From Sphingosinithalassobacter sp. CS137 (GTDB lineage: Bacteria; Pseudomonadota; Alphaproteobacteria; Sphingomonadales; Sphingomonadaceae), in contig NZ_CP060494.1 of NCBI RefSeq assembly GCF_014334115.1, forward strand, positions 2,076,501-2,140,500: 64,000 nucleotides of DNA, written 5' to 3'. The notes under the pieces are model-generated. The model saw nothing but the letters and a program-made list of their open reading frames with translations, was not told the DNA's origin and did no database searches. Both the position numbers and the translations under genes were made by a program. Shown in pieces: positions 1-64,000 of the stretch (the first letter of the stretch is position 1; every line of letters starts with the position of its first letter).

Positions 1-2
1 TC

Positions 3-569
3 TCCCCCTGGGCGCGCATCGTGAAGCAGGAAATGGAGCGCGCGCGGAGCATCGATCTCATCTCCGCCTATTTCGCGCCGAGCCCCGCGATGCTGCGGCG
101 GCTTGACGAGGCCGGGCGGCGTGGCCGGGTGCGGCTCGTCCTGCCATCGAAAATGGATCATACTGCGGCGATCTGGGCGGCGCGCTTCGCCTATGCGGGG
201 CTGCTGCGCAAGCAGGTCGAGATCTACGAATATCAGCCGACAAAACTGCACACCAAGCTCTATGTCGTCGACGACGTGGTGCATATCGGCTCGGCCAATT
301 TCGACATTCGCAGCCTCTTTCTCAATCTCGAGCTGATGCTGCGGATCGACGATCCGGCCTTTGCCGCGCATGTCCGTGCCTATGTCGACGGCGAAGTGGC
401 GGCATCGGAGACGATCACTGCGGAGCTCTATCGCGCGCGCGCAACGCCGTGGCGTCGGCTGAAGCAGATGGCCGCCTGGTTCGTGATGGTCGTGCTCGAC
501 TTCAGCGTCACCCGCCAGCTCAATTTCGACCGGTCCGACGGCGAGACGCGACGCCGACGTCCGGACTGA
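3..569 (+). CDS. Phospholipase D-like protein, cardiolipin synthase type (3' part)
   Basis: The reading frame is open to the left window edge, so the gene starts upstream and only about the last 188 residues are visible. The GTG at 21 is probably internal, because the frame before it reads SPWARIV without interruption. The second HKD motif is clear (HTKLYVVDD, then GSANFD), with the H-x-K-x4-D spacing of the phospholipase D superfamily. Downstream lies FDIRSLFLNLELML, typical of the C-terminal half of bacterial cardiolipin synthases. These are membrane enzymes that join two phosphatidylglycerols, or transfer a phosphatidyl group, to make cardiolipin. The first HKD motif and any N-terminal membrane helices would be outside the window. 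A different PLD-family transferase remains possible. Confidence 0.85.
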   Translation, partial: SPWARIVKQEMERARSIDLISAYFAPSPAMLRRLDEAGRRGRVRLVLPSKMDHTAAIWAARFAYAGLLRKQVEIYEYQPTKLHTKLYVVDDVVHIGSANFDIRSLFLNLELMLRIDDPAFAAHVRAYVDGEVAASETITAELYRARATPWRRLKQMAAWFVMVVLDFSVTRQLNFDRSDGETRRRRPD

Positions 570-612
570 CTGCGGCTCCGCGCGTCGGCGGGTTGACGTG
601 CCCGTCAACACA

Positions 613-628
613 CTTACACCAGTGTAAG
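613..628. promoter_or_regulatory. Dyad operator upstream of the thiolase gene
   Basis: A perfect inverted repeat, CTTACAC-CA-GTGTAAG, lies 38 bases before the thiolase ATG. A near-identical dyad (CTTACAC-TC-GTGCAAG) sits at 5367-5382 between the acyl-CoA ligase and acyl-CoA dehydrogenase genes. Size and symmetry fit a dimeric repressor, for example of the TetR family that often controls acyl-CoA catabolism. No regulator gene is present in the neighbourhood, so the binding protein is unknown. Confidence 0.6.
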
Positions 629-666
629 CGAAGTCGCGGAAACATGCGGCACCTGGTGGCGAGAGG

Positions 667-1827
667 ATGGCAATGGCGGAAGCATATATCGTGGCGGCGG
701 CGCGGACCGCAGGCGGACGACGCAACGGCAAGCTGATGAGCTGGCACCCGGCGGATCTGGGCGGCGCGATTCTCTCGGCGATCGCCGAGCGCAGCGGCAT
801 CGATCCGGCGGCGATCGACGACGTTGTCATGGGCTGCGTCGGCCAGGCGGGCGAGCAGGCGCTGCACGTCGGCCGCAACTCGGTGCTCGCCTCGACACTG
901 CCGCAGAGCGTGCCAGCGGTCACCGTCGATCGCCAGTGCGGCTCGTCGCAACAGGCGCTGCAGTTCGCTGCGCAGGCCGTGATGTCGGGCACGCAGGACG
1001 TGGTGATCGCCAGCGGCGTCGAGCATATGAGCCGCGTTCCGATGGGCACCTCGGTCGCGGGCGGCGCCAAGCCGTTCAGCGACAATATCCTCGAGCGATT
1101 CGGCGTGCGCGGCTTCAGCCAGTTCACCGGCGCCGAGATGATCGCCAGGAAATACGGCTACAGCCGTGAACAGCTCGACGCCTATTCGCTGGAGAGCCAT
1201 AAGCGCGCGGCCGCCGCCACCGAGCGCGGCGATTTCGAGGACGAAATCGTCCCGCTCGAAGTCGAGACGGCGGATGGCACCGAACTCCACAAGGTGGACG
1301 AAGGCATCCGCTTCGACGCGAGCGCCGAGGGGCTCGCGAGCCTCAAGACGCTGGTCGAGGGCGGCGCGATCACCGCGGGCAACGCCAGCCAGATCTGCGA
1401 CGGATCGTCGGCCGTGCTGGTCGTGTCCGAACAGGCGCTCAAGGATCATGGCCTCACTCCGCTCGCGCGGATCGTGAACCTCACCGTCACCGGGGGCGAC
1501 CCGGTGGTGATGCTGGAAGAGCCGCTGTTCGCGACCGATCGGGCGCTCAAGCGCGCGGGCATGAAGATCGACGACATCGACCTCTATGAAGTCAATGAGG
1601 CGTTCGCGCCGGTGCCGCTCGCCTGGATGGAGCATACGGGCGGATCGCACGATCGGCTCAACGTCAACGGTGGCGCGATCGCGCTCGGCCATCCGCTCGG
1701 CGCCAGCGGTACCAAGCTGATGACGACGCTGATCCACGCGCTGCGCAAGCGCAAGCTGCGCTACGGCCTGCAGACGATGTGCGAAGGCGGCGGGCTCGCC
1801 AACGTGACCATCGTCGAGGCGCTCTGA
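667..1827 (+). CDS. Thiolase (acetyl-CoA C-acyltransferase)
   Basis: Thiolase of 386 residues, the normal length for the family. It carries out thiolytic cleavage of 3-ketoacyl-CoA, or the reverse condensation, in the cytosol. The nucleophile Cys91 sits in VDRQCGSSQQ. His342 is in the GHP motif (ALGHPLGASG) and the second catalytic Cys372 in MCEGGG, so the active site is complete. A second ATG two codons downstream could also serve as start. It heads a run of three same-strand genes: the CaiB-type gene begins 5 bases after its stop, followed by a short-chain dehydrogenase. With the ligase and acyl-CoA dehydrogenase nearby this fits a beta-oxidation-type degradation cluster. The dyad at 613-628 probably controls it. 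The exact chain-length preference cannot be read from sequence. Confidence 0.93.
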   Translation: MAMAEAYIVAAARTAGGRRNGKLMSWHPADLGGAILSAIAERSGIDPAAIDDVVMGCVGQAGEQALHVGRNSVLASTLPQSVPAVTVDRQCGSSQQALQFAAQAVMSGTQDVVIASGVEHMSRVPMGTSVAGGAKPFSDNILERFGVRGFSQFTGAEMIARKYGYSREQLDAYSLESHKRAAAATERGDFEDEIVPLEVETADGTELHKVDEGIRFDASAEGLASLKTLVEGGAITAGNASQICDGSSAVLVVSEQALKDHGLTPLARIVNLTVTGGDPVVMLEEPLFATDRALKRAGMKIDDIDLYEVNEAFAPVPLAWMEHTGGSHDRLNVNGGAIALGHPLGASGTKLMTTLIHALRKRKLRYGLQTMCEGGGLANVTIVEAL

Positions 1828-1832
1828 TCGCG

Positions 1833-2960
1833 ATGCCCGGAGCGTTGGACGGGCTGCGGATCGTCGAGTTCGCCGGGATCGGGCCGGGCCCGTTCACGGG
1901 CATGATGCTCGCCGATCATGGCGCCGAGGTGATCCGGATCGACCGGCCGGGCGCGAGCTTCGGCCCGGCCGCGCTCGCGCGGTCGCGGCGCTCGATAGCA
2001 CTCGACTTGAAGCAGCCCGAAGGCGTCGCGGTCGCGCGCGCGCTGTGCGGCACTGCCGACGGGCTGATCGAGGGCTATCGGCCGGGCGTGATGGAGCGGC
2101 TCGGGCTCGGCCCGGACGCGCTGCTCGCCGGCAATCCGAAGCTCGTCTATGGCCGGATGACCGGCTGGGGCCAGCATGGCCCGCTCGCCGACCTGCCGGG
2201 GCACGACATCAACTATATCGCGGTCGCGGGCGTGCTCGAAGGGATCGGCCGGCCGGGCGCGCCGCCGGTCGCGCCGGCGAACTATGTCGGCGATTTCGGC
2301 GGTGGCGGGATGCTGCTCGCGTTCGGCATGGTCGCGGCGCTGCTCGCGGTGCAGCGCGGCGCGGCGGGCCAGGTGGTCGATGCCGCGATGACCGACGGCG
2401 CGGCGCTGCTCGCGGCGATGAGCTGGGGCTTTCGCGGCGCGGGCATGTGGCGCGACGGTGCGGGTGCCAATCTGCTCAGCGGCGCCGCGCCCTTCTACCG
2501 CAGCTATGGCTGCTCCGACGGACGGTTCGTGGCGGTGGGAGCGATCGAGCCGCCTTTCTATGCGGCGTTGCTCGACGGCCTTGGCCTCGCCGGCGATCCG
2601 GACTTCGCGCAGCAGATGGACGTCGCGCGCTGGCCCGCACAGAGCGCGCGGCTCGAGACGATCTTCGCGACCCGAAGCCGTGACGAATGGGCCGAGGCGT
2701 TCGCCGGCACCCAGGCGTGCGTCTCCCCGGTTCTGACCATGGGTGAGGCGGCGGCGCACCCGCACAATCGGGCGCGCGGCACGTTCGACGAAGTGGGCGG
2801 CAGTATCGAACCGGCGCCGGCGCCCCGATTCTCGCGCACGCCCGCGGCAGCGCCGACGTCGCCGGGTGCCGTGGGTGTCGATACCGACACGGTGCTCGGT
2901 GCGCTGGGATATGACGACGAAAAGCTCGCGGCGCTGCGCGCCTCGGGTGCCATTCAATAG
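1833..2960 (+). CDS. CaiB/BaiF family CoA enzyme, alpha-methylacyl-CoA racemase type
   Basis: Family III CoA-transferase fold, 375 residues from the ATG at 1833. The frame is open further upstream, but this start lies 5 bases after the thiolase stop and gives the usual N-terminus (LDGLRIVEFAG). Residues known to be catalytic in alpha-methylacyl-CoA racemase can be matched: His124 (LPGHDINY), Asp154 (VGDFGGGG) and Glu239 (VGAIEPPFY). That favours a racemase, which interconverts (2R)- and (2S)-methylacyl-CoA so that methyl-branched chains can enter beta-oxidation, over a true CoA transferase. The translationally tight position behind the thiolase and before an HSD10-type dehydrogenase supports degradation of branched acyl-CoA. 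The substrate is inferred. Confidence 0.85.
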   Translation: MPGALDGLRIVEFAGIGPGPFTGMMLADHGAEVIRIDRPGASFGPAALARSRRSIALDLKQPEGVAVARALCGTADGLIEGYRPGVMERLGLGPDALLAGNPKLVYGRMTGWGQHGPLADLPGHDINYIAVAGVLEGIGRPGAPPVAPANYVGDFGGGGMLLAFGMVAALLAVQRGAAGQVVDAAMTDGAALLAAMSWGFRGAGMWRDGAGANLLSGAAPFYRSYGCSDGRFVAVGAIEPPFYAALLDGLGLAGDPDFAQQMDVARWPAQSARLETIFATRSRDEWAEAFAGTQACVSPVLTMGEAAAHPHNRARGTFDEVGGSIEPAPAPRFSRTPAAAPTSPGAVGVDTDTVLGALGYDDEKLAALRASGAIQ

Positions 2961-2975
2961 ACGAGAGGAACGACG

Positions 2976-3755
2976 ATGAAGTTCGAAGCTACGGCGGCAG
3001 TGGTCACGGGCGGCGCCTCCGGACTCGGTGCGGCAACGGCGCGCGCGCTGGCGAAGGCGGGCGCGAAGGTCGCGCTGTTCGACATGAACGAAGAGAAGGG
3101 CGAGGCAGTCGCGAGCGAGATCGGCGGGGTCTTCTGCAAGGTCGATGTGCGCTCGGACGAGGAGGTCGATGCCGGGTTCGAAAAGGCGCGCGCGGCGCAC
3201 GGGCAGGAGCGGATTCTCGTCAATTGCGCAGGCGTCGGCAACGCGTTCAAGACGGTCGGGCGCGACAAGGCGACGGGCGAGATCAAGGTGTTTCCCGCCG
3301 CGGCCTTCGACTGGGTGATTCAGGTGAATCTGGTCGGCACGTTCCGGTGCATCTCGAAATCGGCCGCGGGCATGCTGACGCTCGAGCCCGGAGAAGGCGG
3401 CGAGCGTGGCGCGATCGTCAACACCGCGAGCGTCGCGGCCGAGGACGGGCAGATCGGCCAGGCGGCCTATTCGGCGTCGAAGGGCGGCATCGTCGGCATG
3501 ACCCTGCCGATCGCGCGCGATCTTTCGGCCGAGGGCATCCGCGTCAACACGATCCTGCCCGGCATTTTCGACACGCCGCTGATGAATGCCGCGCCGCCGC
3601 AGGTGAAGGAGGCGCTCGCCGCGTCCGTGCCGTTCCCGAAGCGGCTCGGCCACCCCGAGGACTATGCGAGCCTGGCGCTCGAAATGCTCCGCAATCCCTA
3701 TTTCAACGGCGAGGACGTTCGCCTCGACGGCGCGATCCGCATGGCTCCGCGCTGA
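2976..3755 (+). CDS. Short-chain dehydrogenase, 3-hydroxyacyl-CoA dehydrogenase type 2 (HSD10-like)
   Basis: Classical SDR of 259 residues with the cofactor motif TGGASGLG (residues 11-18), the structural NCAG motif, Ser152 and the catalytic pair Tyr165/Lys169 (YSASK). The overall sequence, including an acidic residue after the second beta strand (LFDMNEEKG) that suggests NAD+ use, resembles HSD10/3-hydroxy-2-methylbutyryl-CoA dehydrogenases. It would oxidise 3-hydroxyacyl-CoA to 3-ketoacyl-CoA, the substrate of the thiolase two genes upstream. A good ribosome site (GAGGAACG) precedes the ATG. It is the last gene of the three-gene unit and ends 24 bases before the convergent ligase gene. No enoyl-CoA hydratase is visible in the window. 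Confidence 0.88.
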   Translation: MKFEATAAVVTGGASGLGAATARALAKAGAKVALFDMNEEKGEAVASEIGGVFCKVDVRSDEEVDAGFEKARAAHGQERILVNCAGVGNAFKTVGRDKATGEIKVFPAAAFDWVIQVNLVGTFRCISKSAAGMLTLEPGEGGERGAIVNTASVAAEDGQIGQAAYSASKGGIVGMTLPIARDLSAEGIRVNTILPGIFDTPLMNAAPPQVKEALAASVPFPKRLGHPEDYASLALEMLRNPYFNGEDVRLDGAIRMAPR

Positions 3756-3779
3756 GGCACGGCGTGTGCCGGGGCGGAG

Positions 3780-5321
3780 CTACTCCGCCTCGGCCGCCTG
3801 CCAGTACCGGTCGCGCAGCTTGCGCTTGTAGAGCTTGCCGGTCTCATGGCGCGGCAGCGCCCGCTCGAAGTCGATCGATTTCGGGCATTTGACGTGGCTG
3901 AGCCGCTCACGGCACCAGCCGATCAGCTCCTCGGCGAAATCGGGCGTGGCATCGCCCCAGTCGACCGGCTCGATCACTGCCTTCACTTGCTCGCCCATCT
4001 CGGCGTCGGGCACGCCGATCACTGCCGCGTCGGCCACCTTCGGGTGCGTCAGCAGCAGATTCTCGGTCTCCTGGGGATAGATGTTCACGCCGCCCGAGAT
4101 GATGAGGAAACTCGCTCGGTCGGTGAGGAAGAGATAGCCGTCCTCGTCGAGGAAGCCGATGTCGCCGAGCGTCGACCAGCTCGGATGTTCGGGGTGGCGC
4201 ACGCTGGCCGTCTTCTCCGGATCATTGTGATAGGCGAAGGGAACGGCACTCTCGAAATAGACGAGCCCGGGGGCGCCCGGCGGGAGCTCGGCGCCGTCTT
4301 CGTCGCAGATGTGGACGATCGCGGTGGTCGAGCGGCCGACCGAGCCGGGCTTCGCCAGCCACTCCTCGGAAGTGATGAAGGTGGCGCCGTTGTTTTCCGA
4401 TCCGGCATAATATTCGGAGATGATCGGCCCCAGCCAGTCGATCATCGCGCGCTTGACCGGGATCGGGCACGGCGCCGCCGCATGGACGAGGTGGCGCAGC
4501 GACGAGAGGTCGTGGCGGGTGCGCGTTTCCTCGGGAAGCCGCAGCAGCCGTGCAAACATCGTCGGCACCATCTGAGTGAAGGTGACGCGATGCTCCTCGA
4601 TCGCGCGCAGGGCGGCCTCGGCATCGAATTTGCGCAGTACCACGACCGTGCCGCCCAGCCGCTGCATGCCCGTGCTGAAGGCAAGCGGCGCGGTGTGATA
4701 CAGCGGCGCGGGCGTCAGCAGCACGTCGCGCTCGGTGAGGCCGAAGCGCATCTGGAGAAACGCCGCGAGCGGGTGCGGCTCCTCCGCCGCGCCACCGGTC
4801 AGCGGCAGGCGGATGCCCTTCGGTCGGCCGGTGGTGCCGGACGAATAGACCATGTGCGTGCCCGCCGTTTCGTCGGCGATCGGCGTATCCGGGCAAGCAT
4901 CGAGCGCAGCGGACCAGCTTTCGGCACCGGCCAGCGCGCCTCCGGCGGCGTAGATCGCGCGGACGCCGTCCGGCAGCCGCTCGGCGATGCCCGCCGCCCC
5001 CGCGACCTCGGGCGAGGCGACGAGGACGCGCGCACCCGAATCGGCGAGAATATACACGGCCTCTTCGGCGGTGAGCGCAGTGGAAACAGGCACGAAATAG
5101 AGCCCCGCGCGCTGGGCCGCCCAGAAGAGTTCGAAAAAGGCGATTCCGTTCGGCAGCCAGGCCGCGACCGCGTCGCCCGCGCGAAGGCCGTCGCCGCGCA
5201 GGCGATGGGCGCCCTGGTTCGCGCGCCGTTCGAGCGCCTCGAAACTCAACCTCGTGCCGGTTTCCGCCACGATCACGGCGGCGCGCGCCGGATCGCTGGC
5301 GGCGAAGTGCCGCGGATGCAT
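3780..5321 (-). CDS. AMP-binding acyl-CoA ligase
   Basis: ANL-superfamily ligase, 513 residues from an ATG preceded by GGGAGAGAC. The frame extends another 148 codons upstream, but that part overlaps the dehydrogenase gene on the other strand and has no family similarity. The ATP loop is YSSGTTGRPKG (around 159-169, Lys168). The adenylation core YYAGSE, the hinge-region STLGDIGF and the LTDR/GGVNIYPQE segments follow in order. The acylation lysine is Lys496 (ETGKLYKRK). The enzyme activates a carboxylic acid to its CoA thioester through an acyl-adenylate and would feed the neighbouring degradation enzymes. It is divergent from the acyl-CoA dehydrogenase, with a shared operator-like dyad between them. 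Fatty, branched or aromatic substrates are all possible. Confidence 0.9.
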   Translation of the reverse strand: MHPRHFAASDPARAAVIVAETGTRLSFEALERRANQGAHRLRGDGLRAGDAVAAWLPNGIAFFELFWAAQRAGLYFVPVSTALTAEEAVYILADSGARVLVASPEVAGAAGIAERLPDGVRAIYAAGGALAGAESWSAALDACPDTPIADETAGTHMVYSSGTTGRPKGIRLPLTGGAAEEPHPLAAFLQMRFGLTERDVLLTPAPLYHTAPLAFSTGMQRLGGTVVVLRKFDAEAALRAIEEHRVTFTQMVPTMFARLLRLPEETRTRHDLSSLRHLVHAAAPCPIPVKRAMIDWLGPIISEYYAGSENNGATFITSEEWLAKPGSVGRSTTAIVHICDEDGAELPPGAPGLVYFESAVPFAYHNDPEKTASVRHPEHPSWSTLGDIGFLDEDGYLFLTDRASFLIISGGVNIYPQETENLLLTHPKVADAAVIGVPDAEMGEQVKAVIEPVDWGDATPDFAEELIGWCRERLSHVKCPKSIDFERALPRHETGKLYKRKLRDRYWQAAEAE

Positions 5322-5366
5322 CCCAGTCTCTCCCACTTTGTGTTTTCGCGGCAGGATGCGGCCTTG

Positions 5367-5382
5367 CTTACACTCGTGCAAG
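5367..5382. promoter_or_regulatory. Dyad operator in the divergent ligase/dehydrogenase promoter
   Basis: CTTACAC-TC-GTGCAAG, one mismatch from a perfect palindrome and the same half-site and spacing as the site at 613-628. It lies 45 bases before the ligase start and 78 bases before the dehydrogenase start, so one bound dimer could block both promoters. This is direct sequence evidence that the two transcription units share a regulator; the regulator itself is not in the window. Confidence 0.6.
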
Positions 5383-5460
5383 TACTTGTGCGCGTGCCCC
5401 GGCTCTGCGACCAAGGAGGCGACGACCCGGGAGCACACCGGGCGAGCTGGAGAGACTGGA

Positions 5461-6624
5461 ATGGCTGCACTGGACGTACCGCCCCCCGCCTGCATGCGCG
5501 ATCCCGAGATCGAAGCCTTCGCCGAGGGAGCCGGCCGCTTCTTCGAACGCGCGGCGACTCCCGAGCGCATCGCGCGGTGGCGCGAGGCCGGGCAGGTCGA
5601 GCCCGCCTTCTGGCGCGAGGCAGGCGAAGCGGGGCTGCTCGGCGTGTCGATCCCCACCGAATATGGCGGCGCGGGCGGCGACTTCCGGCACGATATCGTC
5701 GCGGTCGAGCAGGTGGGGAAGCACGGGGTCGAGGGCTTTGCGCTGTCGCTCCACAATGTCATCATCCTGCCCTATGTGCTCGCCCACGGCACCGAGGAGC
5801 AGAAGAAGCGGTGGTTGCCCAAGCTCTGCTCGGGTGAGAGCATCTCGGCGATCGCAATGAGCGAGCCGGGTGCCGGGTCGGACCTTCAGGCGATCCGCAC
5901 TACTGCGCTGAAGGACGGCAACGGCTATCGCATCAACGGCGCCAAGACGTTCATCTCGAACGGCCAGATCGCCGATTTCATTGTCGTCGTCGCCAAGACC
6001 GATCCCGAAGCGGGCGGCAGGGGCGTGTCGCTGCTGGTCGTCGAAACCGACCAGGCGGAAGGATTCCGCCGCGGCAAGGCGCTCGACAAGATCGGCAACG
6101 ATGCGCAGGACACGTCTGAGCTGTTCTTCGACGATGTCTGGGTGCCGTCGGAGAATCTTCTCGGCCTCGAGGAAGGCCAGGGCTTTCGCCAGCTGATGGC
6201 CGAGCTCCCCCGCGAACGGCTGATCATCGCGGTGGGATCAATCCAGACGATGGAGCGCGCGCTCGAAACCACGATCGAGTACGTCAAGGAGCGCAAGGCG
6301 TTCGGCCAGCGTATCCTCGATTTCCAGAACACCCAGTTCGTGCTCGCCGAATGCAAGGCCAAGGCGACCGTCGCCAAGGTGTTCGTCAATGACTGTATCC
6401 AGCGCCAGATCGAGGGCACGCTCGACCTTACGACCGCGGCGATCGCGAAGCTGCGCGCCACCGACACCGAGTGGGAGATCGTCGATGCCTGCCTTCAGCT
6501 CCACGGCGGCTATGGCTATGTGAACGACTATCCGATCGCCCGTATGTTCCGGAACAGCCGCGTCCAGCGCATCTACGGCGGTTCGAACGAGATCATGAAG
6601 CTGCTGATCGCGCGCTCGCTCTAG
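5461..6624 (+). CDS. Acyl-CoA dehydrogenase, long-chain type
   Basis: FAD-dependent acyl-CoA dehydrogenase, 387 residues from the ATG at 5461, which follows GGAGAGACTGG. The first family signature is visible in AMSEPGAGSDLQ, with the FAD/substrate region TFISNGQIADF. The C-terminus (RIYGGSNEIMKLL) and the segment ELPRERLIIAV match the long-chain/isovaleryl subgroup, in which the catalytic base is the glutamate of the latter segment and not the one near the C-terminus. It performs the first dehydrogenation of beta-oxidation, passing electrons to electron-transfer flavoprotein. A hairpin directly downstream (6641-6701) isolates it from the next gene. Substrate preference is inferred from subgroup resemblance only. 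Confidence 0.9.
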   Translation: MAALDVPPPACMRDPEIEAFAEGAGRFFERAATPERIARWREAGQVEPAFWREAGEAGLLGVSIPTEYGGAGGDFRHDIVAVEQVGKHGVEGFALSLHNVIILPYVLAHGTEEQKKRWLPKLCSGESISAIAMSEPGAGSDLQAIRTTALKDGNGYRINGAKTFISNGQIADFIVVVAKTDPEAGGRGVSLLVVETDQAEGFRRGKALDKIGNDAQDTSELFFDDVWVPSENLLGLEEGQGFRQLMAELPRERLIIAVGSIQTMERALETTIEYVKERKAFGQRILDFQNTQFVLAECKAKATVAKVFVNDCIQRQIEGTLDLTTAAIAKLRATDTEWEIVDACLQLHGGYGYVNDYPIARMFRNSRVQRIYGGSNEIMKLLIARSL

Positions 6625-6640
6625 CCGCGTTCCGGCATCT

Positions 6641-6701
6641 GCCAGGCGCGCGCCCGTCGCGGATTTGTCGCTGCGCTGCGACAAATCCGCACGCGCCTGG
6701 C
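6641..6701. terminator. Very long inverted repeat downstream of the dehydrogenase
   Basis: An outer 10-base arm (6641-6650) pairs with 6692-6701, and an inner perfect 13-base arm (6659-6671) pairs with 6678-6690 around a 6-base loop. Eight unpaired bases lie on the left between the two arms and one on the right. No T-run follows. It may act as a terminator or processing barrier between the dehydrogenase and the receptor gene, or be a dispersed palindromic repeat. Confidence 0.55.
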
Positions 6702-6794
6702 ACAATTTTGCGACAAGTGACTTCTAGTGGGGCCGGGAAGACTTCGCGGGCCCATCCGGCGTTCGCGGCTATGGCGTAGGGAGTATCGGCTGCG

Positions 6795-9650
6795 ATGCGT
6801 AAACTGGGGTGCCTTTTCGGCGCATTGATGATCACGGCCTCGCCAATGGCACTGGCAGCGCAGGAAGCTCCTCCCGCCTCCACCGGACCGGCCGAGCCGA
6901 ACCCGCAGGACGCAGCCCCGCAGGGCGAGGCCTATGAAGCCGAGGAAATCGTGGTGCGCAGCGAACTGCGCGGCTCGGTGATCGGCGATATCGAGCCCGA
7001 GCAGGTGCTGACTCCCGCCGATGTCCGCTCCTATGGCGCGAGTTCGATCGAGGAATTGCTCGAGGCACTTGCGCCGCAGACCGGCAGCGCGCGCGGGCGC
7101 GGCGGCGAAAGGCCGGTGCTGCTGCTCAATGGTCGCCGCATTTCGGGCTTTCGCGAGTTGCGCGACATCCCCACCGAAGCGATCGAGCGAGTCGAGATTC
7201 TTCCCGAGGAAGTCGCGCTCAAATACGGCTATCGCGCCGACCAGCGCGTGGTGAATTTCGTGCTGCGCGAGCGTTTCCGGTCGTTCACGGCCGAGCTGGA
7301 AGGCGAAGTGCCCACCGCCGGCGGCTTTTCCGCCGTCGAGGCAGAGGGCGGGCTGCTGCGCCTCAATTCGAACGGACGCTTCAACTTGAATGTCGAATAT
7401 GAGGGCAGCTCGGCGCTGCTCGAGAGCGAGCGCGACATCGTGCCGACCACCTCGACCGGCTTCTACGATGTGGTGGGCAACATCACTGCGCCAGGAGGCG
7501 TGGGCGAGATCGATCCCGCGCTGAGCGCGATTGCCGGCATACCCGTCACCGTCGCGGGCGTGCCGGGCGGAGCCGCGGGCGGCGCACCGGCGCTGGCGGG
7601 CTTCGTGCCGACCGCCAACACGCCGAATGCGAACGGCCTCACCCCCTATCGCACGCTGCGGGGGCCGAGCGAACAGCTCAGCATCAATGCTGTGGTGAGT
7701 CGCGCTCTGTCCACGGACATCACCGCGACACTCAATGCGGAACTCGAAGCGACCAATGGCGAGACGCTGCTCGGGCTTCCCGGGGCAGTTGTCACTCTCC
7801 CTGCGGGCAGTCCCTTCTCGCCCTTCTCCGGGCCGGTGGAGCTTTACCGCTACTATCCCTCGCTCGCCCCGCTTACGCGCAGCACCGATGGGCGCACCGC
7901 GCATCTCGGCCTCGCGATCAACGGCGATTCGGAGGAGTGGCGCTGGTCGGTCACCGGCAACTACGATTATTCGACCAGCGAGACCTTCACCGATCGCGGA
8001 GTCGATGCCAGCGGGCTGCAGGCGGCGCTCGATGCCGGCGATCCGGGAGTGAATCCCTTCGCGACCCCGCCGCTCGCGCTGCTCGATGCGCTACCGGTCG
8101 ATCGCACACGCTCGGCCTCCAGCGTGGGCGAGCTACAGGCGCAGATCGCCGGTGCGCCGCTCTCGCTGCCGACCGGCGACGTCACCACCAGCCTGCGGGT
8201 CGGCGCGACGACGACCGACTTCGAAAGCGAGACGCTGCGCTCGGGCATGATGCGGTCGAGCAGCGTCTCGCGCGACCTGGCGAGCGGACAGCTCAGCGTG
8301 GACGTGCCGATTGCGAGCACGCGCGAAGCCGTGCTCGATTTCGCCGGCGACATCACGCTGAACGGCAATGTCGAGGTGGAGCAACTGTCGGATTTCGGGA
8401 CGCTGCTCACCTATGGCTATGGCGTGAATTGGGAGCCGGTCGACGATCTGCGCTTCCTCGTATCGGTAACCGAGGAGGAAGGCGCCCCGACGCCGCAGCA
8501 GCTGGGCGATCCGACGCTGGTGACGCCCAACGTCAGCGTCTTCGACTATACCCGAGGCGAGACCGTCGATGTGACGACGATCACCGGCGGTAATCCCGAT
8601 CTGGCGCCGGATGACCGCAGCGTCTTCAAGCTCGGCGTCAATGCCCGGATTCTCGAGGAGCCCGATCTGCGGTTCAGCGCGGACTATGTGCGCAGCACGA
8701 CCCGAAACGACATTTCCAGCCTCCCTGCCGCCACCGCCGCGATCGAGGCGGCCTTTCCGGACCGCTTCGTCCGCGACACTTCGGGCCGGCTGATCCAGGT
8801 CGATACTCGCGCGGTCAATTTCGCGCGCACCGAACGCGAGCAGATCCGCTACGGCTTCAACTTCTCGATGCCGCTCACCTCGACGGTCCAGCGCCGCATC
8901 GAGCGCTATCGCGCGGCGCGCGAGGAAGCCGAGCGCACCGGCCAGCCGGCGCCGCCGGTGCCCGAGGAGCTTCAGCGCATGCGCCAGCAGCGGGGCGAGC
9001 GACGCGGCGACGCCGAAGGCGGCGGGCAGCCGCCACGGAATGGCGGGGAGCAGGCCGCGGGTTCGTCCGGGCAGGAAGGGTCGCCGACGGAAGGCGCGCG
9101 CACGCCGCGCGGCCCCGGCGGCGGTTTTGGCGGCCGGCGGGGCGGGCGCGACGGAATGGGCGCGGGCCGGATCAACTTCAGCCTCTATCATACCGTCCAC
9201 CTGCGCGACGAAGTCCTGATCCGCGAAGGACTGCCGGTGATCGACCGGCTGAACGGCGACGCCACGGGCAGCACGGGCGGGCAGCCGCGCCACGAACTGG
9301 AATTCCGCGCGGGCATCTTCAAGGACGGGATCGGCGCGCGGATCAGTGCCGATTGGCGGAGCGGAACGCGCGTCAACGCCGGCACGCTGGGGGCGCCAGA
9401 GCCACTCGATTTCGCGCCGTTCACCACCATCGACTTGCGGCTGTTTGCGGATCTGGGGCAGCAACTCTCGCTCACCCGCGATCATCCGTGGTTGCGCGGA
9501 ACGCGGGTCTCGCTCAGCCTCGACAATGTCTTCGATGCGCGCCAGCGCGTTACCGACAGCAGCGGCGCCGTGCCGCTCAGCTATCAGCCGGATCTGCTCG
9601 ATCCCGTCGGCCGGCAGGTTTCGATCAGCATTCGCAAGCTGTTCTTCTGA
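6795..9650 (+). CDS. TonB-dependent receptor-like outer membrane protein
   Basis: 951 residues. A signal peptide is evident (basic start, hydrophobic core, cleavage after ALA near residue 22). A plug-like domain follows (about 50-165, with SIEELLEALAPQ, VLLLNGRRI and IERVEILPEEVALKYGY). The rest has the alternating pattern of a beta-barrel and ends in an aromatic residue (IRKLFF), the outer-membrane assembly signal. The plug lacks an obvious TonB box. Around residues 715-795 there is a long Arg/Gly/Glu/Pro-rich low-complexity stretch unusual inside a barrel, probably an extracellular or periplasmic loop. It is a single gene between hairpins, with no neighbouring transporter that would reveal its ligand, so the substrate is unknown. 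Confidence 0.8.
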   Translation: MRKLGCLFGALMITASPMALAAQEAPPASTGPAEPNPQDAAPQGEAYEAEEIVVRSELRGSVIGDIEPEQVLTPADVRSYGASSIEELLEALAPQTGSARGRGGERPVLLLNGRRISGFRELRDIPTEAIERVEILPEEVALKYGYRADQRVVNFVLRERFRSFTAELEGEVPTAGGFSAVEAEGGLLRLNSNGRFNLNVEYEGSSALLESERDIVPTTSTGFYDVVGNITAPGGVGEIDPALSAIAGIPVTVAGVPGGAAGGAPALAGFVPTANTPNANGLTPYRTLRGPSEQLSINAVVSRALSTDITATLNAELEATNGETLLGLPGAVVTLPAGSPFSPFSGPVELYRYYPSLAPLTRSTDGRTAHLGLAINGDSEEWRWSVTGNYDYSTSETFTDRGVDASGLQAALDAGDPGVNPFATPPLALLDALPVDRTRSASSVGELQAQIAGAPLSLPTGDVTTSLRVGATTTDFESETLRSGMMRSSSVSRDLASGQLSVDVPIASTREAVLDFAGDITLNGNVEVEQLSDFGTLLTYGYGVNWEPVDDLRFLVSVTEEEGAPTPQQLGDPTLVTPNVSVFDYTRGETVDVTTITGGNPDLAPDDRSVFKLGVNARILEEPDLRFSADYVRSTTRNDISSLPAATAAIEAAFPDRFVRDTSGRLIQVDTRAVNFARTEREQIRYGFNFSMPLTSTVQRRIERYRAAREEAERTGQPAPPVPEELQRMRQQRGERRGDAEGGGQPPRNGGEQAAGSSGQEGSPTEGARTPRGPGGGFGGRRGGRDGMGAGRINFSLYHTVHLRDEVLIREGLPVIDRLNGDATGSTGGQPRHELEFRAGIFKDGIGARISADWRSGTRVNAGTLGAPEPLDFAPFTTIDLRLFADLGQQLSLTRDHPWLRGTRVSLSLDNVFDARQRVTDSSGAVPLSYQPDLLDPVGRQVSISIRKLFF

Positions 9651-9655
9651 ACGCA

Positions 9656-9686
9656 GCGGGTCCGGGGCCGATCGGTTCCGGACCGC
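9656..9686. terminator. Bidirectional terminator hairpin between convergent genes
   Basis: GCGGGTCCGG (9656-9665) pairs, with one bulged G, with CCGGACCGC (9678-9686). A second small palindrome, CCGATCGG, lies in the loop. It exactly fills the space between the receptor stop and the convergent phosphatase stop, so it probably terminates both. No T-run is present. Confidence 0.55.
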
Positions 9687-10469
9687 TCAATGACCGCGGC
9701 AGGCGAGCGCATCGAGAATCTCCTCGACGCGGGCCGGATCGCCCGCGGCGATGACTTCGCCGTTGCTTGTCGCGGTCAGCGGGTCGCCGGCCCAATCGCA
9801 CATCCGTCCGCCCGCGCCTTCCACGACCGGCACCAAGGCGGCGAAATCGTGCAGCTTGAGCTGCGCCTCGACGACGATGTCGAGATGGCCCGAGGCAAGG
9901 CATGCATAATTGTAGCAATCGCCGCCCAGCACGGTGCTGAGCACCTGGCCGTCGAGATGCTCGAAGGCATGGAGCTGCCCGTCGTCGAACAGCGCGGGCG
10001 ACGTCGTGGCGAGCAGCGCCTCGCCGATCTCGCGGCAGCGCCGCGTCGTCGCGGGCGCGCCGTTCAACGTGGTCGGGCGGCCCACGACTCCCAGCCAACG
10101 CTCCTTCAGGATCGGCTGGTCGATGATACCCAGCACCGGCCAGCCGTCCTCGAGCAGCGCGATCAATGTTCCGAAGATGGGCCGCCCGGCGATGAAGGCG
10201 CGCGTGCCGTCGATCGGATCGAGCACCCATCGGCGGCCGCTGGCCCCCTCGCGCTCGCCGAATTCCTCGCCCGCGATCGCATCCATCGGCCGCTCGGCGA
10301 TCAGCAGCTTGCGCATCGCCTCCTCGGCGGCGCGATCGGCCAGCGTCACCGGCGACTTGTCCGCCTTTGCCTCCAGCCCATGCGGCGCGCGAAAATAAGG
10401 GAGGATCGCCGCGCGCGCGGAGTCGGCGAGCTGCTCGGCGAGGGCGATGTCGGCGGAGGAAACGGTCAT
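9687..10469 (-). CDS. Inositol monophosphatase family phosphatase, histidinol-phosphatase (HisN) type
   Basis: 260 residues from the ATG at 10469; the long open frame upstream is a shadow of the divergent pldA gene. The metal-binding motifs of the lithium-sensitive phosphatase family are all visible: GEEFGE, the signature WVLDPIDGTRAF and CDWAGDPL near the C-terminus. The W-A-G form of the last motif, the overall length and the phrase DGTRAFIAGRPIFGT resemble HisN-type enzymes that remove phosphate from L-histidinol phosphate. An inositol or other sugar phosphatase cannot be excluded, because no other histidine biosynthesis gene is nearby. It is convergent with the receptor gene and divergent from pldA. 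Confidence 0.82.
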   Translation of the reverse strand: MTVSSADIALAEQLADSARAAILPYFRAPHGLEAKADKSPVTLADRAAEEAMRKLLIAERPMDAIAGEEFGEREGASGRRWVLDPIDGTRAFIAGRPIFGTLIALLEDGWPVLGIIDQPILKERWLGVVGRPTTLNGAPATTRRCREIGEALLATTSPALFDDGQLHAFEHLDGQVLSTVLGGDCYNYACLASGHLDIVVEAQLKLHDFAALVPVVEGAGGRMCDWAGDPLTATSNGEVIAAGDPARVEEILDALACRGH

Positions 10470-10565
10470 GCCGCTGCCTAGCGCTCCCGGACGGCGCTCG
10501 CCAGCCCGCGCCGACGGCAGATTCGACTCGCCATCGTCACAATCGACTGCCAATCCGTCGAGCCG

Positions 10566-11627
10566 ATGCGCCGCAGATTGCTCCTCGCTCCTCTTCTGGC
10601 CGCCACGGCGTTCCCTGCCGCAGCGCAGGTGCGCACGGTGCCGGTTCAGCCCGCATCCGAGCGCGAGGCGCTGGGCGGAGTCGAAGTCTATCTGGTCAAC
10701 GAAGGCGAGGTGCCGGTGTCCGCGCAGGGTCCGCGCCAGATCGAAGTGACCGCGGCCGACGGGACGCGGCTGGTGCTCGAGCGGCTGCCGGCGCCGGAGC
10801 GCAGCGTCGCGCCGGGCGGCTTCGCGAAGCTGCGCTACGTTCCTGTCGGGCTTGCGGAGGCCGCGGTCCCGCGCGCCGAGGCGTTCCCGCCGGCACGCCT
10901 GCCCGAGCCGGGGGAGACGGTGGTACAGAGCGCGACAGGATCGTCGGCGGGCTTTCTCGATCGGTTTTCCCCTCACGAGCCCGTTTATGGCGCCTTCGGC
11001 CTCGGCGATTCCGGTGCGAAGCTGCAAGTGAGCTTCGCCTTTCAGCCGATCGGCGGCGAGGGCGCACTCAGCAATCTTCGCTTCGGCTATACGCAGACGA
11101 TGTTCTGGGCGCTCGATCAAGATTCGGGGCCGTTCCGCGCCACCACTTACAGCCCCGAAGTCTATGCCGATGTGCCGGTCGGCGACGCCAGCACGCTGGC
11201 GCTCGGCTGGCGCCACGATTCGAACGGCCGCGGCGCGGTCGGCTCGATCGACGCCAACCGCATCTTCGCGCGCATCGAACATCGCATCGATCTCGGGGGC
11301 GACTGGCGGCTCGATCTCGCGCCACAGGCTTGGTTCTACGTCGGCAAGCAAGGCGCGGCACCGGATCTCGCCGACTATTGGGGATATATGTCGATCACTG
11401 CCGCGCTGTCGCGGCCGGACGGGCTGAAGATCGCCGTCACAGGCCGGGGGAATTTCGAAACGGGCAGAGGCGCTGCCGAACTGTTCGTTTCCTGGCCGCT
11501 GGCCAGGATCGACGATCGCATCGGTGCCTATCTCTTCGGTCAGGCGTTCACTGGCGATGGCGAGGTGCTCGATGAGTTTCGCGTCGAGGACAGCCATGTA
11601 CGAGTCGGAATAGCGCTGACCCGCTGA
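10566..11627 (+). CDS. pldA: Outer membrane phospholipase A
   Basis: 353 residues with an N-terminal signal peptide (cleavage near AAAQ, residue 20-21). The active site of OMPLA is recognisable: His217 and Ser219 in GWRHDSNGRG, then Asn231 in DANRIF. Their spacing (2 and 12 residues) equals that of the E. coli triad His142/Ser144/Asn156. The C-terminal half has beta-barrel character and YSPEVYADVP precedes the active-site strand. About 120 residues between signal peptide and barrel are longer than in E. coli and look like a periplasmic extension. The enzyme hydrolyses phospholipids that reach the outer leaflet, usually on envelope damage. It is divergent from the phosphatase gene and followed by an exported peroxiredoxin. 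Confidence 0.88.
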   Translation: MRRRLLLAPLLAATAFPAAAQVRTVPVQPASEREALGGVEVYLVNEGEVPVSAQGPRQIEVTAADGTRLVLERLPAPERSVAPGGFAKLRYVPVGLAEAAVPRAEAFPPARLPEPGETVVQSATGSSAGFLDRFSPHEPVYGAFGLGDSGAKLQVSFAFQPIGGEGALSNLRFGYTQTMFWALDQDSGPFRATTYSPEVYADVPVGDASTLALGWRHDSNGRGAVGSIDANRIFARIEHRIDLGGDWRLDLAPQAWFYVGKQGAAPDLADYWGYMSITAALSRPDGLKIAVTGRGNFETGRGAAELFVSWPLARIDDRIGAYLFGQAFTGDGEVLDEFRVEDSHVRVGIALTR

Positions 11628-11665
11628 GCGGTGACAACAGGGCGAACGAATGGGAGAAGACTCCG

Positions 11666-12199
11666 ATGTGGACACGATTGCTCCTTCCCGCGGCGCTCGT
11701 CGCGGCAGCCTCGCCGGCGCTGGCTGCGCTGACGATCGGTGCTCAGGCGCCCGATTTCCGAACCCAGGGGGCGCTGGATGGCAGGGCCTTTCCGCTGAAG
11801 CTTTCGGATCAGCTCGCGCGCGGCCCGGTGGTGCTCTATTTCTTTCCCGCCGCCTTCACGCCCGGCTGCAATGCCGAAGCCCGCGCCTTTTCCGAGGCGG
11901 CCGACGCGTTTCGCGCCGCCGGGGCACAGGTGATCGGAATGTCCGCCGATCCGATCGACAAGCTGCAGCGCTTCTCGGTGGAGCATTGCGCGGGCCGCTT
12001 CCCGGTCGCGCACGCCGATGCGGCAGTGATTCGCGGATATGACGTGGCGCTGCGCGGCAATGGAGCGATGACCAGCCGCACCAGCTATGTCATCGGCCGC
12101 GATGGCAGGATCGCCTATGTCCACGACGATCCCGCGTTCGCCGGCCACGTCACCGGCACGCTGGCGGCGGTACGCGAACTCGGGGCCGCGGCTGATTAA
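11666..12199 (+). CDS. Exported peroxiredoxin, AhpC/TSA family, BCP-like
   Basis: 177 residues. A signal peptide (residues 1 to about 20, ending ALA) suggests a periplasmic enzyme. The thioredoxin fold carries the peroxidatic Cys68 in FTPGCNAEA, with Pro and Thr placed as in peroxiredoxins. Cys108 (VEHCAG) could be the resolving cysteine. It would reduce hydrogen peroxide or lipid peroxides in the envelope, which fits its place 38 bases after the phospholipase gene. The ATG at 11666 follows GGGAGAAG. Its stop codon overlaps the end of the convergent monooxygenase-like gene by 4 bases. Confidence 0.87.
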   Translation: MWTRLLLPAALVAAASPALAALTIGAQAPDFRTQGALDGRAFPLKLSDQLARGPVVLYFFPAAFTPGCNAEARAFSEAADAFRAAGAQVIGMSADPIDKLQRFSVEHCAGRFPVAHADAAVIRGYDVALRGNGAMTSRTSYVIGRDGRIAYVHDDPAFAGHVTGTLAAVRELGAAAD

Positions 12200-12516
12200 T
12201 CGCGGTCGAGCAGGTCGTCGGTCACCGTCATCGTGAAGGCGGGAAGATTGTCCGGCGGGACTTCGGCGACGGCATCGACGAAGGCAGCGCGGGTCTCGGG
12301 CTCGTCATAGACCATCTTGGCGTCATAGGCCCGCTGCCACGCCGCTTCGTCCGGCCATTCGGCATAGCCGACGAATCGGCCGTCGCGCTCCTGGTGCAGC
12401 CGGGAGCCGTAGCTGCCGTAGCGTTCCCGGATCAGCTCGGTCCCGCGCCGCCACGCCTTTCGGAACTGCGCTTCCTTGCCTGGGTGGACGCGCCACCAAT
12501 AGACCGCGACGAACAT
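12196..12516 (-). CDS. Small antibiotic-biosynthesis-monooxygenase (ABM) fold protein
   Basis: 106 residues with the ferredoxin-like ABM pattern: starts FVAVYWWRVHPGKE, then a helix (FRKAWRRGTELI) and SRLHQERDGRFVGYAEW, as in small cofactor-free monooxygenases and stress-response barrel proteins. It has a strong ribosome site (AAGGAGG) and is convergent with the peroxiredoxin, sharing 4 bases at the ends. Members act as monooxygenases on quinones or haem, but many have no known activity and the role here is open. Confidence 0.7.
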   Translation of the reverse strand: MFVAVYWWRVHPGKEAQFRKAWRRGTELIRERYGSYGSRLHQERDGRFVGYAEWPDEAAWQRAYDAKMVYDEPETRAAFVDAVAEVPPDNLPAFTMTVTDDLLDRD

Positions 12517-12614
12517 AATGCCTCCTTCGGTTTTCGCGGGCGCTCACCGGATGTTAGCAGTTTCGGGCCTAACTCGGTTCCCATGGAATCGCGCCGTACG
12601 CAGGATATCGCCGC

Positions 12615-13679
12615 ATGCGGCAGGGTAGGGGTTTGAGCCTTATGGCCGGGGTGAGGGCGGTCCGAGCGAGCAGCGCCGGCGATGCAAGCCGCCGGCTATA
12701 TGATCGAATCGGCGCGTTTCTGTTCGATCAGCGGCTTGAGCCCGATCCGACCAATTTCGCTTTCGCCTATCATCTTCTCGAGAACCCGGAGGGGCCGCTC
12801 GCCCGTGCAGTGGCGGCGCTGACCGACGGCGGCGTGCGGCTGACTCGGCGCGACATCGAGTCGCTCGGCTGCGAGGCCACGCCCGGCCAGAGCGAGGCCA
12901 CCGACGGCAAAAAGGCCGAAGGGCTGGTCGCGCAGACCCAGATGCAGGTCGAGGGTTTCGAGGACATCATGCATGCGATGCGCGCTGAAACCGAGGGCTT
13001 CGGCCGCGATCTCGCCGCGAGTGCCGCCGCCATCAATCAGTCGCGCGCCGAAGTGGGGAACGACGGCGTGATGCTCGATGAAGTCGCGCGAATCACGGCG
13101 GCGATGCTGACGCGCGTGCGCACTGCCGAGAGCCGACTTGAATCCGCCACCCGCGAAGCGAGCGATCTCCGCAAGAAGCTTGAGGAAGCGCGCGACAATG
13201 CCCGGCGCGATCCGCTGACCGAGCTGCCCAACCGGCGGGCGCTCGAAGAGGCCTTTACCGCCCAGTCGGCTGCAGGCGAACGGCTCTGCCTTGCGGTGTG
13301 CGACGTCGATCACTTCAAGTCGGTCAACGATCGCTTCGGCCATGCCGTGGGTGATCGAGTGCTCAAGGCGATCGCCGAGGCGCTGTCGCAGGCGTGCAGC
13401 GGCCATCTCGTCGCCCGTTATGGCGGTGAGGAGTTCGCGGTGCTGTTCGCGGGCATCGCCCTAGAGCCGGCGCGCGCGACACTCGATACTGCGCGGGCGA
13501 CCGTCGCCGCCAAGCGATACCGGCTGCGCGAGAGCGACGCCCCGCTCGGCGAGATCACCTTTTCGGCCGGACTTGCTGCCGGAGCCAGGGACGACAGTTT
13601 CCAGTCGCTGTTCCAGCGCGCCGACAGGCTGCTCTACACCGCGAAGAACAACGGCCGGAACTGCGTCCGGACCGGCTGA
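12615..13679 (+). CDS. Diguanylate cyclase (GGDEF domain)
   Basis: 354 residues if the ATG at 12615 is used; ATG 12642 (345 residues) is an equally possible start. The N-terminal half is helical without membrane segments (a conserved-looking DRIGAFLFDQRLEPD block, then a coiled-coil-rich region about 100-195). The C-terminal GGDEF domain starts near DPLTELPNRRAL and has the active signature RYGGEEF, so it should make cyclic-di-GMP from two GTP. The residues 4-5 positions before the signature (SGHLVA) do not form the RxxD inhibitory site, so product feedback through that site is unlikely. It stands alone. Confidence 0.9.
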   Translation: MRQGRGLSLMAGVRAVRASSAGDASRRLYDRIGAFLFDQRLEPDPTNFAFAYHLLENPEGPLARAVAALTDGGVRLTRRDIESLGCEATPGQSEATDGKKAEGLVAQTQMQVEGFEDIMHAMRAETEGFGRDLAASAAAINQSRAEVGNDGVMLDEVARITAAMLTRVRTAESRLESATREASDLRKKLEEARDNARRDPLTELPNRRALEEAFTAQSAAGERLCLAVCDVDHFKSVNDRFGHAVGDRVLKAIAEALSQACSGHLVARYGGEEFAVLFAGIALEPARATLDTARATVAAKRYRLRESDAPLGEITFSAGLAAGARDDSFQSLFQRADRLLYTAKNNGRNCVRTG

Positions 13680-13798
13680 GGAAAGTCGGCGCCACAAGTT
13701 GGCGGATTTCACGATGTGCTTCTGTGTGAATTCCCAATACGCCGCCCCTGAAAAAGGCGCAGCGTTTGATTCCAGTGCCTTAGTGAAAATGGCACAGC

Positions 13799-13855
13799 CC
13801 CTGCAAATGATCGGGTAACGGCGGCCGGACGGTCCGAACCCGCCGATTTGCAGGG
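13799..13855 (+). promoter_or_regulatory. Foldable 5' leader with ribosome-site-masking inverted repeat
   Basis: CCCTGCAAAT (13799-13808) is perfectly complementary to ATTTGCAGGG (13846-13855). Within the loop, smaller arms (CGGGT with ACCCG; CGGAC with GTCCG) can pair. The right arm contains the AGGGAG ribosome site of the tiny gene at 13865, so folding would hide it. This suggests translational control, for instance by temperature or a bound factor. Inference from complementarity alone. Confidence 0.5.
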
Positions 13856-13864
13856 AGAAACATC

Positions 13865-13972
13865 ATGGTACTTCGTCTCGATTCGCTCCAGCGTTCGGCC
13901 GCCTTTGCGGGCGCGCTCCTCTTCACCGCGGTTCTCGTCTTCGCGTCCAGCCCGGTTCTGCCGGTCGCCTGA
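13865..13972 (+). CDS. Tiny membrane protein (35 aa)
   Basis: Encodes 35 residues starting MVLRLDSLQRSA, followed by one hydrophobic stretch (FAGALLFTAVLVFASSPVLPV). It has a good ribosome site (AGGGAGAAAC). No known family is recognised. It is followed 35 bases later by a second tiny membrane protein of similar design, so both are probably co-expressed. The structured leader before it argues that it is a real gene under control. It may be a stress-related small protein; the function is unknown. Confidence 0.55.
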   Translation: MVLRLDSLQRSAAFAGALLFTAVLVFASSPVLPVA

Positions 13973-14007
13973 TCGCCTCAGTCAAGCACCCAAGGGGAGC
14001 AGCCATC

Positions 14008-14103
14008 ATGGTTCGCAATCTGCTGGTCGGCGTCGCTTCGTTCGCCGTCACCACCCTTCTGATCGTCGTCAGCGGCGCGCAGGGATCGGCCCTTCTAGGC
14101 TGA
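14008..14103 (+). CDS. Tiny membrane protein (31 aa)
   Basis: Encodes 31 residues, MVRNLLVGVASFAV followed by TTLLIVVSG, a single hydrophobic segment with a basic N-terminus. A strong AAGGGGAG ribosome site precedes it. It is similar in design to the 35-residue protein just upstream and lies before a general-stress-type dehydrogenase. No family is recognised and no function is assigned. Confidence 0.5.
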   Translation: MVRNLLVGVASFAVTTLLIVVSGAQGSALLG

Positions 14104-14188
14104 TCCGCTGCGCCCGTGGGCGCCCGGGCTGCGGCGCCCACATTCGCCGCACAATTCCTCCACATCTCCGATTCGCCGGCCCGTGCAC

Positions 14189-14214
14189 GGAACCCGAAGC
14201 GGCAGGCGCCGGTT
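14189..14214 (+). promoter_or_regulatory. Possible EcfG (general stress sigma factor) promoter
   Basis: GGAAC at 14189-14193 and CGGTT at 14210-14214, separated by 16 bases, resemble the GGAAC-N16/17-CGTT promoters of the alphaproteobacterial general stress response. The position, about 40 bases before the dehydrogenase start, is suitable. The -10 element is imperfect. Confidence 0.4.
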
Positions 14215-14254
14215 CGGGCAGTATTCCCAAACACATGCACGGGAGCATGCCCCC

Positions 14255-15106
14255 ATGACCGATACCGTCGAGATGGTTCACGAAGACAATCTGCCCGGCC
14301 ACGAGAGCACTCTCGAGCCCAAGCCGGACTGGGAGCCGCGCTATCCCGGCTCGGGGCGCCTCGAAGGCAAGGTGGCGGTGGTGACGGGCGCCGACAGCGG
14401 CATCGGCCGCGCCGTGGCGGCGCTCTATGCCCGCGAAGGCGCCGATGTCGCGATCGTGTATCTGTGCGAGCATGACGACGCCGAGAAGACCGCGCAGATC
14501 GTTCGCGGCGAAGGCCGGGAGGCACTCACCATCGCCGGCGACGTCGGCGACGAAGACTTCTGCACGTCCGCGATCCGGCAGGTGGTCGAGAAATTCGGCC
14601 GCATCGATGTGCTGGTGAACAATGCCGGCGAGCAGCATCCCGACAAGAACATCACCGAAATCACCGAAAAGCAGCTGCGCCGGACCTTCCAGACGAACAT
14701 CTTCGGCATGTTCTTCATGGTTCAGGCGGCGCTGCCGCATCTTAAGAAAGGTGCCGCGATCGTGAACTGCACCTCGGTGACGATGTACAAGGGATCGCCG
14801 GAATTGCTGGATTATTCGAGCACCAAGGGTGCGATTACAGCGTTCACGCGATCGCTCTCCGGCAATCTCGCCGAGAAGGGCATTCGCGTGAACGCCGTTG
14901 CCCCGGGGCCGATCTGGACTCCGCTCAATCCGAAGGGCGGCGCCACCGAAGAGAAGCTCGAGCATTTCGGCGAATCGACTCCCATGGGCCGCCCCGGACA
15001 GCCCAACGAAGTCGCGCCGTCCTTCCTCTTTCTCGCCTGCGAGGACGCCAGCTATATGTCGGGGCAGGTGCTGCACCCGAACGGCGGCATCGTCGTCAAC
15101 GGCTGA
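14255..15106 (+). CDS. SDR family oxidoreductase, general stress protein 39-like
   Basis: 283 residues from the ATG at 14255 (GGGAG upstream). An N-terminal extension of about 40 residues (ending with the block YPGSGRLEGKVAVVTG) precedes the Rossmann fold and is typical of the YhxC/YhdF/GSP39 group. The cofactor motif is TGADSGIG, NNAGEQHPD follows, and the catalytic Tyr/Lys are in DYSSTKGA. Substrates of this group are poorly known, but many members are induced by stress. The GGAAC-type promoter just upstream agrees with that. It is convergent with the PEBP gene. Confidence 0.87.
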   Translation: MTDTVEMVHEDNLPGHESTLEPKPDWEPRYPGSGRLEGKVAVVTGADSGIGRAVAALYAREGADVAIVYLCEHDDAEKTAQIVRGEGREALTIAGDVGDEDFCTSAIRQVVEKFGRIDVLVNNAGEQHPDKNITEITEKQLRRTFQTNIFGMFFMVQAALPHLKKGAAIVNCTSVTMYKGSPELLDYSSTKGAITAFTRSLSGNLAEKGIRVNAVAPGPIWTPLNPKGGATEEKLEHFGESTPMGRPGQPNEVAPSFLFLACEDASYMSGQVLHPNGGIVVNG

Positions 15107-15120
15107 GCTAGCCGCCGCTC

Positions 15121-15148
15121 GCCGCCAACGGAAAACATTTCCGGCGGC
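15121..15148. terminator. Hairpin between convergent genes
   Basis: GCCGCC (15121-15126) and GGAAA (15130-15134) pair with TTTCC (15138-15142) and GGCGGC (15143-15148), with a 3-base bulge and 3-base loop. It is placed 15 bases after the dehydrogenase stop and could terminate transcription; there is no T-run. Confidence 0.4.
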
Positions 15149-15282
15149 CCGCGCCGGCGCCGTCTGGTCGCGTCAGGCCGAGGCGCGTGCGGCTATCGGC
15201 GCAGCCTTGGCGGCCGCGTGATCGGCAAAGCGTTCGGCGGCCTGCCCGAGCACGGACTCCGGATCGAGCGTGCGGCGATCGC

Positions 15283-15906
15283 TTACGCTGGCGCAGTGCG
15301 CGCGGAGTGCGCCCGGCGGACAGGGGGCGCCTCTCCGCGCGAATAGGTGCCGGTGAGCAAGCCGGCCGCAAGTACCTTGCCGGCCATTGCCCGCACCAGC
15401 GCGCCGCGCCCGGGATTGTCGCCCACGTCCGGCCCCGCGGCGAGCGCGAAGAGCTGAAACGCATAATGATGCTCGCCATGGCCGGTGGGAGGATCGGGCG
15501 GCAGCCAGCCCTCGGCGAAATAGCTGTTTCGCCCCACGTCGCTGCCGTCGGCTCCGGCCTTGCCGTCGGCCTGGATCGCGCCTTCGACCAGCTCGCCGTC
15601 ATGCGGCGGAAGATCCCAGACGACCGCATGCACCAGCGGCGCCGGTGTCGGGGCATCGGCATCCTCGACGATCAGCGCCAGTCGCTCGGCTCCTTCTGGC
15701 ACACCGGTCCAGAACAGCGGTGGCGAAACGCCCTCGCCATCCTCGGTGAAGCGCACGGGAAGGCGCGCGCCGTTGGCGAAGGCAGGGCTGGCAAGATGCA
15801 GGTTGTCGAAGCTGCCGAGCTCGGGCTGAACGATTGCGAGCTTGTCGGCGCCCGCGCGCACGCCTTTCAGCGCATGGCCCAGCCAATGGGGGACGTGTTC
15901 GAGCAT
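15283..15906 (-). CDS. YbhB/YbcL family (PEBP-like) protein
   Basis: 207 residues from the ATG at 15906, which has an AGGAGA ribosome site. The frame opens further upstream but overlaps the glutathione transferase gene. The phosphatidylethanolamine-binding-protein fold is shown by FTEDGEGVSPPLFW, LALIVEDADAPTP, LVHAVVWDLP and GEHHYAFQLFAL. Bacterial homologues are soluble and of unclear function; some affect kinase signalling. It follows the glutathione transferase gene on the same strand. The C-terminal tail (after LTGTYSRGEAPP) is unusual, and a second frame beyond it looks coding (see findings). Confidence 0.85.
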   Translation of the reverse strand: MLEHVPHWLGHALKGVRAGADKLAIVQPELGSFDNLHLASPAFANGARLPVRFTEDGEGVSPPLFWTGVPEGAERLALIVEDADAPTPAPLVHAVVWDLPPHDGELVEGAIQADGKAGADGSDVGRNSYFAEGWLPPDPPTGHGEHHYAFQLFALAAGPDVGDNPGRGALVRAMAGKVLAAGLLTGTYSRGEAPPVRRAHSARTAPA

Positions 15907-15979
15907 CGGCGCGTCTCCTTTCCCGCGATGCAACGCCGCAGCAGCCGTCGCGCTCCCGCCGCCGCCTGCTGCGGAGCCA

Positions 15980-16651
15980 TCAGAGATCGAGCGCCTCATA
16001 TTGCGCAGGCGGCACGATCCCTTCCATCCGCTCGCTCAGAAGCGGGCGAAAGCTGGGGCGGCTTTTCATCCGCACATACCATCCCTTGGCCTGCTCATTG
16101 CCCTTCCAGTCAATCCCGCCAAGATACTCGGCGACCGAGATCTGCGCTGCGGCTGCGCAGTCGGCGAAACTCATCGTCGCACCTCCCAGCCAGGTGCGGT
16201 GATCGAGCAGATAGTCGACATAGTCGAGGTGGCTGACCGCCGCCTTCATCGCGGCCCGCAGCGCACCGGCGTCGGGTGCCTGCTTGTGGACGATACGCTT
16301 GAGCATCCGTTCGTGGAGCAGCGGCGCCGTGACGTCGCGATAGAAATGCGCGTCGAACCAGGTGACCAATCGGCGCACTTCGGCGCGCTCGGGCGCAGTG
16401 CCGCCCAGCAGCGAAGCCTTGCTGACCGTTTCCTCGAAGAATTCGCAGATCGCCGTCGAATCGACCAGCACGACGCCGCGTTCCTCGTCGACCATCACCG
16501 GCGTCTCGCGCGCGGGGTTCAGATCGAAGAATTCGTCGCGCTGAAGCCAGGGCGATTCGCGCACGAGATCATAGCCGACACCCTTTTCGCCGAGCACGAT
16601 TCGGACTTTGCGCGAGAAGGGGCACAGCGGGAACTGGAGGAGGGTCCACAT
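15980..16651 (-). CDS. Glutathione S-transferase family protein
   Basis: 223 residues. The N-terminal thioredoxin-like domain begins MWTLLQFPLCPFSRKVRI, with Cys10 and Ser13 as candidate catalytic residues, the cis-Pro in ETPVMVD, and DSTAICEFFEE for glutathione contact. The C-terminal helical domain contains the N-capping-like motif MSFADCAAAAQI. It is likely a cytosolic detoxification or isomerase-type enzyme. It lies 90 bases after gltB and 73 bases before the PEBP gene on the same strand. The substrate is unknown. Confidence 0.87.
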   Translation of the reverse strand: MWTLLQFPLCPFSRKVRIVLGEKGVGYDLVRESPWLQRDEFFDLNPARETPVMVDEERGVVLVDSTAICEFFEETVSKASLLGGTAPERAEVRRLVTWFDAHFYRDVTAPLLHERMLKRIVHKQAPDAGALRAAMKAAVSHLDYVDYLLDHRTWLGGATMSFADCAAAAQISVAEYLGGIDWKGNEQAKGWYVRMKSRPSFRPLLSERMEGIVPPAQYEALDL

Positions 16652-16741
16652 GGGCCGTTCCTTAGCGGTACGCGGACTCGCGGGGAAGCGGATCCGCGAA
16701 GGTGCGCGGTCGATCTTCCTCCCGCGGCGGCGGCGGCGGTC

Positions 16742-19700
16742 CTATTCCGCCGCCACGATTTCCTCCGGGTGCGCCGCTTCCTCGACCGGCGTATCACTGA
16801 GCGGATGCGGCAGGCGCTCGAGCATTTCCTTCGGTACGACCTGCCAGAATTTGCCGCGTTCGCGCGCCCAGTCGGCGAGCAGGCCCGCTGACCATTTGCT
16901 GTCGGTCGCCTGTGCATGCGCCTCGATAAGCCCGCGCAACACTTCTTCCCAATGCGCCGCGTCGAGCCGCTGCCAGACGATGCTCTCGGAATTGGCGCGC
17001 AGCGCGAAGCTCTCGTCGGCATCATAGACGAAGGCCATGCCCCCGGTCATGCCTGCGCCAAAGTTGCGCCCGACGGCCCCCAGCACCACGGCGATGCCGC
17101 CGGTCATATATTCGCAGCCGTTCGCGCCGCAGCCTTCGACCACCACCGTGGCGCCCGAATTGCGCACCGCGAAGCGCTCGCCCGCCTGGCCCGCCGCGAA
17201 CAGCTTGCCGCTGGTCGCGCCGTAGAGAACGGTGTTGCCGACGATGGTGTTCTTCCAGCTTTCGAGCGGCGAGCTCACCATCGGCCGCACGATGATCGTG
17301 CCTCCCGAAAGCCCCTTGCCGACATAATCATTGGCGTCGCCGAACACCTCGAGCGTCACTCCCTTGCACAGGAACGCGCCGAGCGACTGGCCCGCCGAGC
17401 CGCGCAGCCGGACGTGAACATGACCCTCGGCGAGCTTGGACATGCCGAACCGGCGCGTGATCTCACTCGAGAGCCGCGTTCCCACGGCGCGATGCGTGTT
17501 GCGCACCGAATAGGTGAGCTGCATCCGCTCGCCGCGCGAGAAAACGGCGGCGGCATCCTTGATCATCTGCGCGTCGAGACCGTCGGGAACCTCGTTGCGG
17601 AAGGTGTTGAGGCTGAACCGCCGCTGGTCCTCGTCAGCGTCGACCTTGGCCAGGATCGGATTGAGGTCGAGGTCGTCGAGATGCTCGGCGCCGCGGCTCA
17701 CCTGGCGCAGCAGCTCGGTGCGGCCGATCACGTCGTCGAGGCTCCTGCATCCGAGCCGCGCCAGGATCTCGCGCACTTCCTCGGCGATGAAGGTCATCAG
17801 GTTGATCACCTTCTCGGGCGTTCCGACGAACTTTGCGCGCAGCTTCTCGTCCTGGGTGCACACGCCCACCGGGCAGGTGTTCGAATGGCATTGGCGGACC
17901 ATGATGCAGCCCATCGCGACGAGCGAGAGCGTGCCGATGCCGAATTCCTCGGCACCCAGGATCGCGGCGATCACGATGTCGCGCCCGGTCTTGAGCCCGC
18001 CGTCGGTGCGGAGCGTCACGCGCCCGCGCAGTCCGTTCAGCGTCAGCGTCTGATTGACTTCGCTGAGGCCCATTTCCCAGGGGGTGCCGGCATATTTGAT
18101 CGATGTGAACGGAGAGGCGCCGGTGCCGCCGGTGTGCCCGGCGACCAGGATCACGTCGGCATGCGCCTTGGCGACGCCCGCCGCGACCGTGCCGATCCCC
18201 GCCGAGCTCACGAGTTTAACGCAGACGCGCGCTCGCGGATTGATCTGCTTGAGATCGTAGATCAGCTGCGCGAGATCCTCGATCGAATAGATGTCGTGGT
18301 GCGGCGGCGGCGAGATCAGCGTGACGCCGGGAGTCGCATGGCGCAGCTTGGCGATGAACTCGGTCACCTTGAAGCCGGGCAGCTGCCCGCCCTCGCCGGG
18401 TTTTGCGCCCTGCGCGACCTTGATCTCGATCTCGTCGCACGCGTTCAGATATTCGGCGGTCACGCCGAAGCGGCCGCTCGCGATCTGCTTGATCGTCGAA
18501 TTGGCATTGTCGCCATTCTCGCGGGGCTTGTAGCGCTCCGTGTCCTCGCCGCCCTCGCCCGATACTGCCTTGGCGCCGATGCGGTTCATCGCGATCGCCA
18601 GCGTCTCGTGCGCCTCGGGGCTCAGCGCGCCCAGGCTCATTCCCGGCGTTACGAAGCGCTTGCGGATCTCGGTGATCGCCTCGACCTGGTCGATCGGCAC
18701 ACCCTCGCCCGGATAGTTGAATTCGAGCAGATCGCGCAGATAGACCGGCGGCAGATCCCGCACGCCGCGCGAGAAATTGAGATAGGTCGAATAGCTGTCG
18801 GTCGCGACGGCGGTCTGCAGCAAGTGCATCAGCTGCGCCGAATAGGCGTGAGTCTCGCCGGTGTGGCGCTGGCGATAGAAACCGCCGATCGGCAGCGTCG
18901 CCACCATCGCATCGAACGCCGCGTCGTGCCGGCTTTTCGCATTGACGTACAGCGAAGCATAGCCTTCGCCGGAAATCTTGGTCGGCATGCCGGGGAACAG
19001 GTCGTTCACCAGCGACCGGCTGAGCCCGACCGATTCGAAGTTGTAGCCGCCACGATAGCTGGAGATCACGGCGATCCCCATCTTCGAGAGGATCTTGAGC
19101 AGACCCTCCTCGATCGCCTTCCGGTGGCGATCAAGGCATTCGTCGAAGCTCAGCGCTCCGAACAGTCCCCGCGCGTGCCGGTCCTCGATCGCGGCCTCGG
19201 CGAGATAGGCGTTCACCGTGGTCGCGCCGACGCCGATCAGCACGGCATAATAATGCGTGTCGAGGCACTCGGCGGTGCGGATGTTGACGCTGGCGTAGGA
19301 GCGCAGCCCCTTGCGCACGAGATGTGTGTGCACTGCGGCCGCGGCCAGCACGCCGGGAATCGCGACGCGATCGGGGCCGACCGCTTCGTCGGTGAGGAAC
19401 AGCTCGCTGCGCCCCTCGCGCACAGCCTGTTCGGCCTGGAGGCGAATCTCGGCGATCGACGCGCGCAGCGCCTCCGGCCCAGCGTGCGCATCGAAGGTGC
19501 AGTCGATCTCGGCGGCCTGGCTGCCGAAATGCGCCTTCAGCCGCTCCCAGCCCGAACAGCCGAGCACCGGGCTGTCGAGCACCAGCACACGGTTCGTCTG
19601 GCCGTCGACATCCAGGATGTTGGCCAGATTGCCGAACCTAGTCTTGAGCGACATCACATGCCGCTCGCGAAGGCTGTCGATCGGCGGATTGGTGACCTGA

Positions 19701-21283
19701 CTGAAGTTCTGGCGGAAGAACTGGCTGATCAGCCGCGGCTTGTCGGAGATGACGGCAAGCGGCGTGTCGTCTCCCATCGAGCCGATCGCTTCCTTGGCGC
19801 CCTCGACCATCGGAGCGAGGATCAGCTCCATGTCCTCGAGGGTCTGGCCCGCCGCCACCTGGCGGCGTGTGAGTTCGGCCCGGCTATAGCGGCAAACGGG
19901 CGCTTCCGGAGCTGCGGGAAGGTCGTCGATCGTCAGGAACTCGCCGACCATGCCCGCATAGTCCGCTTCGGTGGCGACGCGGTCCTTCACTGCCTGATCG
20001 TGCAGCACTTCGCCGGCATCCAGGTCGATCGCGAGCATCTGACCGGGGCCGAGCCGGCCCTTTTCGACGACATTGGCCTCGGCAACCGGCACCATCCCGG
20101 TTTCCGAGCCCACGATCAGCAGTCCATCCGAAGTGCGCGTGTAGCGCAGCGGCCGCAGCGCGTTGCGATCCATGCCCGCAACCGCCCAGCGCCCGTCGGT
20201 CATGGCCAGCGCGGCGGGGCCGTCCCACGGCTCCATCACGCTCGCCAGATATTTGTACATGGCGAGATGGGCCGGCGGCATGTCCGGCTGGTCCTGCCAT
20301 GCCTCGGGCACCAGCATCAGCTTGGCGGTGGGCGCGTCGCGGCCCGAACGACAAATCGCTTCGAATACCGCATCGAGCGCAGCGGTATCGCTCGCGCCGG
20401 CGGGGATGACCGGCTTGATGTCCTCCGAATGTTCGCCGAACGCCAGGCTCGCCATCTTGATCTCGTGGCTGAGCATCCAGTTCTTGTTGCCGCGGATCGT
20501 GTTGATCTCGCCATTGTGCGCGAGGCAGCGGAACGGCTGCGCCAGCCACCATTGCGGGAAGGTGTTGGTCGAATAGCGCTGATGGAAGATCGCGACCCGG
20601 CTGGCGAAGCGTTCGTCGGTGAGGTCGGGATAGAAATCCGACAGGCTCTCGGCGAGGAACAGCCCCTTGTAGATGATCGACCGGCAGCTGAGCGAGCAGA
20701 TATAGAAGCCGCTGATCTGTGCGGCGATTGCGCGCCGCTCGATGCGGCGGCGGACGAGATAGAGCTCCTTCTCGAACTCGGCTGCATCCATCGCATCGGG
20801 CATCGGTCCGGCGATCATGATCTGCTCGATCTCGGGCCTAGTCGCCTGCGCCTTCAGGCCGATGACCGAGACGTCGACCGGCACCTGGCGCCAGCCATAG
20901 ATGGTGTAGCCCGCGTCGATGAGCTCGCTCTCGACGATCGTGCGGCACGTCTCCTGCGCGGTCAGATCGGTGCGCGGCAGGAAGATCATGCCGACGGCGA
21001 GCCGGTTCGGCAGCACGCGGTGGCCCGAATCGGCGATCGCATCGTCGAAGAAGGCGGCGGGCAGATCGACGTGCAGCCCCGCGCCGTCACCGGTCTTGCC
21101 GTCGGCGTCGACCGCGCCGCGGTGCCACACCGCTCGAAGCGCATCGATCGCCGATTGAACGACCCGGCGGCTCGCCTTGCCGTCGGTTGCGGCGACCAGG
21201 CCGACGCCGCAGGCGTCGCCTTCGAATTCGGGGCGGTACATGCCCTCGCGCGCGATGCGCTGGCGCTCGGTTTCGTTCATCAT
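16742..21283 (-). CDS. gltB: Glutamate synthase (NADPH) large subunit
   Basis: 1513 residues, the normal length. With 2-oxoglutarate and glutamine it forms two glutamates, the second half of the GS-GOGAT ammonia assimilation route. Domain order: class II glutamine amidotransferase (Cys25 in DACGVGLV becomes the N-terminal nucleophile after removal of a propeptide), central domain, FMN-binding synthase domain (SGEGGEDTERY, then PGEGGQLPG), the 3Fe-4S site with Cys1132, Cys1137 and Cys1142, and the C-terminal GXGXG helix domain. The start ATG overlaps the gltD stop (ATGA), which shows translational coupling and sets the start. All key residues are present. Confidence 0.97.
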   Translation of the reverse strand: MMNETERQRIAREGMYRPEFEGDACGVGLVAATDGKASRRVVQSAIDALRAVWHRGAVDADGKTGDGAGLHVDLPAAFFDDAIADSGHRVLPNRLAVGMIFLPRTDLTAQETCRTIVESELIDAGYTIYGWRQVPVDVSVIGLKAQATRPEIEQIMIAGPMPDAMDAAEFEKELYLVRRRIERRAIAAQISGFYICSLSCRSIIYKGLFLAESLSDFYPDLTDERFASRVAIFHQRYSTNTFPQWWLAQPFRCLAHNGEINTIRGNKNWMLSHEIKMASLAFGEHSEDIKPVIPAGASDTAALDAVFEAICRSGRDAPTAKLMLVPEAWQDQPDMPPAHLAMYKYLASVMEPWDGPAALAMTDGRWAVAGMDRNALRPLRYTRTSDGLLIVGSETGMVPVAEANVVEKGRLGPGQMLAIDLDAGEVLHDQAVKDRVATEADYAGMVGEFLTIDDLPAAPEAPVCRYSRAELTRRQVAAGQTLEDMELILAPMVEGAKEAIGSMGDDTPLAVISDKPRLISQFFRQNFSQVTNPPIDSLRERHVMSLKTRFGNLANILDVDGQTNRVLVLDSPVLGCSGWERLKAHFGSQAAEIDCTFDAHAGPEALRASIAEIRLQAEQAVREGRSELFLTDEAVGPDRVAIPGVLAAAAVHTHLVRKGLRSYASVNIRTAECLDTHYYAVLIGVGATTVNAYLAEAAIEDRHARGLFGALSFDECLDRHRKAIEEGLLKILSKMGIAVISSYRGGYNFESVGLSRSLVNDLFPGMPTKISGEGYASLYVNAKSRHDAAFDAMVATLPIGGFYRQRHTGETHAYSAQLMHLLQTAVATDSYSTYLNFSRGVRDLPPVYLRDLLEFNYPGEGVPIDQVEAITEIRKRFVTPGMSLGALSPEAHETLAIAMNRIGAKAVSGEGGEDTERYKPRENGDNANSTIKQIASGRFGVTAEYLNACDEIEIKVAQGAKPGEGGQLPGFKVTEFIAKLRHATPGVTLISPPPHHDIYSIEDLAQLIYDLKQINPRARVCVKLVSSAGIGTVAAGVAKAHADVILVAGHTGGTGASPFTSIKYAGTPWEMGLSEVNQTLTLNGLRGRVTLRTDGGLKTGRDIVIAAILGAEEFGIGTLSLVAMGCIMVRQCHSNTCPVGVCTQDEKLRAKFVGTPEKVINLMTFIAEEVREILARLGCRSLDDVIGRTELLRQVSRGAEHLDDLDLNPILAKVDADEDQRRFSLNTFRNEVPDGLDAQMIKDAAAVFSRGERMQLTYSVRNTHRAVGTRLSSEITRRFGMSKLAEGHVHVRLRGSAGQSLGAFLCKGVTLEVFGDANDYVGKGLSGGTIIVRPMVSSPLESWKNTIVGNTVLYGATSGKLFAAGQAGERFAVRNSGATVVVEGCGANGCEYMTGGIAVVLGAVGRNFGAGMTGGMAFVYDADESFALRANSESIVWQRLDAAHWEEVLRGLIEAHAQATDSKWSAGLLADWARERGKFWQVVPKEMLERLPHPLSDTPVEEAAHPEEIVAAE

Positions 21284-22725
21284 GCCGCCACTTTCGCGTT
21301 TCCGGCGTCGGCGCGTGCCTTCAGCCACTGATGCATCTGATCGGCCACGTCGCGACCGTCGCGGATCGCCCAGACGACGAGGCTTGCGCCGCGCACGATG
21401 TCTCCGGCCGCGAACACGCCGTCGAGGCTCGTCATCATCGTCTTGCCGTCGGTTCGCACCGTCCCCCAGCGCGTGACGCCGAGCTCGGGCGCTTCGAACA
21501 GCGTCGGCAGATCCTCCGCATCGAAGCCCAGCGCCCGGATGACGAGATCGGCGGGCATGGCGAAGTCGCTGTCCGGCTCGGGCTCGGGGCTGCGGCGGCC
21601 GGTGGCGTCGGGTGCGCCGAGGCGCATCCGGGTCGCGCGCACGTGCGAAACCGAGTCACCGCCTTCGAACGCCGTAGGTGCCGAGAGCCAGACGAATTCG
21701 ACGCCCTCTTCTTCGGCATTGGCGACTTCGCGCTGCGATCCCGGCATGTTCGCGCGGTCGCGGCGATAGAGGCACTTCACCGATGCCGCGCCCTGGCGAA
21801 CGGCGGTGCGCACGCAGTCCATCGCCGTGTCGCCGCCGCCCACGACCACGACATGCTTGTGCGCAGCGTCGAGCACCGCCGCGTCGGGCGGCAGCGTGTC
21901 GCCGAAGCCGCGGCGGTTGGAGGCGATCAGATAGTCGAGCGCTTCGACCACGCCTTGCCGGCCGGCGCCTTCCAGCTTCAGCGCGCGCGGCTTATAGACG
22001 CCGGTGGCGATCAGCAGCGCGTCGTGGCGCTCGCGCAACGCGTCGAGGCTGGCGTCGCGGCCGACCTCGAAGCCGGTGTGAAAGACGATGCCGCCCGCCG
22101 CCAGCCGCTCGGTGCGGCGCGTGACGACATGCTTCTCGAGCTTGAAGCCCGGGATGCCGTAGATCAACAGTCCGCCGGCACGATCGTAGCGATCATAGAC
22201 ATGCACTTCATAGCCGGCGCGGCGCAGATATTCGGCTGCGGTCAAGCCGGCGGGCCCCGCGCCGATCACGCCGACCGACTGGCCACGCGCCGGACCGGGC
22301 TCGAGCGGCTCGACCCAACCTTCGTCCCACGCGGTATCGGTGATGAACTTCTCGACCGATCCGATCGTCACTGCGCCGTGACCGGAGAATTCGATCACAC
22401 AATTGCCTTCGCACAGCCGGTCCTGCGGGCAGATGCGACCGCAGATCTCCGGCATGGTCGACGTAAGGTTCGAGAGCTCATAGGCTTCGCGAAGCCGCCC
22501 CTCGGCGGTCAAGCGCAGCCAGTCCGGGATATGGTTGTGCAGCGGGCAATGCACCGCGCAATAGGGCACGCCGCACTGCGAGCAGCGTCCCGCCTGGTCC
22601 GCGGCCTGCTCGACCGGAAAGCGTTCGGAGATTTCGTCGAAATCGCCCGCACGGGCGCCGGGCGCCCGCTTGGCCGGATAGGCCTGCCCGTGATCGACGA
22701 ACCGGAGTGTTGCGCTGTCTGCCAT
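21280..22725 (-). CDS. gltD: Glutamate synthase (NADPH) small subunit
   Basis: 481 residues from the ATG at 22725. The N-terminal cysteine clusters Cys48/51/56/60 and Cys95/99/105/109 bind two 4Fe-4S centres. FAD binding is at VIGAGPAGLTAAEY (about 147) and the NADPH site at VVVVGGGDTAMDC. It passes electrons from NADPH to the FMN of the large subunit. In this operon gltD precedes gltB, with a 4-base overlap. A dyad 53 bases upstream (22778-22796) may regulate the pair. Confidence 0.97.
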   Translation of the reverse strand: MADSATLRFVDHGQAYPAKRAPGARAGDFDEISERFPVEQAADQAGRCSQCGVPYCAVHCPLHNHIPDWLRLTAEGRLREAYELSNLTSTMPEICGRICPQDRLCEGNCVIEFSGHGAVTIGSVEKFITDTAWDEGWVEPLEPGPARGQSVGVIGAGPAGLTAAEYLRRAGYEVHVYDRYDRAGGLLIYGIPGFKLEKHVVTRRTERLAAGGIVFHTGFEVGRDASLDALRERHDALLIATGVYKPRALKLEGAGRQGVVEALDYLIASNRRGFGDTLPPDAAVLDAAHKHVVVVGGGDTAMDCVRTAVRQGAASVKCLYRRDRANMPGSQREVANAEEEGVEFVWLSAPTAFEGGDSVSHVRATRMRLGAPDATGRRSPEPEPDSDFAMPADLVIRALGFDAEDLPTLFEAPELGVTRWGTVRTDGKTMMTSLDGVFAAGDIVRGASLVVWAIRDGRDVADQMHQWLKARADAGNAKVAA

Positions 22726-22777
22726 CCGGTCGCCGATACAGCAGTGCAGGCGTAAAGTCACGCGAAATCCGCTATAA

Positions 22778-22796
22778 AGGTAAGATCTACTTACCT
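22778..22796. promoter_or_regulatory. Dyad upstream of gltDB
   Basis: AGGTAAG-ATCTA-CTTACCT, perfect 7-base arms around a 5-base centre, located 53-71 bases upstream of the gltD start in otherwise non-coding DNA. It resembles an operator for a dimeric regulator. The alternative, the 3' end of a uppP transcript, does not apply because uppP is transcribed away from it. Confidence 0.5.
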
Positions 22797-22867
22797 AATC
22801 AGCGGGGAAAGGCCAGTAGGCGACGCCAACGCCAAAGAGCGCTCGAAAATAATGGCCCGACTCGGAC

Positions 22868-23668
22868 CTAGCGGTTCACCAGCCAGATGAGCGCGATGCT
22901 CCCGATCACGATTCGGTACCAGGCGAACGGAGCGAAGCCGAACCTCCCCACCACCCTGACGAACGCCTTCACCACCAGCAATGCGGCGACAAAGGCGCAG
23001 GCGAAGCCGATCGCGATACTGGTGAGATCGTCCACGCTCAGCAGATCGCGGTCCTTCCACAGCGCATAGACGGTAGCGGCGAGCATGGTGGGTACGGCGA
23101 GGAAGAAGCTGAACTCCGCCGCCGTCTTGCGTTCGACGCCCATCAGCAGCGCGCCCATGATCGTCGCGCCGGACCGGCTGACTCCGGGCAGCATCGCCAG
23201 GCACTGGACGACGCCGATCGAACCGGCGGTCTTGAGCGGCATCTCCTCGACGCGGTGGACGCGCACCAGCTTCACCATCCGCTCGATGACGAGGATCGCG
23301 ATCCCGCCAACGATCAGCGCCACCGCCACGATCACCGGCGTCTGCATCGCCGCCCGCACCGCATCATAGACGAGCACGCCGATCACGAGCGCGGGGAGGA
23401 AGCCGATCAGGATGTTGCGCGCGAACAGCAGTGGTTCCCGCTCGCGGCGCAGCACGCCCATGCCCATGCCCCAGAAGGTCTGCCAATAGGCGACGATCAC
23501 CGCCAGGATCGCCCCGAACTGGATGGCGATCTTGAACGTGACCGAGCCTTCGTCGGTAAAGCCGAACAGCTCGCCGCCGAGGATCAGATGGCCGGTCGAC
23601 GAGACAGGCAGGAATTCGGTCAACCCCTCGAGAATGCCGAGGAGAATGACGACGACCAACTCCGACAT
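22868..23668 (-). CDS. uppP: Undecaprenyl-diphosphatase
   Basis: 266 residues, polytopic membrane protein. The two signature regions are intact: EGLTEFLPVSSTGH (Glu14, Glu18, His27) and PGVSRSGAT (about 160-168), which form the active site facing the periplasm. It dephosphorylates undecaprenyl pyrophosphate so the lipid carrier for peptidoglycan and other envelope polymers can be reused, and gives bacitracin tolerance. It ends 142 bases before the gltD start on the same strand and is probably a separate unit. The start ATG at 23668 gives a standard-length N-terminus. Confidence 0.96.
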   Translation of the reverse strand: MSELVVVILLGILEGLTEFLPVSSTGHLILGGELFGFTDEGSVTFKIAIQFGAILAVIVAYWQTFWGMGMGVLRREREPLLFARNILIGFLPALVIGVLVYDAVRAAMQTPVIVAVALIVGGIAILVIERMVKLVRVHRVEEMPLKTAGSIGVVQCLAMLPGVSRSGATIMGALLMGVERKTAAEFSFFLAVPTMLAATVYALWKDRDLLSVDDLTSIAIGFACAFVAALLVVKAFVRVVGRFGFAPFAWYRIVIGSIALIWLVNR

Positions 23669-23759
23669 GTGCTTCTAAGCCCCTTGAACCCCGCGCGCGA
23701 TCCCCAGCGGCAACTGCCTGCGTGATCGCGCTGCTTGTCGTGAACGTGGTGCGCGCCGA

Positions 23760-24695
23760 TCAGGCCGGCTCGCCAGCCTGCCCAAATCTGCCGTAGCGAC
23801 GAAATCGTACCAGCCAGTTCGGCGCGACAGCCGCGAGCGGCGTCGGCGATACGCCGAGCGCCTCGAGCCCTTCGGCGCCCGGCGACACCACTGCATCGCG
23901 CTGCAGCATCTTCCACTGCTCGCGCGTGATCGGCGCGCCGGGCAACGATCCGAATGTCGCGAGCATCGACCCGAGCGCATCGGGCAGCTCGACGAAAGCG
24001 GGATCGCGCCCGACTGCCTTGGCGATCCAGCGCAGCAGCTCGGCCATCGTCAGCACGTCCGGGCCGCCCAATTCATAGACGCGGCCGTCATGGTGCCGCG
24101 GCTCGAGCAGCGCGCGGGCCGCGGCTTCCGCAACGTCGGCGACATAAACCGGCTGAAACTTCGCCTGCGGGCGCAGCACCGGCACCACGGGCAAAGTTGC
24201 GATCATGCCGGCGAATCGATTCACGAATGCATCCTCGCGTCCGAACACCGTCGTCGGCCGCAGGATGGTCGCGCCGGGAAAGGCCTCGCGCACCGCGTGC
24301 TCGCCTTCGGCCTTGGACCGGGCATAGTTCGACTGCGAATCGGGATCGGCGCCGATCGCGGAGATCTGGACGAATGCCGCCGCGCCGGCCCGAGCTGCCG
24401 CCTGCGCCGCGGTCTGCGCGCCCTGCACATGCAGGGCGTCGAAATTGCTCCAGCTGCCGACCAGGTTCAGCACCGCATCGGCGCCGTCGCAGGCCCGCTC
24501 GATCGTCTCGGGCCGGGTCACGTCCGCGGCAATGAACTGCGTCTGCCCGACGCCGCCGAGCGGCCTCAGGAAAAATGCGTCGCGCGGCTTGCGCTGGGCG
24601 ATCCGCACCCGCGCACCTGCCCGTAGCAGCTCCTGCGCGACATACCGCCCGAGGAATCCGCCCCCGCCGAGCAATGTCACCAGCCTGTCGTTCAT
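23760..24695 (-). CDS. NDUFA9-like atypical short-chain dehydrogenase
   Basis: 311 residues from the ATG at 24695 (AAGAGGCG upstream). The long frame before it runs through the tRNA and is not used. The N-terminal nucleotide-binding motif LLGGGGFLGRYVA and the blocks VLNLVGSWSNF, QISAIGADPDSQSNYARSKAEGE, ILRPTTVFGRED and QPVYVADVAEA match complex I NDUFA9 subunit-type atypical SDRs. The active-site tyrosine and lysine pattern is retained (NYARSKAEGE). Bacterial members are often linked with quinone or respiratory functions, but a catalytic role is unproven. It ends 91 bases before uppP starts on the same strand. Confidence 0.85.
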   Translation of the reverse strand: MNDRLVTLLGGGGFLGRYVAQELLRAGARVRIAQRKPRDAFFLRPLGGVGQTQFIAADVTRPETIERACDGADAVLNLVGSWSNFDALHVQGAQTAAQAAARAGAAAFVQISAIGADPDSQSNYARSKAEGEHAVREAFPGATILRPTTVFGREDAFVNRFAGMIATLPVVPVLRPQAKFQPVYVADVAEAAARALLEPRHHDGRVYELGGPDVLTMAELLRWIAKAVGRDPAFVELPDALGSMLATFGSLPGAPITREQWKMLQRDAVVSPGAEGLEALGVSPTPLAAVAPNWLVRFRRYGRFGQAGEPA

Positions 24696-24780
24696 GCTTC
24701 GCCTCTTGCCAACGCCTCGCTCCCAAATGCCCCGCGCCGGCGCAAACGGCAAGCTGCTGCGGGAACCCGCCCGGCACCGG

Positions 24781-24809
24781 TTGACAAGCTCCCGGCCGAT
24801 CCGTAGAGC
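24781..24809 (+). promoter_or_regulatory. Promoter of tRNA-Leu
   Basis: A perfect TTGACA -35 box (24781-24786), a 17-base spacer and TAGAGC as a weak -10 box (24804-24809) lie 17 bases before the tRNA 5' end. Confidence 0.6.
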
Positions 24810-24825
24810 GCGCCGCCTACCCCGT

Positions 24826-24912
24826 GCCCAGATGGCGGAATTGGTAGACGCACCAGCTTCAGGTGCTGGCGGTCGCAAGGCCGTGGAGGTTCGAGTCCTC
24901 TTCTGGGCACCA
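24826..24912 (+). tRNA. tRNA-Leu (CAG anticodon)
   Basis: An 87-base class II tRNA with encoded CCA. The acceptor stem is GCCCAGA with TCTGGGC, the discriminator base is A. The anticodon stem CCAGC/GCTGG encloses the loop TTCAGGT, so the anticodon is CAG (leucine). A long variable arm (GGCGGTCGCAAGGCC region) and the T-loop TTCGAGTC are present. Its 3' end forms the integration site for the island that follows; the gene stays intact because the island restores the sequence. Confidence 0.97.
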
Positions 24913-24915
24913 TTT
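24891..24915 (+). repeat. Attachment site, copy 1 (tRNA-Leu 3' end)
   Basis: The 25-base stretch covering the T-arm, acceptor end, CCA and the next three bases recurs at 33966-33990 with a single C/T difference. Together they bracket a 9-kb segment that begins with an integrase gene, the classic arrangement of an element inserted at a tRNA 3' end. Confidence 0.88.
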
Positions 24916-24951
24916 ACCCCCTCCATAAAATCCCAAAACCATCGACAAAAC

Positions 24952-24971
24952 GGCAGAAATCTGCCATTTTT
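24952..24971 (+). terminator. Rho-independent terminator after tRNA-Leu
   Basis: GGCAGA (24952-24957) pairs with TCTGCC (24960-24965), followed by ATTTTT. It lies 39 bases past the tRNA end, inside island DNA, and can terminate the tRNA transcript. Confidence 0.55.
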
Positions 24972-25027
24972 CAACTGGTTTCGTCTGATGGCGTTCCAGT
25001 TGATTTCAGTCGATCCCGGCCAGATTC

Positions 25028-25047
25028 GGGCCACCGCCTGGGTCACC
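25028..25047 (+). repeat. Possible integrase arm-binding site, left
   Basis: GGGCCA-N5-TGGGTCACC, 113 bases inside the left att copy. The same 15 bases with identical spacing occur at 33893-33912, just inside the right att copy and in the same orientation. Likely recognised by the N-terminal arm-binding domain of the integrase (inference). Confidence 0.45.
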
Positions 25048-25141
25048 GTGGCCCGGTTTTTGGTGGTGGCCCGCGGGCCACCGAAAGGGGGATCAACGGG
25101 CGCCTTCGATTGCGGACCAATCGAATCGAAGGATGCGTACC

Positions 25142-26347
25142 ATGCCACTGAAAGACCTGGAGATTCGGGCTCTCAAGCCGCAGGATCGGATCTACAAGCG
25201 AACGGACGAGCGCGGCCTCTATATCGAGGTGCGTCCCAACGGCTCAAAACTCTGGCGATTTAAGTACAACTTCCTCGGCAAGGACAAGCGCATCGCTTTT
25301 GGCAGCTATCCCGAGGTAGGGTTGGCCGAGGCCCGGCGGAAGCGCGACGAGTTCCGGCAGAAAGTCCGGGAAGGGATCGACCCGGTTGCTGAGCGCAAGC
25401 ACGAGAAGCTGGTCGCAAAATACAATGCCGCCAACTCGTTCGGCGAGATCGCGAAGGAATATATCGACAAGATGGTCCGCGAGGGCCGTGCCGATACTAC
25501 CACGACGAAAGCGAATTGGCTGCTCGAACAGCTCGCTCCGATCGAAACGAGCGCGATTGCCGACCTGAAGCCGGTCGATGTACTCGGCGCGCTCAAGCGC
25601 ATCGAAGCAAAAGGTAAGCACGAGACGGCGCGCCGTTGCCGCTCCTTTGCCAGCCGGGTGTTTCGCTACGGGGTCGCGACCGGGCGCTGCGAAACCGACC
25701 CGACCTCGGTGCTGCGCGGAGCGCTGGTCACGCCGAAGACGAAGCATCATGCGGCGATTCTCGATCCGAAGGCAGTCGGCGAGCTACTCCGCGCGATCGA
25801 CGCTTACTCGGGCCACCTGATCACGCGAATCGCCATGCAGGTGTCCCCCCATGTGATGGCCCGACCCGGCGAGCTCAGGCAGGCGCTGTGGCCCGAGATC
25901 GATTTAGAGAATGCCGTGTGGAAGATCCCCGCCGAGCGGATGAAGATGCGCCGGCCGCATGCCGTGCCCTTGTCTCGGCAGGTGGTGGCCTATCTTACCC
26001 AGCTTCACGAGTTGACTGGCCCGGACGGCTTCGTGTTTCCGGCGTTTCACACCTCGCGCCGGCCGCTAAGCGAGAACACCGTCAACCAGGCCTTCCGCCG
26101 CATGGGCTATGCGGTGGGCGAAGTTACCGCGCACGGCTTAAGGACGACGGCATCCACTTTGCTCAACGAGAGTGGCAAATGGAGCCCCGACGCAATCGAG
26201 CGTTCGCTCGCGCATGCCGACGCCGATTCGGTCCGGGGCACGTACAACCGCGGCTTCTACTGGGAGGAGCGGGTCGCGATGCACCAGTGGTGGAGCGACT
26301 ACCTCGATCAGCTACGGGCGGCGGTGCCATTCTCAAAGACTGCCTAA
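25142..26347 (+). CDS. int: Tyrosine recombinase/integrase, P4 type (island 1)
   Basis: 401 residues from the ATG at 25142, chosen because GAAGGA lies 8 bases before it. The N-terminus is the DUF4102 arm-binding domain (DERGLYIEVRPNGSKLWRF). The catalytic domain carries the first Arg in ARPGELRQ, HGLRTTAST, the second His in LAHADAD and the nucleophile Tyr in GTYNRGF. It would integrate and excise the 24.9-34.0 kb island at tRNA-Leu. It is homologous over its full length to the second integrase at 34153, so the two elements use related enzymes for the same site. Confidence 0.93.
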   Translation: MPLKDLEIRALKPQDRIYKRTDERGLYIEVRPNGSKLWRFKYNFLGKDKRIAFGSYPEVGLAEARRKRDEFRQKVREGIDPVAERKHEKLVAKYNAANSFGEIAKEYIDKMVREGRADTTTTKANWLLEQLAPIETSAIADLKPVDVLGALKRIEAKGKHETARRCRSFASRVFRYGVATGRCETDPTSVLRGALVTPKTKHHAAILDPKAVGELLRAIDAYSGHLITRIAMQVSPHVMARPGELRQALWPEIDLENAVWKIPAERMKMRRPHAVPLSRQVVAYLTQLHELTGPDGFVFPAFHTSRRPLSENTVNQAFRRMGYAVGEVTAHGLRTTASTLLNESGKWSPDAIERSLAHADADSVRGTYNRGFYWEERVAMHQWWSDYLDQLRAAVPFSKTA

Positions 26348-26366
26348 CGGATTGGCGAGTCGGTCG

Positions 26367-29300
26367 TCATTGCGAGCCCCATAGCCCTTCGGCGAGCTGG
26401 TGCAGTGAGCCGCTGTCGAGCCCCTCGACGGGTCCGTCCTTGGTAACCACCAGGCGACCGTCGGGATTCTCAGTCGACCACACCGTTATTCCCTCCGCGG
26501 CGTACCCCTCCAGCTTGCGCTCCCAGCGTCGGCGGTAGGAGGGACGCTCAAGCATACCGCAGTGCTCCCAATACCAAATGTCCGCACCCACCTCGATTGT
26601 GAAGTCGGGCCAACGCTCGATTCCGCCGAGCAGGCGCGGCTTCTCGAACGTGTATCGGAGCAATCCCCGCTGCTCGAGTTCGTGGAGAATGTCGGCTATG
26701 ACGATCTCAGACTTTGAGCTGACAAGGTCGCCTCGCCGCGTCGCGTGGATCAGCTTGTCTTCCAGGAAGGTCCGCCTCGCATGGGCGGGCTCGCCTGGGG
26801 GAGGCTCGATTGCCACGGGTCGGGGCGAAGCGAAGAGATTGGTGACGCGCCGGGCTGTCTCCGAATGATATTCCGAGCGGAAGCGCAGGAAACCGCCGAA
26901 TGGGCCCTGATGGAGGATCCAGATGCGGTCCTTCTGCCGCGTGAGGGCAGTGTAAAGTAGCTCGCGGGTGAGTAGCCTGCTGTGCCGCGGCAGGACGAGC
27001 AGTGTGGTCCCGAACTCGGACCCTTGGGCCTTGTGGACCGTGACCGCGTAGCCGAGTTCGAGCAGCGGAGAGGCGTGGTCGGAGAAGTCGCGTCGAGAGA
27101 AGCTGTAGGTGTCGCCGAGCTGGGTGGCGAACTCGATTTGGGTGAAACGTGGGTACTTGTATCCGGCCTGCCCGACGACGACGCCGACCTCGCCGTTAGC
27201 GAGATAGCCGTCGTGGGCTTCGCCCTCCGCCCAATCCCACCGCTTGCGACCATGATTGCGTAGGCAGATGACCTTGTCGCCATAGGTGATCTCGTCCGAA
27301 CCTCTCGGTTCGATCATTTTGAATTGGCGTTCCCGGTCCCTCACCGAGTCCAGCCGCCTCGAGCGGGCCACTCGCTTCACATGGCGGTTCAGATCGGCCG
27401 AGCCGCCCGGCAGATCGCGGTGGGGCGTGAGGATTTGCCACCGCTCAGCGGCGGCGCCGGCTCCAACATTAAAGTATGGGAACTCGTCCTCCGTCCCGCC
27501 CAGCGAGATCTCCACGGCGCGTTCGAGGTCGCCGGCAGTACAATCCAACTCCGTTTCCAGCGCTTCCGCAACGCACTGACGCAGCCGGTCAGACGTATCC
27601 CACTCGAGGAGGCGCAGCCGGTCGCCCGACGGAAGGCCCGCGATCTCGTCCTCACCGGGCCCGTCCGCCGCGCCCGCGAAGAGGGCGGCGAGTTGCACGT
27701 CTTCGAGTGCGTCGGCCGCCACCGATCCATCGACTCCAGTTTGGCGGCGACTGATGCGCAGTCTAGCCACGCCTACGCCTCCCGCGGTTTCCTCAAGGTG
27801 CGCGATGAGGTCGACGAACGGGCGGCCGGCGCCGATCGGCGGCAGCTGCTTTGGATCGCCGACGAGAATCAGGCGGGCCGTCGTCGGCAAAGCGCTGACG
27901 AGCGCCGCAAATTGGTCCTCGGTGAGCATTGAGGCCTCATCGACAATGCACGTCGAGATGCGCGCCGTCGGTCCGGTCCGGGGAAAGCAATGAACGCCGG
28001 TGTCAGGATCCCACCGCTGTTGCTCGAGGAGGAACTGGGCGAGGGTCCTGGCTGCGTTGGGCATGCCGGTCTGGACGCCGAGGCGGACGCGAGCCTTCCC
28101 CGTCGGTGCCAGAAGCGCGACATCATTGCCGACTATGGAGCGTCTGCCGAGGAGGACCTTGAGCAGCGTCGTCTTCCCCGAACCGGCGGGGCCGAGCAGA
28201 ACTGCGACGCGCGATGATGCAAGCGTCGCCAGCGCCTCGGCCTTTTCCTGGCGCGCGGCGTGTTCGAGCTCATCGCTCCGTGCCGCTTTCCGTCGCTCCT
28301 CGGTTAGGCCGCCGTCGAGCGCCGCGTCGAGGAGCTCGCGCCAGCCGGCATCGGTCGTGTCCAATCCGCCCGAAAGCCGCGCCTTGATCGCGCGGCCGAT
28401 GACAAGGCGCGTCTCGACGTATCGTTCGAGCTGGGCATACCACTCACCGTCAAGCTCGGAGACGTCCACCTCCGGGTTGAACTCGTCAGCGAGGAGCTCG
28501 AGCGTGAGCTCGTCGATCGGCGCCGTGGGAGAGAGCGGGAGCTCCGCTACGCGTTCGGCCAGGACCTTCGCCGGCACCAGCGTGCTGCCCGCCGCAGCGG
28601 CGCCCTCGAGCGCTGCGATCGAAGCCGCCAGGAGCCTGTGCCAGTCGTCGGGTTCGAGCGGATTCACTTCGCACTCGTCGGGCAACGGCCACGCCTCACG
28701 GATGGGGCCGCCCGCCTGTATGCCCCGGTCGACCGTTCCGAGGCCGATCGGCGCCAGCGTGAAACGCGAACGCTGGAAGAGCTCATACGGATTGCGCACA
28801 TAGTCTTCCGTCCGCTCCGCGTCCCACGCTTCGAACGCCTGGTCCCGGCTCAGCTCGAAGCGCGACAGCGTCTGCATGAGCCGATAGCGGGAGGGTTCTT
28901 TCATGCGAATGTGCTCGCAGCGCTTGCGCTGCATTCCGGTCAGCGCCGGAGCGCCGGCGGGCGGCGGGCGCACGCCGGCGAAAATCTCCTCGACGACTGG
29001 CCAGGGGTTCGCGCCTTCGTCGAGAAACGGTGCCAGCGCATGCGCGAACAACGTCCCGTTGAAGGCGTTGGGCTGCACGCAGCTGAGCGCGCTGCCCAAC
29101 CCGGGCGCGGGGCCCCGCAGCGTCCAGAGCTCGCTGATACGGGCGTCGATCCAGTCGATCGCCTCCGCCCAGCGCCCCGGGATGATAGTCTCGATGCGCT
29201 CGAGAGCGTTGCGCACGGACTGAAGTGCCGCGATGGCGCTTCCGTGTTCCACGTGCTCGCTGCCGTAGAGGAACTGCTCGCGCAATTCCTCGGGCGCCAG

Positions 29301-30113
29301 AGCCAGATACTGGGCCGGCTCGATCTCTGAATTGCTCTCGGCGAGGGAGAGTATCTCCTGATATGGCAGGACAACGCCACCCGAAAACCCGTGCTCGCCG
29401 CGCCGCAGCGAGTGCTGGAAGGGACGCTCCCAGATCATCGACCGGACGCGCCCGCCCGCAGCGCCGCCGGCATAGGGATATTCGTCCACCTTGCCGACAT
29501 GCTCGACCCGGGCCACCGCCACGATGGGACTTCCGAGCCCGTCGGCCAAGGGTGTTCGGCGCGCATAGAAAAAGACGAGCGACGTCTCGGGCTCGAGCGG
29601 GTCGGCGAACGCCTCCAGCATAGTTCGCTGGTTCTCAACCTCCTGGATCCATGCCGTCTTCGACATGAAGCCAGGGAAGTCCGGTGATTGCGGCTCGCGG
29701 TCCAGGTCGAGGTCCAGGCCGAGGTCCTTGGCCAGTTGCTCCGCCGGCTCGCGGAGCATCCAGCGGTAGGGCACGACGACGCCTCCCCACGCCGGCAGCT
29801 GCACGGTCGTCGGCCGGATGTGCCGGTGGAGGTCGCTCCAGCTCGAATAGGGCATCTGGATCGAGAGCGGCTGGGCGCGGCCCGACAGGAACGCTGATCG
29901 CTCCCGCACGCACGGCGGCAGGCGGCTTGGCTCGAGGTTCTCGAACGCCTCGCCTGCATGGCATTGCTCGAACTCGTCGTTTTTTCCCTCTGCGATCAGG
30001 CTGACGGCAAGGCATGCCGTGTTCGCTTTGGGGTTGCGGCAGATTGTGCCATCCCACCCACCGTCGTGCCATGGAACCCGCACCGAGAGGTGGCGTGCGT
30101 TTGCGCCCTTCAA
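26367..30113 (-). CDS. RecD-like SF1 helicase with C-terminal nuclease-like domain
   Basis: 1248 residues. The start is a TTG with a strong AGGGGGA ribosome site. Residues 1 to about 600 form an unrecognised region, including a block with FFYARRTPL and WERPFQHSLR. The helicase core follows: Walker A GPAGSGKTT (Lys647), DEAS box (Asp725-Glu726), VGDPKQLPPIG, and VTVHKAQGSEFG near 1028 with YTALTRQKDR. The last 130 residues look like a PD-(D/E)XK-type nuclease: Glu1136 (SKSE), Asp1170 (PDF), Glu1183 (WEHCG) and a later W-x2-K. Such a helicase-nuclease fusion next to an integrase fits a DNA-targeting defence protein. It is not RecD of RecBCD, because no RecB or RecC is present. It lies downstream of the AlpA gene. 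Confidence 0.8.
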   Translation of the reverse strand: MKGANARHLSVRVPWHDGGWDGTICRNPKANTACLAVSLIAEGKNDEFEQCHAGEAFENLEPSRLPPCVRERSAFLSGRAQPLSIQMPYSSWSDLHRHIRPTTVQLPAWGGVVVPYRWMLREPAEQLAKDLGLDLDLDREPQSPDFPGFMSKTAWIQEVENQRTMLEAFADPLEPETSLVFFYARRTPLADGLGSPIVAVARVEHVGKVDEYPYAGGAAGGRVRSMIWERPFQHSLRRGEHGFSGGVVLPYQEILSLAESNSEIEPAQYLALAPEELREQFLYGSEHVEHGSAIAALQSVRNALERIETIIPGRWAEAIDWIDARISELWTLRGPAPGLGSALSCVQPNAFNGTLFAHALAPFLDEGANPWPVVEEIFAGVRPPPAGAPALTGMQRKRCEHIRMKEPSRYRLMQTLSRFELSRDQAFEAWDAERTEDYVRNPYELFQRSRFTLAPIGLGTVDRGIQAGGPIREAWPLPDECEVNPLEPDDWHRLLAASIAALEGAAAAGSTLVPAKVLAERVAELPLSPTAPIDELTLELLADEFNPEVDVSELDGEWYAQLERYVETRLVIGRAIKARLSGGLDTTDAGWRELLDAALDGGLTEERRKAARSDELEHAARQEKAEALATLASSRVAVLLGPAGSGKTTLLKVLLGRRSIVGNDVALLAPTGKARVRLGVQTGMPNAARTLAQFLLEQQRWDPDTGVHCFPRTGPTARISTCIVDEASMLTEDQFAALVSALPTTARLILVGDPKQLPPIGAGRPFVDLIAHLEETAGGVGVARLRISRRQTGVDGSVAADALEDVQLAALFAGAADGPGEDEIAGLPSGDRLRLLEWDTSDRLRQCVAEALETELDCTAGDLERAVEISLGGTEDEFPYFNVGAGAAAERWQILTPHRDLPGGSADLNRHVKRVARSRRLDSVRDRERQFKMIEPRGSDEITYGDKVICLRNHGRKRWDWAEGEAHDGYLANGEVGVVVGQAGYKYPRFTQIEFATQLGDTYSFSRRDFSDHASPLLELGYAVTVHKAQGSEFGTTLLVLPRHSRLLTRELLYTALTRQKDRIWILHQGPFGGFLRFRSEYHSETARRVTNLFASPRPVAIEPPPGEPAHARRTFLEDKLIHATRRGDLVSSKSEIVIADILHELEQRGLLRYTFEKPRLLGGIERWPDFTIEVGADIWYWEHCGMLERPSYRRRWERKLEGYAAEGITVWSTENPDGRLVVTKDGPVEGLDSGSLHQLAEGLWGSQ

Positions 30114-30384
30114 GTCGTCCCCCTGTATTCTCTCCGAAACGGCATATCCTGCTCGACCGAAGCGACACCTGTCCAGATTACATCAAGTCGCGGAGCAGCA
30201 TCCAAGTCGAATGTGGATGCAACGATGGTCCAGATGGCTGGGTCTTGGCCTCTTTCCGCTTAAAAGCTGCTTGACCGCGACGGTCGCGAGCCGGCCGTTA
30301 ATAGCGGCTATCAGGCGCGATTCGGACAGCAATTGTGAAAGGCGATGCGGCTCAGTGCGAGAGTGCGGTCGTCATCTCGTCGCA

Positions 30385-30591
30385 CTATCTATCTGCGTCG
30401 GCAGCATATCCCTTCGGGCTGCGCATCCAGGCTTCGACGGCGGACTGGCGCCAGCCGATGCAGCGATCGCTGATCTGGATACTGCTCGGAAAGCTGCCCT
30501 CCTGCATCTTGCGATACATGGTCGAGCGGCTGAGGCCGGTACGATCGAGCACGGCCTTGAGGCGAAGGATGCGGTCGGGGGTGTCGGACAT
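30385..30591 (-). CDS. AlpA-family regulator
   Basis: 68 residues with the MerR-like helix-turn-helix of AlpA/excisionase proteins: RLKAVLDRTGLSRSTMYRKMQEG, then FPSSIQI and GWRQSAVEAWM. Such proteins switch on integrase or excision genes in islands and P4-like elements. It lies 18 bases after the DUF2274 gene, on the same strand as the helicase 271 bases downstream. The gap 30114-30384 shows no other gene. Confidence 0.85.
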   Translation of the reverse strand: MSDTPDRILRLKAVLDRTGLSRSTMYRKMQEGSFPSSIQISDRCIGWRQSAVEAWMRSPKGYAADADR

Positions 30592-30609
30592 CGGATGATC
30601 CTTTCCGGC

Positions 30610-30825
30610 TCAGGACTTGGGGCGCGAGCGCGCGAAGACCTGGTCGCTGTCGAGGAAGCTCTGGAGCATGTGGGGGACGAGGTCGGCGACGCTCGCCGTC
30701 TCGCCATAGGTCTCGCGATAGGCTTCGGCATAGGCGGCCAGCGACTGGTGCAGGTCGGGAAGGACCATGATCGCAATCTTGACCGGGGTACGGTCGGGGA
30801 TGCGCGCGAGGCGAAGGTCGGGCAT
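30610..30825 (-). CDS. DUF2274 family protein
   Basis: 71 residues (MPDLRLARIPDRTPVKIAI, then LHQSLAAYAEAYRETYGE) matching the small DUF2274 family that is normally encoded directly after trbI in IncP-type conjugation clusters. A ribosome site AAAGGAG and a 12-base gap follow the stop of a trbI remnant, as in intact clusters. Its function is unknown; here it survives without the rest of the transfer genes. Confidence 0.75.
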   Translation of the reverse strand: MPDLRLARIPDRTPVKIAIMVLPDLHQSLAAYAEAYRETYGETASVADLVPHMLQSFLDSDQVFARSRPKS

Positions 30826-30837
30826 CGGGAACTCCTT

Positions 30838-30909
30838 TCAATGCCAGGGACGAAGGATGAGGTCGCGGTGGACGACGAGCCGGACGGGCGCGCCGGGGGC
30901 CTCCAAAAT
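30838..30909 (-). pseudogene. trbI: trbI 3' remnant
   Basis: The frame upstream of DUF2274 ends in LEAPGAPVRLVVHRDLI and LRPWH before TGA, the typical C-terminus of the conjugation protein TrbI (VirB10-like). The homology stops near 30905-30910, where an unrelated gene on the opposite strand begins. Only about 24 codons remain, so it is a deletion scar of a former mating-pair gene cluster. Confidence 0.7.
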
Positions 30910-30910
30910 C

Positions 30911-31339
30911 ATGATCGCGCTTTCCTTCTGGGCCCTGACGCTCCTGTGCTGCGGCTTCGCCGCAGTCGGGGGCGGGCGAGACGGGCGGCGGGTTGCTATG
31001 ATCTACGTCCTCGGCTGCCTGGCCACGGCCGGCGCCTGGTTCGTCCAAAGCGACTGGTCGCATACCCATTATGCGACTTTCCTGGTCGATGCCGTCCTGC
31101 TCGTCGCCTTTTGGTGGATCGCAATGCGATCGGATCGGTGGTTCCCTACATGGGTCACCGGCTTCCACTTGGTCACCGTCGTGTCGCATGTCGCAAGCTT
31201 CGTGGTGCCTGGCTACGCCTTCAAGCTCTACTTCTTCCTGCAAGGCTTCTGGTCGGTGCCGATGCTGATCGTGCTGATCGCGGGCGTGGCGCTCGACCGG
31301 CGCGGGGGCGTCGCTGATGCGCCCCGCACCGGAGGGTAG
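30911..31339 (+). CDS. Small polytopic membrane protein
   Basis: 142 residues with about four hydrophobic segments (ALSFWALTLLCCGFAAV; MIYVLGCLATAGAWF; FLVDAVLLVAFWWIA; and a region around LYFFLQGFWSVPMLIVLIAG). No ribosome site is evident and no family is recognised. Its start lies at the junction where trbI is cut. Its end overlaps the next gene by 23 bases, so the two are probably translated together. Confidence 0.6.
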   Translation: MIALSFWALTLLCCGFAAVGGGRDGRRVAMIYVLGCLATAGAWFVQSDWSHTHYATFLVDAVLLVAFWWIAMRSDRWFPTWVTGFHLVTVVSHVASFVVPGYAFKLYFFLQGFWSVPMLIVLIAGVALDRRGGVADAPRTGG

Positions 31340-31895
31340 CCCGGAGCATCCTTCGCATGCGGATGCGTTTGCCGCCCCGATTGAGCATCGATCCGGGATC
31401 GACAGCGCATATCCTGCACATGAGCTGACGGCGCTATCCAGCAAGGCCCGTGCCATCGCTGGGGCGCTCGATGGCATTGTGGCACGGCAAGCTCCCGTCG
31501 CCGGATGCCCGCCCACCCGAGCCAATCCACGGATTGCCGGCTCTGCCGCGCTGGCGATGGTCGCCAAACAATACCTTCGCCATCGGCGCATGCGGGACGC
31601 GCTGTTCCCGACGGGTCTGTTCGCCGATCCAGCCTGGGATCTGCTGCTCGACCTCTACGTGGCCGGCGTGGAGCGGCGGCGGATCAGCATATCTAGCGCC
31701 TGCATCGCCGCAGCGGTTCCGTCGACCACCGCGTTGCGCTGGATCGCAGTGCTCGAAAGCAAGGGCCTGATCTTGCGCATCGCCGACTCGAAGGATCGCA
31801 GGCGCGCCTATCTCACACTTGGGGCCCAGGCCTCCCGCTCGATCGAGGCCTGGCTGCAGGACATGAGCGGCATCGGCAGCACGGGTGCTGACTGA
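31317..31895 (+). CDS. Winged-helix DNA-binding protein, MarR-like
   Basis: 192 residues. The C-terminal half has a MarR-type winged helix: WDLLLDLYVAGVERRRIS, a recognition-helix region (SSACIAAAVPSTTALRWIAVLESKG) and the wing LRIADSKDRRRAYLTLG. The N-terminal 80 residues are of low complexity and unassigned. It overlaps the membrane protein gene and probably regulates it or island genes; the ligand is unknown. Confidence 0.7.
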   Translation: MRPAPEGSPEHPSHADAFAAPIEHRSGIDSAYPAHELTALSSKARAIAGALDGIVARQAPVAGCPPTRANPRIAGSAALAMVAKQYLRHRRMRDALFPTGLFADPAWDLLLDLYVAGVERRRISISSACIAAAVPSTTALRWIAVLESKGLILRIADSKDRRRAYLTLGAQASRSIEAWLQDMSGIGSTGAD

Positions 31896-32039
31896 CGTCC
31901 ACTTCCAGTGAATGGGGCAGGGCGGTACGAGTGCGACGAGAGGAAGACCTGCTCCCCTGCCATGGCGCAGCTTAGCCATCATACCTTTCGAACGAGCGAG
32001 TGATCGTTAGATATGCGGGCTGGCGTATAGTGGTCGATT

Positions 32040-32082
32040 ATACGGATTAGCGCATATCGCAGATATATGCGCTAATCCGCAT
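32040..32082. promoter_or_regulatory. Long palindromic operator upstream of hipBA
   Basis: Two 18-base arms (32040-32057 and 32065-32082) match in 17 of 18 positions around a 7-base spacer. The site lies 48 bases before hipB. HipB-type antitoxins repress their own operon by binding such palindromes, so this is the probable autoregulatory site. Confidence 0.7.
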
Positions 32083-32130
32083 ATTGAAGAATTATCCACG
32101 GTGGCGTATAGCGGCCATTGGAGACGACCG

Positions 32131-32382
32131 ATGGCCCCAATTGCGCGTACCCCCAAGCAGCTCGGCGAAGCGTTGCGACGCTACCGCACACAGGCGAAGC
32201 TCAACCAATCCCAAGTCGCGGCGAAAGCAGGTCTGCGTCAGGCAACGATCTCGCAAATCGAAAGTGGGCACGGTGCGGCAAAGATCGAGACGATCTGTGC
32301 CATCCTGGCGGCGCTAGATCTCGAGCTCGCGATCACCCCCCGTTCGAAGAGCAGCTCGGAGGATATCGAGGACATCTTCTGA
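32131..32382 (+). CDS. hipB: HipB-type antitoxin, Xre family
   Basis: 83 residues from the ATG at 32131, preceded by GGAGA; the earlier GTG at 32101 lacks a site. A Cro/C1 helix-turn-helix covers about residues 8-65 (LGEALRRYRTQAKLNQSQVAAKAG, then QATISQIESG). Its stop overlaps the hipA start in TGATG, typical of a toxin-antitoxin pair. It should bind HipA and the palindrome upstream. Confidence 0.88.
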   Translation: MAPIARTPKQLGEALRRYRTQAKLNQSQVAAKAGLRQATISQIESGHGAAKIETICAILAALDLELAITPRSKSSSEDIEDIF

Positions 32383-33737
32383 TGCCCCGCAAAGCCGCTC
32401 GCGCCCCTCTTAACGTCTTCCTGAACAACCGCCATGTCGGCCGACTGACGCGGCAGTCGAGCGGGGCGATCGACTTCGCCTATGATCCAAGCTGGCTCGG
32501 ATGGGAGAACGCCATCCCAGTGTCGCTCTCGCTGCCGTTGCGCGAGAACCGCTATCTCGGTGACCGGGTCACGGCGGTATTCGAGAACCTCCTGCCCGAC
32601 TCAAAACCGATCCGCACCCGCGTCGCGGAACGCCTGGGGGCTCAGGGTACCGATGCCTTCAGCCTGCTCAGCGAAATCGGCCGCGACTGTGTCGGCGCTC
32701 TGCAGTTCATGGCTGTCGACGAGCTTCCGCCACCAACCACCGCGGTCGATGGGATCGAGATCGGCGAGGACGAGATCGCCGGCATCGTGGCGAACCTCGC
32801 GCGCGCGCCCCTAGGCCTCGACAGGGAAGACGACTTCCGCATCTCCGTCGCCGGAGCGCAGGAAAAGACGGCGCTGCTGCGCCACGAGGGAAAATGGCTG
32901 AAGCCGACCGGCACGACGCCGACCACGCACATCCTCAAGCCCCAGATCGGCGAACTGCCGAACGGCATCGACCTGTCAAACAGCGTCGAGAACGAATTCT
33001 ACTGTCTCAAGCTGATGGAAGTGTTCGGGCTGGCAGCGAACGAAGCGGAGATCGCCACCTTCGGAGCAACCAAGGTTCTCGTCGTCACGCGCTTCGACCG
33101 GCGCTGGACCCGTGACGGGAGACTCCTCCGGCTCCCGCAGGAGGATTGCTGTCAGGCGCTTTCGGTCGCACCGGCTGGCAAATATGAAAGCGAAGGCGGC
33201 CCCGGCATCGCGGCGATCGCCAATCTGCTCGCCGGAAGCGACGATCCGTCGGGCGACCGGCTCGCCTTCTTCAAGGCGCAGCTGCTGTTCTGGCTGATCG
33301 GCGCGACGGATGGCCATGCGAAGAACTTCAGCATCTTCCTGGCGCCGGGCGGCCGCTTTCGCATGACGCCTTTCTATGATGTCCTTACCGCGCAGCCGAG
33401 CCTCGATGCGCACCAGATCCGCCGGAACCAGTTCAAGCTGGCGATGGCGGTCGGCAATTCACGGAAATATCGAATCTTCGATATTCATGGACGGCATTTC
33501 GCGGAGACGGGCCGCGCCGCAGGACTGTCGACGCAGCTCATCGGCCAAGCGATCGACGATATCCGGCAAGGATTCGATCGGGCATTCTCGGCCGTCGAAG
33601 CCGTGTTGCCAGCGCATTTCCCGGAAGCCATTCACGCGACGGTCCTGTCGGGCGCTCGTGATCGCCTGGCCCGCCTCGCAACCGCCGACGGGGAATTGGG
33701 ACGAGGCGGCTCCTCGGAACCAGCCCGGCAGGGTTGA
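32382..33737 (+). CDS. hipA: HipA-type serine/threonine kinase toxin
   Basis: 451 residues, normal HipA length. Kinase residues align with E. coli HipA: autophosphorylated serine equivalent Ser155 (ISVAGAQEK), ATP lysine Lys186 (HILKPQ), catalytic Asp310 and Asn315 (TDGHAKNFS) and metal Asp333 (FYDVL). HipA phosphorylates glutamyl-tRNA synthetase, halts translation and induces persistence; other HipA relatives use other synthetases. All key residues are intact, so it should be active. It is the last gene of island 1. Confidence 0.9.
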   Translation: MPRKAARAPLNVFLNNRHVGRLTRQSSGAIDFAYDPSWLGWENAIPVSLSLPLRENRYLGDRVTAVFENLLPDSKPIRTRVAERLGAQGTDAFSLLSEIGRDCVGALQFMAVDELPPPTTAVDGIEIGEDEIAGIVANLARAPLGLDREDDFRISVAGAQEKTALLRHEGKWLKPTGTTPTTHILKPQIGELPNGIDLSNSVENEFYCLKLMEVFGLAANEAEIATFGATKVLVVTRFDRRWTRDGRLLRLPQEDCCQALSVAPAGKYESEGGPGIAAIANLLAGSDDPSGDRLAFFKAQLLFWLIGATDGHAKNFSIFLAPGGRFRMTPFYDVLTAQPSLDAHQIRRNQFKLAMAVGNSRKYRIFDIHGRHFAETGRAAGLSTQLIGQAIDDIRQGFDRAFSAVEAVLPAHFPEAIHATVLSGARDRLARLATADGELGRGGSSEPARQG

Positions 33738-33892
33738 GACCGACATTGCTTGAGCCGAGATGCGCCTCGACTAAGGCGAACCGCTTCAGACATTGCAAAA
33801 ACATCTGGTGCTTCACAGCGTAATTCGATACGGTTTCTTTAGTAACCGAGAGATGCCAACAAGACTCGAACCGCTACTATTTTATATTTTTT

Positions 33893-33912
33893 GGGCCAAA
33901 TTTTGGGTCACC
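33893..33912 (+). repeat. Possible integrase arm-binding site, right
   Basis: GGGCCA-N5-TGGGTCACC, identical in its 15 fixed bases and spacing to 25028-25047 and in direct orientation, 53 bases to the left of att copy 2. Confidence 0.45.
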
Positions 33913-33965
33913 AACAAAATCGAATCTTGCGTTGCCATTTATAATCAATACTTTAACTTAAACTA

Positions 33966-33990
33966 TCGAGTCTTCTTCTGGGCACCATTT
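33966..33990 (+). repeat. Attachment site, copy 2 (island 1/island 2 boundary)
   Basis: Repeats the tRNA-Leu 3' end of 24891-24915 with one C to T change, including the CCA and the following TTT. It is the right end of island 1 and also lies 162 bases before the integrase of island 2, so it serves as the left end of the second element. Confidence 0.88.
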
Positions 33991-34152
33991 GTTCTTCTCA
34001 GAACATCCCAAAAAGTCTATAAAACCCCCGAAATCCAAGGAATTTGGCCCTTGGGTCGTCCCGGAACGTGTCAGCAACATCCAGACATTCCGAGAACATT
34101 TGCGGGCCTTTTGCGGATTTCGGTGTAAACCACATTCGAGAAAGGCCCGCAC

Positions 34153-35370
34153 GTGCCATTGACCGATAGCCAGCTCAAAGCGCTCCGTCCTAAAAACAAG
34201 CCTTACAAGGTCGCAGACGAGCGCGGCCTGTATGTCGAAGTCACGCCGATAGGTAGCAAGCTTTGGCGCTTCCGCTACCGAGTCGGGAGAACCGAGAAGA
34301 AGCTTTCGATCGGCACCTATCCCGACCTCAGCCTAAAAGAGGCGCGCAACGCAGCGCTCGAGGCGCGTCTAGCGGTATCCAAGGGCGGTGATCCTGCGCT
34401 CGAGAAGCGCAAGCAGAAGATCCGGGCTGAATTCATCGCGGGGATCACATTCGAAGAGGTGGCAAGAGAATACATCGACCAGATGATGGCCCGCAATGGC
34501 AGGGCCGATGCGACGCTGCTCAAGGCCAACTACTTCCTCGACAAGCTGGTTCGCTCGATCGGGAAACGACCGCTCGAACAGATCGAGCCATTTGAGGTGC
34601 TCGCCCCGCTCAAACGCCTCGAAGCGGCAGGCAAGCACGAGACGGCGAAGAAATGTCGCTCCTTCGCCAGCCGGGTGTTCCGCTTCGGCGTTGCCACCGC
34701 GCGTTGCGCGGGCGATCCGACGAGCCTCCTCAAAGGGGCTTTGATCACGCCCAAGGTAAAACACTACGCCGCGATCCTTGAGCCCGACGAACTCGGCGGC
34801 CTCTTGCGGGCGATCGACGACTATACCGGCCACCCGATTACGAAGTATGCGCTGCTGGTCGCACCGCATGTCTTCGTCCGTCCGGGCGAGCTCCGCCACG
34901 CCGAGTGGAGCGAGTTCAACTTCGAGGCAGGCGTCTGGAAGATCTCGGAAGGCAAGATGAAGTCGCGCCGCGCCCACGCTGTGCCCCTGTCGAGCCAGGT
35001 GATCGCCTACCTGAAGGAGCTGGAGGCAATGCTTGGCTCAGAAGGATACGTGTTCCCATCCGCGCGATCGGAAACGCGTCCCATGAGCGAGAACACCCTC
35101 AACGCGGCGTTCCGCCGAATGGGATTTTCGAAAGAAGAAGTCACTGCCCATGGCCTGCGCGCCACCGCCTCGACCATGCTCAACGAGTGCGGGCTATGGA
35201 GCGCAGATGCGATCGAGCGGGCGCTCGCCCATGGCGACAGTAACGCGGTGCGGGGCATCTATCACCGAGGAAAGCACTGGGATGAACGGGTGCGCATGGC
35301 CCAATGGTGGAGCGACAACCTGGACCAGCTGAGAGCTGGCGGCCGCATCCTCAACCTTCGGGCCGGATGA
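34153..35370 (+). CDS. int: Tyrosine recombinase/integrase, P4 type (island 2)
   Basis: 405 residues starting at a GTG with GAGAAAGG upstream. It has the DUF4102 arm-binding domain (DERGLYVEVTPIGSKLWRFRY). The catalytic residues are Arg in VRPGELRH, HGLRATAST, His in LAHGDSN and Tyr in GIYHRGK. It shares long identical runs with the integrase at 25142 (for example CRSFASRVFR), showing common descent. It should act at the same tRNA-Leu site for island 2. Its stop abuts the stop of the convergent small gene. Confidence 0.93.
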   Translation: MPLTDSQLKALRPKNKPYKVADERGLYVEVTPIGSKLWRFRYRVGRTEKKLSIGTYPDLSLKEARNAALEARLAVSKGGDPALEKRKQKIRAEFIAGITFEEVAREYIDQMMARNGRADATLLKANYFLDKLVRSIGKRPLEQIEPFEVLAPLKRLEAAGKHETAKKCRSFASRVFRFGVATARCAGDPTSLLKGALITPKVKHYAAILEPDELGGLLRAIDDYTGHPITKYALLVAPHVFVRPGELRHAEWSEFNFEAGVWKISEGKMKSRRAHAVPLSSQVIAYLKELEAMLGSEGYVFPSARSETRPMSENTLNAAFRRMGFSKEEVTAHGLRATASTMLNECGLWSADAIERALAHGDSNAVRGIYHRGKHWDERVRMAQWWSDNLDQLRAGGRILNLRAG

Positions 35371-35574
35371 TCAGGCGCTCGCCGTGCCGATCCAATCTGT
35401 TCGCAGGCGATCCAGGCTGTGGCTTTCACCCTCGGCCGTCACCTGGCCACCAATCGTGTCACTGTCGGGCTCGCAGCCTTCGAGCACCCAGTGGTCACCG
35501 GCTTCGGTCACGATAGAATAACCGCGGGGGCCGAGTTCGAGCCGGCCGGTTATGCGCCTTCGATTGGTCGTCAT
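35371..35574 (-). CDS. Small conserved protein, possibly DUF5818-like
   Basis: 67 residues: GRLELGPRGYSIVTEAGDHW, then VLEGCEPDSDTIGGQVTAEG, and SLDRLRTDWIG, a small beta-rich pattern reminiscent of DUF5818 proteins of sphingomonads. Its start overlaps the stop of the lytic transglycosylase gene in TGATG, which indicates translational coupling. Function unknown; the family name is a resemblance, not a firm assignment. Confidence 0.55.
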   Translation of the reverse strand: MTTNRRRITGRLELGPRGYSIVTEAGDHWVLEGCEPDSDTIGGQVTAEGESHSLDRLRTDWIGTASA

Positions 35575-36158
35575 CAGTTGGCGTAACTCATCCAGCGGTC
35601 GAGAACGCTTCGTACATAACCGGGCGTCTCGCGATTTCTTGGAATCCCGCCTGCCTTCGTCACGGCGCCGGGTCCAGCGTTGTATGCGGCAAGGGCGAGA
35701 TGCACCGATCCAAACCGATCGAGCATCTGTCTGAGATAGCGCGCACCACCCTCGATATTCTCCTGCGGATCATGCCGGTTTGCGACGCCGAGTTCTCTGG
35801 CGGTGGCCGGCATCAGTTGCGCTAGACCTGCCGCACCCGCGGGACTGACCGCAAGCGGGTTGAACCGGGATTCCGCCCAGATCAGAGCCTGAAGTAGCCG
35901 CGGCGGCAGCCGATGCCTTAATTCGGCTTCGCGGATGAGCGGCAGGTAGATCGCTTCCCGATAGCCGGGGACGACTGCGCGGAACGCAGGTGCACTTTGC
36001 TCCGAACGTCGACCGCTCTCGCCGCTGAAGCTTTCCCCGCCCGGGTCCTCTTTAAGGCCATGGTCGTGATCGAAAATTCGAAATTCCTGAGCGAAGGCTC
36101 CTTCGCCAGCCGTCAGGCTCGCTGCACAGATCAAGCCTGCAATGAACCGGCCTACCAT
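35574..36158 (-). CDS. Lytic transglycosylase, VirB1/SLT type
   Basis: 194 residues from the ATG at 36158 (GGAGAACG upstream). A signal peptide (to about AFAQ, residue 24) leads into a soluble-lytic-transglycosylase domain with catalytic Glu96 (IWAESRFNP), AVSPAGAAGLAQLMPATA and YNAGPGAV. It cleaves peptidoglycan and in conjugative elements opens the wall for the transfer apparatus. The position just inside island 2 fits that role, although no other mating-pair genes are adjacent. Confidence 0.88.
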   Translation of the reverse strand: MVGRFIAGLICAASLTAGEGAFAQEFRIFDHDHGLKEDPGGESFSGESGRRSEQSAPAFRAVVPGYREAIYLPLIREAELRHRLPPRLLQALIWAESRFNPLAVSPAGAAGLAQLMPATARELGVANRHDPQENIEGGARYLRQMLDRFGSVHLALAAYNAGPGAVTKAGGIPRNRETPGYVRSVLDRWMSYAN

Positions 36159-36290
36159 TTCGCGTTCTCCTCGATTGCTCCGAATCGCAAGAGAACATAA
36201 AAAGAACATCAACCTGTAGGAAAGCGATTAGAACACCGCAAAGAGGAGAGGCAGCGCTGGGGAAGCGAGCAGACGATATGGAGTCTTCCG

Positions 36291-37202
36291 ATGCAGGCCC
36301 GAAGTGAAGGTCAGAACACACAATCCCTCGAAGCAACTGCTCGGCAGCTCTGCAAAAGCCGCGGCGGGCGCTGGTCCGGTTCCAAGGGCATGGCCCGGTG
36401 CCCGGCGCACGATGATCGCACCCCTTCGCTCGGCGTCACCCTGGGACGACGTGCTATCCTGTTCCATTGCTTTGCCGGCTGCGATCAAGCGAGCGTGATT
36501 GACGCTTTCAGAAGGGAGGGGCTTTCCCCCGCGCAGCTGTTCGGCAGCTCTCCGCTGAATGCCGGAGAATCGACGATAGAGCGGTCGCCATCGCAAGGTG
36601 TGCTCCGGACATGGCATAGCGCCTCGCCCCTGAACGGCAGTCCGGCCAAAGCTTATCTCGAGGCGCGCGGTATCACGGCTGTCTCGCCCGCGCTGCGCTT
36701 CAACAGTCGAACGCCTCTCGGACCCAAAGGCCGCGCGCAGTTCCTGCCAGCGATGATTGCAGCCGTCAGCCTCGACGAAGGTCCGATCGCTATTCACCGA
36801 ACATTTCTCGATGCGGAGGCGCCCAGGCTCGCGGCATTCGACGGCCCGAAGCGTGCACTCGGTGCGCTCCGATCGGCCGCCGTCCGACTGTTCCCAGCGA
36901 TTGATAGAGTGCTGGGCATTGCCGAAGGTGTTGAAAGCGCGCTCTCGGCCCGTGCACTCACCGGCGTTCCATGCTGGGCAACGCTTGGTAATGAGCGCTT
37001 TGCGCTCGTCTCGATCCCCGAGAGTGTCACCGAGCTCCATCTCTTTGTCGATTACGATGCAGGCGGCCAATTGGCCGCGGAACGCGCGCTCCAGAGCCAT
37101 GCGCTCGAAGGCCGGACCATCCATGTCCGGCGTCCTTCAAAGCGCGAAACGGACTGGAACGACGAACTGGTGAACTGGCTCGCCCGCAAGCGGGCTTCGT
37201 AG
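36291..37202 (+). CDS. Zinc-finger/Toprim protein (primase-like, DUF7146 type)
   Basis: 303 residues. An N-terminal zinc-binding motif (Cys37, His40, Cys60, Cys64 in ARCPAHDDRTPS and FHCFAGC) resembles the CHC2 finger of primases. A C-terminal Toprim domain shows GIAEGVESALSA and FVDYDAGG. This combination occurs in plasmid and island proteins of the DUF7146/TraC-like primase group, probably acting on DNA during transfer or replication. It is the first gene of a rightward group with the SBNO and ParB genes. Confidence 0.8.
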   Translation: MQARSEGQNTQSLEATARQLCKSRGGRWSGSKGMARCPAHDDRTPSLGVTLGRRAILFHCFAGCDQASVIDAFRREGLSPAQLFGSSPLNAGESTIERSPSQGVLRTWHSASPLNGSPAKAYLEARGITAVSPALRFNSRTPLGPKGRAQFLPAMIAAVSLDEGPIAIHRTFLDAEAPRLAAFDGPKRALGALRSAAVRLFPAIDRVLGIAEGVESALSARALTGVPCWATLGNERFALVSIPESVTELHLFVDYDAGGQLAAERALQSHALEGRTIHVRRPSKRETDWNDELVNWLARKRAS

Positions 37203-37273
37203 AGAAGAGAGAGCTTTGGCCTCGTGATCGGCAGAAGGCTTCGTGCCCGATGCCTCCATCAGGAGGACCAACA

Positions 37274-40200
37274 ATGCTTCAGTTCGAATTTTTAGAACCC
37301 GACGCTGAACCTCATGCCCAGCCCTTGGCGGCGACGATCGGCGAACAAATAGCCTCTCGTCTGGCCGACGGCTGCCACCTTACGCGTAGCTCCATTTCTG
37401 CGCTCTTTGCCGAAGAGACCGGGATCCAGACCTGGGGGACGGGTTGGTCCATCGACGACTACAACGATGCGATCGAGATCGGCGCGCTCCTGTGGCTGAA
37501 GTCTCACGGCCGGATTACGCTCGGTACCGCGATCCGTGAAGCGGACGCGCGCTTTGAATGGCTCGAAACCGCCTTGCCCCCCCGCCATGTGCGTAGCGAG
37601 GCGCAGATCGAGCTGCAGCAGTTCTCGACCCCGCCCATGCTGTCCTGGCTCATGGCGCAAGCGGCTCAGCTTCGCTCATCCGATCAGGCCCTCGAGCCTT
37701 CGGCAGGTAACGGCGCGCTTGCCCTATGGCCGGCTGTTCAAGGCTCCGACCTCACGCTCAACGAGATCGATCCTGCTCGCCGACAGTCACTTGCCCATCT
37801 GTTTTCCGACGCAGCAGTGACCGCTCACGACGGTGAGGTCATCGATCATCTCCTGACCCACAGGCCGCCGACCGTCGTCCTCATGAATCCGCCGTTTGCG
37901 CGCAGTCGTGAGCGCGGGGTCAGTGCGGCAACGGCGTTGCGCCATCTTCGCAGCGCATTCCGTCTTTCGAAGAGAGGCGCTCGCCTCGTCGCGATCATGC
38001 CGGAAGGTTTCGATGCGTCTCGCTTCGCCAGCTCATTGAGCGATGCCAGGCTGCGGCTCGATGTGCGCATCGCCGGCGCGTTCCGGAGGAACGGCACAGG
38101 CATTCGCGTGCGCATGGTGGTGTTCGACAAGGCCGTCGACGGCCTACCGGTGGTCACTGCGGAAGCGGACGATTTGTCCGATCTGGCAACGCTGATCGGC
38201 CGACTCCCGCCGCGCGCTCGCGATACTCCGGAAATTCCCGTGCTGACCGCGCGGCCCGCGACCGGCACTTTGAGAAAGCCAGCGAACGCCCGGCCCGCGG
38301 CTCCGTTTGGAACTCGCCCTGCAACTGGCGAGCCGTTCGAAGAGCTCGGCTATGTGACGCTGGATGAGCCCGCGCCCGTCCCGGAGCAGACAGGGATCTA
38401 TCTTCCCTATCGCCCGAGCCGGGTTCAGATCGGAGGCGCGCCGGTCCATCCGACGCCGCTTGTGGAATCCATCGCGATGGGGTCGGTCGCGGCTCCGATA
38501 CCGGCCGTGCGGCCAAAGCTGCCCGCCAACTGGCGGGCCCGCCAACTGCTTTCCGAAGCCCAACTCGAAACGCTCGTCTATGCCTGCGAGGCGTTCTCGC
38601 ACGATCTGCCAGGACGCTTCCGAGCCACCCAGGAAGGAACCACGCTCGAGCAGGCCGAGGATGGAGCCCGTTACCGTCAGGGCTTTTTCCTCGGCGACGG
38701 CACTGGAGCGGGAAAGGGGCGACAGATCGCGTCGGTGATCATGGATCGCTGGCTTGCCGGCGAACGCCGACACATCTGGATCACGAAGAATGAGGCGCTG
38801 CTCGAGGATGCCCGCCGCGACTGGGAAGCACTCGGCGGCATGCGCCTCGACATTCAGCCACTCTCAGCTTGGAAGCTGGGAGCACCGGTTCGTTGGTCCC
38901 AGGGCATCCTCTTCATTACTTATCCGACGCTTCGCTCGGGTCGCGCAGACGATACGCGGCTTGACCAGATACTCGCCTGGACCGGCGATGATTTCGAAGG
39001 CGTGATCGCGTTCGATGAGGCCCACGCGATGGCCAATGCCATAGGCAGCCGTAACGCGCGCGGCGCTTCGAAAGGCTCCGAACAGGGCATGGCCGGACTA
39101 AGACTGCAGAACCGGCTTCCTCGCGCCCGGATCCTCTACGCTTCGGCTACCGGCGCTTCGGACATTTCCAACCTCGGATATGCGACCCGCCTCGGCTTGT
39201 GGGGAGCCGAAACCGCGTTCCCGACACACGAGGCGTTCACGACCGAAATCCGGGCAGGCGGTGTCGCGGCGATGGAGCTCGTCGCCAGGGATCTCAAGGC
39301 TCAGGGCCTATATCTTTCCCGCGCTTTGTCATTCGCGGGAGTCGAGTACGAAATCCTCGAGCACCGGCTGACCGATGCGCAGATCGCCATCTACGATGCC
39401 TATGCCGAAGCCTGGGCGATCATTCATCGCAACCTCGACGAGGTGCTTCAGGCGACGCGAATAGTCGATGAGGACAGCGGCGACACACTCAACCGCAACG
39501 CCAAGGCTGCTGCGCTGTCCATTTTCGAAGGCACCAAGCAGCGGTTCTTTGCGCAGCTCCTGCTCTCGATGAAACTCCCGAGCCTGATCCCCGCGATGGA
39601 GGAGTCGCTCGCGACCGGCCACTCGCTCGTCGTGCAGCTGGTCTCGACCGCCGAGGCGATGCTCGACCGCCGCTTGGCCGATCTGACTCCCGAGGAACGC
39701 GAAGCGCTCGATATCGACCTTTCGCCGCGCGAGTATGTCATCGACTATCTCGCCAAGAGCTTCCCCACTCGTCTGATGCAGGTCTTCACCGACGAAGACG
39801 GCAATCTGCGTTCCGAACCGATGAGCAACGACGATGGCAATCCGGTCATGTGTCCACGCGCCGTCGCCGCGCGCGATGCGCTGATCGAACAGCTCTGCGC
39901 CCTGCCGCCGATCGCAACTGCGCTCGATGCGATCATCGAACACTTCGGAACCGGCACCGTCGCCGAAGTTACGGGTAGGACGAGACGGCTGATTCTTGGG
40001 CGGGACGGACAGCAGCGGCTCGAACGCCGCGGCGGGTCCGCCAACGTTGCCGAGGCTCAGGCCTTCATGGATGGTGCCAAGCGCATCCTTGTCTTTTCCG
40101 ACGCCGGCGGGACGGGCCGTTCCTACCACGCCGACCTTAATTGCCAGAACCGGCAGCGGCGCGTGCATTTCCTGCTCGAGCCGGGGTGGCGCGCCGACAA

Positions 40201-41506
40201 TGCGATACAGGGTCTGGGGCGGACCAACCGCACCAACCAGGCGTCGGCGCCGCTCTTCCGACCTGTGACCACGGATGTGAAGGGTGAGCGGCGGTTCATC
40301 TCGACGATCGCGCGGCGGCTCGACAGCCTCGGCGCGCTTACCCGCGGACAGCGGCAAACGGGTGGACAGAACCTGTTCGATCCGGCGGACAATCTAGAAA
40401 GCGATTACGCCAGAGATGCGCTGAGCCGCTGGTTCCACCTGCTCTACGATGGCAAGCTCGAGGCGACAAGCTTCGCCGATTTCGTGCGCCAGACCGGCCT
40501 ACGGCTTGAAGGTCCCGAGGGCGGTCTTACGGACGACCTGCCCTCGATCCAGCGCTGGCTCAACCGCGTGCTCGCGCTGCCGATCGGGATGCAGAACGCG
40601 ATCTTTGACGAGTACCTCGCCCTCATCGAAGCGCGCATAGAGGCTGCGCGCGAAGCGGGAACACTCGATCTCGGGCTCGAAACGCTCAAGGTCGACAGCT
40701 GTAGAGTAATTTCGGATCAGATCATTCGGACCGACCCGTTGACCGGCGCTGAAACTCGCCTTCTCTCGCTGGAAATCGAGCGGCACTTGCGGCCCCTGCG
40801 CTTTAAGCGGCTCGCGCGGCTGCATGACATTGACTCGCCTGGTGTCATACCACTCCACAATGCCCGTTCGGGGCGGGTGGCGCTCAGCGTTCCCGCGCGC
40901 CGTTTGATTGCCGACGATGGAAGTGTGATCGAGCGGCGGCGTCTGCTGCGTCCGCTCAAATCCGCCAACTGGACCCGCGAGGCGCTCGCCGAAAGCGCCT
41001 GGGAGGCTATCGATCCGGCTTCGTTCGAACGTCTCTGGCGCGCCGAAGAGATCGAAGCCGCCAAGGAGCCGGTCCGCGAACGGGTGCACCTTGCAACCGG
41101 GCTGCTACTCCCGGTCTGGAAGCGCCTGCCCGGCGATCACGTGCGCGTGACCCGTATCGTCTCGGCCGACGGCTCCTCCATTATCGGCCGCGAGGTGGTG
41201 GCCGCGGATATCGTCAAGGTGTCGCAGACCTTCGGCCTAGGAAACCCTGTCTTGCCTACTTCCGGTGAACTGGCCGCTCTCGTCCTCTCGAGCGGCACCG
41301 CACAGTCCTTGCAGAGCCATGATCCGCTGACCGTCAAGCGCAGCCTCGTCGGCGGCGAGCAGCGCATCGAGCTGACTGGCTTCGCGCCCGATCGGCTCGA
41401 GTGGTACAAGGCCAAAGGCTGCTTCACCGAGATCATCCGCTACCGGACGCGCCTGTTCGTGCCGGTGGCCAATGGAGCGGCTATTCTTGAAGCGCTCGCT
41501 CCCTGA
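37274..41506 (+). CDS. Strawberry-notch-type methylase/helicase fusion
   Basis: 1410 residues from the ATG at 37274, which follows AGGAGGACC. A methyltransferase-like domain comes first (LEPSAGNGALAL near 139, VLMNPPFARS near 204). A superfamily 2 helicase core follows (GDGTGAGKGRQ near 474, FDEAHAMANA near 580). The C-terminal strawberry-notch domain contains GGTGRSYHAD near 945 and QGLGRTNRTNQ. Such giant proteins are frequent on alphaproteobacterial plasmids and islands. They may protect, remodel or modify element DNA, but no activity is proven. It lies between the Toprim and ParB genes, which probably form one operon. Confidence 0.87.
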   Translation: MLQFEFLEPDAEPHAQPLAATIGEQIASRLADGCHLTRSSISALFAEETGIQTWGTGWSIDDYNDAIEIGALLWLKSHGRITLGTAIREADARFEWLETALPPRHVRSEAQIELQQFSTPPMLSWLMAQAAQLRSSDQALEPSAGNGALALWPAVQGSDLTLNEIDPARRQSLAHLFSDAAVTAHDGEVIDHLLTHRPPTVVLMNPPFARSRERGVSAATALRHLRSAFRLSKRGARLVAIMPEGFDASRFASSLSDARLRLDVRIAGAFRRNGTGIRVRMVVFDKAVDGLPVVTAEADDLSDLATLIGRLPPRARDTPEIPVLTARPATGTLRKPANARPAAPFGTRPATGEPFEELGYVTLDEPAPVPEQTGIYLPYRPSRVQIGGAPVHPTPLVESIAMGSVAAPIPAVRPKLPANWRARQLLSEAQLETLVYACEAFSHDLPGRFRATQEGTTLEQAEDGARYRQGFFLGDGTGAGKGRQIASVIMDRWLAGERRHIWITKNEALLEDARRDWEALGGMRLDIQPLSAWKLGAPVRWSQGILFITYPTLRSGRADDTRLDQILAWTGDDFEGVIAFDEAHAMANAIGSRNARGASKGSEQGMAGLRLQNRLPRARILYASATGASDISNLGYATRLGLWGAETAFPTHEAFTTEIRAGGVAAMELVARDLKAQGLYLSRALSFAGVEYEILEHRLTDAQIAIYDAYAEAWAIIHRNLDEVLQATRIVDEDSGDTLNRNAKAAALSIFEGTKQRFFAQLLLSMKLPSLIPAMEESLATGHSLVVQLVSTAEAMLDRRLADLTPEEREALDIDLSPREYVIDYLAKSFPTRLMQVFTDEDGNLRSEPMSNDDGNPVMCPRAVAARDALIEQLCALPPIATALDAIIEHFGTGTVAEVTGRTRRLILGRDGQQRLERRGGSANVAEAQAFMDGAKRILVFSDAGGTGRSYHADLNCQNRQRRVHFLLEPGWRADNAIQGLGRTNRTNQASAPLFRPVTTDVKGERRFISTIARRLDSLGALTRGQRQTGGQNLFDPADNLESDYARDALSRWFHLLYDGKLEATSFADFVRQTGLRLEGPEGGLTDDLPSIQRWLNRVLALPIGMQNAIFDEYLALIEARIEAAREAGTLDLGLETLKVDSCRVISDQIIRTDPLTGAETRLLSLEIERHLRPLRFKRLARLHDIDSPGVIPLHNARSGRVALSVPARRLIADDGSVIERRRLLRPLKSANWTREALAESAWEAIDPASFERLWRAEEIEAAKEPVRERVHLATGLLLPVWKRLPGDHVRVTRIVSADGSSIIGREVVAADIVKVSQTFGLGNPVLPTSGELAALVLSSGTAQSLQSHDPLTVKRSLVGGEQRIELTGFAPDRLEWYKAKGCFTEIIRYRTRLFVPVANGAAILEALAP

Positions 41507-41610
41507 TCAGCGGCAGCACGTCCCGCAGCAGAGAGAAGAGAGTGCCTTGGACTGGCGAACCTTGTGGGATGCACCCGCACCGGTTCGTTCAATCCATCAG
41601 GAGACGATCG

Positions 41611-43584
41611 ATGATCCAGTCCATTCCCTTGAAGAAGCTCGTCCCGAGCCCCCGCAACGTCCGGAAGGTGAGCGATGCTACCGCCGATGCCCAGCTCAAG
41701 GCCGATATCGCCGCTCGCGGCCTTCTCCAGAATCTGGTCGTGCGCAAGGCGACGCGCGGCACGTTCGAAGTCGAGGCCGGCGGGCGGCGGCTTGCCGCGT
41801 TGCAGTCGCTCGCCGAGGACGGCGCAATTCCCACCACCCACGAAGTGACCTGCCTCGTCATCGAAGGCGACGAATACGAAGTTCGCGAAGCGAGCCTGGC
41901 CGAAAACTTCCAGCGTCTCGCCATGAATCCCGCTGACGAAGCGCAGGCCTTCGCCGCAATCATAGAAGCGGGCGCCACGACCGAGGACGTCGCCCGGCGC
42001 TTTGGCCTGACCGTCCGCTTCGTCGAGGGCCGACTTCGGCTTGCATCGCTTGCGCCATGCGTCTTCGAAGCGCTGGCGGAAGGCGCGATCACTCTCGACA
42101 TGGCAAAGGCCTATGGCGCGGTCTCGGACACCGAGCGGCAAGCTTACGTCTTCGCCGAGCTGCAGGATGCCTGGTACCAGATCACGCCCGATACCATCCG
42201 ACGGATGGTGCTGGACGCGACCGTGCGCGGCAGCGATCCGCGCGCGATCCTGGTCGGTCGCGAGGCCTATCTCAAAGCGGGCGGGCGGATCGAGCGCGAG
42301 CTTTTCGACGATGATGCCAGCGAGAGCTGGGTCGACATCGCGCTGCTGGAGGATCTCGCTCACAAGAGGATGGCGGAGGCAGCGAGCGTCAAAGCTGCTG
42401 AACTCGGCCTTGCGTGGGTTCGTCCGACGCTCGGCTCGTATGTTGGCCACGATCTGATCGAGGGGCTGAACCGCCTTCCTGCCGAGCCGGCCCCGCTGAA
42501 TGAAGCGGAAGCCGAGGAACTTTCGATACTGGAGGCAGACTACGACCGTGAAGCGGCAGTCCTCGAAGACGAGGACAGCAGCGAGGAAGAGGTCGCCAAA
42601 GCTGAGGAACAACTCGCCCGCATCGATCGAGCCATGCGAGAGCTCAACGATCGCCCGCCGGTACTTGCCGACGATCTGAAGGAAGAAGCGGGGGCGTTCC
42701 TGGTTCTGTCGCGCAGCGGAGAGCCGATCCTCGTTTCGCAGTACTACACGGCAAACGCGGTGACGCAGCCTGACGACGGCATCATCGAGCCCGTCGACGA
42801 GCGGGAACAGGTGTCGAGCAAGAGTGCAGCCTATTCGCAACGACTGCTTGATGAACTGGCGATGCAGCGCCGGGACGTCCTTGCCATCCATCTTGTTAAC
42901 GACCCCGGCCTGGCGCTCGACCTCATCATCTTCACGCTTGCCGACGCCGATGGTCACGACTGGCGCGCCAAAAAGGCGGTCACGATCTCGGGGCCAGCTG
43001 CCAACGGCCCGGTATCGGGCTTCGAAGCCAAGGATGCTCCGGCGAGTGCGGCGCTGGCGGAGTTCACCGGTTCGCTCGACGAGAGCTGGCGCGCCGGCGC
43101 TTCGGAGATCGAGCGATTTGCCGCCTTTCGGACACTCCCCGAGGAGGCTCGCAGCCTGTGGCTCGGCTTCGTGGTCGCCCGTACGCTCATTGCCAGCCTC
43201 AACACCGAAGGTGACCGCGGATGTCCGCTACACGATTCACTGGGCGCCTTTCTCGAGATCGAGATGGCGCACTGGTGGAGGCCGACGGCGGCGAACTTCT
43301 TCGATCGCGTGCCGAAAGCGCGCATCCTCGAAGCCTTCGATGCCGTGGGCGGGTCCGAGCTTGTCAACCGCTATGCCGGTTCCAAGAAGGCCGATCTCGC
43401 ATCGGCTGCCGAACGCATCTTTTCGGGTGAGTTCATCGGCGAGGCGGACGTCAAGGAGCAGGCGTTGGCCTGGGTTCCGGCCGTCATGCGTTTCGGCACT
43501 CCCAAGGAAGAAGCCATCGGCAACGATGAAACGTCTGCTCGGTCGGAAGACGCCAACGACGAATTGACCGAGCAAGCTGCCTGA
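41611..43584 (+). CDS. ParB/RepB/Spo0J-type nuclease-fold protein
   Basis: 657 residues from the ATG at 41611 (CAGGAGACG upstream). The N-terminal ParB domain is clear (PLKKLVPSPRNVRK, RGLLQNLVVRK, EAGGRRLAAL, EASLAENFQR). A helix-turn-helix follows (TTEDVARRFGLTVRFVEGRLRL), then an acidic coiled-coil region (about 300-350) and a long C-terminal part. It is twice the length of chromosomal ParB and has no ParA partner, so a role in DNA binding or gene control on the element is more likely than partition. A hairpin terminator follows. Confidence 0.87.
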   Translation: MIQSIPLKKLVPSPRNVRKVSDATADAQLKADIAARGLLQNLVVRKATRGTFEVEAGGRRLAALQSLAEDGAIPTTHEVTCLVIEGDEYEVREASLAENFQRLAMNPADEAQAFAAIIEAGATTEDVARRFGLTVRFVEGRLRLASLAPCVFEALAEGAITLDMAKAYGAVSDTERQAYVFAELQDAWYQITPDTIRRMVLDATVRGSDPRAILVGREAYLKAGGRIERELFDDDASESWVDIALLEDLAHKRMAEAASVKAAELGLAWVRPTLGSYVGHDLIEGLNRLPAEPAPLNEAEAEELSILEADYDREAAVLEDEDSSEEEVAKAEEQLARIDRAMRELNDRPPVLADDLKEEAGAFLVLSRSGEPILVSQYYTANAVTQPDDGIIEPVDEREQVSSKSAAYSQRLLDELAMQRRDVLAIHLVNDPGLALDLIIFTLADADGHDWRAKKAVTISGPAANGPVSGFEAKDAPASAALAEFTGSLDESWRAGASEIERFAAFRTLPEEARSLWLGFVVARTLIASLNTEGDRGCPLHDSLGAFLEIEMAHWWRPTAANFFDRVPKARILEAFDAVGGSELVNRYAGSKKADLASAAERIFSGEFIGEADVKEQALAWVPAVMRFGTPKEEAIGNDETSARSEDANDELTEQAA

Positions 43585-43612
43585 ACCTCCTGACAGATCG
43601 GCTTGCGCGGTC

Positions 43613-43644
43613 GGCGGTCCGTCCATTCCGGACGGGCCGCCTTT
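43613..43644 (+). terminator. Terminator after the ParB-like gene
   Basis: GGCGGTCCGTCC (43613-43624) pairs with GGACGGGCCGCC (43630-43641), one G-T pair, 5-base loop, followed by TTT and a further T-run about 8 bases later. Confidence 0.7.
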
Positions 43645-43751
43645 AGTCGTTTTTGGCCAAGTCTGAACCGTCAGTCGTTCTACCTAGTGGATGAGACGTC
43701 CTCGCTGGATATTCAGCAGGAACGCCGTTGCGAACGTCTGCCGGGAGCTCC

Positions 43752-44133
43752 ATGATGAGCAGCGAGGGGATGCGAGATCGATCACGCTACAGCCAACCTG
43801 CCGTCGAGGGATTTTGAGGTCACCTCAAAATTTTTCACCAAGTTGGGGTTCGAGCAGGACTGGCGGGATGACGGCTGGATGATCTTGAAGCGTGACAGCG
43901 TGATCCTGGAGTTCTTCCCACATCCAGACCTGAACCCAGCCGAAAGCTGGTTCAGCTGCTGTCTTCGGCTTGATGACTTGGCCGCGTTTTACTCGGTCTG
44001 TTTAGACGCTGGAGTACCAGAGCAATGTTGGGGTCACCCCCGGGCTCAGCCGCCGCAGCAAGAAGATGGCGGTCTCCTGATCGGAGCCCTGATCGATCCG
44101 GACGGAACCCTCATTCGCCTTATCCAAAATTGA
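43752..44133 (+). pseudogene. Bleomycin-resistance-like VOC protein with a 5' frameshift
   Basis: The main frame from 43774 reads EIDHATANLPSRDFEVTSKF, then LGFEQDWRDDGWMILKRD, ESWFSCCLRLDDLAAFY and DPDGTLIRLIQN, matching bleomycin-binding proteins (about 122 residues) of the vicinal oxygen chelate superfamily. Those proteins begin a few residues before ATANLPSRDF. Here the frame has no usable start after the TGA at 43756. The ATGs at 43752, 43755 and 43770 are out of frame or blocked by stops, and one extra base near 43773 would explain it. So it is probably inactive, unless a non-standard start is used. Confidence 0.65.
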
Positions 44134-44274
44134 TTGCAGCGCCGGCCTTCAAGGTCACCAGAAATCGACGAGCGCATTGATTGTCAGCGGGGGCACACCC
44201 CAGTGGACAGCCTTTGATCCTCTTTGGGAACCCGTACCAACTACAGCATCGTTCTCCTCTTGAGGAGCGCGCAA

Positions 44275-45615
44275 ATGCACTACGATTTGATCATCATCGG
44301 CACGGGCACGGCGGCAATGGTCGCAGCGATGCGGGTGCGCGACGCAGGCTGGACGGTTGCTGTCGTCGACGAGAAGCCGTTTGGCGGCACCTGCGCCTTG
44401 CGCGGTTGCGACCCCAAGAAGATGCTCGTCTCGGGCGCAGAGGTCATCGATGCGGAGCGCCGGATGAGCGGACACGGCGTCGACGGTGATTTGCGGATCG
44501 ACTGGCCGGAATTGATCGGTTTCAAGCGCACCTTTACCGATCCCGTGCCGGAGAAGCACGAGCACCGCTACCGCGATAAGGGCATCGACACTTTTCACGG
44601 TGCGGCCCAGTTCACCGGCCCGAACTCCCTCAAGGTCGACGCAGCAGAGCTAAGCGGCCGTCATGTTCTGATCGCCTCGGGCGCCGCACCCGTCCCGCTC
44701 GGTATCGCGGGCGAGGACCATCTGGTCGACAATGAGTTCTTCCTGGCCATGGAGCAACTGCCACGTCGGATCGTCCTGGTCGGCGGCGGCTACATTGCAG
44801 CGGAGTTTTCCCACATTGCCGCACGCGCTGGCGCCAAGGTGACGGTGATCCAGCGCGGTCCGCGCATGCTTACGCATTTCGAGCCGGAGCTCGTCGGCTG
44901 GCTGACGGAGTCGTTCGACAGTATCGGGGTGCAAGTCATGACCGATACGACTGTCGTTGCGATCGAGCGCAACGACAGCGGATTTGTCGTGCATGGCGAA
45001 AGGGGCGACGACAGGATCGCTGTGGAGGCCGACCTGGTCGTTCACGCCGCCGGCCGCGCCCCTGCACTCGACCGTCTGAACCTCGAAGCCGCCGATGTTG
45101 CTGTCGCTCAAGGTCGGCTCAAACTCAACGAGTACCTGCAGAGCGTCACCAACCCGGCAGTTTATGCAGCTGGCGATTCTGCCCAGCAGGGACCGCCGCT
45201 GACGCCTGTTTCGAGCCATGATGCGAAGGTGGTCGCGGGCAATCTGCTCGAAGGCAACCAGCGGACGCCGGACTATCGGGGCGTGCCGAGTGTCGCCTTT
45301 ACGCTTCCGCCGATTGCCGCTGTGGGCATGGGCGAGGACGAGGCGCGCAGATCGGGAGCGCAATTCCGGTTGAAATGCGAGCGCGCTTCGCGCTGGTACA
45401 CGGCGAGGCGGCTTGCCGAGCCGGTCTACGGATACAAGACGCTCGTCGAAGAAGGCACCGGTCGGATTCTGGGTGCGCACCTCGTCGGTCCTCACGCGGA
45501 CGAGATCATCAACATCTTCGCTCTGGCTATTCGGCACAACCTCACTGCCGATGATCTGAAGAGCACCATGTTTGCTTATCCTACCGGGGCATCGGACGTA
45601 GGCTACATGCTCTAG
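44275..45615 (+). CDS. FAD/NAD(P)-dependent disulfide oxidoreductase, mercuric-reductase-like
   Basis: 446 residues from the ATG at 44275, with GAGGAG upstream. FAD motif IIIGTGTAAMVAAM, redox-active CxxxxC in GGTCALRGCDPKK, NAD(P) motif VLVGGGYIAAEFSHIAA, and YAAGDSA. It resembles the core of mercuric reductase but has no N-terminal NmerA domain. It ends YPTGASDVGYML without the C-terminal Cys pair that holds Hg(II) in MerA, so true Hg(II) reduction is doubtful. It is convergent with merR (4-base overlap) and belongs to the metal module at 44.2-46.7 kb. Confidence 0.85.
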   Translation: MHYDLIIIGTGTAAMVAAMRVRDAGWTVAVVDEKPFGGTCALRGCDPKKMLVSGAEVIDAERRMSGHGVDGDLRIDWPELIGFKRTFTDPVPEKHEHRYRDKGIDTFHGAAQFTGPNSLKVDAAELSGRHVLIASGAAPVPLGIAGEDHLVDNEFFLAMEQLPRRIVLVGGGYIAAEFSHIAARAGAKVTVIQRGPRMLTHFEPELVGWLTESFDSIGVQVMTDTTVVAIERNDSGFVVHGERGDDRIAVEADLVVHAAGRAPALDRLNLEAADVAVAQGRLKLNEYLQSVTNPAVYAAGDSAQQGPPLTPVSSHDAKVVAGNLLEGNQRTPDYRGVPSVAFTLPPIAAVGMGEDEARRSGAQFRLKCERASRWYTARRLAEPVYGYKTLVEEGTGRILGAHLVGPHADEIINIFALAIRHNLTADDLKSTMFAYPTGASDVGYML

Positions 45616-46016
45616 GGGGCAACGCCATCCAGCATGTCGATGACCGGACAGTCGGGCACGTGCCCACCCGAACAGCGCTCGACCGTAGAGGCGAGCAGCC
45701 GCTCCAGTCGTTCGAGATCCGCCATCTTGCGCCTGACCTGGTCCAGATGATGAACCGCGATTTCGCGAACTTCGTCGCAGCACGCCTCCTCGGGGCCGCC
45801 CAGTTCAAGGATGGCGCGCACTTCGCCAGGCGTGAAGCCAAGCTCCCTCGCCCGCTTTATAAAGCTCAGTGCCCTGACATGCTGGTCGGTAAAGACCCTA
45901 TGGCCGCCTTCGGTTCGATCGGGCTCGGCGAGGAGGCCAACTTTTTCGAAGTAGCGAATTGTCTCGATATGCACGCCTGTGCGGCGGGCGAGTTCGCCTA
46001 TCGAAAGACCGCCCAC
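45612..46016 (-). CDS. merR: MerR-family mercury-type regulator
   Basis: 134 residues from the GTG at 46016, which has AAGGAG 7 bases upstream. The first GTG at 46055 lies inside the promoter. The helix-turn-helix (LSIGELARRTGVHIETIRYFE) is followed by a dimer helix. Cys79/Cys80, Cys115 and Cys123 (CCDEV, ERCSGGHVPDC) correspond to the three Hg-binding cysteines of Tn501 MerR. It should twist the promoter at 46028-46058 on metal binding and activate the divergent merT-like gene. Confidence 0.88.
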   Translation of the reverse strand: MGGLSIGELARRTGVHIETIRYFEKVGLLAEPDRTEGGHRVFTDQHVRALSFIKRARELGFTPGEVRAILELGGPEEACCDEVREIAVHHLDQVRRKMADLERLERLLASTVERCSGGHVPDCPVIDMLDGVAP

Positions 46017-46027
46017 GCAGAAACTCC

Positions 46028-46058
46028 TTGATCCTGTAGCGACTACAGGTGGCACATA
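46028..46058 (+). promoter_or_regulatory. MerR-type promoter with operator dyad
   Basis: TTGATC (-35, 46028-46033) and a -10 near CACATA (46053-46058) are 19 bases apart, the long spacing typical of MerR-activated promoters. The spacer holds CCTGTAG-CGA-CTACAGG (46033-46049), a perfect 7-base dyad. Confidence 0.75.
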
Positions 46059-46147
46059 GCGCCGAATCGCGCTGGAGACGAGAGCTGACTGATCGAAGTG
46101 CCCCTTCCGTTATCCGACTGCAGGGATCCGAGCGAGGCGTCGCTGCC

Positions 46148-46483
46148 GTGGGAACGGTGGCCAGCTTGACCGCCCTGTTCTCTGCTGCTGCGTGCTGCGT
46201 GCTGCCTCTCGCGCTCGCCGGGCTAGGGCTCGGAGCAGGCGGTCTCGCTATATTCGTCCCCTACCGATGGCCGATGACAATCATCGCCTCGGTTCTGATC
46301 ATTGCGGGTTGGATGCTCTACCTGCGCAAGCATCGCGCTTGCTCTGCTTACGTGGACTGTGCGGTGCCGGCGCCAAGTCGAGCCACGCTGGCGATGCTCG
46401 TGGGTGCTACGGTGATCGTCGTTATCAGCGCGTTGTGGGGTTTTATCGAGCAGCCGCTGATGCGCGTGCTGGGCGGGGCGTGA
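46148..46483 (+). CDS. merT: MerT-like metal transport membrane protein
   Basis: The reading frame starts earlier, at a GTG inside the operator. The GTG at 46148 with GAGCGAGG upstream is the better start and gives 111 residues, close to MerT (116). It has three hydrophobic segments, a vicinal cysteine pair in the first (AAACCVLPLALAGLGLG) and two more cysteines in the loop (RACSAYVDC). MerT moves Hg(II) from periplasm to cytosol. No periplasmic MerP gene follows. Its stop overlaps the next start (TGATG). Confidence 0.75.
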   Translation: MGTVASLTALFSAAACCVLPLALAGLGLGAGGLAIFVPYRWPMTIIASVLIIAGWMLYLRKHRACSAYVDCAVPAPSRATLAMLVGATVIVVISALWGFIEQPLMRVLGGA

Positions 46484-46710
46484 TGCAGACCACCTCTAAC
46501 ATCACATGTCCCAAGTGCGGCGGCACCTCAGGCGAAACGATGCCGACCGATGCCTGCTGGTTTTTTTACGACTGTCGCCATTGCGGCGTGAAGCTTAGGC
46601 CGCTCTCCGGCGATTGTTGCGTCTTCTGCTCCTTCGCAGATGTTCCGTGCCCGCCGATTCAGGAAGCCCAACAATCCGGTTCGCCGTCCGGATGCTGCGG
46701 GGCTGGATAG
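46483..46710 (+). CDS. GDCCVxC domain protein of mer operons
   Basis: 75 residues rich in cysteine: two CxxC knuckles (CPKCGG, CRHCG), the family motif GDCCVFC, VPCPP, and a C-terminal CCGAG. The family (some members are selenoproteins) is encoded in mercury and related metal operons and probably binds or hands over the metal. It is translationally coupled to the merT-like gene. The role is inferred from context. The region 46711-46901 shows no gene. Confidence 0.8.
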   Translation: MQTTSNITCPKCGGTSGETMPTDACWFFYDCRHCGVKLRPLSGDCCVFCSFADVPCPPIQEAQQSGSPSGCCGAG

Positions 46711-46901
46711 CAGATACTCCCCCCGCCGCGCCGCTCAAGGCGGAGCGCCGGCCTCACACAGGGTACCCATAGGCGAGCTCTACAGTCTCTCCGCATTATT
46801 CGTCGCAGAGCGCAAAGCTGACACGACGTCCAGATGAGAGGAAAGAAGGCTTCTTCTGATTGCCACGGGACAACCTCGTTCCGGCAATCGGGAGACACCT
46901 C

Positions 46902-47837
46902 ATGTCCAAGTTCAAACGCCGCAGCGGCGGGCAATCCCCTGCTGCACAAATCACCTCTGCGATTATCGAGAAACTCGAGCAGGGAACCAGGCCATGGGTA
47001 AAGCCATGGCGCGGGGTGCCGGTAGCACGACCCCTGCGCAGCTGCGGCACACCCTATCGGGGCATGAACACCTTCTGGCTGTGGATGATCGCCGAAGCTG
47101 CCGGATTCCTGTCGCCCTACTGGATGACATACCGGCAGTGCCAGAAGCTTGGTGGGCAGGTCCGCAAGGGCGAGAAATCGACGATCGCGATCTTCTACAA
47201 GAGCTATGACAAGCATGTCGAAGGCGATGATGGGGAAGAAGGCACTGAGACGCGACGCGTTCTCAAGGCCTACGCGGTCTTCAACGCCGATCAGTGCGAC
47301 GGCTTGCCCGAAATGTATCGTGCCAAGCATGAACTCGAACCGGTCGAACCTGCCGGGCGGGAAGAGCGGCTCGACACCTTCTTTTCAGGGGTCGGCGCCG
47401 AACTTCGGCATCAAGGGGCCGAAGCCTACTACGAGCCCATCCTGGATCGGATTACGATGCCGCCGGCGGCGCTGTTCGATGGCTACGACCACTACTACGC
47501 AACGCTGGCGCACGAACTCTCGCACTGGACCGGGCATGGCTCTCGCCTCGGCCGGAATCTCAAGAATCGCTTTGGAAGCGAGTCCTACGCGGCCGAGGAA
47601 CTGGTGGCGGAGTTGTCCGCCGCGATCCTGGGCGCCGAGCTCGGTCTGCCGGTTGCGCATCTCGATCATCATGCGAGCTACATCGCGCATTGGCTCGAGC
47701 TTCTGAAATCCGACGATCGGGCCATCCTGACCGCCGCTGCCAAAGCAGAGGAGGCTGCGAGCCTCATCCTGAGGCTCGGAGGGCGTTCGGGTACCGGTAG
47801 CGAGGCTGCGGCAGCCGATCTCGCCGAAGCGGCTTGA
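46902..47837 (+). CDS. ardC: ArdC-type antirestriction protein with zincin domain
   Basis: 311 residues from the ATG at 46902 (GGGAGACACC upstream). The N-terminal ArdC single-strand DNA-binding domain (RPWVKPWRG, YRGMNTFWLW, GEKSTIAIFYK) is followed by a metallopeptidase-like domain with HELSHWTGH (His204, Glu205, His208). Related proteins shield incoming plasmid DNA from restriction during conjugation. It stands with other transfer-support genes of island 2 and a short acidic gene follows. Confidence 0.88.
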   Translation: MSKFKRRSGGQSPAAQITSAIIEKLEQGTRPWVKPWRGVPVARPLRSCGTPYRGMNTFWLWMIAEAAGFLSPYWMTYRQCQKLGGQVRKGEKSTIAIFYKSYDKHVEGDDGEEGTETRRVLKAYAVFNADQCDGLPEMYRAKHELEPVEPAGREERLDTFFSGVGAELRHQGAEAYYEPILDRITMPPAALFDGYDHYYATLAHELSHWTGHGSRLGRNLKNRFGSESYAAEELVAELSAAILGAELGLPVAHLDHHASYIAHWLELLKSDDRAILTAAAKAEEAASLILRLGGRSGTGSEAAAADLAEAA

Positions 47838-47848
47838 GGGGGTGCATG

Positions 47849-48283
47849 ATGGGACGTTCTGTCAGCTATCCGTCCGACGCAGTTGTCGCCTTCCGCACTT
47901 TAGAGATCGAAGACGAGGATAATTGGGAATGGGAATATGAGTATCTGGTCGAGGAAATTATCGAGACTGCGCGCAGCACCGTTCCCTCACTTGAACCCTG
48001 CGACGGGTGGCGCGGCCGCGAAGACCGCATCCTGCTGCGCAACGCCTTTGCCGACTGCGGGATCTCCGCCTACTGCGGGCTTGTCGCCATCTGGCTCGCT
48101 GAGCGCGACGACGGTGGGTACTGGGATGCCGATGCCTATCACCCGCGATCCGGGCGGGCACAGCGCTGGCTTTCGCAGGTGGCGAGCCGGTTCGAAGCGA
48201 CATTCGGTGAGCTACGCATGATTGGGCAGTTTTCGAATGGCGATGCGATCTTCGAGCGCAAGCCTGTTCAAATGAGTAGTTAG
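47849..48283 (+). CDS. Conserved acidic protein of unknown function
   Basis: 144 residues from the ATG at 47849, with GAGGGGG upstream (ATG 47846 is also possible). It begins MGRSVSYPSDAVVAFRT, has an acidic stretch (EDEDNWEWEYEYLVEEI), and then GWRGREDRILLRNAF and ISAYCGLVAIWL. No known domain is recognised. It follows ardC by 11 bases and is probably co-transcribed. Confidence 0.65.
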   Translation: MGRSVSYPSDAVVAFRTLEIEDEDNWEWEYEYLVEEIIETARSTVPSLEPCDGWRGREDRILLRNAFADCGISAYCGLVAIWLAERDDGGYWDADAYHPRSGRAQRWLSQVASRFEATFGELRMIGQFSNGDAIFERKPVQMSS

Positions 48284-48315
48284 GTGCTATGTTGTGCATA
48301 TGAAAGGATGCGCCA

Positions 48316-48693
48316 ATGGCGACGAGAGCCGCTGAAGTTGAGGTGGGAGATAGCAAGGTCCTGACCACCGCGATCGCCAGAATTGCGGAGTTTTGGGGTC
48401 TGACCAATGCCAAGCTTGGGTCGGTTCTCGGGCTGTCTCAGGCCACCGTCTCGCGTTTGCGCGCGGGCAAATCCGAGCTCGATCCGGCCAGCAAGTCGTT
48501 CGAAGCCGGCCAGTTTCTGCTGCGCCTGTTCCGCTCGCTCGATGCGCTGCTCGGCAGCGACGATCTGGCTGCGCGAGCCTGGCTCGCGACCCCGAATCTC
48601 GACCTAGAGGCGCGGCCTCTTGACCTGATCGACAGCTTCAAGGGTCTCATGACGGTTTGCGACTATGTGGACGCCCACCGCGCTCGCGTCTGA
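48316..48693 (+). CDS. Xre/MbcA/ParS-type antitoxin
   Basis: 125 residues (AAAGGA upstream of the ATG). A helix-turn-helix (GLTNAKLGSVLGLSQATVSRLRAG) is followed by the DUF2384-type toxin-binding C-terminus (FLLRLFRSLDALLGSD, then ARAWLATPN and PLDLIDSFKGL). It overlaps the RES toxin gene by 29 bases. It would neutralise the toxin and repress the operon. Confidence 0.87.
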   Translation: MATRAAEVEVGDSKVLTTAIARIAEFWGLTNAKLGSVLGLSQATVSRLRAGKSELDPASKSFEAGQFLLRLFRSLDALLGSDDLAARAWLATPNLDLEARPLDLIDSFKGLMTVCDYVDAHRARV

Positions 48694-49393
48694 GCTGCGC
48701 CGTTACCGCAGGACTGTTTGGCGTGTCGTCGAGGCGCAGCATCGCATCTCGACCAATCGGCTTGCGGCCAACCTTGATGACCAAAAGCGGCTCGAGGAAC
48801 TCGCCGATGCGGCCAAACCTGATCTGCCCAGGGCAGCGCGCGGGCTGCACTATCTTCTCGCCTCGCCCTTCCGCTACGGCCACGGGGTGGCCAGCCGATT
48901 TCGGCGCGCGAACGAGCGCCCCGGCATCTTCTACGCCAGCGAGACCGAGCAGACCGCGATCACCGAAACCGCCTACTGGCGGCTTCGCTTCATCAGCCGC
49001 TCGCCGGGTTTTGTCCCCGGGAACCGCACAAGCGAGTATCTGAGCTTCTCCGTTCCTGTCTCCATCACCCGACTTCTTGACACCACGCGGCCCCCTCTGT
49101 CGCGCGACAGCAAACGCTGGGTCGACCCGCTCGACTATTCCGCGTGTCAGGTTTTCGCCGACGCTGCTCGTGCCGCTGGAGGGCAGGCGATCCGCTCGCC
49201 GTCGGCACGCGATCCGCAGGGGATCAATCTCGCGCTGTTCGATCCCGCGTGCTTTGCCAAGGCCGAGCCCGATCACGGACGCGGCTGGCACCTGCGCCTG
49301 GAAGGCCGGCGCCTCACTGCACTGGCTGCGTTTCCTTCGGGCGAGGTGCTGGATTTCACGGCCGAGCAGTTCGGACTGCCTTCGCTCGGCTGA
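48665..49393 (+). CDS. RES-domain toxin
   Basis: 242 residues. The RES core lies in the central part (FRYGHGVASRFRRANERPG, IFYASETEQTAITETAYWR, with a later conserved-looking Ser in DYSACQVFAD). RES toxins degrade NAD+ and stop growth. The N-terminus (SELRRYRRTVWRVVEAQHR) agrees with the partners of Xre/DUF2384 antitoxins. Overlap with the antitoxin gene shows translational coupling. The 274-base gap after it holds only the leader of the next gene. Confidence 0.87.
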   Translation: MWTPTALASELRRYRRTVWRVVEAQHRISTNRLAANLDDQKRLEELADAAKPDLPRAARGLHYLLASPFRYGHGVASRFRRANERPGIFYASETEQTAITETAYWRLRFISRSPGFVPGNRTSEYLSFSVPVSITRLLDTTRPPLSRDSKRWVDPLDYSACQVFADAARAAGGQAIRSPSARDPQGINLALFDPACFAKAEPDHGRGWHLRLEGRRLTALAAFPSGEVLDFTAEQFGLPSLG

Positions 49394-49667
49394 AGCTCGA
49401 ATCGCGTGGTCCCTCTTTGCGCAGCCTGCCGGAGTCTGATTTCCTGCCTGTCCTGTTCGCTCGCGCGGGCCCTGGACCGGCCCGGTTCCGCCGCAACCCG
49501 CGCAAGGCTGCGGCCCGTGTGGCCCGCGCCAGCCTTGCCTTGCGGGGTTTCCCGCTGCGCGGTGCGGCGACCCCGTTTACCCGGTCCCTTCCGGGCCCGG
49601 CGAACAGGCCGCAGGAAACTTCTCTCTTCCCCTGCGGCAGTCGCCTTCGCTCAGGAGGAAATGACCC

Positions 49668-50606
49668 ATGTACGACAGCTTCACCGCCCAGCTTGCCGGA
49701 CTCGATCTTGCCGGCTTTTCGGTTCAACCCGCACCCTTCAACGAAACAGATTTTCCCGCCGAAGAGGCGAGCGAGCAGACCCTCGCAGCCGTCTGGTCCG
49801 ACATGTTCGCCCTGTTCGCCGACACCGCGCTCGAGGCCGATGCCGAGGACATCGCCTGGGGCTTCGTCAATCTCTTCCACCGCGCGGCGACCCGCAAGTC
49901 CGCGCAGGTCGATCGCGCAAGCGATGAGATCCGCGTGCTGCTTTCCGCGGCCGATGGCTCGGAAGTCCACTCGAGCAACCTCGAAGAGCAAGTCGAGCGC
50001 GCACAGGCTTCCGAAGCCAGCATGCTCGCTTTCGAGCACATGCGCGAGGTCGCGGCGATGCTCTACCGCGAAGAGACCGGGGCATCCTGGAAGCCGATGA
50101 CGGGGTCGCGCGTAGCGCACGGAAAGAACCTCACCTCTGCGGTCATCGATGCGCGCGATTTCCTCAAGGTCCGCTCAGAACGTCGGCGCGCCGCGCTCAC
50201 GCCCGAAGGCACCGCCGTGGTCTTCGCCGGAGGCCGCGCCAGCTTCGCCACGACCGAGGAGGCGACGAGCTATGCGAACAACATCTGGGCCACGCTCGAC
50301 CGAGTGCGCGAGCAGGTGCCTGATATGCTCCTCGTCCATGGCGGCGACGGCAAGGGCGCCGATCGGCTTGCAGCCGCCTGGGCCGAACGCCACGAGGTAC
50401 AGCAACTGATCTTCGGTCTCGATCGTAGGTTGGGTGCCCGGGCCGGGTTCAAGCGCAACGAGCAGATGCTGGCGATGACCCCGCGCTACGTGATCGCCTT
50501 TCCCGGTAATGGCGTCACCGAGCGTCTCGTCATCGAAGCCAAGGCACGCCGGATCACGGTCGTCGATCGCCGCGGTCCGCTGGGGACCAAGCCTGGCACC
50601 GACTGA
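49668..50606 (+). CDS. DUF2493 (SLOG superfamily) protein
   Basis: 312 residues from the ATG at 49668 (AGGAGGAA upstream). The N-terminal 150 residues are helical and unassigned. The C-terminal part has the DUF2493 Rossmann-like pattern: VVFAGGRASFA, LLVHGGDGKGADRLAAAWA, RNEQMLAMTPRYVIAFPGN. SLOG-type domains bind nucleotide ligands; the role on plasmids and islands is unknown. 50607-50881 contains no convincing gene. Confidence 0.82.
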   Translation: MYDSFTAQLAGLDLAGFSVQPAPFNETDFPAEEASEQTLAAVWSDMFALFADTALEADAEDIAWGFVNLFHRAATRKSAQVDRASDEIRVLLSAADGSEVHSSNLEEQVERAQASEASMLAFEHMREVAAMLYREETGASWKPMTGSRVAHGKNLTSAVIDARDFLKVRSERRRAALTPEGTAVVFAGGRASFATTEEATSYANNIWATLDRVREQVPDMLLVHGGDGKGADRLAAAWAERHEVQQLIFGLDRRLGARAGFKRNEQMLAMTPRYVIAFPGNGVTERLVIEAKARRITVVDRRGPLGTKPGTD

Positions 50607-50881
50607 GGCCACGCCCTTCGATCGCGCTGTAGCGGCCAGAAGACCGCTGACTGCTTGTCGCCATCTGTCGAGTGCGCGTTAACGTCGCAGGGACCCACTG
50701 GCGCGCACCGGAAGCTCCGCACTCAAGAGGGCGTTCTCACGCGCCTACCCGCACCAGCATCATCTCTGCGCCTTCCAAGCGAGCACACTTGGACAGCCGA
50801 TGATGCCTTGACGACGGAGAGCCCGGCAATACCCCCTTTCTGGGAATAGGCAGGCGAAAGATTTCTCGTCAGCCTAATCGC

Positions 50882-51118
50882 ATGGACGAAAGCAGTCTCT
50901 CATGGATCACGCCGCAAGTGGTTGGCGAGGCGCTGGCTGGGTCGAGGCACCGCGACCGCGCAATCATCTTGCGGCGCGTTATTGATGGTTGGACCTACAG
51001 CGATATCGGCGAGGAGCTCGGCATTTCGCGGCAACGCGTCGTGAGGCGGATGGGTAAGGCGCTTTACAGGTTACGGTGCGCCGTGGATGTCGAAGCTGGG
51101 CGGACTGGTGGCAGGTAG
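50882..51118 (+). CDS. Small sigma-region-4-like helix-turn-helix protein
   Basis: 78 residues: RHRDRAIILRRVIDGWTYSD, then IGEELGISRQRVVRRMGKALYRLR, a textbook region-4 type helix-turn-helix as in sigma-70 factors, without any region 2. No clear ribosome site precedes the ATG. It may be an accessory regulator of the element. The space to the next gene (51119-51326) shows nothing. Confidence 0.6.
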   Translation: MDESSLSWITPQVVGEALAGSRHRDRAIILRRVIDGWTYSDIGEELGISRQRVVRRMGKALYRLRCAVDVEAGRTGGR

Positions 51119-51326
51119 GCGCGGTTTGGATCACCGGCCGATGCGCACCCACCGTCAATCAGTAGCCCCATCGGGGTTTTCGACGCTCAGCAGCTCCCTG
51201 GTATTCGGAGGCGCAGATTCAGCGCCCACGGCTTCGCTGGCCGACCCGCGACTCTTTCGTGCGCTTCACATGGCTCTTCCAAACGCCCCGGGTTCAGACT
51301 CCGCGAAATGACGCTATGTCTTCATC

Positions 51327-51599
51327 ATGGACCTGGACGACCTGCTGCAACGATACTTCTCATCCACCGATCTTGCGGCGGTAAGTCCCGATGTGCTGGC
51401 CGCGGGCTTGGAGCGCTGTCAGGTCGATCTCGGCCTCGAAAAGGACCGCGGCAAGCGCTTTGCCCTGTGGGCGCTGCTTTACATGCTCGGCTCCGCGCCT
51501 GATCTTGAGGCGGCGTTCAAAGATGCTGACGACCGGGAGGCGGCCCGCAATTTCATGGACCTGCTGGCGGCCAGCGAGGGCGAGGGACCGGGCGGATAG
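51327..51599 (+). CDS. Small conserved protein of unknown function
   Basis: 90 residues, acidic and mostly helical: MDLDDLLQRYFSSTDLAAV, RCQVDLGLEKDRGKRFALWALL, DADDREAARNFMDLLAA. No family is recognised. The composition and codon use look coding, but the ribosome site is poor. Confidence 0.5.
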   Translation: MDLDDLLQRYFSSTDLAAVSPDVLAAGLERCQVDLGLEKDRGKRFALWALLYMLGSAPDLEAAFKDADDREAARNFMDLLAASEGEGPGG

Positions 51600-51715
51600 G
51601 AGAGCGGGGTCCAGGGCGCCTTCGTCCAGCCACCCGAACCCAGTCCGGCTTCTTCGCGAACAGTCCTGAATCAGGTCAGCTGAGGCCGGCAACGCCTTTG
51701 CCTTCGGGCCGTGTT

Positions 51716-51841
51716 GGCAGCTACGCTGCCTGCCCGCACCACCCCTTGAAAAGGCGTTTCCCTTGGGCCTGACGGCCCTGCGGTGCAGCCCTCCCATGCC
51801 CTGTTTCTTCTGGATGTTCGCAAGCCGGAAATGGTTTCCGG
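51716..51841 (+). promoter_or_regulatory. Hairpin-rich leader of ssb
   Basis: Three simple stems lie in the 150 bases before ssb: GGCAGC-TAC-GCTGCC (51716-51730), GGGCC-TGAC-GGCCC (51765-51778) and CCGGAAA-TGG-TTTCCGG (51825-51841). The last is 25 bases before the ATG. They may stabilise the transcript or attenuate it. Confidence 0.45.
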
Positions 51842-51866
51842 TTTGGCACACCGAAGGACCAGTCAC

Positions 51867-52265
51867 ATGACCAACCTCGTAATCCTCACCGGCCGTCTCG
51901 CCCGCGATCCCGAATCCCGCGAGACCAAGGGCGGAACCTCCGTCACCGGCATCACCGTTGTCACCGACCGCCCCGCGCGCGACAAGGACGGCAAGACCTA
52001 CAAGGATGAAAACGGCTACACCGCCAAGGACAGCGAATTCCACCGGGTAACCTGCTTCAACGGCCTCTCCAAGACCGTCGGGCAGTTCTGCACCAAGGGC
52101 CAGCTGGTGTCGGTCCAGGGCCGGCTCCACTACACCCAGTGGGAAGACCAGGATGGCGTCAAGCGCTACGGCTGCGAGATCCTGGCTGACAAGGTCGACT
52201 TCCTCTCGCGCGGGAACGCCAGGCATGGCGACGAAGACAACCGCGACGCGCCCGAGATCGACTGA
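51867..52265 (+). CDS. ssb: Single-stranded DNA-binding protein (element-encoded)
   Basis: 132 residues from the ATG at 51867 (GAAGGA upstream). The OB fold is recognisable in MTNLVILTGRLARDPESRE, TAKDSEFHRVTCFNGL, VSVQGRLHYTQWED and CEILADKVDFLS. It is shorter than chromosomal SSB and ends DNRDAPEID, without the DDDIPF tip that recruits partner proteins. It probably coats transferred single-stranded DNA. A strong hairpin terminator follows. Confidence 0.92.
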   Translation: MTNLVILTGRLARDPESRETKGGTSVTGITVVTDRPARDKDGKTYKDENGYTAKDSEFHRVTCFNGLSKTVGQFCTKGQLVSVQGRLHYTQWEDQDGVKRYGCEILADKVDFLSRGNARHGDEDNRDAPEID

Positions 52266-52290
52266 CGTCATCGATCGACCGGCGAGCGAC

Positions 52291-52326
52291 GAAGGGGCTC
52301 TGCCGCAAGCGCGGCAGGGCTCCTTC
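52291..52326. terminator. Terminator between ssb and the convergent small gene
   Basis: A 16-base stem (52291-52306 with 52311-52326) closed by a 4-base AAGC loop, including two G-T pairs. It sits between two convergent genes and can serve both. Confidence 0.7.
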
Positions 52327-52335
52327 TCGTCTTGT

Positions 52336-52602
52336 TCAGGAACCAGCGGGCGTTTCGTTGCGACCGGATGCAGACGGTTCGCCTTCCAGCCGCCGCAGCG
52401 CTTCGGCTTCACCAAGCTTGCCGAGCATCTCGCTCGCCTGTTTGAGGCCCTTCCTCGAGAACGCCTCGACACCTGATCCGAGGATCAGCTGTCCCAGCTC
52501 GAGAGCGGCTTTCTCTTCCAGTGCGCGTTGCCGCTCGTCGAGAGCTTGACGCTCGGCTTCGAGCTTCCTGAGCGCGTCGACCGCGCTTCGTTTCGTGGGC
52601 AT
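52336..52602 (-). CDS. Small coiled-coil protein, DUF6437/TraC-like
   Basis: 88 residues from the ATG at 52602 (AAAGGACC upstream). MPTKRSAVDALRKLEAERQA is followed by a helical, charged segment (LDERQRALEEKAALELGQLIL) and a variable tail. Such small proteins accompany conjugation regions of alphaproteobacterial plasmids; the family name is by resemblance only. It is the only leftward gene in this part of the island. Confidence 0.6.
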   Translation of the reverse strand: MPTKRSAVDALRKLEAERQALDERQRALEEKAALELGQLILGSGVEAFSRKGLKQASEMLGKLGEAEALRRLEGEPSASGRNETPAGS

Positions 52603-52949
52603 GCGTGGGGTCCTTTCGCGTCCACTCCTTGATGCCTCCGTGCTCCACTCTGCTGTGCCTGCAGGGGTGTAGGAAAGCACTTTTTGCGAAGCTCGTTTGC
52701 GGGCGCTTCATCCGAGAGGTTGGGAATGGTCCTGGCTCACGGATCGTCCATGGTGATGGCCTTGCGGCTCCCGCGTCAAGGACGGCGGGGCCCCACCATT
52801 TTGCCTCCCCTTCGCTTTGCTGTGGTCCGACAAAATCGTTGCCCCCACCGCCGCTAACGCGGTCGCCCGGAGGGCGATCCTGGACCCGGGATCCGCAAGG
52901 CCATCGGCCGAACTCCTGTCGTCTCAAGGACAGACATCAGGAGGATATC
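52603..52949. other. Non-coding interval upstream of two divergent small genes
   Basis: 347 bases with no convincing gene. It should contain the divergent promoters of the coiled-coil gene and the small gene at 52950. GGGGCCCC and several GC-rich short palindromes lie at about 52770-52800. No motif could be assigned. Confidence 0.5.
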
Positions 52950-53171
52950 ATGGCTTCACTCGCTCCAATCGCATTGAACGCGGAACGCTACTTCGAAGCA
53001 CTGGCGGTTGCCGAACGACGCGCGCTGCACAGCTACTTCGATCAGCATATCGTAGAGGACGAGACCCTAGGCTACTTCGCGCTCGACGAAGGCGATTACA
53101 ACGCCCTGCCGGCTCAGCTGGCGAACCGGGTGGTCCACACCGTGCGCGGAGGAATGCTCGACGAGTTCTGA
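52950..53171 (+). CDS. Small conserved protein of unknown function (73 aa)
   Basis: 73 residues with an excellent AGGAGGATATC ribosome site: ALNAERYFEALAVAERR, HSYFDQHIVEDETLGYFALDEG, LANRVVHTVRGGMLDEF. No family is recognised. A T-rich terminator hairpin immediately after the stop confirms a short transcription unit. Confidence 0.65.
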   Translation: MASLAPIALNAERYFEALAVAERRALHSYFDQHIVEDETLGYFALDEGDYNALPAQLANRVVHTVRGGMLDEF

Positions 53172-53217
53172 GGGCGAAGAGAGGGCGGGAACCGGCGACG
53201 GTTCTTCGCCCTTTTTT
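53171..53217 (+). terminator. Rho-independent terminator
   Basis: AGGGCGAAGA (53171-53180) pairs perfectly with TCTTCGCCCT (53203-53212), followed by TTTTT. It overlaps the end of the 73-residue gene. Confidence 0.85.
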
Positions 53218-53852
53218 CATGCTCACCGGACGATGGGTTCAGGGATGCGGAGCGGGGCTGTGGACGCGCTCTGTCCCGCGCATCTGGCGATGCGCTCCTG
53301 AGGGCGCGGCTTTTTTGCGTTTGGCCCCGCGCGCACTTGCGAACCGGCGGCGGGTCGGACCAGCGCGCGCGGGTCGAAACGACAGACCCCGTTCCGGCCG
53401 CTTCGCACATGGTCCCTTTGCCGCCGCCTCTTTCGCAGGTGCGATCTCTTGTCGGGGAGAGGCCAAACATCAATCCCTTCTGCCTGACATTCGCCGGCGA
53501 GGGATTGCTCGCGCTCCTTAGGCGAAAGGCGGCAAATGCCCTCGGGAACACAACGTCTTCGGTCACTGGCACTCGCCGCGCAATGGGGAACAATGGGCAC
53601 ACCGTACGCAGCGGTGCTGCCGGATGTTTCATTGTCCTTTCAACGAGATAGATCTTGATTTCGCGAGATGCAGCAACTGATTTGCCGGTGATGCATGAAG
53701 TGGATTCGCGATTTGCGGGTAAATCACTCTGCCATAAAGCCTTGAACAGATGGGCGAACTTTCCGTTTTCCTACAGGCTGCCCGTGATTTAGTCTGATCC
53801 TCGCCTTCCGCAGGGTGAACCAGGTTCCTTATCGTTCAAGGAGCTTGGAAAA
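53218..53852. other. Non-coding interval before the transfer genes; possible oriT region
   Basis: 635 bases. The left half is GC-rich with unconvincing frames. The right half (about 53640-53850) is richer in A and T and contains two direct repeats GATTTGC(C/G)GGT (53679-53689 and 53710-53720), 31 bases apart. A small inverted repeat, GATTT-GCGGGT-AAATC (53710-53725), is also present. A transfer origin for the MOBF relaxase could lie here, but no nick site is recognised. Confidence 0.35.
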
Positions 53853-54182
53853 GTGCAACGTCATCAAAGTCTGCAGAGCTATGTTCCCCCGCTAATCGCG
53901 GACTGGATCAGGGAGCAGGCGCGCCTCAAGCAGGTCAGCGTCAGCATCGTCGTGCGCGACCTGCTGGTCGCCGCCTGGACCCGCGACAACGATGCGCTTC
54001 TGCGCCCCACCGGGGCCGATCCGGAGCGGCAGAGGGTGTTCGCGACGGTCGCGCTCGACGCGCTGCTCGCCCACCATTCCGACGAGACTCTGAGGGAGCG
54101 CACGCTGGCTGCCTATCACCGCCGGCTCGAGCGGCTCGGTCTCATTCCGGCTTCCGGCAAGGGAGGCGAGCATGAAGCATAA
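53853..54182 (+). CDS. Small mobilisation-accessory protein upstream of traD
   Basis: 109 residues from a GTG with AAGGAG upstream. LIADWIREQARLKQVSVSIVVRDLL has the look of a ribbon-helix-helix or relaxosome accessory protein, followed by helices (ALDALLAHHSDETLRERTLAAY). It overlaps traD by 11 bases, so it is translated with it. By position it may bind oriT and help TraD/MobF; the function is inferred. Confidence 0.6.
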   Translation: MQRHQSLQSYVPPLIADWIREQARLKQVSVSIVVRDLLVAAWTRDNDALLRPTGADPERQRVFATVALDALLAHHSDETLRERTLAAYHRRLERLGLIPASGKGGEHEA

Positions 54183-56505
54183 TCTCGTCAACTTCACCCG
54201 CGGCAGCCAGCTGCTGGGTCACTTCGGCTTCATGTTTGCGGCGGGCCTCAAGGGACCGCTGCTTGTCACCGTACTCGTCATTCTCGGTCTTGGCTGGTGG
54301 GAGGTCAAATCCTCGCTCAGCGAGCAAGAGGTCTATCTCCTGTGGATGCATCTCTACGCCTCCACCTACGGGTTCATGGAGTTCGATCCCGCCAAGCTCG
54401 TGCACCTCAAACTGGGCGGCGGCGAGACCGCCGCCTTTCCCATGTCGGTCGTCACCCAGTACCCTCCGATGCGCGCCGCGGTCGCCGCATTCGGGGAGGC
54501 CCTGCGGAGTACGTTCCTGGTTGCAAGCCTGGTCCTCGTCCCGCTGTTCATCGCCTTCTGGTGGATCGCCGAACGCTTCGGCGAGCGCTCGAAACAGAAG
54601 AAGCATGTGCGCGGCTCTTCGCTCGCTAGCCTGCCCGAACTGGAGAGCGAAATTGCCCGGCACAACGCCCGCGAACGGGCGCGCGAATACGGCAGCGAAA
54701 TGGGTTGGGCATGGCGTCTGGCCGGTCGTGCATCATTGCGCGAAGCGGGGCTCTATACTCCCGCGCATCTCGGTGGCGTGAGCTGGCCTTGGCGGCGCGA
54801 GCAGAGCCACGCGATGCTTGTGGGGACCACCGGCACCGGCAAGACCGTGGCACTCACCGATCTCGTTGACGAAATCCGAGAGCGGGGCGAACGCGCGGTG
54901 ATCTTCGACCTCACTGGGGCCTTCATCGAGACCTTCTACGAAGCGGACCGCGACGTCATTCTCAACCCGCTCGACGCCCGCTGCCCGGCCTGGAGCGTGT
55001 TCAACGACTGCACCTCGCGCGCCGAATTCCATTCCGCCGCGGAATCGCTCGTGCCCCACGACGGGGGCGGCTCGGAGCAGTTCTGGGTGCTCGCCGCGCG
55101 CACCATGTTCGTCGAGACTTGCATAAAGCTCGCCGCGGAAGGACGGGGCAGCAACCAGGCGCTCGCCGACGAGCTGATGAACGCCGACCTGTCCGATCTG
55201 CACAAGCTGCTCGAGGACACGATGGCGGGGCCGATCACCACGCCGAGCGCTGCCAAGATGGCGGAATCGGTGCGCGCGGTGTTCAACGTCAACGCCAAGG
55301 CGATGCAGATGCTACCCTCGCGCGGGGAGCCGTTTTCGATCCGCCGCTGGGTCAAGGGAACATGCGAACCGGGCTCGCTGCTGTTCCTCTCGGCGCGCTA
55401 TGTCGACATGAGCGTGCTGTCGCAGTTGCTCACGTTGTGGCTCGATACCGCGATCAACACGCTGATGTCCGGGCGGCGGACGCGCGACCTCAAGCTATGG
55501 TTCCTGATCGACGAGCTCGGGGCGCTGCACCGCCTGCCGTCGCTCGAGAAGGGGCTGCAGACCGCGCGCAACTTCGGCGGCGCAATCGTCACCGGCGTGC
55601 ATGCCTTCGCCAAGCTCAAGGAGGTCTACGGCGAGAACATGGCGATGACCCTGTCCTCGCTCGCCAGAACCAAGCTGATTCTTGCCACGGCAGACCGTGA
55701 AACCGCGACCTGGTGCTCCGATGTCGTTGGGCACCGCGAGGTCCGCGAAATGGAAGAAGGCTACAGCTATGGCTACAATAACGCCCGCGACGCGGTCAGC
55801 CTGACACCCCGCCGACAGGTCGTTCCGCTGCTCCTTCCCGACGAGTTCATGGAGCTTGCCAGCCTGTCGGGCTTCATCAAGTTTCCGGATGGATTCCCGG
55901 CAGCGCCGGTCACGCTGATCCCGCGCGATTGGCCCCGTTTTGCCGAAGGGTTCATCGCGCGTGAGATGCCATCGCGAACCGGCGCAGCCCACCGCAGCGA
56001 CAGCGATCGTTCTGATACTCGGGGCAATGCGGAGCATCGCGCAGGGAGCGACGACGAGGGCGGCGAACCGCGCCGTCTGGCGCGCAAGGATCGCCCATCA
56101 GTTGAACCGCAGAAGGCACCGTCGCGGAGCAATCGCGCGGCGCAGTCGGACACTCCGAAATCGGGAAGAGGCGGCAAGCAAGCCTCGGCCAAGGCGTCCT
56201 TGCCCTCCGATCCGGCAATTGACGTGCGGCTTGCATCAAGGTCTAGCTCCAGGCCGGAAACCGGTGCTCACGCGCAATCCGAATTGCCGCTGGGCGAAGC
56301 CAGGGAGAGCCCAAGAGAACCCGCCGGCCTGACGGACAAGCCGTCGCGCCCGGATGTCCCTGATCCGCAAACCTCACAGGATGCGGCACGCGATCGTAAC
56401 TGCGCCGACCACCGGCAACAGGAGGATCAGCAGCGCGCGCTGCTCGGAGGCGCCGCGCGCGAACAGCAGGACCGCGACCTGGGCGATATCGGGCCCGATA
56501 TCTGA
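54172..56505 (+). CDS. traD: Type IV coupling protein TraD
   Basis: 777 residues. Two N-terminal membrane segments (about 27-43 and 115-132) anchor it. The ATPase domain has Walker A LVGTTGTGKT (about 216-225) and Walker B LWFLIDELGAL (about 442), with the coupling-protein blocks SVFNDCTSRAEF and NFGGAIVTGVHAFAK. The last 150 residues are charged and disordered. It links the relaxosome to the secretion channel. It lies directly upstream of the relaxase gene, the standard MOBF pairing. Confidence 0.95.
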   Translation: MKHNLVNFTRGSQLLGHFGFMFAAGLKGPLLVTVLVILGLGWWEVKSSLSEQEVYLLWMHLYASTYGFMEFDPAKLVHLKLGGGETAAFPMSVVTQYPPMRAAVAAFGEALRSTFLVASLVLVPLFIAFWWIAERFGERSKQKKHVRGSSLASLPELESEIARHNARERAREYGSEMGWAWRLAGRASLREAGLYTPAHLGGVSWPWRREQSHAMLVGTTGTGKTVALTDLVDEIRERGERAVIFDLTGAFIETFYEADRDVILNPLDARCPAWSVFNDCTSRAEFHSAAESLVPHDGGGSEQFWVLAARTMFVETCIKLAAEGRGSNQALADELMNADLSDLHKLLEDTMAGPITTPSAAKMAESVRAVFNVNAKAMQMLPSRGEPFSIRRWVKGTCEPGSLLFLSARYVDMSVLSQLLTLWLDTAINTLMSGRRTRDLKLWFLIDELGALHRLPSLEKGLQTARNFGGAIVTGVHAFAKLKEVYGENMAMTLSSLARTKLILATADRETATWCSDVVGHREVREMEEGYSYGYNNARDAVSLTPRRQVVPLLLPDEFMELASLSGFIKFPDGFPAAPVTLIPRDWPRFAEGFIAREMPSRTGAAHRSDSDRSDTRGNAEHRAGSDDEGGEPRRLARKDRPSVEPQKAPSRSNRAAQSDTPKSGRGGKQASAKASLPSDPAIDVRLASRSSSRPETGAHAQSELPLGEARESPREPAGLTDKPSRPDVPDPQTSQDAARDRNCADHRQQEDQQRALLGGAAREQQDRDLGDIGPDI

Positions 56506-56549
56506 TCGCCTGGCGGGAGGCTTGAGGGGCCAAACGGGATCCGCCGCCA

Positions 56550-59459
56550 ATGCTCTCTGTCGCCAATGTCCGCTCGCCGTCGGCCGCCGCGAGCTACTTC
56601 GCCGCTGACAATTACTACGCCAGAGCCGATGCCGACCGGTCGGGCCAGTGGATCGGCAAAGGCGCCGATCTGCTGGGCCTGAAGGGCCGCGTCGAGACCA
56701 AAGCCTTCGATGCGCTGTTGCGCGGCGAGCTACCCGACGGATCGAACGTCGGCAATCACGGCCAGTGGCATCGGCCCGGCACCGACCTCACCTTTTCGCT
56801 GCCCAAGAGCTGGTCGCTGCTGGCTCTCCTCGGCAAGGACGAGCGGATCGTCGAAGCCTACCGCGAAGCGGTCATCGAGACGCTCGCCTGGGCGGAAAAG
56901 AATGCTGCCGAAACCAGGCTAGTCGAGAAGGGGCAGGTGCGCACGGTCGCCACCGGCAACCTTGCCATCGGTCTGTTCCAGCACGACACCAACCGCAACC
57001 AGGAGCCCAATCTGCATTTTCATGCGGTCGTCGCCAACGTGACTCGGGGCCCCGACGGAGTGTGGCGCACGCTCAAGAACGACCGGCTATGGTCCCTGAA
57101 CACGCTCCTCAATTCGATCGCGATGGCGCGGTTTCGCACGAGCGTCGAGAAGCTCGGCTACGAGACCGGTCCGGCGCTCAAGCACGGCAATTTCGAGGCG
57201 CGCGGGATCGGCCGCGAACAGCTGATGGCATTCTCCACCCGGCGGCAGGAAGTGCTCGATGCGCGCCGTGGCTCGGGACTGGAGGCCGGGCGGATTGCCG
57301 CCTTGGCGACCCGTTCAGCGAAGGAGGCGATCGAGGATCGCGGCGCGCTCGCCGTTCGCTGGGATCAGGCGGCAAAGGAGATCGGTCTTGACCTCGAGCC
57401 GCTGGTCGAATCCGCGCATCTGCGGGCGGCGTCGCAGGAGAGGGAGGCCGCGCGGCCGGCCACACTGGTCGAGCGCGGTATCGCCCGCCTGCGGGAATTT
57501 GCCGCGCGCATTTCGGGCGAAGAGCGCGACCCGCTGGTGCCGAGCCATGTCTTGAAGAAAGGTCCCGAAGCCATCGCGGCGGCGCAGGCGGTCGCCTCTG
57601 GCGTGCGCCATCTCTCACAGCGCGAGGCAGGCTTCGAGCGCGAAGCGCTTTACAAGGCGGCGCTCGACTTCGGTCTGCCGACGACGATCTCCCACGTCGA
57701 AACCGCCGTCCGCTCACTGGTCCGCTCGGGCCATCTTCTGGAGGGGACGGGCAAGCACAGGGGCTGGGTCACGAGCCGTGAGGCGGTTGAAGTCGAGACG
57801 CGCATCCTTGCCTGGGCGGCCGAAGGCAAAGGCGCGATCGAGCCCGGTATCGCGGAAAGTGAGGCAACCAGCCGCGTCCAGGCGTCGGCCCAGGTCAACC
57901 ACGGGTTCAAGCTCAACGAGGGACAACTCGGCGCCGCCCGGCTGATCCTGTCCTCGACTGACCGAACCATCGCCATTCAGGGCGTGGCAGGCGCGGGCAA
58001 GTCGAGCGTCCTCAAGCCGGTGGCCGAAGTGCTGCGCGAAGAAGGACATCCGATGATCGGCCTCGCGGTGCAGAACACGCTGGTGCAGATGCTCGAGCGG
58101 GACACGGGCATTCGTTCACAGACTCTCGCGCGGTTCCTCAAGGACTGGGGCAAGCTGATCGACGAGCCGGGAAATGGCCCTAGTCACAATGAGGCGAAGG
58201 CAGCCTTGAGGGACTATATCCTGGTGCTCGATGAGGCCTCGATGGTCTCGAACGCAGACAAGGAACAGCTGCTCCGCATCGCCAACCTGGCCGGCGTGCA
58301 CCGCCTGGTCCTGATGGGCGATCGCAAGCAGCTCGGAGCGGTCGATGCCGGAAAGCCGTTCGCGCTGCTTCAGCAGGGCGGGATCGCCAAGGCAGAGATG
58401 AACACCAATCTGCGCGGCCGCGACCCCGTTCTCCGGCAGGCGCAGGCGGCCGCACAGGCAGGTCTTGTGCGATCGGCGCTCGACCATCTCAAGGAGCACA
58501 CCGTCGAAACCGAGGGCGAGGGCGCGATCGTCGCGGCGGAACACTGGCTCGCGCTTCCCCCCTCTGAGCGCAAGCACACAGCGATCTATGCCTCGGGCCG
58601 CAACATTCGCTCTGCGGTCAACGAGGCGGTCCAACGCGGCCTGCAGGCGAACGGAGAAATCGGCCCCGAGAAGATCGCACTCGACATGCTCGATCGCGTG
58701 AACTTCACCCGCGAGGAATTGCGTTACCTAGCTGCCTACCGGCCAGGCATGGTGCTTGAGGTCGCGAAGGCGGAGCGTACCTTGGGGCTCAAGCGCGGCG
58801 AGTATGCTGTCTGCGGCATCGATGAGGCGAAAGGCATCGTTCGGCTTGAGGACGAGCGCGGCCGGCAGCATGCGTTTAGGCCAGCCCGGATGCAGAAGGC
58901 CGACAAGGACGGCAATCTGGTGCTGTTCGAACGGCGCGAGCTCGAAATTCACCGTAGCGACCAGATCCGCTGGACGCGCAACGATCACCAGCGCGGACTG
59001 CTCAATGCCGACCGCGCCAAGGTCGTTTCAATCGAGCGGGGTCGGTTGACGGTCGAGACCTCGAAGGGCGAGCAGCTCCAGCTGAAGCAGGGAGACCCGA
59101 TGCTGAAGCGGATCGATCTCGCCTATGCGCTCAACGCGCACATGGCGCAGGGGCTGACATCCGACCGGGGCATCGCCGTCATGGACAGCCGCGAGCGCAA
59201 TCTCTCGAACCAGCAGACGTTTCTGGTGACCGCGACGCGTCTGCGCGATCATCTGACGCTGGTGGTAGACAGCGCGGCGAAGCTGGCAGGCGCGGTGGCA
59301 CGCAACAAGGGCGAGAAAGCTTCGGCGCTGGAGGTGATCGAGCGCCTGCGAAATGCCGCTGCTATCGGAGTGTCGAAGGGCCTTGGCGAGCAGCCGGGGC
59401 GCGATACCGAGCGTGAACTGTCTCGCGAAAAGACCCGGGCAATCGATATCGGGATTTAG
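56550..59459 (+). CDS. mobF: MobF family relaxase/helicase (TrwC/TraI type)
   Basis: 969 residues. The relaxase domain has the tyrosine pair Tyr22/Tyr23 (NYYARAD) and the three-histidine metal site His145, His156, His158 (FQHDTNRN, PNLHFHAV). The helicase part shows Walker A GVAGAGKSS (about 480), VLDEASMVS, LMGDRKQLGAVDAG and a C-terminal NAHMAQGLTSDRG with VTATRLRDHL. It nicks oriT, stays bound to the 5' end and unwinds the strand for transfer. All catalytic residues are intact. Shorter than F TraI, like TrwC. Confidence 0.95.
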   Translation: MLSVANVRSPSAAASYFAADNYYARADADRSGQWIGKGADLLGLKGRVETKAFDALLRGELPDGSNVGNHGQWHRPGTDLTFSLPKSWSLLALLGKDERIVEAYREAVIETLAWAEKNAAETRLVEKGQVRTVATGNLAIGLFQHDTNRNQEPNLHFHAVVANVTRGPDGVWRTLKNDRLWSLNTLLNSIAMARFRTSVEKLGYETGPALKHGNFEARGIGREQLMAFSTRRQEVLDARRGSGLEAGRIAALATRSAKEAIEDRGALAVRWDQAAKEIGLDLEPLVESAHLRAASQEREAARPATLVERGIARLREFAARISGEERDPLVPSHVLKKGPEAIAAAQAVASGVRHLSQREAGFEREALYKAALDFGLPTTISHVETAVRSLVRSGHLLEGTGKHRGWVTSREAVEVETRILAWAAEGKGAIEPGIAESEATSRVQASAQVNHGFKLNEGQLGAARLILSSTDRTIAIQGVAGAGKSSVLKPVAEVLREEGHPMIGLAVQNTLVQMLERDTGIRSQTLARFLKDWGKLIDEPGNGPSHNEAKAALRDYILVLDEASMVSNADKEQLLRIANLAGVHRLVLMGDRKQLGAVDAGKPFALLQQGGIAKAEMNTNLRGRDPVLRQAQAAAQAGLVRSALDHLKEHTVETEGEGAIVAAEHWLALPPSERKHTAIYASGRNIRSAVNEAVQRGLQANGEIGPEKIALDMLDRVNFTREELRYLAAYRPGMVLEVAKAERTLGLKRGEYAVCGIDEAKGIVRLEDERGRQHAFRPARMQKADKDGNLVLFERRELEIHRSDQIRWTRNDHQRGLLNADRAKVVSIERGRLTVETSKGEQLQLKQGDPMLKRIDLAYALNAHMAQGLTSDRGIAVMDSRERNLSNQQTFLVTATRLRDHLTLVVDSAAKLAGAVARNKGEKASALEVIERLRNAAAIGVSKGLGEQPGRDTERELSREKTRAIDIGI

Positions 59460-59469
59460 TTAGGCGCGG

Positions 59470-59708
59470 CTACTCGCAGTCTGTGCCATCATTGTCGCGA
59501 TCGAGGTGGCTCCCGTAGCCGGGCTGCCCCCGCCGGACCGGGCGGCGTCGGCCTTCCGCGCGGCGGTGCAGTTCGGGTAGTACACCTCGCCGCCTGCGCG
59601 CTGAGGACTGGCCGGTTGCGCGGAGCTCTGCCCCAGATGACAATGCCGGCCGCCATTCTTGCGGTCGTTGTAGCAGCCATTGGCCGCAAGACCTCCGGAG
59701 TGCGCCAC
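59470..59708 (-). pseudogene. Excalibur-domain protein, frameshifted
   Basis: One frame reads AHSGGLAANGCYNDRKNGGRHCH, then GGEVYYPNCTAARKADAA. The sequence then continues in another frame as PVRRGQPGYGSHLDRDNDGTDCE, the diagnostic calcium-binding end of Excalibur proteins. A single missing C in the C-run at about 59540-59545 would restore one protein. The upstream part is open but lacks a good start. So the gene is probably broken, or the base call is wrong. Confidence 0.7.
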
Positions 59709-59960
59709 GACTTGCGCGCTCGGCGGTGTGCACCAAACGTCCGGATTGCGCCCTAATAGCGGCCATAAAGTCAGGCGAGGACACGCCTGAAAGCTGCCGT
59801 TCCAAAGTTTCGTCTGATTGAGGAAAATAAGCCTTCAATCGCAATAGGTCGAAAAATTTTCTTCGCGATGCGTCTTGGTCGCTGAAGTGAGGCGCATGAA
59901 ATCCTCGTTAAGTTCGGCTTTGCCGTATCGTGACCGTGCACGAATTAAGTTGCTCCTTCA

Positions 59961-61547
59961 TTATGACTTTCGGATGAGCACCACCCCAGCAATCACAAGC
60001 GCGCCGCCAGCCAGAAGCCAGGATTGATCGACAAGCAACGCGCTAGCTATGATCAATGCGGCAGCTAGAGGGCCTTTCAAGGACTGACGCTCATTGCGAA
60101 GTCCAGTGAGCTGCTCGATACTGAGCGGATCGAGCTGAACCGGCACATATCCTGACTTTGCGATCGAGTTCGCAGTGGCAAGTATGTCGGGCAAGGACGC
60201 CGACAAACCCAGCAGCTGACCGCGAAGTCTCTTCAAACCCGACCGAGCGCTGCCGAGCGAGAACCGCTCGGCGAGAAGCTCCGTCATGATCGGCCGGGTC
60301 TCTTCGGCGATGTTGTAGTCCGGTGCCAGCGATCGGACGAAGCCCTCTGCAGTCAACAAGGTACGCAGAAGAATGGCCAGATCAGGTGGCAGAACCAGTC
60401 GATAATCCCGCAACAGGTCGAAAACGCGGGAAAAAATCTGCGAGAACTCGATGCCAGATAACACGGTCCCCCTGAACTCTCCGATCAACTGATCCAGATC
60501 CACCGCGAGCGCATCGCGATCCACCTTCGGCTCCCCCGCCCATGCGAGCAGGACATTCGCGACATCGCTGGTTTCCTCACCAGCGATCGCAAGCACGAGG
60601 CGGACGATCTCGTCGCGCCTGGCCTTGGTGAGCGTCCCGACCGATCCAAAGTCGATGAAGCCGACATCCTGCTCGCCGATCATGAAGACGTTACCGGGAT
60701 GGGGGTCGCCGTGAAATTCGCCGTTCAGGATGATCATCCGCAGGACAGCGTTGGCATAGCTTTTAGCGAAAGCCGCCACCCGCGGGTCGTCCGATGGGCT
60801 GCCCAACGAAGACGCGGGCCTGCCGTACAGGCGTTCCTGAACGTTCACCCGCAGCCCGGTCAGTTCCCAATGGATGGCCGGGGTCCTGACGCCGATGGTA
60901 TCGAGATATGCGCCGATCCGCTCGCAGGCTCGGGATTCCGCAGCGAGGTCCATCTCCCAGGCAAGATTGCGGCCGAAGGTCCGCAGAAACTCGACTGGCC
61001 GGTAACGCGCGATGTCCGGCGACCGTGCTTCCACGATCCCGGCAAGGCGTATAAGGAGGCGCACATCAGCCTCCATCCGAGCGGCAGTGCCTGGCCGCCG
61101 AACCTTCACGATGACCTCGCTTCCGTCCCGCAGTCTGGCGGAATAGGTTTGCGCTATGGAGGCAGAGGCCAAAGGCTTTTCGTCGAACTGCGCAAAGTCG
61201 CTCCGCCAGTCCTCACCCCAGCTTGAAGCAAGTACGGGCTCGATATCTGCGAAGGGCACTGACGACACCTGATCGTGCAGGGTTGAGAATGCCGTGATCC
61301 AGTGTTCGGTAAACAGATCGCTTCGGGTGGCGAGGAGTTGCCCCAGCTTTATGCCGACTGGCCCGATGTCACGGAGGAACGCCACAACTGCAGCCGGACG
61401 AAATTCGCGAGGATCGATGACATTGCTCGAAGAGGGAATAAATCCGAGGGCTCCGGCGAGATTCTTCGCGCCGTGCCTCATTAGGATTTGGCCGATCTCC
61501 GCGGCGCGAGCGATGCTGCTGATAGGCTTTTCCGGGGGCGATGCCAT
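59961..61547 (-). CDS. AarF/UbiB family atypical kinase
   Basis: 528 residues from the ATG at 61547. Family features: KxGQ motif (Lys67, Gly69, Gln70 in GIKLGQLL), the nucleotide-loop region ASASIAQTYSA, catalytic EFHGDPHPGNV (about 277-287) and the metal motif FIDFGS (about 296). Two hydrophobic segments at the C-terminus anchor it. UbiB-type proteins support ubiquinone synthesis or lipid handling by an unclear ATPase activity. It follows the MarR gene by 4 bases, so they form an operon; the co-control with efflux is unusual. Confidence 0.9.
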   Translation of the reverse strand: MASPPEKPISSIARAAEIGQILMRHGAKNLAGALGFIPSSSNVIDPREFRPAAVVAFLRDIGPVGIKLGQLLATRSDLFTEHWITAFSTLHDQVSSVPFADIEPVLASSWGEDWRSDFAQFDEKPLASASIAQTYSARLRDGSEVIVKVRRPGTAARMEADVRLLIRLAGIVEARSPDIARYRPVEFLRTFGRNLAWEMDLAAESRACERIGAYLDTIGVRTPAIHWELTGLRVNVQERLYGRPASSLGSPSDDPRVAAFAKSYANAVLRMIILNGEFHGDPHPGNVFMIGEQDVGFIDFGSVGTLTKARRDEIVRLVLAIAGEETSDVANVLLAWAGEPKVDRDALAVDLDQLIGEFRGTVLSGIEFSQIFSRVFDLLRDYRLVLPPDLAILLRTLLTAEGFVRSLAPDYNIAEETRPIMTELLAERFSLGSARSGLKRLRGQLLGLSASLPDILATANSIAKSGYVPVQLDPLSIEQLTGLRNERQSLKGPLAAALIIASALLVDQSWLLAGGALVIAGVVLIRKS

Positions 61548-61551
61548 GATT

Positions 61552-62043
61552 TTACTCAGCCTCGGCCCGGAGTTGGTCCAGATTTTCCGATACCCTTGCA
61601 AGAATCTGCTGCAACGTTCGCTTCTCGTCGGCGGCAATGTCGCGCCAAAGCAGACCATGAAGCCTATCCGCGGAGCCTCTCAGTTCGGGCAGCAGATCGT
61701 CAAGCTGCTCCGTGAGGATGAGCTGCCACGCTCGCCGATCCGTCTCAGCTCGAAGCCTTTTCATCAGCCCGCGTGCGCAAAGACCTGCAACCGCCTGGCC
61801 GATGGTCGCCGATTCCAGTTCCAGTTTCTTGGCGATTTCAGCCTGCGTAAGGGCAGGATCGCGAAGAAGTTGTCCGATGATCCTCCACTGTGTCTGATTG
61901 AGACCGATCCTGGCGACCCTCGCATCGTACACTCTGCGCGCGCCGCGACTGATCTCGTCCATAAGATAGAGAATGCGGTCATCATCGGTGATGACCTTCT
62001 GCCGACGCTGAGACCGTGACATGGTATCTGGTTTTTCATCCAT
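61552..62043 (-). CDS. MarR family transcriptional regulator
   Basis: 163 residues (ATG 62043; ATG 62022 is an alternative). The winged helix is plain: LNQTQWRIIGQLLRD, ALTQAEIAKKLELESATIGQAVAGL and the wing RLRAETDRRAWQLILT. It is divergent from the emrAB genes and probably represses them and its own operon with the UbiB-type kinase. The 125-base divergent space (62044-62168) shows no clear palindrome. Confidence 0.9.
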   Translation of the reverse strand: MDEKPDTMSRSQRRQKVITDDDRILYLMDEISRGARRVYDARVARIGLNQTQWRIIGQLLRDPALTQAEIAKKLELESATIGQAVAGLCARGLMKRLRAETDRRAWQLILTEQLDDLLPELRGSADRLHGLLWRDIAADEKRTLQQILARVSENLDQLRAEAE

Positions 62044-62168
62044 AGCGCTGTGTAGTCGGATAGCCTCGGATGCCCAAATGCAAACTGCTAAATGCCTTTA
62101 CTATCTGGCTCACGGCTCATAGGGCGCGAGACGCGTTCACCTTTTACTGAGGCTGCCGAAAGAGTCAG

Positions 62169-63296
62169 ATGACCGATAACTCCAACCAACCGGAGCAGGA
62201 GGGCACAACCCCAACGAAACCGCAATCGCGGCGTGGCTTGCGCATCGTGCTAATCCTCGTTGGTCTTGCCGTGCTGCTTGGCGGGATCTGGTGGTACTAC
62301 CGGCACGTAAGCTACGGACAATACATGCAGTCGACCGATAACGCCTATGTCGCTGCCGACAGCGTCGTTATCTCTTCCAAGGTAGCGGGATACGTCGAAG
62401 AGGTCTTCGTGGGGGAGAACGAGCAGGTTGCTCTCGGCGGAGCCCTCGTACAACTGGATCTGCGGGATTATCAGGCGCAAGCGCAACAGGCGCGCGCACA
62501 GATCGCTGCGACCCTGGCCGGTGCCGACACAATCCGTTCTCAGGTAGCTGAACAGGATGCAGCCATTCGCCAGGCGCGGGGCCAACTCGCCGCCGCGCGC
62601 GCAGCACTCGACCTCGCGAACGACCAGGTGGCGCGATATCGGCCCCTTGCCGCGACAGGAGCCGAACCGCGGGAAAAGCTCGATCAGTATGAGGCGCAGG
62701 CGCGGCAGGCGCGGGCCGAACTCGCCGCTGCGCAGGCGGCGGTCGCTGCCGCGACCGCTCGCCGGGGGACCCTGTTCGAGCAGATCAGCCAGACCCAGGC
62801 GCAGGCGGACGCTGCTCGCGCTCAGCTGGAAACAGCCGACCTTACGGTTGAATCGACCTTGCTGCGCGCCAGCAAGGCCGGCCGCGTCGGCGATCTCTCG
62901 GTGAGGGTGGGCCAGTTCGTGCAACCGGGTCAACGTTTGATGACGGTGGTTCCGGTGAGGGCGATCTACGTGACGGCAAACTTCAAGGAAACGCAGGTCG
63001 GCCTGATCCGGGCCGGCCAGAGCGTCAGGCTCGAAGTTGACGCCCTGCCCGACCTTGAGATCGCGGGACGAGTGGTCAGCATATCGCCGGGAACGGGCGC
63101 GGAATTTTCCATCCTCCCCCCCGAAAATGCCACCGGCAACTTTACCAAGATCGTTCAACGGATACCCGTCCGCATCGCTATCGATGCTCCCCCTGAAGTG
63201 CGGCGTCTGCTCGTTCCCGGCATGTCGGTAGTGGCTACGGTCGACACCCGGAATGCTGCCGGCGAATTGGAAGAGATCTCGAGTCGGACTCAATGA
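62169..63296 (+). CDS. emrA: EmrA/HlyD-type efflux adaptor
   Basis: 375 residues: one N-terminal membrane helix (about 23-44), the biotinyl-lipoyl half motif (STDNAYVAADSVVISSKVAGYV), a long alpha-hairpin rich in Ala/Gln/Arg (about 95-225), and the second half motif with ASKAGRVGDLSVRVGQFV. It bridges an inner membrane MFS pump and an outer membrane channel to export drugs or lipophilic toxins. Its stop overlaps the emrB start (ATGA). Likely controlled by the divergent MarR. Confidence 0.93.
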   Translation: MTDNSNQPEQEGTTPTKPQSRRGLRIVLILVGLAVLLGGIWWYYRHVSYGQYMQSTDNAYVAADSVVISSKVAGYVEEVFVGENEQVALGGALVQLDLRDYQAQAQQARAQIAATLAGADTIRSQVAEQDAAIRQARGQLAAARAALDLANDQVARYRPLAATGAEPREKLDQYEAQARQARAELAAAQAAVAAATARRGTLFEQISQTQAQADAARAQLETADLTVESTLLRASKAGRVGDLSVRVGQFVQPGQRLMTVVPVRAIYVTANFKETQVGLIRAGQSVRLEVDALPDLEIAGRVVSISPGTGAEFSILPPENATGNFTKIVQRIPVRIAIDAPPEVRRLLVPGMSVVATVDTRNAAGELEEISSRTQ

Positions 63297-64000
63297 CCGA
63301 GATACTGGCAGCGCAGGACACTTCGATCGGGCCGGCCGGGAGCCGAAAGAACGCAGACGTTACTGCCTGGGTCGCTGTGGCCGCGGGCGCGCTCGGCGCC
63401 ATGCTCGCGACGCTGGACATATCAATCGTCAATTCCGCACTCCCCGTCATTCAGGGCGAGATCGGTGCCACAGGCGCCGAAGGCACCTGGATTGCTACGT
63501 CATTTCTCGTTGCTGAGATTGTCGTCATTCCACTGAGCGCTTGGCTCGAACGGCTGTTCGGTCTGCGAACCCTCCTCATCATCGCGGTCAGCGCGTTCAC
63601 CGCATTTTCTGTGCTATGCGGTGTAGCCACCGACCTTACGACCATGATCATCGGCCGCACGGGCCAGGGCTTCATGGGCGGAGTCCTCATTCCGACCGCA
63701 ATGACTATTGTGGCTAAACGATTGCCGCCGCACCAACAGCCAATCGGAATGGCGCTGTTCGGCATGACTGTGGTTCTTGGCCCCGTGATGGGGCCATTGA
63801 TCGGCGGCTGGCTGACCGAGAACCTGAGCTGGCACTATGCCTTTTTCGTCAATGTGCCAGTCTGCGCAATCCTGCTGCTCCTGCTGTTTATCGGGCTGCC
63901 TCACGAGAAGCCCAAGTGGGAATATCTCACGGACGCCGATTGGGCTGGCATTCTCGGGCTGATCCTCGGACTGGGCGGTCTGACTGTTGTACTCGAGGAA
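63293..64000 (+). CDS. emrB: EmrB/QacA-type MFS efflux pump (5' part)
   Basis: The gene starts in the ATGA overlap with emrA and runs off the right edge; 236 codons are visible. After a short cytosolic N-terminus, membrane segments follow: VAAGALGAMLATLDISIVNSAL (with the Asp of motif D1), WIATSFLVAEIV, the RTGQGFMGG motif B region, and GPVMGPLIGGWL (motif C of antiporters). DHA2-family 14-helix drug/proton antiporter, partner of EmrA. Confidence 0.93.
   Translation, partial: MTEILAAQDTSIGPAGSRKNADVTAWVAVAAGALGAMLATLDISIVNSALPVIQGEIGATGAEGTWIATSFLVAEIVVIPLSAWLERLFGLRTLLIIAVSAFTAFSVLCGVATDLTTMIIGRTGQGFMGGVLIPTAMTIVAKRLPPHQQPIGMALFGMTVVLGPVMGPLIGGWLTENLSWHYAFFVNVPVCAILLLLLFIGLPHEKPKWEYLTDADWAGILGLILGLGGLTVVLEE

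Follow-up and report, generated by a model that had tools for sequence, protein, structure and literature searches.

PDC-S68, a candidate phage-defence protein joining a RecD-type motor and a PD-(D/E)XK-fold nuclease to a probable YTH/EVE-like domain

EVE and YTH domains are described as specificity modules of type IV and prokaryotic restriction systems (PMC7641849 and PMC11090510), and BrxU is reported to occur beside BREX (PMC8565348). Here, we analyzed a 64,000-nucleotide stretch of Sphingosinithalassobacter sp. CS137 (the window), in which a gene with a TTG start (positions 26367 to 30113, minus strand) encodes a protein of 1,248 amino acids. This protein matches the PADLOC model PDLC05065 (PDC-S68) over its full length (E = 0, 1321.3 bits; residues 5 to 1242 on model positions 4 to 1216 of 1221), with no difference seen between the two; two sister PADLOC models also match, at 430.7 and 369.7 bits. 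The protein, which the initial annotation had presented as undescribed, therefore belongs to a family already catalogued as a single-gene phage-defence candidate. PADLOC gives neither a description nor a mechanism for PDC-S68; in the literature searched (papers open without subscription, and few preprints), we found neither the name nor its domain reading, mechanism, or architecture, and the main text of the DefensePredictor paper mentions neither RecD nor helicases. What is new, within that literature, is the proposed assignment of a YTH/EVE-like reader and the link to N6-adenine-methylating systems. A family that we had met only as a candidate name can now be divided into domains, with a trigger that is open to testing and point mutations assigned to every step. 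The enzyme is probably directed against viruses, a defence reading that is supported by its genomic context.

Motor, nuclease, and genomic island

The TTG start is immediately preceded by AGGGGGACGAC; the open reading frame is real, and the earlier observation of a single 1,248-residue chain was confirmed. At its center lies a RecD-type SF1 helicase core (residues 607 to 1068; positions 26910 to 28295, minus strand), recognized by Pfam (AAA_30 at residues 623 to 804, UvrD_C_2 at 1021 to 1066), by TIGR01447 (144.7 bits over residues 614 to 1067), and by a PDB sequence search, in which the motor matches RecD2/RecD. K647, D725-E726, R790, Q1030, and R1059 are each retained in all 80 relatives kept from a scan of a genome collection (the best 80 of 484, at 36 to 65% identity in the best segment), which bears out the claim of an intact helicase. 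The core is preceded by RecD2-like N-terminal domains (residues 343 to 586; positions 28356 to 29087, minus strand). More specific assignments of the motor were tried and rejected. As a RecD2 equivalog, it scores 175.1 bits with TIGR01448, under the curated cutoff of 500; as the RecD subunit of RecBCD, its TIGR01447 score is below the cutoff of 310.15, and neither RecB nor RecC was seen in the island, in agreement with the initial annotation; and as a TraA/MobA relaxase-helicase, it reaches 84.6 bits with TIGR02768, over the helicase part only, below the cutoff of 590.45 and with no relaxase Pfam domain. The host genome itself encodes AddA, and it is therefore unlikely that the RecD-like motor forms part of a host end-processing enzyme.

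At the C terminus (residues 1121 to 1248; positions 26370 to 26753, minus strand), a restriction-endonuclease-like core fold is present, which confirms the PD-(D/E)XK nuclease fold proposed earlier, albeit with a variant active site made up of K1134/E1136, D1170, E1183-H1184, and K1200. Among the genome relatives, E1136 is conserved in 79 of 80, D1170 in 80 of 80, and E1183 in 79 of 80. The canonical (D/E)-X-K triad in strand 3 is absent, since position 1184 is His in 80 of 80 and residue 1185 is Cys, Leu, or Asn in 80 of 80; K1134 and K1200 are candidates for the displaced lysine. An ATP-driven RecD-type motor and a PD-(D/E)XK-fold nuclease are joined in one chain, with their catalytic residues conserved, and the order of N-domain, motor, and nuclease is constant in all 80 relatives. 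When we searched for the nuclease with other partners, among proteins of 0.55 to 1.75 times the query length, none of the 65 matches had a different architecture by the Pfam domains listed. By eye, a 948-amino-acid UvrD-like helicase in a genome of the same genus (L240:666-3512, minus strand) carries an inserted PDF...EH segment resembling the nuclease domain of PDC-S68, so that a nuclease of this type may occur in a second motor as well.

The gene is carried, as had been noted, on a small island with an integrase and hipBA, which we delimited to 9.1 kb. The integration site is a tRNA-Leu gene (CAG; positions 24826 to 24912, plus strand), the 3′ end of which overlaps the left copy of a 25-bp att repeat (24891 to 24915, plus strand), while the right copy (33966 to 33990, plus strand) closes the island. 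The repeat has two matches against 0 expected, and a 21-base pattern taken from its right copy has exact matches at these two places only, genome-wide. Within these bounds are a tyrosine integrase (25133 to 26347, plus strand; Pfam Arm-DNA-bind_3, Phage_int_M, and Phage_integrase), an AlpA-type regulator or excisionase (30385 to 30591, minus strand; Phage_AlpA, 67.2 bits, cutoff 21), a DUF2274 protein (30610 to 30825, minus strand; 87 bits, cutoff 23.8), and a weak MarR-like protein. The hipBA-like pair (32101 to 33737) is the only defence-type neighbor in the island and consists of a HipB-like antitoxin (32101 to 32382, plus strand; Pfam HTH_3, with TIGR03070 at 51.3 bits, below its cutoff of 71.65) and a HipA-like kinase toxin (32388 to 33737, plus strand; HipA_C, 171 bits; Couple_hipA, 99 bits). 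We saw no methyltransferase gene within the island bounds. Directly past the right att repeat, a second integrase (34153 to 35370) opens a larger element, which includes a Toprim/DUF7146 protein (36291 to 37202), a Strawberry-notch helicase-like protein (37250 to 41506), and an open reading frame with a RecD-like core (56550 to 59459) that is probably a TraA-type relaxase. We read positions 34153 to 64000 as an integrative element in tandem with the island; its far end would be either outside the window or marked by a repeat that has diverged.

The amino-terminal domain

The ca. 600 residues that the initial annotation called novel comprise the RecD2-like domains described above and, in front of them, an N-terminal domain (residues 1 to 330; positions 29124 to 30113, minus strand) for which we predict, as probable, a YTH/EVE-like (PUA-superfamily) fold with a long insertion. 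This prediction derives from a structure model (pLDDT 93.7). Structure comparison returned 50 rows, and all 13 that span from residues 1 to 7 through to residues 299 to 328 were of YTH or EVE type, including the YTH domain of MRB1 in complex with N6-methyladenosine RNA, and VcaM4I, a restriction enzyme. Foldseek alone returned nothing for the domain at E ≤ 0.001.

The N-domain alignment comprised 74 sequences (71 of the 80 genome loci, the window, and two viral-contig loci), 52 of which were used in a further alignment; in a separate alignment, 58 of 113 rows were kept after a 72% identity filter. Pfam at E ≤ 10 matched YTH or EVE in none of the 74 N-domains; the 12 families that it did return were each found in at most three members, and none was plausible. 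PDB sequence searches with the N-domain profile, whole or restricted to residues 148 to 320, each gave a single row at chance level. Comparison with an EVE profile (21 sequences, from 21 of 25 loci) yielded an in-register but local match of only 21 columns (FFYA...IVGVGRV on FFYH...IVGI.EV), its pair P being 0.014 when the whole N-domain was used and 0.008 with residues 148 to 320; since the best of 40 unrelated profiles reached a P of 0.019 against the whole N-domain, this match is by itself no proof. The YTH Pfam model found nothing in 100 genomes of the phylum, but the controls were silent too, and the result is hence uninformative. A search with the N-domain alone, among proteins of about 95 to 303 amino acids and a few slightly longer ones, gave 24 matches without Pfam domains, and the five that were scanned were pieces of PDC-S68.

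Twenty positions, five of them Trp, are invariant across the 74 N-domains; in all of these and in all 80 relatives, W155, F169, Y183, and W228 are unchanged, and residue 212 is Tyr or Trp. W155, Y212, and W228 are candidates for an aromatic pocket that could hold a base. We take the W155-x5-N161 segment to resemble the YTH motif; residue 161 is Asn in 80 of 80 genome relatives and Arg in the distant viral-contig members L101 and L102. The long insertion between the first strand and W155 contains C25, C34, and C68, invariant in 80 of 80 (positions 29910 to 30041, minus strand), which perhaps form a metal site (zinc or iron-sulfur); the N-domain also has a nearly invariant H16/D17. The distant branch as a whole (L101, L102, P0138, P0140, P0147, and P0149, two of them in viral-contig records) is 22 to 28% identical, and the members that were read retain W15, W20, C25, C34, and W155 and have Arg at residue 161.

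Distribution and neighborhood of the family

A search of 5.8 billion proteins gave 7,998 scored candidates, 1,178 of them at E ≤ 0.001. In a search of 100 genomes, namely that of the host and 99 more, of which 60 belong to its genus, with up to six candidates scored per genome, the full-length protein was found in its own genome only, the remaining matches being to the helicase core or to a short C-terminal piece. The best 80 of the 484 relatives include members from the alpha-, beta-, and gammaproteobacteria, Firmicutes, Bacteroidetes, Actinobacteria, Cyanobacteria, Planctomycetes, and Chloroflexi, the archaeon Methanolobus, and others; in every one, the match begins at query residue 1 to 8 and the reading frame is intact across it, with lengths of 1,218 to 1,393 amino acids. 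We infer that the family is sporadic and widely transferred. Only 5 of 72,556 plasmid records match at E ≤ 1e-60 and 2 of 50,697 phage records at E ≤ 1e-20 (both short and unannotated), so phages and plasmids are not the main carriers of PDC-S68 in those collections.

Restriction and BREX genes are frequent near the relatives: 47 of the 80 loci, against 1 of 40 control windows, have a member of a restriction- or helicase-type cluster within six genes, the controls coming from 11 genomes of one phylum and the foreground from many. Nine such clusters, including smaller ones, were counted, with HMMs built from the foreground neighbors and labels that were assigned by eye, only representatives being checked; those identified were HsdM, HsdS, HsdR, type III-like and type ISP methylases, a type III methylase, DrmD, BrxC, BrxHI, and a type III restriction subunit (REase). 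SNF2 helicases were counted at 29 of the 80 loci, HsdM at 15, HsdS at 13, HsdR at 10, and the type III-like methylase at 9; helicase domains cross-match to some extent, 4 of the 30 SNF2-matching genes also matching another profile. The lone control match was an SNF2 helicase, and with the SNF2 and ATPase-helicase profiles left out and the fourth methylase cluster added, the counts become 33 of 80 against 0 of 40. Among loci with at least 10 flanking genes, 33 of 47 have counted genes and 14 have none. A PADLOC survey of nearest neighbors (97 of 126 used; 25 of 177 families listed) gave, among the matches listed, DrmD (PDLC02623) in 7 of 97 and a type I methyltransferase (PDLC03029) in 3 of 97.

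Distinct counted neighbor genes lie on the same strand as the PDC-S68 gene in 76 of 90 cases, and 30 same-strand junctions are of 30 nt or less, 11 of them with a 4-nt overlap (hsdM is the upstream gene in L040, L063, and L079, for instance, and drmD the downstream one in L049), although starts and overlaps are approximate under the greedy longest-ORF rule used to call the genes. A DNA methyltransferase of the counted clusters is present within six genes at 30 of 80 loci; the methyltransferase types concerned usually make N6-methyladenine. By these statistics, PDC-S68 genes lie within restriction-modification and BREX operons or next to them. From the methyltransferase loci and the overlapping junctions, it follows that the family is not always stand-alone but often embedded in such operons; the initial description of a stand-alone enzyme holds for the present island and fails as a rule. 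At four loci (L012:5105-9877, minus strand, and L013, L019, and L090), the gene adjoins what appears by eye to be a sacsin-like ATPase with a DEAD-type helicase, possibly an uncatalogued partner; the L012 protein (1,590 amino acids) has no PADLOC match at 1e-60. Hsp70-like proteins, also identified by eye, occur near family members at L014:6447-8318, L049:16893-18524, and L082, that of L049 having no Pfam match at 1e-6.

Proposed mode of action and comparison with known systems

We propose that PDC-S68 is a one-protein DNA restriction enzyme with a modification-reading N-domain, a RecD2-like motor, and C-terminal cutting, an explanation that we put at close to an even chance of being correct as a whole. 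The YTH/EVE-like domain would hold a base in the aromatic pocket and choose its target according to whether and how that base is modified; base binding would load or release the motor, which, if the polarity of RecD2 may be borrowed, would travel 5′ to 3′ along one strand while the C-terminal domain cuts the passing DNA. The trigger would be a phage base modification that is immune to the neighboring systems, as with BrxU beside BREX, rather than N6-methyladenine. A foreign modification is the likeliest trigger because the family accompanies N6-adenine-methylating systems (types I, III, and ISP and BREX), and a response to N6-methyladenine would endanger hosts whose partner systems write that very mark. 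Somewhat less probable is the fuller statement that PDC-S68 represents a new class of restriction enzyme, modification-gated and contained in a single chain (YTH-type reader, RecD2-like motor, and PD-(D/E)XK nuclease), often within N6-adenine-methylating restriction-modification or BREX operons, that either kills phages protected from these systems by their modified bases or uses host N6-methyladenine as a pass mark. If the reader works, bacteria would be employing a YTH/EVE-like fold to guide a recombination-type motor in restriction, and thereby a direct answer to phages whose base modifications conceal their DNA, placed inside the very operons that those phages evade.

The evidence for motor and nuclease fits equally a defence helicase-nuclease that senses no modification and responds instead to DNA ends, single-stranded DNA, or replication intermediates of the invader, in the manner of Hachiman HamAB, Druantia DruE, and RecBCD, with the N-domain acting as a DNA clamp or partner-binding module. 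HamAB and DruE are precedents, and the evidence for a reader is weak; nevertheless, we regard this explanation as unlikely, given the 20 invariant positions (five of them Trp) in 74 N-domains and a fold list for the N-domain span that consists of YTH and EVE only. A reader could also work the other way around, a YTH-like domain bound to host N6-methyladenine restraining the nuclease so that unmarked DNA is degraded. YTH proteins do read this base (PMC7641849), and a methyltransferase is nearby at 30 of 80 loci, but 50 of 80 loci are without those counted, none was seen in the island here, and one protein would have to read marks in differing sequence contexts. This arrangement seems to us improbable.

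We consider it very improbable that the enzyme is a helicase for mobile-element maintenance, transfer, or repair rather than for defence. The gene does lie within an att-bounded island with AlpA and DUF2274, and TraA relaxases do contain RecD-like helicases, but the relaxase domain is absent, the TraA match reaches 84.6 of the 590 bits needed, and many relatives lie beside or inside restriction-modification operons. RecD-type motors and PD-(D/E)XK nucleases usually act on DNA, and the neighbors of PDC-S68 are DNA restriction systems; both points make it just as hard to credit that the enzyme acts on RNA or on a component of translation, as has been proposed for the YTH-bearing CoCoNuTs, whose YTH-like domains are predicted RNA binders (PMC11090510).

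Returning to the proposed modification-reading enzyme, PDC-S68 shares with RecD2 (SF1B helicase, TIGR01448; 3gp8) the motor and the helical/winged-helix N-terminal domains but differs in having an additional 340-residue N-domain and a C-terminal nuclease, and it scores 175 bits with TIGR01448 against a cutoff of 500. The DUF499/BREX-related restriction-modification-like systems, as far as the main text of PMC12839542 describes them, have a similar type of neighborhood (SNF2 helicase plus N6-methyltransferase); that text does not mention RecD, and PDC-S68 is no core component there. In its proposed logic of a reader coupled to NTP-driven cutting, and in its position beside BREX or restriction-modification genes, PDC-S68 resembles the BrxU/GmrSD and EVE-McrBC types of type IV restriction; unlike these, it has a RecD-type SF1 motor, a different nuclease, and a single chain, and its dependence on modification is only proposed. 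Hachiman HamAB and Druantia DruE are reported to be helicase-nucleases acting on invader DNA, as we propose for PDC-S68. Their helicases belong to SF2, whereas PDC-S68 combines an SF1 RecD-type motor with a predicted YTH/EVE-like front domain.
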